NCBI RefSeq assembly: GCF_003788585.1
Contig: NZ_AYKG01000033.1
Coordinates: 1-32,178 of the forward strand
Direction: 5' to 3'
DNA length: 32,178 nucleotides
Origin: Salinisphaera japonica YTM-1
Lineage (GTDB): Bacteria; Pseudomonadota; Gammaproteobacteria; Nevskiales; Salinisphaeraceae
This document shows positions 1 through 32,178 of this stretch, piece after piece (within the stretch, counting starts at the first letter, position 1; each line of letters starts with the position of its first letter). The position numbers were made by a program, and so were the translations under genes. Under the pieces are notes generated by a model. The model saw only the letters and a list, made by a program, of their open reading frames with translations, was not told where the DNA came from and did no database searches.

Positions 1-346
1 TAGTCTGCGGGTGTGCGTCTGTATTCATTCGCGTTTATTTGCGTTTATCTGCGTTCATTTGCGGACGATTTTTTTGAAATAGCCACCAAACCCGCTACGA
101 GCGTCACGGCCGCGTGTGGCCGCGACATGCGCGTCATTAGGATCGGCGTTTCATCTGTGTCCATCGGCGGATAAAACCGTCTGTATCCAGCCGTATTTAT
201 TCGTGGTCATTCGCCAACGGTGTCAAAAGAAACGATCTCGTGGCATGGGCCGTGCTCAAGGCTTTCTTTCAATCTGTGAAATCTGCGTAATCTGCGGATT
301 ATCTTGTCTTCCATTCGCGCTCATGGGCGTCCATTCGCGGACTATT
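1..346. repeat. Degenerate intergenic repeat arms, left edge
   Basis: This gene-free stretch holds at least three forward-oriented arms of the repeat family also found at 7225-7420, 10568-10782 and 28140-28525. Positions 1-55 are the distal half of an arm (10-nt units such as TTTATTTGCG, ending GCGGAC). Positions about 130-222 are a strongly decayed arm. Positions 262-346 are a nearly complete arm with 9-nt units (ATCTGCGTA, ATCTGCGGA) followed by the TTCATTCGCG-type units. The reverse-oriented partner arm seen at the other loci is not visible and may lie left of the window. No real gene is seen here; open frames through the arms result from the 9-nt period. Confidence 0.75.
79..111. repeat. 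Diverged copy of the mscK 3' end
   Basis: Positions 79-111 resemble 359-392, which spans the mscK stop codon. Both share the core GCTACGAGCGT with matching flanks (CCAC/CCATCAA before it, CAC/GATGGC after it). The adjoining arm ends (51-66 and 328-343) also match, so a block of roughly 280 bp carrying an arm end plus the gene terminus appears to have been duplicated in tandem and then diverged. Confidence 0.55.
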
Positions 347-373
347 CTGCCGACAGCAACGCCATCAAGCCGG

Positions 374-3300
374 CTACGAGCGTGATGGCAGAGCCGGCGT
401 CTCGTCGCCGTCGGGCTTGTCGCTCGGGCGGCGAAAGACTTCGCCAATCGAGTCGTCCATCGAGCGCAGGTGCAGGTCATGCTGCGGGTAGACGATCTTG
501 ATGCCGTTGGCCTTGAACGCGTCGTGCACGCGGCGATAGATGGCGTGTTGCAGCGGCAGCAAGTAGTAGAGATCGTGATAGAACACGCGTGCTTCGTAGA
601 TGATCGCGCTGTCGTCGTAGCCCACCATGAACACCGAGGGCGGCGGATTGTCGAGTGCCACCGGCTCGGCGTCGACGGCTTCGTGCACCAGCCGCTCGAC
701 CAGATCGCCATCGGTATCAAGCGCCACACAGAATCGCAGGATCAGGCGGGTGATGTCGTCGGTCAGCGTCCAGTTGATCACGGTTTCGGTGATGAACGTC
801 TGGTTCGGGATCACGACTTCTTTGTTATCCCAGTCGGTGATCGTGGTGGCTCGGATACGAATACGCGATACGGTGCCGGTGAGCGCGCCCACGGTAACCG
901 TATCCCCCACGCGTACCGGGCGCTCGAACAGGATCAGAATGCCCGAGATGAAGTTGGCAAAGATCTGTTGCAGACCGAAACCCAGACCCACACCGATCGC
1001 GGCCACCAGCCACTGGATCGATGACCAGCGCAGCCCGATCAGGTTGACCGCAACCAGCATCCCGATGATCACGATCGCGTACTGAAACAGCGTTGCCATG
1101 GCATAGCGGCTGCCGGCATCGAGCGAGAGTCGCCGCAGCACGGTGATTTCCAGAAAGCCCGGCAGGTTGCGCCCGGCCAGCGTGGTCACAACGCCCACCG
1201 CGATTGCCAGCAGCAGCGCCCCCAGCGTGACGTTGGAGATCTCTTTCTGGCCGTCGACCTGGCTGGTGATCTGCCATAGATTGATATTGTCCAGTAGCTG
1301 CAGGGCCGGCAGCGTGCCCGACCAGACCAGCCACAGCCCGGTGGCAATGGATAACGTGATCACCATCTTGATCAAGCCGCGCGTCTGTTCGCTGATCTGG
1401 ACCAGGTCGATCTCCAGGCCTTCCAGCGTCTCCGGCGTGCTGTCACCGGAGACGGCGGCGGCCTCGCGCGAGGCCCGGGCCTCGCGGGCCTCCTCGCGGC
1501 GCTTGAGCGCGCGTGACAGGGCGATACGCCGCTCGGCGACCGTCAGCCAGCGCACGATCAGGCTGTAGAGAATCACCGCCCCGCCCAACAGTGCGGCCGA
1601 GTAGAAGAACCGACTCTGAAGCTGAAGCGCGGTGTAGTAATAGCCCCGCGCAGCCATGCCCGATAGCGCCAATGGGATCGCCGTAGCCACAGGCAACCAG
1701 AAATAGCCCAGACGCCAGTTACCGTCCTCGTGATCGGTCATCACGTCCGAAAGCACACCCGTGATCGGATGCAGAACCCGCCAGGCAAATATCGCGATCG
1801 AAAACTCACCGAGCATGAACGCAGCGCGACCGATCGTTTCGCGTTTGGTGTCGTCGTCGAATGCTTCGGTCATCGAGATCACGATGATCGGCACGATCAG
1901 CGCCAGCGAGAGCGCCCGCAGATCCCGGTGCAGATTGCGCCGTGCCTTGTCCGACCAACGGAAATGCGCCTCGGCCAGACCGTTGGCCCGAACAACCTGC
2001 GTGAACGGCTCGATGAACAGCGCCAGCATGCCAAGCTGAAACACCGCGCTGCCCGCGGCCTTGGCAAACGGCGTGGCCCCGGGGGCATGCTGGGTGAGAT
2101 AACCGATCGACAACGGCAACAGGATTGTTGGCAGCGCCAGTAAAAGCGTAGCCAGCAGCGCGCGCAGCGTCAGGGCGACGGAATCGTGGCTGACGTTGCC
2201 AACCGGCTCGGCGAGCACGGCCAGGCGCCGCTTGAACAAGCCCCGCATGCCCATCAACGCGCCGATCACGAGGATCGCCAGCCCGGCCCGAAACGGCTTG
2301 GCCACGATGCCGCCCACGAACGCCGTCAACGCCTCACGCCAGGATCGCGGATCGAGCAGCCAGGGGATGTCCTCGGCCAAACGGGCCGGCCAGTCCAGCC
2401 AGATACCGTGAAATGACGGCAGCCAGAACAGACGTTCGTCCAGCAGTCGATTGAACGAGCCCAAGGTGTCGTTGTAGTGCCGCGTCAGACTGCGCACATC
2501 GCGCCCGACGTCGACATACCGGCCCTCGGCATCGATCAGACGATCGATGATGGCCCGGCGTTGATCCAGCAGATTGATCAGCGACTCGCGCTGGCCGGCA
2601 CTCAGTGTAATGCCGGCGTTCTGCGCGATCCGCTCGGCCATCATGGCCGGGTTATCCAACTCCGCGCGGGTCTGTTGGAGCTGGAACCGGTCAAGCTCGG
2701 CGGTAGAGACATCCGGCAGGCCGTTGAGCGTGTCGCTGGTAAGAAACGACAGCGAGGGCGTGGCCAGACGCCGACGCTGGTTACGTAGCACATCCCCCAG
2801 GGCCACCGAGCCGCCGCCGATCTCGAGCTGTCGCTGAACGAGATTGAGCCGGCGCTCCAGGCTGTCTACCTGGGCCCGCTGCTCGGCCTGGCGCTGTGAC
2901 AGGGTCTGCGTGTCTTCAGTGATATCCGCCAGCTCATAGGTCAGCTCGACGTTCTTCTGTGCGACCTCACTGATCGGCGCCAGGGCCGTACGCAGCTCGC
3001 TGAGCTTGTCTTCGCTGGCGTCACGCAGTGTCTCGGCCGAGGCGATCTGTGCTCGCGAGAGCGCGGTCTGGGCCGCGGCAAGCGCCTCGTTGAGTCGCGC
3101 GACCTGGGTTTCGGCCAACGAGCGTTTGACCTCGAGCAAACGCTCCTGCGCATCCAGCCCGGACAGCTCCTGCTGCAGGCGCTCGATCTCGGCGTTCAAC
3201 GCATCGCGGCGTGCAGCCACGAGCGTGCTTTGCGCGCGTGCCCGCACCCCGCTGGCATCGCCCAGATCCACACTATTGCTGCCGGCCAGGTTCTGCAGCG

Positions 3301-3892
3301 CGTTGCGTGCATCGGCCAGCTGTGCGCGCAGCTGCTCCGGGCGCTGGGCCGCGCGTGTGAGCTTGTCTCGGGCATCGGCCAGGCGGGCCTGGGCATCGGT
3401 CAGACGTGTGCGTGTCTGTTCGACACGCTGGGTCAGCGCATCCAGCGACTGATCGGCAAGCTCATCGATGGTGGGCACGCTGGGCACATTGCGCAGCTCG
3501 GCCCGGACTGACTCGATATCCTCGGGGATCTGTTTCTGCGATGCCGCAAGATCAGCGGCCTGCTGACGATCGGCCTCGGCTGCCTGCAGTGCCGCCAACG
3601 CTTTCTGATAGGTCTCTACCGCCTGGGCCTGGCGTACCTCATCCACGTCCCGGCGTGCCTTCAGGCTCTCAATCTGGTCTTTCAGCCGCGAGATCTGCTG
3701 GCTGACGTTCGTCTCCGCGCCGTCAACGCCGCTCTGCCCCAGAGCCGGTGAAAACGAGACCGCCAGGCACCACAGACACATCACCACGACAGCGTGTCGA
3801 AGCAGGCCGGGCGATACCGCGAACGCTTTGTTCGATGAGCGTGACGATTTCACAGATGACAACACATCGATCCAAGGCTGGAATGGTCGCAT
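374..3892 (-). CDS. mscK: MscK/KefA-type mechanosensitive channel (MscS family)
   Basis: A large inner-membrane channel of the MscS superfamily that releases solutes on hypo-osmotic shock. At about 1172 aa it is close to E. coli MscK (1120) and MscM. A hydrophobic signal segment ends near SFSPALGQ. A long periplasmic Gln/Ala/Arg-rich coiled coil follows (roughly residues 55-430, MscS_porin-like), then many membrane helices and a C-terminal MS_channel domain. The pore-lining helix and beta domain are recognisable from GLGFGLQQIFANFISG, FERPVRVGDTV and the VVIPNQTF loop. ATG at 3892 is preferred here. A GTG at 3931 would add 13 residues, and an ATG at 3781 would place the start directly before the hydrophobic core; none has a strong ribosome site. 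The gene stands alone, and its 3' end abuts the repeat region. The family call is firm; choosing mscK over mscM is less certain. Confidence 0.9.
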   Translation of the reverse strand: MRPFQPWIDVLSSVKSSRSSNKAFAVSPGLLRHAVVVMCLWCLAVSFSPALGQSGVDGAETNVSQQISRLKDQIESLKARRDVDEVRQAQAVETYQKALAALQAAEADRQQAADLAASQKQIPEDIESVRAELRNVPSVPTIDELADQSLDALTQRVEQTRTRLTDAQARLADARDKLTRAAQRPEQLRAQLADARNALQNLAGSNSVDLGDASGVRARAQSTLVAARRDALNAEIERLQQELSGLDAQERLLEVKRSLAETQVARLNEALAAAQTALSRAQIASAETLRDASEDKLSELRTALAPISEVAQKNVELTYELADITEDTQTLSQRQAEQRAQVDSLERRLNLVQRQLEIGGGSVALGDVLRNQRRRLATPSLSFLTSDTLNGLPDVSTAELDRFQLQQTRAELDNPAMMAERIAQNAGITLSAGQRESLINLLDQRRAIIDRLIDAEGRYVDVGRDVRSLTRHYNDTLGSFNRLLDERLFWLPSFHGIWLDWPARLAEDIPWLLDPRSWREALTAFVGGIVAKPFRAGLAILVIGALMGMRGLFKRRLAVLAEPVGNVSHDSVALTLRALLATLLLALPTILLPLSIGYLTQHAPGATPFAKAAGSAVFQLGMLALFIEPFTQVVRANGLAEAHFRWSDKARRNLHRDLRALSLALIVPIIVISMTEAFDDDTKRETIGRAAFMLGEFSIAIFAWRVLHPITGVLSDVMTDHEDGNWRLGYFWLPVATAIPLALSGMAARGYYYTALQLQSRFFYSAALLGGAVILYSLIVRWLTVAERRIALSRALKRREEAREARASREAAAVSGDSTPETLEGLEIDLVQISEQTRGLIKMVITLSIATGLWLVWSGTLPALQLLDNINLWQITSQVDGQKEISNVTLGALLLAIAVGVVTTLAGRNLPGFLEITVLRRLSLDAGSRYAMATLFQYAIVIIGMLVAVNLIGLRWSSIQWLVAAIGVGLGFGLQQIFANFISGILILFERPVRVGDTVTVGALTGTVSRIRIRATTITDWDNKEVVIPNQTFITETVINWTLTDDITRLILRFCVALDTDGDLVERLVHEAVDAEPVALDNPPPSVFMVGYDDSAIIYEARVFYHDLYYLLPLQHAIYRRVHDAFKANGIKIVYPQHDLHLRSMDDSIGEVFRRPSDKPDGDETPALPSRS

Positions 3893-4129
3893 TCGGGACC
3901 GGCCCCGAACGAACGTTGAAAGCGGCCGCACGGCCTATGCCCGCTTGATGGCGCTTGCCCGGCCACTGCAGGCGTCTACGCATCCTAGATACTCATGCGT
4001 ACAAGCGCCAGATCGTCGCCGATGAAGACGTTGTAGTCGCGCGATCGACATAGCACAATTTAGCTCGGTGGCGCGCCGTGCGCCGCTCGCTCGTTTTTTG
4101 TATTCGCACCGGCCGTCATCCTAACGCTC

Positions 4130-4798
4130 ATGTCTGACCCGCTATCTCGCACGTCACCGCCGCGCGGCCAGACACGGGCCGCGCTCATGCAGGCGGCCCT
4201 GGAAATGGTGGCCTCGGAGTCGAATTTTTCGGCGCTTTCGCTACGTCGTGTCACGCGCCAGGCGGGTGTCGTGCCGACCGCGTTCTATCGTCATTTCCGC
4301 GATATGGACGATCTGGGCATTACCCTGGTTGATGAAACATTTGCCGAATTACGCGCGGTGCTGGCGGCCGTGGATCTGCCGTCGTTGTCGATCGACGGCC
4401 TGATCCAGCACTGTATCGGCCTGTTTGCTTTTCATGTCTGCGAGCGGCGTCTGTTGTTTCAGTTTCTGGTTCGCGAGCGCTATGCCGGCAGTGCCGCGCT
4501 ACGCGATGCCATTCAGACCAATCTGGCCGCGCTGAACGGTCAGCTCACGCACGATCTGTCGCAGCTGGACGCTTATTCGGCGGTCGATAACGCCGACCTC
4601 GCGCTCGTGGCTGATCTCGTGGTCAACACCGTGATCGCCACGGCCGAACGTATCCTCGACGTGGCCCGCGCCGATGCCCCGGTCGACACGGTCGTCAGTG
4701 AGGCCGAACGCCAGCTGCGGCTGATCTTTCTCGGCCTGTCGCAGTGGCCGACAAGCCGGCCGCAGACAAGCTACTCGGCGGGCGCAGGCGCCGGGTAG
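4130..4798 (+). CDS. fabR: TetR-family repressor, FabR-like
   Basis: A 222-aa TetR-type DNA-binding protein. The N-terminal helix-turn-helix (about residues 14-60) reads SLRRVTRQAGVVPTAFYRHF followed by RDMDDLGITLVDE. This closely matches the signature of E. coli FabR ([33 protein letters not shown]). FabR senses the saturated/unsaturated acyl balance and represses fabA and fabB. The C-terminal ligand domain is diverged, as is usual. No fatty-acid gene lies nearby, so the regulator acts in trans. It is preceded by about 240 bp without a gene and its last 28 bp overlap the convergent DUF2059 gene. I saw no clear FabR-type palindrome upstream. Assignment to the FabR/DesT group is strong; the actual targets are inferred. 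Confidence 0.82.
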   Translation: MSDPLSRTSPPRGQTRAALMQAALEMVASESNFSALSLRRVTRQAGVVPTAFYRHFRDMDDLGITLVDETFAELRAVLAAVDLPSLSIDGLIQHCIGLFAFHVCERRLLFQFLVRERYAGSAALRDAIQTNLAALNGQLTHDLSQLDAYSAVDNADLALVADLVVNTVIATAERILDVARADAPVDTVVSEAERQLRLIFLGLSQWPTSRPQTSYSAGAGAG

Positions 4799-5415
4799 TC
4801 GTCGTTTGCCGGTGCCGGCTCGGCCGCCAATGACGCCGCCGATGCCCCGTTCATGCGTGCGCGCACGCGCGAGACGATCTCGGGCACCAACGACATGCCC
4901 CACTGCTGGCCCAGATCCAGCGATTCGGTAAGAAGCTCCGGCGAGATACGCACGAGCTTCTGGCCGAGCGGCGACTCATAGAAATTCACCAGCTGGTTGA
5001 GCTCGATCAGGTTGAAGTGTTTTTCATAAATCGGCGCCAATACCGAGTACAGCGCGTCGCCGTCGGCAATACGCTCGGAGACGACGGCCCGGGTCTGCTC
5101 GGTGACGATGTTCATGGTCTCAGGGCCCAGCGTGCCGCCCAGCAGCGACATCGCGCCTTCCACGCGGCCAATGAACTGATCGGTGAACACGTTGCGAAGC
5201 TGGGTGACGTCGGTGAGTTTCACCAGCTCGCGCACCGCCGCATCGGCCTGCTCATAATCCAGGCCGGCCGGGCTATTCAGGCGGTTTGGCGCGGCCTCGG
5301 GGCTCGGGCTGGTCTGGGCCAGCCCGGCCACCGGCATGACAGCGATCAGGGCGATCGCTGCCCGTGTCTTGATACTCAGCCGATCACGCGGCTTCTGCCG
5401 ATCCGGTGTTTTCAT
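4771..5415 (-). CDS. Secreted DUF2059-family protein
   Basis: A 214-aa exported protein of unknown function. A basic N-terminus and hydrophobic stretch (TRAAIALIAVMPVAGLAQ) form a signal peptide. The body carries the DUF2059-type pattern: an alpha-helical domain with LAPIYEKHFNLIELNQLVNFYESPLGQK (shown here in two parts: LAPIYEKHFNLIEL, then NQLVNFYESPLGQK), residues about 125-155. It ends in an Ala/Pro-rich tail. The start at 5415 is chosen because the signal peptide follows it and a GAGG lies about 11 nt upstream; the open frame extends further to 5484 without support. The start overlaps the end of cysI by 32 bp, so it may be translated from cysI mRNA. Function is not known. Confidence 0.78.
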   Translation of the reverse strand: MKTPDRQKPRDRLSIKTRAAIALIAVMPVAGLAQTSPSPEAAPNRLNSPAGLDYEQADAAVRELVKLTDVTQLRNVFTDQFIGRVEGAMSLLGGTLGPETMNIVTEQTRAVVSERIADGDALYSVLAPIYEKHFNLIELNQLVNFYESPLGQKLVRISPELLTESLDLGQQWGMSLVPEIVSRVRARMNGASAASLAAEPAPANDDYPAPAPAE

Positions 5416-7147
5416 GGAAGTCTTTACCCTCGACGGTGGCTGCGATGACGCCGGTGCGCACGACGAAATCGCCGAAGTGCTCACCGTCCTCGCGTTCGGC
5501 CGACCAGCGCTGAATCAGCGGCGTGAGTTCGGCCAGGATTTCTGCTTCGCCGATATTCTCGCGATAAAGCTTATTCAAACGTGAACCGTCGAAGGCCGCA
5601 CCCAGATACAGGTTGTACTTGCCGGGTGCTTTGCCCACGAAACCGATCTCCCCGAGAAACGGCCGGGCACAGCCGTTGGGGCAGCCGGTCATGCGGATGA
5701 CGATACGCTCGTCACCGATATCGGCCTTATCCATGATGTCCTCGAGCTTGCCGATCAGCTCGGGCAGGTAGCGCTCGGATTCGGCCATGGCCAGCGCACA
5801 GGTCGGGAACGCCACACACGACATCGAGGCATGGCGCAACGCGCTGTTGCGCTTGGTCTTGCCATCGTCCAGGCCGTAATGATCGATCACGCCCTCGACA
5901 TCGGCGCGGTCGGCATCGGCGATACCCGAGATGATGACGTTGTGATTGCCGGTCAGGCGGATCGTGCCTTTATGGATCTTGGCGATCTCGCGCAGCGCGG
6001 TCATCAGCTTGTAATTGGCCGGGCCCTGATACTGGCCGTGATGGGCCAGCCCGTTCTCGTCGAAATCCGCGATACGCCCGTTTTCGATGAACAGCGTCAC
6101 GTGCCAGTTGCCGGCGTCATCCTGGAACCAACCGATCGGATCACCGTTGCGCTCGAAGTGGTAGTCACGCGTGGGCTCAAGCTTGATCCCGGCGCGCTCA
6201 TCGAGCTGCTCATGGATGAAGCCGATGCCGTTATCGTCGATGGTGTACTTGAAACGCGCGTGCTTGCGGTTCTCGCGATCACCGTAATCGCGCTGGATGG
6301 TCACCAGTGTCTCGACCGTTTCCAGCGTCTTGTCCAGACCCACGAAGCCGATGACGCTACCCAGGCGCGGATAAGTGGCCGGCTCGCCGTGGGTGCTGCC
6401 CATGCCGCCGCCGATGGCGACGTTATAGCCCACGAGCGCATCGTTCTCGACGACCGCGATCAGGCCGATATCGTTGGCGAAGACGTCGACATCGTTTTCC
6501 GGTGGTACGGCGATGGCGATCTTGAACTTGCGCGGCAGATAGGTCGCCCCGTAAATCGGCTCGACGTCGGTCTCGCCGCTGGGCGCCTGCTGGAGAAAGA
6601 TCTCTTCGTAGGCCTTGGATTTCCAGGCCAGATGCTCGGAGAGCTTGATCGACCAGTCATGGATCTCGGCGTGCACGGCTGATTTTTCCGGAAACGCCGA
6701 GGCCATGACGTTACGGTTGACGTCGCCACAGGCCCCACGGGCGTCCACGCCCACCTTGTAAGCATCCTGAAGCAGCGGGCGCAGGTCGCGTTTGGCCACA
6801 TGGTGATACTGAAAGGTCTGGCGCGTGGTCAGGCGCAGCGTGCCGTTGGCGTACTCGTGCGCCAGGCGGTCGATCTCGAGATACTGCTCGCCGGTGACCA
6901 CGCCGGCCGGCAGGCGCAGGCGCAGCATGAACTGATAATGCGGCTCCAGCTTCGAGGCCTTGCGCTCGGCGCGCAGATCACGATCGTCCTGCTGATAGAA
7001 CCCGAAGAACTTCGTGAGCTGGGTATCATCCTCAGCGATCGAGCCGGTCAACTCGTCGGCCAGCCCCTCGGCGATCGTCCCGCGCAGGAAATTGCTGCGG
7101 GTCTTGATGTGCTCGACGGGCGAGAGATTCTTTTCCGTGGTGCTCAT
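5384..7147 (-). CDS. cysI: Sulfite reductase (NADPH) hemoprotein beta-component
   Basis: Catalyses six-electron reduction of sulfite to sulfide in assimilatory sulfate reduction, taking electrons from CysJ; cytoplasmic. The 587 aa compare with 570 in E. coli. The siroheme/4Fe-4S ligands are present as Cys444 and Cys450 (CVAFPTC) and Cys489 and Cys493 (TGCPNGC). The N-terminal half has the expected nitrite/sulfite reductase ferredoxin-like repeats (for example RLPAGVVTGEQYLEID, LRLTTRQTFQYH). The ATG at 7147 follows a good ribosome site, AGGTGATCCC. The gene lies downstream of cysJ on the same strand but separated by 318 bp filled by an inverted-arm repeat, whereas these genes usually sit close together. 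The last bases overlap the DUF2059 gene. Confidence 0.97.
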   Translation of the reverse strand: MSTTEKNLSPVEHIKTRSNFLRGTIAEGLADELTGSIAEDDTQLTKFFGFYQQDDRDLRAERKASKLEPHYQFMLRLRLPAGVVTGEQYLEIDRLAHEYANGTLRLTTRQTFQYHHVAKRDLRPLLQDAYKVGVDARGACGDVNRNVMASAFPEKSAVHAEIHDWSIKLSEHLAWKSKAYEEIFLQQAPSGETDVEPIYGATYLPRKFKIAIAVPPENDVDVFANDIGLIAVVENDALVGYNVAIGGGMGSTHGEPATYPRLGSVIGFVGLDKTLETVETLVTIQRDYGDRENRKHARFKYTIDDNGIGFIHEQLDERAGIKLEPTRDYHFERNGDPIGWFQDDAGNWHVTLFIENGRIADFDENGLAHHGQYQGPANYKLMTALREIAKIHKGTIRLTGNHNVIISGIADADRADVEGVIDHYGLDDGKTKRNSALRHASMSCVAFPTCALAMAESERYLPELIGKLEDIMDKADIGDERIVIRMTGCPNGCARPFLGEIGFVGKAPGKYNLYLGAAFDGSRLNKLYRENIGEAEILAELTPLIQRWSAEREDGEHFGDFVVRTGVIAATVEGKDFHENTGSAEAA

Positions 7148-7224
7148 GGGATCACCTGATGATGACGACAGCGCTGAGATGGTCGGTCAGCGCTTTGATT
7201 TTGATTGTTCGCGAATTGTTCTGG

Positions 7225-7420
7225 TCCGCGAATACAAGCGAATGAATACAGATATTTATCCGCAGATTACGCAGATTGCACAGCTTGAAAGAGCAGATAA
7301 AACGAACACCTGGTCCGCTTCAGCGCCACTGCGACAGCAAGCCTGCTGTACCGCCTTAGTAATCTGCGTCATCTGTGTAATCTGCGGATTGTCTTTTCTT
7401 TATTCGCGTTTATTTGCGGA
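7225..7420. repeat. Inverted-arm intergenic repeat between cysJ and cysI
   Basis: The 318-bp gap 7148-7465 holds one full element. The reverse arm (about 7225-7291) begins TCCGCGAATAC and contains ATCCGCAGATTACGCAGATT. A non-conserved spacer of about 70 bp follows. The forward arm (about 7361-7420) contains AATCTGCGTCATCTG and ends TATTTGCGGA. The arms are imperfect reverse complements, so transcribed RNA could fold into a long hairpin between the two sulfite reductase cistrons. A second TTCGCGAAT near 7208 may be a relic of an arm end. No gene is visible in the gap. Confidence 0.85.
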
Positions 7421-7465
7421 CGATATGTCTTGTACGAGTTGCACAGCTGCGACGATGCCAAGCCG

Positions 7466-9325
7466 CTAATAGACATCGCGCTGGTAGCGTTTTTCTTTCT
7501 GCAGGTTCTTCAAGTAGCCGGCAGCGTCTTCGGCGTTGATGCCGGCCTGCTCACCGATCACGTCCAGCAGTGCGTCGTGGACGTCGGCGGCCATGGCGTT
7601 GGCATCGCCGCAGACATAGACCGTGGCACCGTCCTCGATCCATTGATAGACCTCGGCGCCGGCTTCACGGATCTTGTCCTGGACATAGATCTTGTCGGCC
7701 TGGTCGCGCGAGAAGGCCACGTCCATGCGTGTGAGCAGGCCCTCTTCGCGCCAGCGCAGCCAGTCGGTCTGGTAATAGAAGTCGGTGCGGAAATGCTGGG
7801 CACCGAAGAACACCCAGTTCTTGCCCTCGGCCCCGCGCTCTTCGCGTTCCTCGACAAAGGCCCGGAACGGCGCGATACCGGTGCCCGGACCGATCATGAT
7901 GATCGGGGCCGAATCGTCCGTCGGCAGCTTGAAGTTCTTGTTGTGATCGATATAGATCGGCAGGTTCGTGTCTTCGCTGCGATCGGCCAGCTGGGCCGAG
8001 GCCACACCGTGACGCTTGCGCCCGTGGGTTTCATAGCGCACGGCCGCCACGGTGAGATGGATCTCGTCCGGGTTGGCCGCATGGCTTGAGGCGATCGAGT
8101 ACAGCCGCGGTGGCAGCTTGCGCAGCAGGCGCACGAAATCGGCACCCGCCATGCCCTCGATCGGATAATCCTCCACCAGATCGATGATGAAACGCCCGTC
8201 GATGTATTCGGCCAGCTGTTCACGAGCATCCTCGGCCAGCAACGCGTTCAATTCATCGTTGGCGGCCCGCTCGGCGTATTTTTCGATGAACGGGCGCGTC
8301 AGCGTGGTGATCTCGTATTGATGGGTCAGTGCGTGCTCGAGCGAGACCTCACCGTCGATACCGGTGACTTCGTCATCAGCCGCCGCACCGAGCGCGCCGA
8401 TCAGCTCGGCGACCACGTCGGGATCGTTGGCCGGGATGATGCCCAGCGAATCGCCCGGCTCCCAGGTCAGGCCGGAGTCTTCGGTGTCCAGCTCGATGTG
8501 ATGGACCTCCTTGTCCGAGCCACGCCCGTTCATCACCACGTTGGTCAGCACCTCCGCGGCGAACGGATTCTTGCGGCTATAGCTGGCCGGTGCTTGTGCG
8601 CCGGCCGGCTGGGCACTGGCCCCGGGCATCGGCGTGACGTTGGCATGAGCCTGGCCCGCGCCCGTGGCCTCCTTGAACTTGGCGATAACGTCATCGATCC
8701 AGGACTCGACCCGATCGTCGAAATCCACGTCCAGATCGACGCGATCAACCACGCGGTTGGCGCCGAGCTTTTCGAACTGGGCATCGAAATCCTTGCCGGT
8801 CTGGCAGAACTGCTCGTAGCTGGTATCGCCAAAGGCCAATACCGAGAAGTTCATGCCTTCAAGCTTGGGCGCTTTCTTGCCGTGGACGAACTCGTGAAGC
8901 TCTTCGGCGTTGTCCGGCGGGTCGCCCTCGCCGTGGGTCGAGACCAGCACCACGACATTCTTTTCTTTCTTCAGATCGCGCGGCTTGTAGTCGAGCATAT
9001 CCACGGCGTTGGCCGTCAGGCCATCGGCATTGGCCCGCTCGGCCAGCTGCTCGGCCACATCCTCGGCGTTACCGGTCTGCGAGCCATAGAGGATCGTCAA
9101 CGGCTCGGCGGGGGCGCTCTGAGCAGCCGGAGCAGCTGCGGCGGCCGGTTGCGCGGCTGGAGCTTGGGCCGTCGCGCCGAGCGCGCCCTGGGCATTCAGA
9201 CCGGACAGATAACCACTGAGCCACGTTGCCTGACTCGCGCTCAGGGTTTGCAGCAGGCCGCTTAGCTGAGCGGCCTGCTGGGCATCCAGCGGGCTGGAGT
9301 GTTCGTCGACAAAAAGAGTACTCAT
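7466..9325 (-). CDS. cysJ: Sulfite reductase (NADPH) flavoprotein alpha-component
   Basis: Diflavin reductase passing electrons NADPH to FAD to FMN to CysI. From ATG 9325 it is 619 aa (E. coli 599). Residues 1-45 match the CysJ N-terminus (QTLSASQATWLSGYLSGL). An Ala/Pro linker (about 48-75) precedes the flavodoxin FMN domain (ILYGSQTGNAEDVAEQL). Then come the FAD domain (RLYSIASS) and the NADP-binding domain (MIGPGTGIAPFRAF). The protein ends with the conserved KRYQRDVY. A GTG at 9382 would add 19 residues that do not resemble the family, so ATG 9325 is chosen. The protein is notably acidic, which may reflect a salt-adapted proteome (inference). It is first in the cysJ-cysI series; the AT-rich region upstream probably holds its promoter. 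Confidence 0.96.
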   Translation of the reverse strand: MSTLFVDEHSSPLDAQQAAQLSGLLQTLSASQATWLSGYLSGLNAQGALGATAQAPAAQPAAAAAPAAQSAPAEPLTILYGSQTGNAEDVAEQLAERANADGLTANAVDMLDYKPRDLKKEKNVVVLVSTHGEGDPPDNAEELHEFVHGKKAPKLEGMNFSVLAFGDTSYEQFCQTGKDFDAQFEKLGANRVVDRVDLDVDFDDRVESWIDDVIAKFKEATGAGQAHANVTPMPGASAQPAGAQAPASYSRKNPFAAEVLTNVVMNGRGSDKEVHHIELDTEDSGLTWEPGDSLGIIPANDPDVVAELIGALGAAADDEVTGIDGEVSLEHALTHQYEITTLTRPFIEKYAERAANDELNALLAEDAREQLAEYIDGRFIIDLVEDYPIEGMAGADFVRLLRKLPPRLYSIASSHAANPDEIHLTVAAVRYETHGRKRHGVASAQLADRSEDTNLPIYIDHNKNFKLPTDDSAPIIMIGPGTGIAPFRAFVEEREERGAEGKNWVFFGAQHFRTDFYYQTDWLRWREEGLLTRMDVAFSRDQADKIYVQDKIREAGAEVYQWIEDGATVYVCGDANAMAADVHDALLDVIGEQAGINAEDAAGYLKNLQKEKRYQRDVY

Positions 9326-9380
9326 GAACCGGTCCGGCAACAAAAACCAAGGGCGCGCGACGGATGAGGCTAGCGCGCAC

Positions 9381-9440
9381 ACAACCTAATTAAAACCTAT
9401 ATTTTTTTCTTTTTATATTTCCAAAAGGAATCAAAACGAC
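9381..9440 (-). promoter_or_regulatory. AT-rich divergent promoter region with a 12-nt dyad
   Basis: This is by far the most AT-rich stretch between the divergent cysJ and lipoprotein genes. It contains the perfect dyad TTCC-AAAA-GGAA at 9419-9430. A dyad at this place upstream of cysJ is where a CysB (LysR-type) activator would be expected, but I cannot assign the site from sequence alone. No convincing -35/-10 pair with standard spacing was found. Confidence 0.35.
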
Positions 9441-9528
9441 AAGAGCTGTCGGCTTCGGGCGCGGATTATAGCGTGTCATCCAGCCATGTCGCGCCGTGTT
9501 CGAACACACGGGCTGTTATCTTTGGTCT

Positions 9529-10137
9529 ATGCGTGCGTTCGTACTCGTTCTATTGCCCTGTGTGTTGCTGGCCGGCTGTATCACGGCCCCGCCCAACAAC
9601 CCGTCGAATCTGTGCAGTATCTTTCGTGAAAAAGGCGGCTGGTACGACGATGCCAGGGACGCCCAGCAACGCTGGGGCGCGCCGATCCCGGTACAGATGT
9701 CGATCATCTACCAGGAATCGCAGTTCAAGGGCGATGCCGCCCCGCCACGCAACAAGCTGTTCTGGGTGATCCCGTGGACCCGCATCAGCTCGGCCTACGG
9801 CTATTCACAGGCGCTGGATTCAACCTGGGGCGCTTACAAGGACGATGCCGGGCACCCGTTTGCCGATCGCGACGATTTCGGCGATGCCGCCGATTTCGTG
9901 GGCTGGTACGTCGACCAGAGCCACAGGATTCTGGGTATTTCCAAGGCCGATGCCTATAGCCAGTATCTGGCCTATTATCTCGGCCAGGGGGGCTACCGGC
10001 AGGGGCTGTATCGCAGCAAGCCCTGGCTGCGACGCACCGCCAGCCGCGTGGCCAGCCGCTCCAATACCTACGACGCCCAGCTATCGAGTTGCCGGGCCGA
10101 GCTCGAACGCGGCGGGCACTGGTGGTGGCCGTTCTGA
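9529..10137 (+). CDS. Lipoprotein with transglycosylase SLT-like domain
   Basis: A 202-aa predicted outer-membrane lipoprotein. Starting at ATG 9529, the signal peptide MRAFVLVLLPCVLLAGC ends in the lipobox LLAGC. An upstream in-frame start at 9496 would add 11 residues before the signal and is not used. The body reads QMSIIYQESQFKGDA, with the Glu expected as catalytic acid of lytic transglycosylases, then SSAYGYSQALDSTWGAYK and YLAYYLGQGGYRQG. These fit a lysozyme-like SLT fold that cleaves peptidoglycan glycan strands. It ends in a Trp-rich HWWWPF. It is divergent from cysJ and 62 bp ahead of yqcC. The fold assignment is probable; activity is inferred. Confidence 0.75.
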   Translation: MRAFVLVLLPCVLLAGCITAPPNNPSNLCSIFREKGGWYDDARDAQQRWGAPIPVQMSIIYQESQFKGDAAPPRNKLFWVIPWTRISSAYGYSQALDSTWGAYKDDAGHPFADRDDFGDAADFVGWYVDQSHRILGISKADAYSQYLAYYLGQGGYRQGLYRSKPWLRRTASRVASRSNTYDAQLSSCRAELERGGHWWWPF

Positions 10138-10199
10138 CGATTGCATCCGGTGGATATGGCCACATGCTAGTCGGCCAAAGCCATCCACACGCCCCGCCC

Positions 10200-10535
10200 A
10201 TGACCGACAGCCAGACGCTGCATCGAGCCGCCGACTGCGTGCTTCAGGTTGAACACAACCTGCGCACCGCTGACCTGTGGCAGGCCGACGTGCCCTCACC
10301 CGCGGCCATGGCCAGCCGCACGCCGTTCTGTGCCGACACGCTCACCTTTGTCCAGTGGCTGCAGTTCATTTTCGTACCGCGCATGCGCGAACTGATCGAA
10401 GCCGGCGGCCCGTTGCCCGGCGCCTCCGCCATCGCCGTCATGGCCGAGGTCAAACTCGATACCGACCAGGCCGATCAAGCCCGCATCGTGGCTGCTCTGG
10501 CCGACTTCGACGCTCTCATTGGCGTGTCGCAGTAG
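10200..10535 (+). CDS. yqcC: YqcC family protein
   Basis: A 111-aa protein of the YqcC (DUF446) family, function unknown. The pattern PFCADTLTFVQWLQFIFVPR followed by MRELIEAGGPLPGASAIAVMAE matches E. coli YqcC (PFFMDTMEPLEWLQWVLIPR, then MHDLLDNKQPLPGAFAVAPYYE). ATG 10200 gives the family's usual length. The frame stays open upstream to 10089, but that part overlaps the lipoprotein gene and has no family similarity. In E. coli yqcC precedes the pseudouridine synthase gene truC; truC is not present here, where a repeat element follows instead. Confidence 0.88.
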   Translation: MTDSQTLHRAADCVLQVEHNLRTADLWQADVPSPAAMASRTPFCADTLTFVQWLQFIFVPRMRELIEAGGPLPGASAIAVMAEVKLDTDQADQARIVAALADFDALIGVSQ

Positions 10536-10567
10536 TGAGCCCTTGGCAGGATGTGTCTTTTAAATAG

Positions 10568-10782
10568 TCCGCGAATGAACGCGAGTACGCGCGAATGAAA
10601 AGAAGATAATCCGCAGATTACACAGATGACGCAGATTGACTAAGCGATGCGTCGAACGCGGTGTCGTCGCGACGTTAAAGCTGATTCAAGACTTGTTTTA
10701 TTCGTCTTTTAATCTGTGAAATCTGCGTCATCTGCGGATAAGCGTCTGTATTCATTTGCGCTTATTGGCGTTCATTTGCGGA
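10568..10782. repeat. Inverted-arm intergenic repeat (clearest copy)
   Basis: Lies between convergent yqcC and ctaB (gene-free 10536-10817). The reverse arm 10568-10639 starts TCCGCGAATGAACGCGAG and continues to ATCCGCAGATTACACAG and ATGACGCAGATTGA. A spacer of about 69 bp follows. The forward arm 10709-10782 starts TTAATCTGTGAAATCTGCG, passes CATCTGCGGATAAGCG and ends TTCATTTGCGGA. The two arms are imperfect reverse complements. The arm tips (TCCGCG...GCGGA) are the best-defined ends of the family. No flanking target-site duplication is evident. Confidence 0.85.
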
Positions 10783-10788
10783 CGGGAA

Positions 10789-10803
10789 AGAGAACCCTTC
10801 TCT
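10789..10803 (-). terminator. Possible weak terminator after ctaB
   Basis: A perfect 6-bp hairpin AGAGAA-CCC-TTCTCT lies 15 nt beyond the ctaB stop. Read on the minus strand it is followed by only three T residues, so termination would be weak. The neighbouring inverted-arm repeat could add a second structure. This is a modest candidate only. Confidence 0.3.
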
Positions 10804-10817
10804 CACCCAAACAAAGC

Positions 10818-11738
10818 CTAGAACGACTGCAGGCCGGTAGCGATGAGCGGCACGTAGTGGTCGACCAGAAGTGCCGTGAACAGCAGCATGAGATAGACGA
10901 TCGAGTAGCCGAACATCTTCATGCCCAGGCCCGGCCTGGCCCACCATTTCAGACGCACGGCATAGACCAGGAACCAGCCCGAGAGCACGACAGCGCTGGC
11001 CAGATACAGCAGCCCCGACAGGCCCGAGAAATACGGCAGCAGCGATACACCGAACATGATCACGGTATAAATGAGCACCTGGGTCTTGGTGTGCTCGATG
11101 CCGTGGGTCACGGGCAGCATGGGAATATCGACCTCGGCGTATTCCTTGGCCCGATCAATGGCCAGCGCCCAGAAATGCGGCGGGGTCCAGATGAAGATGA
11201 TCAGGAACAGGATCAGCGCATCAATCGAGACCTCGTTGGTCACCGCCGTCCAGCCCAGAATTGGCGGCGCGGCCCCCGCGGCCCCGCCGATGACGATGTT
11301 CTGCGGCGTGGCGCGCTTGAGATACATCGTATAGATGCCGGCATAGCCGATCAGCGCAAACAGCGTCAGCCAGGCGGTCAAGGCGTTGACGAAGACCAGC
11401 AGGATCGCCATGCCGAGCGCCCCGATCGCGAAGGCGAAGATCGCGGACTGGCGCGTATCCAGATGCCCGGTCACCAGCGGGCGCTTGCGGGTGCGTTGCA
11501 TGCGCGAGTCGGCCTGGACATCGATCATCTGGTTGACCGCAGCCGCCGAGGCCGACATCAGCCCGATACCCAGCGTGCCGAACACCAGCGCCGAGATCGG
11601 CACCATGGTGGGCACGGCCAGAAACATGCCCACCATGGCGGTGAACACGATCAGGAGCACCACGCGCGGCTTGCACAGCTCGTAGTAATCGTTGAGCCGC
11701 TGGCTCAGCGTGGCGCTGGCAGAAGTGGCGCTATCCAT
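10818..11738 (-). CDS. ctaB: Protoheme IX farnesyltransferase (heme O synthase)
   Basis: Transfers the farnesyl group to the heme B vinyl group to make heme O, the precursor of heme A for the oxidase encoded upstream. It is a 306-aa polytopic membrane protein of the UbiA superfamily. The prenyl-diphosphate/Mg motif NQMIDVQADSRMQRTRKRPL is present, followed by a second loop near TPPHFWALAIDRAKEYAEVD. The start ATG 11738 overlaps the ctaA stop by 8 nt and follows a CTGGAG ribosome site within ctaA; a GTG three codons earlier is less likely. It is the last gene of the ten-gene run. Confidence 0.95.
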   Translation of the reverse strand: MDSATSASATLSQRLNDYYELCKPRVVLLIVFTAMVGMFLAVPTMVPISALVFGTLGIGLMSASAAAVNQMIDVQADSRMQRTRKRPLVTGHLDTRQSAIFAFAIGALGMAILLVFVNALTAWLTLFALIGYAGIYTMYLKRATPQNIVIGGAAGAAPPILGWTAVTNEVSIDALILFLIIFIWTPPHFWALAIDRAKEYAEVDIPMLPVTHGIEHTKTQVLIYTVIMFGVSLLPYFSGLSGLLYLASAVVLSGWFLVYAVRLKWWARPGLGMKMFGYSIVYLMLLFTALLVDHYVPLIATGLQSF

Positions 11739-12732
11739 GACGAGCACTCCAGGCAGCGTGATTGATCGCCACCAAGGTTAACAACAACACAGCCGCCCCG
11801 CCGTTGTGGCCGACGGCGACATAAAGCGGAAGATGAAAGACCACGGTCGAGATGCCCAGCGTGATCTGCAGGGCCACAGCCGCCAGTAGCGCCCCACCAA
11901 GCCCGGCCCAGCGGCCATCCGTGCGCGAGGCCATGAACAGGCGAATCGCCAGAATCAGCATGGTGAGGGCCACCACGCAGGCACCCAGACGATGCACCCA
12001 GTGGATGGTCTGGCGCGGCACGCTCGACAGGATCCCGTATTCATAATTGATGCCCAGGCCGTGCCAGAGCGTGAACGCGGTCTCGAAATCGGTCTGTGGC
12101 CACCACTGGGCCTGACACGTCGGAAAATCCGGACAGGCCAGCGCGGCATAGTTGGTGGAGGTCCAGGCGCCGAGGAAGATCTGGCACACCAACACCACAA
12201 GCCCGATGCCCGCCAATAGGCGCAGACTGGTCAACCCCGACACCGGCCAACGCCACATCAACGGGCCCTGTCGGAACAGACACCAACCGAGCAGCGCCAG
12301 AATCGTCATTCCGCCAAGCAGATGCGCGGTCACGATCAGCGGCTTGAGCAATAACGTGACCGTCCACATGCCAAGCAGCGCCTGAAACGCCACTACGCCA
12401 ACGGCCACCCAAGGCAATACCCGCTGCTGGTGCGGGTTGCCCGTGCGCCGGATCGCCAGCAGGGCCAGCAGCAGAATCACCAGCCCCAGCGTGCCGGCGA
12501 AATAGCGATGGATCATCTCGCGCCAGGCTTTGCCGGTCTCCACGGCCTGGCCGAACGCGGCGTCGGCCGTGTTCTTGGCGGCCTGTGATGTCGGCACGTC
12601 CAGATGGCCATAACACCCGGGCCAGTCCGGGCAGCCCAGCCCGGCATCCGACAATCGCGTATAGGCACCGAGCATGATCACGGCCAGCGTGAGCACCACG
12701 GCAAACAGATTGAGATAGAAACGTGTCGACAT
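11731..12732 (-). CDS. ctaA: Heme A synthase (CtaA/COX15)
   Basis: Oxidises the C8 methyl of heme O to the formyl group of heme A in the inner membrane. It is 333 aa with about eight hydrophobic segments. The Cys pair after the first helix is present (LGCPDWPGCYG). The four heme-ligand His positions appear in EMIHRYFAG, VTAHLLGG, WVHRLGA and AVGHNGGA. ATG 12732 is chosen because MSTRFYLNLFAVVL starts directly with the first membrane helix; an upstream extension to 12906 lies within the neighbouring gene. It is 14 nt downstream of the CxxxC protein gene and overlaps ctaB by 8 nt. Confidence 0.93.
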   Translation of the reverse strand: MSTRFYLNLFAVVLTLAVIMLGAYTRLSDAGLGCPDWPGCYGHLDVPTSQAAKNTADAAFGQAVETGKAWREMIHRYFAGTLGLVILLLALLAIRRTGNPHQQRVLPWVAVGVVAFQALLGMWTVTLLLKPLIVTAHLLGGMTILALLGWCLFRQGPLMWRWPVSGLTSLRLLAGIGLVVLVCQIFLGAWTSTNYAALACPDFPTCQAQWWPQTDFETAFTLWHGLGINYEYGILSSVPRQTIHWVHRLGACVVALTMLILAIRLFMASRTDGRWAGLGGALLAAVALQITLGISTVVFHLPLYVAVGHNGGAAVLLLTLVAINHAAWSARHG

Positions 12733-12746
12733 GTCGGTGGTTTCGC

Positions 12747-13316
12747 TTAAGGCTGCCCGGACAAGGCCAGCAGCCGTTTGAGGTCTCGATGCAACGCATC
12801 GGCGCCAATCGACGGCGGATAGAAAGCCATCCAGCGCGCCTCGGGATCGATCAGGTAGATCGTGCCCGGCACGTCGGCATGGCGTGACGCGAATAGCCGC
12901 TGCCAATCTTCTACTTTCGTACGATAGACAGTGACATCGGGTTGCAGTCCGCTGACCGCAGCGCCCGGCGTATTATCGCCCACGATAAGGGCCTGACGCA
13001 CGCGCGCGGCATCGACGTGCAGCAACCCGCGCACGGCGCGGCCCGCCGCCAATCGTTGTCGACACGCCGCCTGGCAGCCGTCGGCGGCGATCTGAAGCAG
13101 CGTCCAACGGCCCTGAAAGACGTCGGCGCGCATCGCCGGGTGAGCGGTATCGCCCGCCGTGATCGTCGACAGCGCGACGATCGGTCGCACCAGGCTGCCG
13201 ACGGCAGCGTCGCCGTTTCCGCGCCAACCGATGCCGTAATAGAGCCCGTAGGCCGCCATCAACGGCAGGGCAAAGAGCACGAGCAGCCCGGCCAGCATCG
13301 CCCGGCCGCGATTCAT
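12747..13316 (-). CDS. Membrane-anchored thioredoxin-fold protein, SCO-like, CxxxC
   Basis: A 189-aa protein with one N-terminal membrane anchor (MLAGLLVLFALPLMAAYGLYY) and a periplasmic domain. WTLLQIAADGCQAACRQRL places Cys81 and Cys85 in a CxxxC arrangement like the copper site of SCO proteins, and a GTIYLIDPEARWMAFYPP strand matches a thioredoxin-like core. The distal His that completes the SCO copper site is not evident. Similar small proteins lie between surf1 and ctaA in many proteobacterial oxidase operons, so a role in CuA or disulfide handling during oxidase assembly is inferred. Its start overlaps the surf1 stop as ATGA, suggesting coupled translation. Confidence 0.75.
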   Translation of the reverse strand: MNRGRAMLAGLLVLFALPLMAAYGLYYGIGWRGNGDAAVGSLVRPIVALSTITAGDTAHPAMRADVFQGRWTLLQIAADGCQAACRQRLAAGRAVRGLLHVDAARVRQALIVGDNTPGAAVSGLQPDVTVYRTKVEDWQRLFASRHADVPGTIYLIDPEARWMAFYPPSIGADALHRDLKRLLALSGQP

Positions 13317-14077
13317 CGTCGATCGCGTTTGAGGTTCACGCCAATCACGATGCCCACCGCAATCAGGGCCATCAGAAACCACTGCGAGGCATAGATATAG
13401 TGTCCGGTGGGCCCCATGCCCACGCGGTCGGTGTCCCAGTCACGCACGAACCCGCCACGCGCCTCGGGCGATAACAACAACAGGCCGTTGACCACCGGCG
13501 TGTCGTATTGACAGGCCACGGTATCGCCAGTGGGGTAATTCAGTGCCCGGGGCCAGCCGGTCTTGTCACAGACCGTGCGCGAGCCCAGACGCAGCCCCGG
13601 CTCGGGATACGGACGCCAGAACCCCTGAATCTCGACCGGGCCCGTCGGTGCGCCCGGATCGGGCGGCCCGGCATCAGGATCAGACGGTTTCTCGACCCAG
13701 CCACGATCGACCATCAACCTAAGCCCAGCGGCCGTGACCAGCGGTGTCCACACGCGATAGCCGGTCTTGGTGCCCTCAACCTGGTTGGCCAGAAGCACTT
13801 GATGTGCCGTGTCGTAGTGGCCGCGCAGGATATAGCGATAGCCATAGGTCAGCCCGCCGGACTGGCCGTCGAGCGCCGCGCGGGTGATCGTGACCCGTTG
13901 TGGCCCGGCCGCCTGGGCTGCCTGTTGGGCGGCAAGAATACGTGCCTTGGTATGGGCGCGCTCGATCTGCCAAAGCCCGAGCGCGGACAGGATCACCACG
14001 CCGATTGCGGCCAACAGGATCGCCCACCAGGGCGGGGCCAGGCGAAAATGGCCGAGCTGTAGTCCGCGTCGTTTCAT
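13313..14077 (-). CDS. SURF1 family oxidase assembly protein
   Basis: A 254-aa inner-membrane protein of the SURF1/Shy1 family, which helps insert heme A into subunit I. It has the usual two-helix layout: an N-terminal helix (WWAILLAAIGVVILSALGLWQIERA) split by the conserved LGLWQ motif, a large periplasmic domain with YRVWTPLV and MVDRGWV, and a C-terminal helix (YASQWFLMALIAVGIVIG). ATG 14077 is chosen because the first helix follows shortly; the open frame to 14227 lies within ctaD. It lies 7 nt after ctaD and overlaps the next gene by 4 nt. Confidence 0.9.
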   Translation of the reverse strand: MKRRGLQLGHFRLAPPWWAILLAAIGVVILSALGLWQIERAHTKARILAAQQAAQAAGPQRVTITRAALDGQSGGLTYGYRYILRGHYDTAHQVLLANQVEGTKTGYRVWTPLVTAAGLRLMVDRGWVEKPSDPDAGPPDPGAPTGPVEIQGFWRPYPEPGLRLGSRTVCDKTGWPRALNYPTGDTVACQYDTPVVNGLLLLSPEARGGFVRDWDTDRVGMGPTGHYIYASQWFLMALIAVGIVIGVNLKRDRR

Positions 14078-14084
14078 CGATCGA

Positions 14085-15659
14085 TCAATCCGGTTTGGCG
14101 AGTTCGCATGCCTCGACCCTGGGCGGGGTCGCAAACGTGTCGTGCGGCCAGGGCGAGGCCACGATCCATTCCAGCCCGCGCGCCCCTTCCCAGGGCCGAG
14201 CGCTTGCCGGCGCGCCGCGACGCACAAGCGAGCGCGCCATATTGAACACGAAGATCAGTTGCCCCGCGAAGAACAGCCCGGCCGCAATCGAGATCATCTG
14301 GTTGAAGTCGGTGAACTGGGTCGAGTAGTCGGCGATGCGGCGCGGCATGCCGGCCAGACCCAGGAAATGCATGGGAAAGAACAACACGTTGATCGTGACC
14401 ACACTCCACCAGAAATGGATCTGGCCAAGCGTTTCCGAATACATCACCCCGGTCCACTTGGGCATCCAGTAATACAGAGCCGCCATCATCGCGAAGAGCG
14501 AACCCGGCACCAGTACATAGTGAAAATGCGCGACCACGAAATACGTGTCGTGATACTGGAAATCGACCGGGGCCAGCGAGGACATCAGCCCGGAAAAGCC
14601 GCCGATCATGAACATCACCACAAAGGCCGTGGCAAACAGCATCGGCGTTTCGAAGGTCATGGCCCCGCGCCACATGGTGGCCACCCAGTTGAAGACCTTC
14701 ACCCCCGTGGGCACCGAGATGATCATGGTCGAGAACATGAAGAACATCTCGGCGGCCAGGGGCTGGCCGGTCGTGAACATATGATGCGACCACACGATGA
14801 AGCTGAGCAGCCCGATTGAGAGCGTGGCATAGACCATCGAGGTGTAACCGAACAGCCGCTTGCGGGCAAAGCTGGGAATGATGGTCGAGACCAGCCCGAA
14901 GGCCGGCAGCACCATGATATAGACCTCCGGGTGGCCGAAGGTCCAGAACAGATGCTGATAGAGCAAGGCACTGCCGTCCGGCCCGCCGAAAAAGCCCGTG
15001 CCCAGATAGCGATCCGCGCCCAGCATGAGCATGGTGCCCGCCAGCACCGGCATCACCGCCATGATCAGAAATGCCGTCACCACCCAGGTCCAGGCGAACA
15101 GCGGCATGCGCAGCATCGCCATGCCCGGCGCGCGTCTGGCCACGATCGTGGCCAGGATATTGGCCGACGACAAGAACCCGCTAACCGTGGTCAAGCAGAC
15201 GGCGGCGATGAATACGGGAAGCGCCGGCCCGGTCTGCATGATCAGCGGCGGATACATCGTCCAGCCGGTCTGTGGTGCGCCGCCGATGAACGGCGTGACG
15301 AGCAGCGCGGCAAACGCCACCGGCAGCATCCAGAACACCGGCCCGCTGGCCCGCCGGGCCCACAGGCCGCCCGCGCCGAGCATCACCGGCAGCATCATGT
15401 TGGCGAAGCCCACAAATGCCGCCATGATGCCGCCGAAGATCATGATCAGGCCGTGTAGCGTGACGATCTGGTTATACACCGCCGGGTCGACGACCTGAAT
15501 CCCCGGAGCGAACAGCTCACTGCGGATGACCAGCGACAGGCTCGAGCCCACCAGAAACATGCTGGCTGCCAACACGAGATAAGCCGTACCCGCATCCTTG
15601 TGATTGGCCAGCCACAGCCAACGACGCCAGCCGTCAGCCGGATACGCGCTGCCCTTCAT
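14085..15659 (-). CDS. ctaD: Cytochrome c oxidase subunit I, D-channel residues altered
   Basis: Catalytic subunit of a heme-copper oxidase reducing O2 to water. It is 524 aa with 12 expected helices. Metal ligands are intact: heme a His69 and His380, CuB His243 (HPEVY), His292 and His293, heme a3 His378. The cross-linking Tyr247 and gating Glu245 (A1-type) are present, and the K-channel Thr318 and Lys321 are kept (PTGVKVF). The D-channel entrance differs. The expected GAPDMAFPRMN reads GAGGLWARRAS, so the entrance Asp is Gly98 and the Asn of the PRMN segment is Ser105; only Asn87 is kept. Its ATG overlaps the coxB stop (ATGA) and follows GAGGATCTGCG. Proton pumping may therefore be weakened or altered (inference). 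Confidence 0.94.
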   Translation of the reverse strand: MKGSAYPADGWRRWLWLANHKDAGTAYLVLAASMFLVGSSLSLVIRSELFAPGIQVVDPAVYNQIVTLHGLIMIFGGIMAAFVGFANMMLPVMLGAGGLWARRASGPVFWMLPVAFAALLVTPFIGGAPQTGWTMYPPLIMQTGPALPVFIAAVCLTTVSGFLSSANILATIVARRAPGMAMLRMPLFAWTWVVTAFLIMAVMPVLAGTMLMLGADRYLGTGFFGGPDGSALLYQHLFWTFGHPEVYIMVLPAFGLVSTIIPSFARKRLFGYTSMVYATLSIGLLSFIVWSHHMFTTGQPLAAEMFFMFSTMIISVPTGVKVFNWVATMWRGAMTFETPMLFATAFVVMFMIGGFSGLMSSLAPVDFQYHDTYFVVAHFHYVLVPGSLFAMMAALYYWMPKWTGVMYSETLGQIHFWWSVVTINVLFFPMHFLGLAGMPRRIADYSTQFTDFNQMISIAAGLFFAGQLIFVFNMARSLVRRGAPASARPWEGARGLEWIVASPWPHDTFATPPRVEACELAKPD

Positions 15660-16855
15660 CGCAGATCCTCGACTTGTTTCGGGCTGGCCTCGTCACCCAC
15701 GGCATTGCCCAGGGCGTTGCGTTCATAGGTGACCACGGCCGCTATTTCGGCGTCGGTGAGCTGGCCGCCGAAGGCCGGCATGGCGTTCTTGCCGTAGATG
15801 ACCTGATCGATATGATCCGCGATCGGCCCGGTGGCGACATCGCTGCCGGTCAGCGCGGGATACCCGGCTGCGGCCAGGCCCGAGCCGTCGCGTTGATGAC
15901 AGGCCGAACACAGCCCGTTATAGACATGCTTGCCCAGCGTCATCGCCTCGTCGCGCGACAGCGTGTCGCGTGCGGCCAGCGCATCAAAATCGGCCGGGGC
16001 CGCGGGCGCATCCGGCAGGTCGTCCGCCGCCGGGCCGCGGCCGCCCCGAGCTTTCAGCCAGGCCAGATAATCGGCCTTGGAGACCACTTTCACCACGATC
16101 GGCATGAAGGCATGGCCGCGCCCGCAAAGCTCGGCGCACTGGCCGCGATACGTGCCGATCTTATCGGCGGTGAACCATTTCTTGTTGATGCGCCCGGGAA
16201 TGGCGTCCTTCTTGCCGCCGAGCGCGGGCACCCACCAGGAATGGATCACGTCGGCCGAGGTGATCGACAACCCGATCTTGGCATGCACCGGCACGACCAG
16301 CGGGTTGTCGACATCGCGCAGATAATGCGCCACGTCCTGGGGGCGCGTGCCGTCCACGCCGAGCTCGGCCCGGCGGCTATCGGCCGCCAGCCGGCTATAG
16401 AAATGCACGCCGGCATCCGGGTAGCGATATTCCCAGAGCCACTGATGACCGGTGATTTCGATATGCACGTCGGCCGCGTCGGTGTCATAAAGACTCACCA
16501 GCGTACTGGCCGCCGGAATCGCGATCGCGGCCAGCACGATGAACGGCAACACCGTCCAGGCGATCTCGATACCGATCGATTCATGAAACTCGGCCGGCCT
16601 CACCCCACGCGATTTGCGATGACGGGCGATCGACCAGCCCATGACCGCCACCACGCCGATGGCGATCGTCGCGCAGATGATCAGCATGGCCGTATGCAGA
16701 TCCCAGACCTGATGCGTCATCGCCGTCGCACCCGGCGACAGATTCATCTGCCATTCCGCATACGCCGCCGGGCTTGCGGCCAGCCCCATGACCAGGCCCA
16801 TGACCAGGCCCGCGATGAGTCCTGCCCGCGACACACCCGATCCGCGCGGTCTCAT
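15656..16855 (-). CDS. coxB: Cytochrome c oxidase subunit II with fused cytochrome c (caa3 type)
   Basis: Accepts electrons through its own heme c and passes them via CuA to subunit I. It is 399 aa: signal peptide to about residue 33 (AASPAAYA), two membrane helices (about 55-75 and 97-120), and the CuA domain with His205, Cys240, Glu242, Cys244, His248 and Met251. A Pro/Ala linker leads to a C-terminal cytochrome c domain with CSACH (316-320) and axial Met359. The fusion defines a caa3-type enzyme. ATG 16855 overlaps the bioD stop as ATGA, directly linking biotin and oxidase genes. The signal peptide region contains a 12-bp tandem duplication (16785-16808) encoding a repeated LVMG. Confidence 0.94.
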   Translation of the reverse strand: MRPRGSGVSRAGLIAGLVMGLVMGLAASPAAYAEWQMNLSPGATAMTHQVWDLHTAMLIICATIAIGVVAVMGWSIARHRKSRGVRPAEFHESIGIEIAWTVLPFIVLAAIAIPAASTLVSLYDTDAADVHIEITGHQWLWEYRYPDAGVHFYSRLAADSRRAELGVDGTRPQDVAHYLRDVDNPLVVPVHAKIGLSITSADVIHSWWVPALGGKKDAIPGRINKKWFTADKIGTYRGQCAELCGRGHAFMPIVVKVVSKADYLAWLKARGGRGPAADDLPDAPAAPADFDALAARDTLSRDEAMTLGKHVYNGLCSACHQRDGSGLAAAGYPALTGSDVATGPIADHIDQVIYGKNAMPAFGGQLTDAEIAAVVTYERNALGNAVGDEASPKQVEDLR

Positions 16856-17514
16856 ATCAGCGTGCGACAGATATCCAGCGCCAGATCGGGCGCTGGATCG
16901 ATAGGCACGGTCGCACAACATGGCACAGGCATACGCGTATTCAGCGTGGCCAGATTCTCGGCCAGCCGCGGCTGTTCGGGCGGCAGCGTATTGGCCACCC
17001 AGCCGGCCAGGCGCGTGTCGGCGGCGATCGCGCGGGCCGCCAGCAGCGCATGATTCACACAGCCCAGGCGCATGCCCACGACCAGCAATACCGGCCAACG
17101 ATTGGCCGCCACCCAGCTCGCAAAATCAAGCGACTCGGACAGCGGCACCTGCCAGCCGCCCGCGCCTTCCACGATCACCCAGTCAGCACGGGCGGCCAGC
17201 GCACGGTGCCCGGCGTCGAGCGCTTCAGCGGTGACCGTCACCCCGGCCTCGGCGGCGGCGATATGCGGGGCAATGGCCGGCTCGAAGACGAACGGGTTGA
17301 TGGCCGCATACTCAAAACCCGGCGAGCCGGCCGCCTGGAGTGCCAGCGCATCCGCGTTGACCAGCTGCCCGCCCTGCCAGGCGGCCCCGCTGGCCACCGG
17401 CTTGTAGCCGACCGCGGTTTCACCGGCGGCCACCAGGGCCCGCAGCAGCGCACAGGCGATACGGGTCTTGCCGATCTCGGTGTCGGTACCGGTCACGAAC
17501 AGGGTGCGGGTCAT
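16852..17514 (-). CDS. bioD: Dethiobiotin synthetase
   Basis: ATP-dependent closure of the ureido ring of 7,8-diaminopelargonate to dethiobiotin, the step before BioB. It is 220 aa (E. coli 225). The P-loop is GTDTEIGKTRIACALL (about 8-23). Conserved GYKPVASGA and VEGAGGWQVPL substrate-binding segments are present. ATG 17514 overlaps the bioH stop by 4 nt, and its own stop overlaps the coxB start. BioA, which supplies the substrate, is not encoded in the window. Confidence 0.95.
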   Translation of the reverse strand: MTRTLFVTGTDTEIGKTRIACALLRALVAAGETAVGYKPVASGAAWQGGQLVNADALALQAAGSPGFEYAAINPFVFEPAIAPHIAAAEAGVTVTAEALDAGHRALAARADWVIVEGAGGWQVPLSESLDFASWVAANRWPVLLVVGMRLGCVNHALLAARAIAADTRLAGWVANTLPPEQPRLAENLATLNTRMPVPCCATVPIDPAPDLALDICRTLI

Positions 17515-18308
17515 GAACGGCGCTCACAGCGGCCGATGAACGCAGCAAGCCCCGCGGCGAAACGCTCGGTCTCGCTCAAGAAGGGCGCATGGGCGGCCCG
17601 ATCATAAATCTCGAGCTCGGCATCGGGCATGGCAGCCGCCATCCAGCGCATGGCCTCGGGATGCGCCAGCCGGTCGAGGCGCCCGCCAACCAGCCAAGCG
17701 CCAGACGTGATCTGCGACAAGCCGGCCCGCAGGTCAGCCTGCTGGATGATATCCAGGCCGTGCGCCAGGCCCTGCGGCGTGGGCGGTGCGGCCGCCAGAT
17801 CATCGATCACACGATCCAGCATGGCCCGGCCCGCGCTCGAGCCCCGCAGATTAAGCCGCAGAAACTGGGACACCGTCGCCACATAATCCTGATCCAGCCC
17901 GGCGCGCGTGGCCGCGATCGTCTCCGGGGCCAGCCCGTAGGACCAGTCATCCGTCTGGTGCAGACACGGCGTGGAAGCAGCCAGAACCAGGCCGGCCACG
18001 CGCTCGGGAAAACGCTGGGCCACGGCCGTGGCGACCAGTCCGCCCAACGACCAGCCCAGCCATACCGCCGGCGTCTCGATCTCGGCAACGACCGCGTCCG
18101 CCCAGGCGTCGAGCCCCGCCACATCGACGTCGGCGCTTTCCCCGTGGCCCGGCAGATCGATGCAATGACACCGCAGACCGGGCGCCAGACGCTCGACCAG
18201 CGGTGAAAAGATACGCGACGACAGGCCCCAGCCGTGCAACAGCACGAGATCGGGACCACCGGCTGAGGCCTGGCCGCTGCGATGCGCCGCCAGCCTCACG
18301 ACGCGCAT
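17511..18308 (-). CDS. bioH: Pimeloyl-ACP methyl ester esterase BioH
   Basis: Alpha/beta hydrolase that removes the methyl ester from pimeloyl-ACP methyl ester, ending fatty-acid-style elongation so that BioF can act. It is 265 aa (E. coli 256). The catalytic triad is visible: Ser87 in GWSLGG, Asp212 in GGRLDRLAHP and His240 in AAHAPFLSE; the oxyanion region is LLHGWG. Position in a biotin cluster supports BioH over other hydrolases. It overlaps bioF by 13 nt and bioD by 4 nt. In many gammaproteobacteria bioC lies between bioH and bioD; here it is missing from that place. Confidence 0.92.
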   Translation of the reverse strand: MRVVRLAAHRSGQASAGGPDLVLLHGWGLSSRIFSPLVERLAPGLRCHCIDLPGHGESADVDVAGLDAWADAVVAEIETPAVWLGWSLGGLVATAVAQRFPERVAGLVLAASTPCLHQTDDWSYGLAPETIAATRAGLDQDYVATVSQFLRLNLRGSSAGRAMLDRVIDDLAAAPPTPQGLAHGLDIIQQADLRAGLSQITSGAWLVGGRLDRLAHPEAMRWMAAAMPDAELEIYDRAAHAPFLSETERFAAGLAAFIGRCERRS

Positions 18309-19504
18309 CGGCCCGTATCGGCTCGTGGCTGGGCCTGCCAGGCCTGAATCAACGCATCACACAGCCCGTCGACCTGCGCCGCGCTGTGGGCCGCCGTGAG
18401 CGTGACCCGCAGGCGCGATGTGCCCGGGGCGACCGTGGGCGGGCGAATCGCCCCCACCAGATACCCGTGTCTGGCTAGGGCGTCGCTCAGGGCCAATGCC
18501 GCGCGCTCATCCCCCACGATCACCGGCTGGATCGGGCTATCCGAGGCAGCCAGGGGCACCTCGGCCGCGGCCAGGCGCGCCCGGAACCGGGCGATCAGCC
18601 CATGCACGTGCGCGCGCCGGTCATCGCCGGCACGTGCCAGCGACAAGCCGCAGCGCGCCGCGGCCGCCACGGCCGGCGGCATGGCGGTGGAAAAGATCAG
18701 CGAGCGGGCTTTCTGCAGGATCAGCTCAATCACCTCGGCATCACCGGCCACGAACGCCCCGGCGGCCCCCACCGATTTGCCCAGTGTGCCTGTCAACACC
18801 GGCACTCGATCAGCACCCAGGTCGGCTTCGGCCACCCGGCCAGCGCCCTGCGGGCCGAACAGGCCCAGGCCATGGGCATCGTCAACCATAAGCCAGGCAT
18901 CATGCGTATCTGCCAGATCGGCGAGCCCAGTCAGCGGCGCGGTATCGCCGTCCATGGAAAACACGCTATCGGTGACCAGCAGCCTGTTGCCCCGCGCCTG
19001 ATCCAGCCCGCCAAGACAAGCCGCGGCGTCCTCTACATCGGCGTGGGCATAGATATGTTTGGCGGCCCCCGACAGGCGCGCGCCATCGATCAACGAGGCA
19101 TGGTTACGCGCATCGGCCACCACGTGATCGGCCTTGCCCACGAGTGCCGTGATCGCGCCGAGATTGGCCGCGTACCCGGTCGAGAACACGAGCGCCGCCT
19201 CGCGCCCCAGCCAGTCGGCCAGATCGGCCTCCAGGCCGGCGTGCTCACTGTTATGACCGGTAACCATCTGCGAGGCCGCACTGCCGGTGCCGACACGACG
19301 GGCGGCATCCCCCATGGCCGCGGCCAGTCGCGGGTCGGTGGCCAGCCCCAGATAATCGTTATTACAGAAATTGACGTAGGCCGTGCCGTCGGCCGCCAGA
19401 TCAGACCCGTGCGGGCCATCAATCACCCGCCGCCGGCGCCGACGGCCGGCGGCATCGATGCGGGCCAGCCCGGCCCGGGCGTGGGCCTTGAGCGAGGCCG
19501 ACAC
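18296..19504 (-). CDS. bioF: 8-amino-7-oxononanoate synthase
   Basis: PLP enzyme condensing pimeloyl-ACP with L-alanine to 8-amino-7-oxononanoate. It is 402 aa (E. coli 384). The PLP Schiff-base lysine is Lys243 (GTLGKSVGAAG). Other conserved segments are FCNNDYLGLA, SMDGDTAPL, LMVDDAHGLG, STAMPPA and the C-terminal IRPPTVAPGTSRLRVTLTAAH. The start is GTG at 19504, 5 nt after the bioB stop. It precedes bioH with a 13-nt overlap. Confidence 0.95.
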   Translation of the reverse strand: MSASLKAHARAGLARIDAAGRRRRRRVIDGPHGSDLAADGTAYVNFCNNDYLGLATDPRLAAAMGDAARRVGTGSAASQMVTGHNSEHAGLEADLADWLGREAALVFSTGYAANLGAITALVGKADHVVADARNHASLIDGARLSGAAKHIYAHADVEDAAACLGGLDQARGNRLLVTDSVFSMDGDTAPLTGLADLADTHDAWLMVDDAHGLGLFGPQGAGRVAEADLGADRVPVLTGTLGKSVGAAGAFVAGDAEVIELILQKARSLIFSTAMPPAVAAAARCGLSLARAGDDRRAHVHGLIARFRARLAAAEVPLAASDSPIQPVIVGDERAALALSDALARHGYLVGAIRPPTVAPGTSRLRVTLTAAHSAAQVDGLCDALIQAWQAQPRADTGRCAS

Positions 19505-19509
19505 GTCGT

Positions 19510-20553
19510 TTACGCCCGGGCCGTGGCGGCCTGCGGGGCATGTGCCGGATCCGGCGCCACGCCCGGCTCGATATCGCTGTATTTGGGCGTGTTCTCGGGC
19601 CGCATGCCCAGGCGGTCCAGAAGCGCCAGGTCGGCCTGATGCGCGGGGTTATCCGTGGTCAACAGCTCGTCGCCGTAGAAGATCGAGTTTACGCCGGCCA
19701 GAAAACACAGGGTCTGTGTGGCTTCGGACATCGCCTCGCGCCCGGCGGCCAGGCGTACATAAGAGGCCGGCATCATGATCTTGGCCACGGCGATCGTGCG
19801 CACGAAATCGATCTCGTCGATCGGATCCGTGCCGGCCAGCGGCGTCCCCTCGACCTGCACCAGATTGTTGATCGGCACGCTTTGCGGGTGCTCGGGCAGC
19901 GTGGCCAGCTGGCGCAGCATTTCCGCGCGATCAATCGGCGCCTCGCCCATACCCACGATGCCGCCACAGCAGACTTTCAGGCCGGCATCGCGCACGTGGC
20001 CCAGCGTATCCAGGCGGTCCTGGTAGGTGCGCGTGGAGATGATCTTGTCGTAGTACTCGGGCGAGGTATCCAGGTTGTGGTTGTAGTAATCCAGACCGGC
20101 ATCGGCCAGGGCCTTGGCCTGGCGCTCTTTCAACATGCCGAGCGTCACACAGGTTTCCAGGCCCTGGGCCTTGACCGCCTCGACCATCTCGATGACGGCG
20201 GCCAGATCACGATCCTTGGGCGAGCGCCAGGCCGCGCCCATGCAAAAGCGCGTGGCACCGGCCGCCTTGGCCCGCTTGGCCGCATCCACCACATGGTCCT
20301 TGGGCAACAGCGCCTCGCGCTCCAGGCCGGTGTCGAAACGCACGCTCTGCGGGCAGTAGGCACAGTCTTCCGGGCAGGCCCCGGTCTTGATCGAGAGCAG
20401 CGTTGACAACTGCACGTCGCGCGCATCGAAGTGAGCCCGGTGTGCGGTCTGGGCCTGCAACATCAAGTCCGGCAAGGGCAACGCAAACAGTGCGTTGATC
20501 TCGTCCAGTGTCCAGTCGTGGCGTACGGTGCCGGCGGCGCGGGTCTCGGTCAT
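19510..20553 (-). CDS. bioB: Biotin synthase
   Basis: Radical SAM enzyme inserting sulfur into dethiobiotin. It is 347 aa (E. coli 346). The radical SAM 4Fe-4S cysteines are Cys60, Cys64 and Cys67 ([11 protein letters not shown]), and the second cluster region includes [25 protein letters not shown], the [10 protein letters not shown] loop and [17 protein letters not shown] are all typical. It is the first gene of the ten-gene minus-strand run that continues through the oxidase genes to ctaB. It is divergent from comF with 61 bp between them, so its promoter should lie in 20554-20614; I could not identify a BirA-type operator there. Confidence 0.97.
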
Positions 20554-20614
20554 GGCAGGATGCAGTCGTCGTTTGAACCGCAGACTTTAATCCGGCCAGC
20601 CCCGGCGTCAACCC

Positions 20615-21325
20615 GTGACATCCTCGCTCATTGACAAGTGGTTAAAAACTGATCGCAGGATCGCCTGGCCGCGCGCCTGTGCCCTGTGTGCGGACACCGT
20701 GGCCGACGACCGCGGTATCTGCGACGGCTGTCGTGGTGATCTGGCCTGGCTTACGCACAGCTGTGTGTATTGCGCGCTGGCGCTGGCGCCAGACACGGCC
20801 ACCACGGTTTGTCGTCACTGTCAGCGCTCGCCGGCCTTTGATCGGGCGCTGGCGGCCTGTCACTACGACGAGGCCATGGCCTGGCTGGTGGGATCGCTCA
20901 AGTTTCGCGGGCGTATCGCCCATGCGCGCGTGCTGGCCCGGCTGCTGGCCGAGCGCGTTGGCGCTGCGGATTGGCCGGGCTGCGATCTGTTGTTGCCCGT
21001 GCCCTTGCATGCGGCCAGTTTTCGACGCCGCGGGTTCAACCAGGCCGAGCGTATCGCCCATCACCTGGGGGCCCGGCTCGGTGTGCCGGTCGCCGGGCAT
21101 GGCCTGCGGCGCCTGCGGGCCACCCAACGTCAAAGCACCCTGTCGGTGGCCGCGCGCGCAGCCAACGTGCGCGGGGCCTTCACCTGCGACCGGGATCTGA
21201 CCGGCTGTCGGGTCGCGATCGTGGACGACGTCATCACCACGACCCGTACCGCACGCGCCGTGGCCGAGGTGGTGCGGGCCGCCGGTGCCACGCATGTGAT
21301 GTGCCTGGCACCGGCGCGGGCGTAG
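20615..21325 (+). CDS. comF: ComF family phosphoribosyltransferase-like protein
   Basis: A 236-aa ComF/GntX-type protein. An N-terminal double zinc-binding region has CxxC pairs (CALC, CDGC, CVYC, CRHC; residues about 23-72). The C-terminal PRPP-binding motif VAIVDDVITTTRTA is typical of type I phosphoribosyltransferases, and LLLPVPLHAASFRRRGFNQA is the ComF family signature. The family is linked to DNA uptake or use of DNA as nutrient; the biochemical reaction is not established. The start is GTG 20615 with no strong ribosome site. Divergence from bioB is common for this gene in gammaproteobacteria. Confidence 0.92.
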   Translation: MTSSLIDKWLKTDRRIAWPRACALCADTVADDRGICDGCRGDLAWLTHSCVYCALALAPDTATTVCRHCQRSPAFDRALAACHYDEAMAWLVGSLKFRGRIAHARVLARLLAERVGAADWPGCDLLLPVPLHAASFRRRGFNQAERIAHHLGARLGVPVAGHGLRRLRATQRQSTLSVAARAANVRGAFTCDRDLTGCRVAIVDDVITTTRTARAVAEVVRAAGATHVMCLAPARA

Positions 21326-21353
21326 TCAACGGCGCGCCTCACGATATTGATAC

Positions 21354-23315
21354 TCAGGCCGAGGCCGGTTCCGAGACGATCACGACCAGTCGGTCGGCCG
21401 CGGTGAGCCGGCGCTTGGCACCGCGATCGATCGGGTTCAGATCGGCCTGCCAGCCGCGCGACGAGTCGTGCAGCGTGCCCAGCAGAATCTCGCCCGCGGC
21501 GGCAGCGCGTGCGGCCAGTTCGTCGAAGCTGGCCTCGTAGTCGGAGGCGCCGGGGGCCACGGCCGGGCGCATGGCCACCTCGGCGCCGTGTGCGCCGAAG
21601 ATATCCTCGATCACCCAATGCAGCTCGCGCCGCAGGGCCACCTGAGTGAGCAGGTTGGACTGAATCACCGGCGAGACCAGGCACTCGGCCTGTGGGTCCT
21701 CGAACAGCGATACGTTGTCTTCATCCATTGTCTCGACGATGAGCGTGGGCTTGGCCCCGACCGCCGAAAGCGCGCGCTTGACCACCAGATCGGAGAGCAA
21801 CAGGCGCGCGTCAGCCGCCTCGGCCGAACCCAGCCAGTCGCTGGCCACGAGAATGACGGTGTCGTAGGCCACCAGATCCAGGCGCGAGAGCTGGGCATAA
21901 GAGGTGACCACGAACTCGTGGTGCGTCAACGCCAAATGCTGGATATCGATGCCGCGCTGGGCCAGCAGCGCCTCGCGCTCGGCGATCGGCAACAGCGAAC
22001 AGACATCGATTGTGGTGTGCTCGCCGGTCAGCGAATCGAATTCCTTGAGCAGGGACGGCAGCTTCTGGTTCCAGCCCAGCACCAGCACGCGACGCGACCG
22101 GATCGTGGCATGCGGCGCCGCCACGGGCGCCGAATCGCGCGCGGCCAGGCGGGCCGGCTCGCCCGCGGGCTCACAGTCGTCATAGCCACGGGCGATGAGC
22201 GCCAGGCGGTCACCGGCCTCGACCACGAGATCATCATCGTCATACAAGGCAAAGAAGCGCCCGCCACGAGCCACGCCGATCAGAATCGCCGTGGGATAAC
22301 AGCCGGCCAGCATGGATAGCGGCTGGCCGATCTGGGCGCTGGTCGGTTCGGGCACGAACAGCCGATTGGCATCGGCCTGGTCGTGGCCGGCCAACAATTC
22401 GTTATAAACCTCAGCCAGACCCGGATAGCGAGTGTTCTGAACGATCAGGCGCGCGATGATTTCGGCCGTGCCGATGATCTCGGCCGGGCCGGGGTAAGCC
22501 TGGCGCGCGGTTTCCAGCAGATCGGCATCGAAGATTTCGGCCACGATCAAGGGCAGATCGGCCGGCTCAACGTCGTCGCTGGCCGAGGCCGCGCTCATCA
22601 GGGTCTTGATGGTGCGCTCGTCCGGCGCCCCGCCGGCATCGAACTCGGCGGCCGGCAGCACGATGGCACCAGCGTGGGCATAGTCGACGCGCTTGAGGTG
22701 CTCGGTGCGTAGCGCGCTGCCCGAGCGCAGGATGATCTGGCGGCGCCGATAACGCCGGCCCAGCACGTCGCGCAGCTCGGCGGTCAAGGCCGGCGAGACC
22801 TTCTGGGCCAGCACCACGACAGTCAACCGCTTGGCTCCGCGGGCCCGCAGGAACCGGGCCACCCGGCCTTCGGCCACCAGCAGCTGCTCGACCATTTCGG
22901 CCGTGCGGTTGTTCCAGCCCAGAATCAGCAGATGATCGTTCTTGGCGATCGGCGTATAGCCGGCCTCCAGAGTCTCGATAGTGTCATCCAGCCACTGGGT
23001 CATGGTCGCAATCAGCGCGCCCACGAACAGCACCACGCCCAGTACCGTCAGCGTGGTCGATATGGTGCGTAGCCATACCCCTTCATCATCGCCCAGATAG
23101 CCGGAATCGGTCAGGCGCAGAAAGGCCCACCACATCGCAGCCCCGCGATCGCCGTAGTCGGCCCGCGGCAATACGGCATAAGCGATCAAGCCCGCCACCA
23201 CGGCGATCAACACCATCGCAAGGGCAATCACGATCAAGCGCGAAAGCGTGCCCCGCACGATGAACTGTTCGAGCTGGAAACGGACCAGCTCAATGCCGCG
23301 ACGAAGAAATTTCAT
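21354..23315 (-). CDS. CASTOR/POLLUX-like ion channel with two NAD-binding-type RCK domains
   Basis: A 653-aa membrane channel. Two N-terminal hydrophobic helices (about 26-50 and 84-108) flank a pore loop with FLRLTDSGYLGDDEG (about 65-79). This matches the plant CASTOR pore (ADSGNHAD followed by EG) rather than the potassium TVGYGD filter. Two Rossmann-like regulatory domains follow, starting HLLILGWNNRTAEMVEQL (about 128) and RRVLVLGWNQKLPSLLKEF (about 400). Plant CASTOR is a nuclear-envelope cation channel; the bacterial members are little studied, so ion selectivity here is unknown. It lies 56 bp downstream of recG on the same strand and convergent with comF. Confidence 0.82.
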   Translation of the reverse strand: MKFLRRGIELVRFQLEQFIVRGTLSRLIVIALAMVLIAVVAGLIAYAVLPRADYGDRGAAMWWAFLRLTDSGYLGDDEGVWLRTISTTLTVLGVVLFVGALIATMTQWLDDTIETLEAGYTPIAKNDHLLILGWNNRTAEMVEQLLVAEGRVARFLRARGAKRLTVVVLAQKVSPALTAELRDVLGRRYRRRQIILRSGSALRTEHLKRVDYAHAGAIVLPAAEFDAGGAPDERTIKTLMSAASASDDVEPADLPLIVAEIFDADLLETARQAYPGPAEIIGTAEIIARLIVQNTRYPGLAEVYNELLAGHDQADANRLFVPEPTSAQIGQPLSMLAGCYPTAILIGVARGGRFFALYDDDDLVVEAGDRLALIARGYDDCEPAGEPARLAARDSAPVAAPHATIRSRRVLVLGWNQKLPSLLKEFDSLTGEHTTIDVCSLLPIAEREALLAQRGIDIQHLALTHHEFVVTSYAQLSRLDLVAYDTVILVASDWLGSAEAADARLLLSDLVVKRALSAVGAKPTLIVETMDEDNVSLFEDPQAECLVSPVIQSNLLTQVALRRELHWVIEDIFGAHGAEVAMRPAVAPGASDYEASFDELAARAAAAGEILLGTLHDSSRGWQADLNPIDRGAKRRLTAADRLVVIVSEPASA

Positions 23316-23371
23316 GGGCCGAATATTCTTAAATGACAGGCTCGAGCTTAACCCGGGCCCGACAGCAACGC

Positions 23372-25501
23372 TTAGACTTGGGCGTAATTCTCTGCCGCAC
23401 TTGTCCAGCGCGTGATGAGCGCATCGGCCTCGCGTGGGTGATAGGCCAGTACGTCATCGGCCACGGCGAGTGCGGCCTCGGCCAGATCGGCGTCGCGCAC
23501 CAGATCGGCGATACGAAACGTCGCGGCCCCGGTCTGGCGCGTGCCCAGCACTTCGCCCGGCCCGCGCAGATCGAGATCGGCCCGGGCGATGGCGAACCCG
23601 TCGTTGGTGCCCCGCAACGCCGACAGGCGCGACCGCGCGGTATCGGATAACGGCGCCTTGTAGAGCAGCACACAGTGGCTGGCCACCGAGCCGCGCCCAA
23701 CGCGCCCGCGCAACTGGTGCAGCTGGGCCAGGCCCAGGCGCTCGGCGTTTTCGATGATCATGAGCGAGGCATTGGGCACGTCCACGCCGACCTCGATGAC
23801 GGTTGTGGCCACCAGCACATCGATATCCCCGGCCTTGAAGGCATTCATGGCCTTGGCTTTCTCCGCGGCCTTCATGCGCCCGTGTACCAATGAAACCCGC
23901 ACGCCCAGCAACGCATCGGCCAGGGCCTCGGCGGCAGCCTCGGCGGCCTGGGCCTCGAGTTTCTCCGAGGCCTCGATCAGCGTACAGACCCAATACACCT
24001 GGCGCCCGTCGGCCACGGCCTGGCCGATCCGGGCGATCACCTCATCGCGACGGGTGTTGGGGATCGCCACGGTCTTGATCGGGGTACGCCCGGGCGGCAG
24101 CTCGTCGATCACCGAGGTATCCAGATCGGCATAGGCCGACATGGCCAAGGTGCGCGGGATCGGCGTGGCGGTCATGATCAGCTGATGTGCCGTGGTGGCC
24201 GCCCGTCCTTTCTTGGCGGCCTTGTTACGCAGCGCCAGACGTTGATCCACGCCGAAGCGATGCTGTTCGTCGATGACGGCCAGGCCCAGCGCGCCGAAGA
24301 CCACCGATGCCTGAAACAACGCATGGGTGCCCACGATCACACCGGGCCGGCCGGCCTCGATCGCCTCGCGGGCGGCCTCGTCGTGTTTCTTCTTGCCGGT
24401 AAGCAGCCAGACCGGCACGTCCAGGGGCGCCAGCCAGCCGGTCAGCGCGGCGTGATGCTGCTCGGCCAGCAGCTCGGTGGGCGCCATGAACGCGCCCTGC
24501 CAGGCATTATCCACGGCCGTGAGCAGCGCCGCGGCGGCCACCACGGTCTTGCCCGAGCCCACGTCGCCCTGCACCAGACGCAGCATGGGAGCAGCGGCCG
24601 ACATATCGGCCAGAATCTCGCCGATCACACGGCGCTGGGCACCGGTGGGCGAAAACCCCAGGCCCTCGAACAACGGCGCCAGGCCACGCCCGGCATCACG
24701 CATGGCCGGCGCCTTGTCGGCACGGATCTGGCGTCGGCGGGCCCGCAGGCCCAGCTGATGGCCCAGCAGCTCCTCGAAGGCCAGGCGCCGACAAGCCGGA
24801 TCATTGCCTTCGATAAGCGCGGCCAGATCGGCATCCACCGGCGGGCGATGGATCCGCTCGACGGCCTGACGCGCGGTCATGGCCAATGCCGGCCCGCTCA
24901 AGTCACGCGGCAGGATTTCGGGCCAGAAATCATCGCGTGCCATCAGGGCCAGCGTCTGATCGGCCATGTCACGCAGGCGGGCCTGGGTCACGCCCGACGC
25001 GGTGGGATAGATCGCCAGCAGCTGCGGGGTGATCGCATGGCCGGCGGCCGCGTCCGCGACCACCTCGATCTCGGGGTGGACCATTTCCAGCTGGTAGCCG
25101 GCCATGCGCGGCTCGCCGAACACTCGCAGCCAGGCCCCGGGTGCCAGCCGTGCCTGCTGACCCGAGCCGAAATGAAAGAACCGCAGGCCCAACCAGGCGC
25201 TGCCGTCCGAGGCCGAGACCATCAGACTGCGACGCCGGCCCATGCGCACCTCGGCATGCTCGACGCGCACGACCACCAGCGCCGGCGTCTGTGGCAACAA
25301 CTCGGCCAGCGGGGTGATGCGCGTGCGGTCTTCATAGCGGCTCGGGCGATGCAGTAATACATCGCCAACCGCATGAATACCCAGCCCGGCCAGACGTTCA
25401 GCAACCTTGGGCCCCACGCCGGACAGCCGGCGTACCGGCGCGTCCGCCGTCAAGCCGGGCGCCGCTGACGCCACCGCTTCAGTCGACGACGAGGATGGCA
25501 T
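23372..25501 (-). CDS. recG: ATP-dependent DNA helicase RecG
   Basis: Branch-migrating helicase that regresses stalled forks and processes Holliday junctions. From ATG 25501 it is 709 aa (E. coli 693). The N-terminal wedge/OB region begins VRRLSGVGPKVAERLAGLGI and LLHRPSRYEDRT. The helicase core has Walker A QGDVGSGKTVVAA, box DEQHRFGV, MTATPIPRTLA, TTVIEVGVDVPNA and QLRGRVGRG. The C-terminal LDLRGPGEVLGTRQTG is the family motif. The chosen start overlaps the ridA stop by 23 nt; the open frame runs further to 25573 but that part lies inside ridA. It sits in the spoT-ridA-recG order seen in many relatives. Confidence 0.96.
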   Translation of the reverse strand: MPSSSSTEAVASAAPGLTADAPVRRLSGVGPKVAERLAGLGIHAVGDVLLHRPSRYEDRTRITPLAELLPQTPALVVVRVEHAEVRMGRRRSLMVSASDGSAWLGLRFFHFGSGQQARLAPGAWLRVFGEPRMAGYQLEMVHPEIEVVADAAAGHAITPQLLAIYPTASGVTQARLRDMADQTLALMARDDFWPEILPRDLSGPALAMTARQAVERIHRPPVDADLAALIEGNDPACRRLAFEELLGHQLGLRARRRQIRADKAPAMRDAGRGLAPLFEGLGFSPTGAQRRVIGEILADMSAAAPMLRLVQGDVGSGKTVVAAAALLTAVDNAWQGAFMAPTELLAEQHHAALTGWLAPLDVPVWLLTGKKKHDEAAREAIEAGRPGVIVGTHALFQASVVFGALGLAVIDEQHRFGVDQRLALRNKAAKKGRAATTAHQLIMTATPIPRTLAMSAYADLDTSVIDELPPGRTPIKTVAIPNTRRDEVIARIGQAVADGRQVYWVCTLIEASEKLEAQAAEAAAEALADALLGVRVSLVHGRMKAAEKAKAMNAFKAGDIDVLVATTVIEVGVDVPNASLMIIENAERLGLAQLHQLRGRVGRGSVASHCVLLYKAPLSDTARSRLSALRGTNDGFAIARADLDLRGPGEVLGTRQTGAATFRIADLVRDADLAEAALAVADDVLAYHPREADALITRWTSAAENYAQV

Positions 25502-25868
25502 CGGCCTCGACGGCTGCGTTCTTGGGCAGGGCGGCCACGCCGATCGCGGCGCGCGACGGATAAGGCGCATCAAAACGCGCGGCCATGACCTCGTTGACGA
25601 CGCCGAACTGGGCCATGTCGGTCAGGTACAGGCCGACCCGCACCGCGTGCTGCGGCCCGGCACCGGCGGCCTTGGCCACGACCATGAGGTTATCGAAGAC
25701 CTGCTCGACCTGAGCCTTGAAATCGCCTTCGACCAGCTCGCCGGTGGCCGGATCCAGCGGAATCTGGCCGGAAATATACACCGTGTCACCGACCTTCACG
25801 GCCTGAGAATACGGGCCGATCGCCGAGGGGGCAGCATCGGAATGGATGATCTCGCGCGTGCTCGTCAT
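25479..25868 (-). CDS. ridA: RidA family reactive enamine/imine deaminase
   Basis: Hydrolyses 2-aminoacrylate and related enamines/imines made by PLP enzymes such as threonine dehydratase. It is 129 aa with the usual family length. Active-site Arg106 (YPSRAAIGV) and Glu121 (AAVEADAI) are present, with the IGPYSQAVKVGDTVYISGQI and DPATGELV signature. ATG 25868 follows CCCGGAGCC, a reasonable ribosome site. It lies 77 bp after spoT and overlaps recG. Confidence 0.96.
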   Translation of the reverse strand: MTSTREIIHSDAAPSAIGPYSQAVKVGDTVYISGQIPLDPATGELVEGDFKAQVEQVFDNLMVVAKAAGAGPQHAVRVGLYLTDMAQFGVVNEVMAARFDAPYPSRAAIGVAALPKNAAVEADAILVVD

Positions 25869-25945
25869 ACGGGCTCCGGGACTTGAAAGACACTGTATTT
25901 TTACACACCCGCTCAGCGTCGTCTCGTCCGTAACCGCATCGGGTT

Positions 25946-28105
25946 TCAGCTGCGCTCGATGCTCTCGACCTCGGGGATCCGGCGCACGCGGCGGATCACG
26001 TTGGCCAGGTGGTGTCGGTCACGCACGCCGATCAGGAACCGGATGGTCAGCAATGCCCCGCCCCGCTCCGGGAAATTGACGTTCTCGATATTGGCATCGG
26101 CGTCAGCAAAACGGGCCGACAGGCTGGCCAGCAGACCGCGCTTGTTGGCCGCGGTCACGCGCAGCTCGACTTCGTACTCGCCGGCCACGTGCGCGTCCCA
26201 GGTCAGCTCCACGCGGTCGTTGGAGGCCGTGCGCCGCGCGGAATAGGCACAGCCGGTGCGATGCACCACCAGCCCGCGCCCCACGCTGGCCTGGCCGTGG
26301 ATGGCATCGCCGGGCACCGGGTGACAGCACTTGGCGAACTCCACGACCAGCCCTTCCGTGCCCTGCACGGCCAAGGGCTTGGCCCGCTTGCCCGAGGCCA
26401 CGGGGGTATCCCCGCTCAGGAAATGCCGGGAAACGAGCGGGGCCAGGCGTCGCCCGAGACCAATGGCCGAATACAGCGCCGGCAGGCTGGCCTCGTCCAT
26501 CTCGGCCAGGCCACGATCGATATCGGCTCTCGAGAGTCGGCGCAGCGACAGGCCCAGATCGGCCAGTGATTTCTCAAGCAGCCGCTCGCCCAGCTCCTGG
26601 GCCTTGTCGTCACGCTGGTGTTTCAGATAGTTGCGCACGCCGGCCCGGGCCTTGCCGGTCTTCAAGAAATGCAGCCAGGCCGCGTTCGGCCGAGCGTGCT
26701 TGGCGGTGATGATCTCGACCGTCTGACCGGATTCGAGCTTGTTGTTCAGCGGCGCCAGATGGCCGTCGACGCGCGCGGCCACACAGCGATTGCCCAGCTC
26801 GGTATGCACGGCATAGGCGAAATCGACACAGGTCGCGCCCTTGGACAGACGAATGATCTTGCCCTTGGGCGTGAAGACATAGACCTCGTCGGGAAACAGG
26901 TCCATGCGCAGGGAATCGACGAAGTTGACCGAGTCGCGCTCGTCCTCGTGCAGATCGGCCAGATGGCCCAACCATTCCTCGGCGTCCAGCGTGCCCAGCC
27001 GGCCGGCCGACTCGCCCAGTTTGTACTGCCAGTGGGCGGCGATACCGGCCTCGGCGATCTGGTCCATCTCGCGGGTGCGGATCTGGACCTCGAACTTGAT
27101 ACCGCCCCGTGCCATGACCGTGGTATGCAGCGACTGATAGCCGTTCAACTTCGGGTTGGCGATGTAGTCGTTGAACTGGTCGGAGATCGGCCGGTAGCGA
27201 TGATGCACGATGCCCAGCACGCGATAGCACTCGTCCACGGAGCCCACGATGATGCGCACGCCGTAGAGATCGAAAACATCGAGAAAACGTCGATGTTTTT
27301 CGCGCATCTTGCGATAGATGCTGTAGAGATTCTTGCGCCGGCCGCGCACGGCCGCGGTCAGCCCTTCGGCGGCGACCGAACGCGACAGGGTTTCCTCGAT
27401 CTCGCGCAGCAGGCTGCGCCGGTCGCCGGCAATCGAGCGGCTGGCCTTGAGCAACACCTCGTAGCGCCGCGGATAGAGATTGGCAAAGCCTTTCTCCTCC
27501 AGCTCGGTGCGCATGCTGTTGATCCCCAGGCGCCGGGCGATCGGCGCGTAGATCTCCAGCGTTTCACGGGCGATCTGGGCGCGCTTGCGCGGGTTCTGGC
27601 CATCCAGCGTTCGCATGTTGTGCATGCGATCGGCCAGCTTGACCAGAATCACGCGGATATCGCGCGTCATGGCCAGCATCAGCTTGCGAAACGATTCGGC
27701 GCTGGCCTCCTGACGACTATGGAACTGGGCCTTGTCGAGCTTGGACACCCCCTCGACCAGATGCGCGACCTCGGTGCCGAACCGCCGGGCAACCTCGTCG
27801 TAGGCCGAATCCGTGTCCTCGATCACGTCATGCAGGATCGCGGCCATGAGCGTGGTCGCATCCAGGCGCATCTCGGCCAGAATACGAGCGACAGCCAGCG
27901 GGTGATAGATATACGGCTCGCCGGTCTTTCGGAACTGGCCGCGATGCTGTTTCTCGCCGTAGGCATGCGCGGCGCGCACCTGCACGATGCCCGGCGCGGG
28001 CATATAACCCTCCAGGTGCTCGGCCAGCGCGTCGATACCGTACTCACGCGAAATACGCGACGTGCGGATCTTGCTCTGCAGACGGGTCAGGCCACCGATT
28101 TCCAT
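25946..28105 (-). CDS. spoT: Bifunctional (p)ppGpp synthetase/hydrolase, SpoT-type
   Basis: Controls the stringent-response alarmone. It is 719 aa (E. coli SpoT 702). Domain order: HD hydrolase (HPLAVARI, His92-Asp93 in ILHDVIEDT, KLADRMHNMRTL), synthetase (Asp279 in FDLYGVRIIV, NGYQSLHTTV 321-330, Glu339 in EVQIRT), TGS (DEVYVFTPKGKII), helical/zinc-finger region (FAKCCHPVPGDAI) and C-terminal ACT domain (VTAANKRGLLASLSARFAD). The hydrolase looks intact. In the synthetase loop, residues 310-313 read QFND where bifunctional enzymes have RxKD and RelA has ExDD. The ATG 28105 has no strong ribosome site; a later ATG (residue 35) would match the length of the E. coli N-terminus better. Unlike E. 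coli, rpoZ is separated by 511 bp with a terminator. Confidence 0.94.
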   Translation of the reverse strand: MEIGGLTRLQSKIRTSRISREYGIDALAEHLEGYMPAPGIVQVRAAHAYGEKQHRGQFRKTGEPYIYHPLAVARILAEMRLDATTLMAAILHDVIEDTDSAYDEVARRFGTEVAHLVEGVSKLDKAQFHSRQEASAESFRKLMLAMTRDIRVILVKLADRMHNMRTLDGQNPRKRAQIARETLEIYAPIARRLGINSMRTELEEKGFANLYPRRYEVLLKASRSIAGDRRSLLREIEETLSRSVAAEGLTAAVRGRRKNLYSIYRKMREKHRRFLDVFDLYGVRIIVGSVDECYRVLGIVHHRYRPISDQFNDYIANPKLNGYQSLHTTVMARGGIKFEVQIRTREMDQIAEAGIAAHWQYKLGESAGRLGTLDAEEWLGHLADLHEDERDSVNFVDSLRMDLFPDEVYVFTPKGKIIRLSKGATCVDFAYAVHTELGNRCVAARVDGHLAPLNNKLESGQTVEIITAKHARPNAAWLHFLKTGKARAGVRNYLKHQRDDKAQELGERLLEKSLADLGLSLRRLSRADIDRGLAEMDEASLPALYSAIGLGRRLAPLVSRHFLSGDTPVASGKRAKPLAVQGTEGLVVEFAKCCHPVPGDAIHGQASVGRGLVVHRTGCAYSARRTASNDRVELTWDAHVAGEYEVELRVTAANKRGLLASLSARFADADANIENVNFPERGGALLTIRFLIGVRDRHHLANVIRRVRRIPEVESIERS

Positions 28106-28139
28106 AGCATCGAGACTACTGTGTATTGGGCCAGCCGGC

Positions 28140-28525
28140 GAGCACCGGGCTTCGTTGCTTTATTCATCCGCGAATGAACGCCAATAAACACGAATGAATA
28201 CAGACGATCATCCGCAGATTACGCAGATTTCACAGATTGAAAGACAGATTGGTTGCGCTTCGAGTCATGAGCCGAGTTCGACGAACCAAGAGCCGGCCGC
28301 CCTGAAAATCAATCCGCATCATCAGCGTCGAGCGAGCATCGGGCTTCGTTACTTGGCCCGTCCGCAAATAAACGCAAATAAACGCGAATGAATACGGACA
28401 GATTAATTGAACCTTGAGTCATGAATCGAGTTCGACGACTCGAGAGCCGGCTGCTCGGTAAGTCAATCTGCGTCATCTGCGTAATCTGCGGATTGTCTTG
28501 CTTTTCATTGGCGTGCATTCGCGGA
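28140..28525. repeat. Duplicated inverted-arm repeat between rpoZ and spoT
   Basis: The gap 28106-28616 is filled by this element and a terminator. A reverse arm lies at 28167-28245 and a forward arm at 28463-28525. Between them is a second, shortened reverse arm (28361-28412). Two direct duplications show how it arose: GAGCACCGGGCTTCGTT at 28140 is repeated as GAGCATCGGGCTTCGTT at 28334, and GAGTCATGAGCCGAGTTCGA at 28262 recurs diverged at 28416. The shift drops from 194 to 154 bp because the second copy lacks most of the ATCCGCAGATTACGCAG block. No protein gene is seen. Confidence 0.8.
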
Positions 28526-28563
28526 CCGTCCAGAAGAACGCGCCCGCCAACCCGCCAGGCACA

Positions 28564-28592
28564 AAAAAGCCGCGAGCGTGTCGCGGCTTTTT
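28564..28592 (-). terminator. Intrinsic terminator after rpoZ
   Basis: A perfect 12-bp stem (AAAAAGCCGCGA / TCGCGGCTTTTT) with a 5-nt loop lies 24 nt past the rpoZ stop. On the minus strand the GC-rich stem is followed by a run of T residues, the standard Rho-independent form. It is nearly symmetric and could also work on the plus strand, where no gene approaches. It should end the yicC-gmk-rpoZ transcript before spoT. Confidence 0.9.
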
Positions 28593-28616
28593 GCTGGCCG
28601 GCGTCGAGCGCCCTGC

Positions 28617-28928
28617 CTATTCGTCGCTATCAGCGGCCGGTTTTTTCTTGACCTCGTCGGCGACGAAGTCGTCCTCGCTGGGCTCGGCCGGACGCGGGGC
28701 CTCCATGCTGGAGGACACCGGCGGCAGCTCGGGCTCGTCCAGGATGTCTTTCGAGATCAGGCCTTCGGCGATCTCGCGCAGCGCCATGACGGAGGGCTTG
28801 TCATCTTCCCATTCGAGCTGCGACACCGCGCCACGCGCAAGCTGTCGGGCCCGCTTGGAAGCAATGGCCGCCAGTTCGAACTTATTGGTTACATGATCGA
28901 GACAATCTTCGACGGTCACACGCGCCAT
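28617..28928 (-). CDS. rpoZ: RNA polymerase omega subunit
   Basis: Small subunit that helps fold and assemble the beta-prime subunit; in E. coli it contributes to one ppGpp site. It is 103 aa (E. coli 91). The N-terminal [20 protein letters not shown] and ASKRARQL are the omega signature, followed by [15 protein letters not shown]. The C-terminus is a longer acidic/Pro-rich tail ending [13 protein letters not shown] 28928 follows GTGAGGTAG. It is 65 bp after gmk. Confidence 0.96.
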
Positions 28929-28993
28929 GGCGTTCTACCTCACTAAATCCAGCGCAATCCGACAGTATAGCCGCGTGATGCGCGCCTGGCCAG

Positions 28994-29605
28994 TCATGCA
29001 GAGCGCGCCGTGCCCTCGAAGATCGCCTGCAGCTCGGCCAGCGCATGCTCGAACGCGTCGTTGACGATCTGATGATCATAATCGCCGGCCCGCGCCATTT
29101 CATCGTCGGCCTCGGCCAGACGCTTGGTGATCGCGGCCTCGTCATCCGAGGCCCGTGAGCGCAGGCGCCGCTCCAGCTCTTGCCGAGACGGCGGGCTGAT
29201 GAAGATGGTGACGGCATCCGGGGCGCGCGCACGAACCTGCTCGGCGCCCTGCCAGTCGATATCCAGGATCACATCCTGACCGGCCGCCAGCCAGCGTTCG
29301 GTTTCGGCCTTCGACGTGCCGTAATAGCGATCAAAGACGCGTGCATGCTCCAGAAACGCTGCGTCGGCGATCATCTGCTTGAAGCCGTTCATGCTCACGA
29401 AGTGATAATCCACCCCGTCGCGCTCGCCCTCGCGCGGGTCTCGCGTGGTGTAGGACACCGAAAACCGGGCGGTTCGGCCCTTGGCGGCCAGGCGCTCGAT
29501 CAGCGCGCGCGTCAGACTGGTCTTGCCGCCGCCCGAGGGGGCAGAGATGACATAGAGCTGGCCCGGGGCGGGTGGCTGGTTTTTCTTGTCGGACACGGTG
29601 TTCAC
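28994..29605 (-). CDS. gmk: Guanylate kinase
   Basis: Phosphorylates GMP to GDP, feeding GTP and ppGpp pools. It is 203 aa (E. coli 207). The P-loop is APSGGGKTSL; the GMP-binding SYTTRDPREGERDGVDYHFV and DIDWQGAEQVR follow. The start is assigned to GTG 29605 because it overlaps the yicC stop as GTGA and gives the family length. The frame stays open to 29914, but that part is an antisense-free shadow inside yicC. Co-transcription with yicC and rpoZ is likely. Confidence 0.95.
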   Translation of the reverse strand: MNTVSDKKNQPPAPGQLYVISAPSGGGKTSLTRALIERLAAKGRTARFSVSYTTRDPREGERDGVDYHFVSMNGFKQMIADAAFLEHARVFDRYYGTSKAETERWLAAGQDVILDIDWQGAEQVRARAPDAVTIFISPPSRQELERRLRSRASDDEAAITKRLAEADDEMARAGDYDHQIVNDAFEHALAELQAIFEGTARSA

Positions 29606-30465
29606 TCGACGTTCTGTACCTGTTCGCGCATCTGTTCGATGAGCACTTTCATCTCCACCGCGTGGGCGGTCACCGCGCTGTCGGCGGATTTCGAGCCGAT
29701 GGTGTTGGCCTCGCGGTTGAATTCCTGCATCAGGAAATCCAGGCGCCGCCCGACCGGCTCGGCGCGTTGCAGGGCATCGGCCAGGGCCGCGACGTGGGCG
29801 CCCAGCCGATCGACCTCTTCGGCGATGTCCATGCGCTGGGCGGCCATGACCAGCTCGGTTTCCAGCCGGGTCTCGTCGGCGCTGATCGCCAGCTCGGCCA
29901 GGCGCGTGCGCCATTTATCGGCCAGCTCGTCGCGCACGGCCGGCACCCGCTCGGCCACGCCCTGGGCATGTTCGGCGATCGTCTGGCTACGGGTGAGCAG
30001 CATCTCGGCAATACGCTGGCCTTCGGCTGCGCGCATGTCGCACAGCTGGTCGAGTGCCGCGTCCAGGCCGGCCAGTGCGGCGGACTGTAGCTGATCGGCA
30101 TCGGTCTCGACGGATTGCTGCACGCCGGGGTAATCCAGCAGTGCCATGGCGTCCGGGGCACGACAGTCGATGACCTGGCCACGCACGCGCTCCAGCGCTT
30201 CGGCCAGGGCCGCCAGACGTGTCTCGTCGATGGCGATGCCCTGCGCCGGCTCGGCCAGCGACAGACGAGCGCTGATCTCGACCTTGCCGCGACCGATGCG
30301 TTCACCGACACGCTCGCGGATTGCGCCCTCGACGGCCCGCAGCGGTTCGGGCAGGCGGGTGCTGGTCTCCAGGTAGCGATGATTGACGCTTTTGAGTTCC
30401 CAGGTCAGCTCGCCCCAGGGGCCACGAATCTCGTGGCGGGCGAAGCCGGTCATGCTGCGGATCAT
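29602..30465 (-). CDS. yicC: YicC family endoribonuclease-like protein
   Basis: A 287-aa YicC/YloC family protein; family members have been linked to RNA cleavage and stationary-phase survival. The N-terminal IRSMTGFARHEIRGPWGELT and ELKSVNHRYLETSTRLPE are the family signature. The C-terminal DUF1732 part contains DFLMQEFNREANTIGSKSAD and VEMKVLIEQMREQVQNVE. ATG 30465 gives the standard N-terminus. It is divergent from rph, as in E. coli, and leads into gmk through a GTGA overlap. Confidence 0.94.
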   Translation of the reverse strand: MIRSMTGFARHEIRGPWGELTWELKSVNHRYLETSTRLPEPLRAVEGAIRERVGERIGRGKVEISARLSLAEPAQGIAIDETRLAALAEALERVRGQVIDCRAPDAMALLDYPGVQQSVETDADQLQSAALAGLDAALDQLCDMRAAEGQRIAEMLLTRSQTIAEHAQGVAERVPAVRDELADKWRTRLAELAISADETRLETELVMAAQRMDIAEEVDRLGAHVAALADALQRAEPVGRRLDFLMQEFNREANTIGSKSADSAVTAHAVEMKVLIEQMREQVQNVE

Positions 30466-30606
30466 GTCTCAGGCCCTTGATCACGTGACGGCCGGGCGAT
30501 GGGGCCCGGGCGCTGTCGAAGGCGAGGCAGTATGGCATAGAACATGCGGGCACACGCTCGGTGCGCTGATACAATCCGGGGCCGTTTTCAAACCCCTTGT
30601 CTGCTC
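30466..30606. promoter_or_regulatory. Divergent yicC/rph promoter region
   Basis: This 141-bp gap must drive yicC leftward and rph rightward. The best plus-strand -10 candidate is TACAAT at 30570-30575, 32 nt before the rph ATG, but no convincing -35 lies 16-18 nt upstream. No clear minus-strand pair was found. Confidence 0.35.
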
Positions 30607-31335
30607 ATGTCCCAACGCCCCAGCGGTCGTGCCCCGGCCGATCTGCGCCCTGTCTCGATCGAACGTCATTTCACCAAACACGCGGCCGGCTCGGTGCTCG
30701 TGTCGTTCGGCGATACGCGGGTGATCTGCACGGCCAGCGTTGAAGAGCGGGTGCCGCCGTGGCTGCGCGGCAAGGACTCGGGCTGGCTGACGGCCGAATA
30801 CGGCATGCTGCCCGGGGCCACCGGCTCACGCAACGGGCGCGAGGCCGCCCGTGGTAAGCAAGGCGGGCGTACCGTCGAGATCCAGCGTCTAATCGGGCGC
30901 AGCCTGCGCGCGGTGATGGATCTGAAAGGCCTGGGCCCGCGTTCGGTGACCATCGATTGTGACGTGATACAGGCCGACGGCGGCACCCGCACGGCCTCGA
31001 TCACCGGCGGTTACGTGGCGCTCGTGGATGCCATGAACAAGCTGGTGGCCGACGGCAAGGTCAAGGCCAACCCGCTGCACGGCCAGCTGGCCGCGGTGTC
31101 GGTAGGCATCTATAACGGCGAGCCGGTGCTGGATCTGGACTATGCCGAGGACAGCCAGGCCGAAACCGACATGAACGTGGTGATGAACGAGGCCGGCGGT
31201 TTCATCGAGATTCAGGGCACCGCCGAGGGCCATGCCTTCTCGCGCCAAGAGCTCGACGGCCTGCTGGGCCACGCCGAGAAAGGCATCGGCGAGCTGATCG
31301 AGATGCAGCGGGCCGCGCTGGCCGACGAATCATGA
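30607..31335 (+). CDS. rph: Ribonuclease PH
   Basis: Phosphorolytic 3'-5' exoribonuclease trimming tRNA and other RNA 3' ends. It is 242 aa (functional RNase PH about 238), so it is full length, unlike the truncated allele of E. coli K-12. Conserved segments: [39 protein letters not shown], the phosphate/metal region [35 protein letters not shown] and [15 protein letters not shown] 30607 fits the family start MSQRPSGR; the frame is open upstream to 30544 without similarity. Its stop overlaps the rdgB start as ATGA. Confidence 0.96.
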
Positions 31336-31931
31336 GCGGGCAATGGGTCGTGGCCTCGGGTAATGCCGGCAAGATCGCCGAGCTGGCGGCCCTGCTGGCC
31401 GGGCTCGATATCGAGCCGGTCTCTCAGGCCGAGTTCGACGTGGGGGATGCCGACGAAACCGGCATCGCCTTCGTCGACAACGCCTTGATCAAGGCCCGTC
31501 ATGCGGCCAACGCCACGGGCCTGCCGGCGATCGCCGACGACTCAGGCCTGGCGGTGGATTATCTGGCCGGCGCGCCGGGTATTTTCTCGGCCCGCTACGC
31601 CGGCACGCACGGTGATGACGCCGCCAACAACGCCAAGCTTTTGTCCGAGCTGGACGGCGTGGATCGCGAGGCGCGCGGCGCGTCTTTTCATTGCTGCCTG
31701 GTGGCACTTCGTTCGCCGGCCGATCCGGCGCCGATCATCGCGCACGGCATCTGGCGCGGCGAGATTCTGACCGCGCCGCACGGCGCCCACGGTTTTGGCT
31801 ATGACCCGCTGTTCTGGGTCGTGCGCGAAAACGCCACGGCCGCCGAAATGACGGCCAGTCGCAAGAACATGATCAGCCATCGCGGCCTGGCCATGGCCCG
31901 GCTGCTCGACGAGCTGCGTGCCCGCGGCTGA
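31332..31931 (+). CDS. rdgB: dITP/XTP pyrophosphatase RdgB
   Basis: House-cleaning nucleotide hydrolase converting dITP, ITP and XTP to monophosphates, keeping damaged purines out of nucleic acids. It is 199 aa (E. coli 197). Motifs: [13 protein letters not shown] at the N-terminus, [12 protein letters not shown] with the catalytic Asp pair, [10 protein letters not shown], and [20 protein letters not shown] at the C-terminus. The start overlaps rph by 4 nt; the end overlaps the likely hemW GTG start by 14 nt. Confidence 0.96.
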
Positions 31932-32178
31932 TCGCACGCCGGGCGCGTCGGCGCGGGCCGGTCAAGGAGCCGACCGCACGGCCGCGGGCCTGGCGGTGTA
32001 CGTGCATTTGCCCTGGTGTGTGGTCAAATGCCCGTACTGTGATTTCAACTCGCACCGTGCACCGGACGTGTTGCCGGAGCGCGCCTATGTTGACGCGCTG
32101 CTCGCCGATTGGCGGGCCAGCATCGGCGATGAAGACCGCGCGATCACCAGCGTGTTCATCGGCGGTGGCACGCCGAGC
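31918..32178 (+). CDS. hemW: Radical SAM heme chaperone HemW, N-terminal part
   Basis: Incomplete: cut by the right window edge after 87 codons. The frame reads LAVYVHLPWCVVKCPYCDFN, with the radical SAM CxxxCxxC cysteines, then SVFIGGGTPS, the HemW/HemN-like signature. HemW binds heme and is proposed to deliver it to membrane enzymes; it is distinct from coproporphyrinogen oxidase HemN. GTG 31918 is the only upstream in-frame start I see, giving about 24 residues before the conserved core; GTG 31996 is an alternative. The order rph-rdgB-hemW is common in gammaproteobacteria. Confidence 0.88.
   Translation, partial: MPAADRTPGASARAGQGADRTAAGLAVYVHLPWCVVKCPYCDFNSHRAPDVLPERAYVDALLADWRASIGDEDRAITSVFIGGGTPS

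Follow-up and report, generated by a model that had tools for sequence, protein, structure and literature searches.

The dispersed palindromic elements of the window (the whole stretch of DNA analysed, 32,178 nucleotides, which is part of a 3.26-Mb genome in 69 contigs) possess arms that are kin to the arms flanking genes for GxxExxY proteins, a relationship that is well supported. Each arm is composed of two blocks, and each block matches a separate subfamily of GxxExxY genes, which goes beyond the first-pass annotation of this DNA. The elements probably constitute non-autonomous palindromes, with arms built as arrays of units that GxxExxY nucleases recognise, and once were or still are spread by these nucleases; we put the probability of this reading at roughly 60%.

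Elements in the window

The following features were located (positions are those of the window):

3 to 53, minus strand: partial arm at the contig edge (arm HMM, 28 bits)
142 to 214, minus strand: degenerate arm (arm HMM, 40 bits)
269 to 341, minus strand: full arm, left edge (arm HMM, 61 bits; whole-genome search)
7224 to 7288, plus strand: element 1, left arm (arm HMM, 55 bits)
7360 to 7423, minus strand: element 1, right arm (arm HMM, 49 bits)
10568 to 10599, plus strand: element 2, left arm outer block, three CGCRAAT-type units (sequence; 51-arm alignment)
10600 to 10608, plus strand: element 2, linker type A, AAGAAGATA (sequence; linker comparison of arm pairs)
10609 to 10637, plus strand: element 2, left arm inner block, three CGCAGAT-type units (sequence; 51-arm alignment)
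10641 to 10709, no strand: element 2, spacer
10711 to 10739, minus strand: element 2, right arm inner block (sequence)
10740 to 10750, minus strand: element 2, linker type B, TACAGACGCTT as read on the minus strand (sequence; linker comparison)
10751 to 10782, minus strand: element 2, right arm outer block (sequence; 51-arm alignment; whole-genome search)
28167 to 28240, plus strand: element 3, left arm (arm HMM, 69 bits)
28361 to 28399, plus strand: element 3, extra arm inside, outer block only (arm HMM, 23 bits; whole-genome search)
28463 to 28526, minus strand: element 3, right arm (arm HMM, 52 bits)

The three loci with imperfect inverted arms around a spacer, as described in the first-pass annotation, were recovered with 50/70, 58/73 and 57/74 matching positions between the arms of elements 1, 2 and 3, respectively, and so was the fourth locus at the left edge, where the contig end cuts into a set of three minus-strand arms. 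Several contigs of the assembly start or end at arm repeats (window position 1; C35:71-145; ends of C2 and C67), as if the assembly had broken there. A spacer of about 70 bp, as originally noted, is common (61 and 69 bp in elements 1 and 2, by the arm boxes used) but not general, since element 3 has 222 bp and the range across 15 full-arm pairs is 69-255 bp.

The arm is 75 bp long and has an outer block of three CGCRAAT units and an inner block of three CGCAGAT units, each unit being 9-10 bp in length. In the alignment of 51 full arms, the outer block has the consensus TCCGCRAATGA-ACGCRAATAA-RCGCRAATGAA and the inner block the consensus ATCCGCAGATK-ACGCAGATK-CGCAGATT, and the two are joined by a linker of about 8-20 bases. 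Within the outer block, 161 of 184 unit spacings amount to 9-10 bp; within the inner one, 154 of 157 amount to 9-11 bp. Two linker types recur, A (AAGAAAGAC-like) and B (TACAGACGGTT-like); since A is situated opposite B in 10 of the 15 full-arm pairs, the element has a direction. At the 75 outer ends, the predominant reading is GTCCGC. At L043:1679-1795, a small element has arms consisting of the inner block alone, and single inner-block matches elsewhere in the genome may be more elements of this kind.

Copy number, placement and site history

The window and 32 fetched stretches, 205,609 bp in total, yielded 147 arms in 42 clusters with the arm HMM, whereas dinucleotide-shuffled versions of this sequence yielded none; in the whole genome there are at least 153 arm matches at E<=0.001 (best 150 of 2000 first-look candidates scored). 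Arms thus occur as inverted pairs well beyond the window: among the 39 multi-arm clusters, 38 open with a plus-strand arm and 38 close with a minus-strand arm. The elements had been described as lying strictly between genes, which is nearly right, their overlap with genes being 0.24 compared to 0.84 for random windows in the same loci (rough ORF-based gene calls), and their higher AT-content was confirmed (G+C 0.504 in the elements, 0.631 in the loci). According to the same rough gene calls, the 36 clusters with both neighbours called are situated between convergent (16), co-directional (16) or divergent (4) gene pairs.

Arms are present in 16 of 41 relatives, with counts within the genus from 0 (G004, G012, G013) up to at least 119 (counts per genome include the arms of the GxxExxY gene itself). 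The nearest named relatives of a gene in the window are Salinisphaera strains together with one record labelled Lysobacterales and one labelled Endozoicomonas; these two (Lysobacterales bacterium SP48 and Endozoicomonas sp. G2_2; L009, L015) fall among Salinisphaera by this gene and may be mislabelled. In SP48 (G011) and UBA1666 (G010), arms exist at the matching place for 11 sites of the source genome, in stretches which had been picked for holding arms and are therefore silent on the share of empty sites. Elements at the same site are each other's best match in 7 of 14 comparisons with SP48 and UBA1666, but not in the other 7; half of the comparisons thus point to inherited elements. The element at 10568 ranks 11th of 12 against its same-site element in SP48, the flanks of this site being about 88% alike between the genomes, whereas the elements do not align.

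The site at 7224 is armless in UBA1666 (62 bp versus 294 bp), in SP48 and in Q1T1-3, and Q1T1-3 is armless also at 10568 (158 versus 377 bp) and 28168 (101 versus 416 bp). An apparent degraded arm was seen by eye within the 7224 gap of SP48, and clusters swell or shrink between relatives. As follows from these armless sites and same-site comparisons, elements get lost, gained or replaced with time, yet many sites are old. The comparison of orthologous gaps thus yielded empty sites, but the divergence of the relatives is too great for any insertion junction in Salinisphaera to be placed to the base. Given the many copies, the preference for intergenic positions and the empty sites found at some places in relatives, the earlier designation as non-autonomous palindromic elements is upheld. 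Another inverted-repeat element, about 350 bp long and unrelated, lies within the spacer of one element of SP48 (L065, the site of L032 in the source genome); its host element otherwise resembles the L032 orthologue.

The preponderance of convergent over divergent gene neighbours and the persistence of several element sites in relatives might also be expected of RNA or DNA signals kept by the host (terminators, mRNA-stability hairpins), which would have spread by ordinary duplication and recombination. We consider such an origin very unlikely, as clusters change their size between relatives and same-genus relatives can have none. Furthermore, the complementarity of arms is 0.737 within one element and 0.747 between different elements (15 pairs), which gives no sign of selected arm pairing, and an Rfam search of the window produced no family matches; an RNA element was rejected on these last two grounds.

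GxxExxY genes between inverted arms

In distant members of the class, the same arm grammar is found with other units, and two loci hold a small gene between the arms. It encodes a GxxExxY protein (TIGR04256/PF13366; PD-(D/E)XK nuclease family): all seven proteins tested score above the curated cut-off of TIGR04256, and both GxxExxY proteins of the source genome above that of PF13366. The window has no visible transposase, as stated before; outside it, however, these arms enclose GxxExxY nuclease genes, both in the source genome and in other bacteria.

Across the GxxExxY gene, the best inverted match has a median score of 22.5 in the 46 scorable loci, and 40 of these exceed 13.0, the maximum of 180 control windows shifted along the same loci. 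The 46 remained from 51 loci after removal of L141 (no gene by motif) and of L106, L107, L113 and L129 (too near to contig ends); L136, one of the 40, was scored via another repeat, its arms being visible separately. Among 12 loci fetched later for the question of unit types, 11 lie above all 200 shuffles, L214 and L211 narrowly or with mixed units.

When an HMM was built from dispersed elements only, its positions 1-48 matched the gene arms of the outer type (7 loci) and its positions 25-73 the gene arms of the inner type (9 loci, at one of which a single side matched). Since the two halves match separate gene types, the dispersed arm is a compound of two kinds of gene-flanking arm. The source genome itself possesses one gene per type, at C16:30795 and C10:49842: the outer triplet matches the ends of the former gene and the inner triplet those of the latter (loci L097 and L112 of the source genome, respectively). 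Within the dispersed elements of the window and the 32 stretches, no convincing remnants of a GxxExxY gene were found (best tblastn E 0.10).

Other phyla, plasmids and viruses

A search with one GxxExxY query resulted in 8 matches among 72,556 plasmid records. Arms above all shuffles were found at four of them (Bacteroides, Bernardetia, Gemmatirosa, Sphingomonas), and none passed the shuffle test at the records of Persicobacter, Treponema, Prevotella and Fusobacteria. The same arm build thus recurs in Bacteroidota, Gemmatimonadota and Alphaproteobacteria. The Gemmatirosa replicon contains near-complete palindromes of about 70-85 bp with GAG-type units and the ends GAACCGC...GCGGTTC at 23 places (those covering at least 70 bp, counted by hand). 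The replicon also has 3 gene places, and the gene has a whole palindrome on either side. Target duplication is the usual trace of a cut-and-paste transposase; at 13 young-looking Gemmatirosa copies (14 rows), the longest flanking direct repeat was 3 bp, in one copy.

One plasmid record has 32 bp in common with element 2, and phage records searched with element 3 gave no match. Three viral contigs encode a GxxExxY relative, as found in a pattern-limited search with one subfamily alignment; viral searches with a second alignment and with a single GxxExxY protein revealed no relatives. The gene at L204 lies on a viral contig with a long inverted repeat of the AAATTAAAAG type, the make of which is unlike the unit arms.

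Recurring gene junctions

Two gene junctions at which the GxxExxY gene recurs, in Salinisphaera and in some other families, were recognised without a tool label; we take them to be carA/carB and the two halves of metH. In other genomes, these junctions are empty, uninterrupted (putative metH in G017 and G025), split without a gene, or occupied by arm relics (G001, G004). Apparent arm relics with no working gene are situated between the putative metH halves at L158 (G001), L165 (G004) and L166 (G015), and the split in the gene may date from a former insertion. An armed GxxExxY gene also exists between fabD and fabG of Sphingomonas parapaucimobilis (L175), and insertion between co-directional genes recurs.

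This repeated occupation of the putative carA/carB and metH junctions, empty or with relics in other genomes, would suit a homing-type nuclease at conserved junctions, the arms of which mark or protect the cut sites, with the dispersed arms as recombination debris or decoys. Six further gene loci of other types are not tied to such junctions. The dispersed two-arm elements, moreover, combine both blocks in an outer-inner order that is fixed with linkers of two types, which makes them look like copies of one unit and not like debris, and 23 similar palindromes exist on one replicon of another phylum. Homing is thus an improbable account of the dispersed elements.

Unit type, protein and co-occurrence

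Concerning the reading that GxxExxY nucleases recognise the arms, unit type and protein go together. Six unit labels on a tree of 48 proteins require 9 changes compared to a mean of 28.0 after shuffling, and none of 200 shufflings was as low (the armless L104 and L105 were left out; labels of L107, L113, L118, L122, L132, L133, L136 and L140 were assigned by eye). All 7 proteins of the outer type (AAT) fall into one clade (support 99/76), as do all 11 of the inner type (GAT; support 83/74), while the GAG and AAG types are mixed on the tree with 5 changes each. Protein identity is correlated with arm similarity (r 0.553 in 37 proteins, permutation p 0.0002; 0.439 in the 643 pairs less than 60% identical); both this Mantel result and that of the tree are inflated by orthologous genes at shared sites, and part of the agreement is plain common descent.

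Among the 41 relatives, 14 have arms and gene, 2 arms only, 1 the gene only and 24 neither (p 4.8e-8), and the gene of the sole gene-only relative (G023) carries another unit type. The corresponding numbers for 369 genomes of the class, with at most the 13 best arm candidates scored per genome, are 15, 9, 50 and 295 (p 4.1e-7). A gene of matching type was present in 8 of 12 arm-rich genomes with the gene (at least 3 arm hits; G194, G393 and G403, with one or two, were left out) and in none of the 20 arm-negative genomes whose gene could be typed (p 4.7e-5; counts compiled by hand from the arm, locus and unit-type results). Out of 50 arm-negative genomes with the gene, only these 20 had one of assigned type, each a single gene. 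The match in G123 rests on a mixed-unit gene without a match to the arm HMM, and the four arm-rich genomes with a gene but none of matching type are G103, G163, G199 and G246.

A PF13366 match is absent in 9 of the 24 arm-positive genomes of the class, and a family profile search of the arm-rich G086, G121, G164 and G179 and of the congener G002 revealed no GxxExxY gene; G001 retains a relic of the gene with one stop. Such arm-rich genomes may have retained their arms after loss of the gene, or their arms may be served by a different enzyme.

Accordingly, it might be another enzyme altogether, a RAYT-type Y1 or an unseen DDE transposase, that moves the arms, the GxxExxY genes being passengers or regulators caught inside. 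Besides the arm-rich genomes without the gene, Y1_Tnp is found in 15 of 16 arm-positive compared to 14 of 25 arm-negative relatives (p 0.013), and the lack of target duplications would suit a Y1-type transposition route. However, the Y1_Tnp link is far weaker than that of GxxExxY among the same relatives, element-free congeners also have Y1_Tnp, and the GTAG foot tag of REP hairpins is absent from the 75 outer ends. A unit type matching the GxxExxY subfamily would, furthermore, not be expected of a passenger. We regard this alternative as unlikely; a RAYT partner in particular was not adopted, the Y1_Tnp association being weak.

The GxxExxY protein

In 29 proteins, the catalytic-type residues E35, E85, K87, Q99 and Y103 are invariant and D75 is nearly so, and this order of E, D, ExK and QxxxY is that of RecB/Cas4-type nucleases. 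Pfam assigns GxxExxY proteins to the PD-(D/E)XK class. A sequence search of solved structures with a GxxExxY protein gave no match at E<=10. For L203, a member from a viral contig, the best of five structure models had a mean pLDDT of 82.7 (the others from 65.0 down to 38.8); its Foldseek search gave nothing at E<=0.001, the best PDB match being the weak one to 4ic1 (SSO0001; E 0.038, probability 0.94), a Cas4 protein. Lambda exonuclease and LHK-Exo follow below 4ic1, with unrelated methionine aminopeptidases ranked between them. Weak profile matches exist to Cas4 (E 0.0017) and to PDC-M36A; with nothing beyond these, a defence system was rejected.

In the available text of open-licence papers, no function for the family (GxxExxY, PF13366, TIGR04256, PDDEXK_3) and no report linking a GxxExxY nuclease with mobile repeats was found. 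PF13366, TIGR04256 and PDDEXK_3 occur in one such paper. The name GxxExxY appears in an algal-virus gene table and in a reverse-transcriptase classifier, neither of which deals with repeats or mobility in its available portions, and strings of the arm units had no match in the text (figures excepted) of the open-licence literature.

Proposed mechanism

We infer that the elements may be mobilised by GxxExxY nucleases. The nuclease would bind the arm units, of outer or inner type depending on its subfamily, and would cut at or near the arms, whereupon repair of the break may copy or move the element into intergenic DNA. Copies without the gene would multiply in this way, whereas the gene would remain at one or few copies, and one element may be open to two enzymes owing to the nesting of outer and inner blocks. 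Since arm pairing is not conserved within elements, as judged from only 15 pairs, recognition of each arm by protein is favoured over recognition of a folded strand. The first-pass interpretation is partly supported.

A more far-reaching proposal, to which we would give somewhat less than an even chance, is that GxxExxY proteins represent a class of enzymes for DNA dispersal that has so far gone unrecognised. These would be minimal nucleases which recognise units of 9-10 bp in triplets, co-evolve with them in specificity and spread paired-arm palindromes without target duplication, the nested elements of the window serving two such enzymes at once. If this is true, a large part of the short unit-type repeats found in several bacterial phyla would be explained, and a common protein family without a role so far would obtain a testable one. 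Intergenic repeats of different genomes, which seem unrelated as the unit type is particular to each genome, would then have a common origin. Should the nuclease move DNA, spread would be possible with no classical transposase involved. The unit types with their proteins are ready material for asking how DNA is read by a small nuclease.

Comparison with known systems

ERIC-type palindromes are intergenic and about 100-200 bp long. The elements described here are likewise intergenic palindromes, but they differ in their unit structure and in having a candidate partner gene. With MITEs they share short length, inverted ends, the lack of a gene inside and a high copy number, and also terminal inverted repeats common to a gene-bearing element, represented here by the GxxExxY loci and not by a DDE transposase; unlike MITEs, they exhibit no target duplication in the copies tested (13 Gemmatirosa places). 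By curated cut-offs, the arm-bracketed genes are members of the GxxExxY family (TIGR04256, PF13366). These proteins resemble the PD-(D/E)XK enzymes of the Cas4 and lambda exonuclease kind in the order of their motifs, whereas they differ from Cas4 in being proteins of 130 residues, with no cas locus in the loci read and a fold match at E 0.038 only.

With CGTC read at 27 of the 75 outer ends, CGTC-tagged REPs were considered as well; as the published CGTC repeats are, in the available part of the source, short stem-loops with stems of 8-9 bp (PMC3733652), the elements are not joined to them.

The general organization is similar to that of REPIN/RAYT systems, as far as these are described in the accessible portions of the sources (PMC3116915, PMC3733652): in both cases, many intergenic inverted doublets per genome, patchy occurrence and clusters are found together with few copies of a partner gene flanked by the same repeats. 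Despite this similarity, there are clear differences: The arms here are 75 bp long and made of triplets of 9-10-bp units, whereas REPs are GTAG-tagged stem-loops of 20-40 bp; no conservation of arm pairing is seen here; and the partner is a PD-(D/E)XK protein, whereas RAYT is a Y1 tyrosine transposase. The elements and the GxxExxY genes may therefore constitute a pairing of repeat and gene like that of REPIN and RAYT, with an unrelated enzyme.
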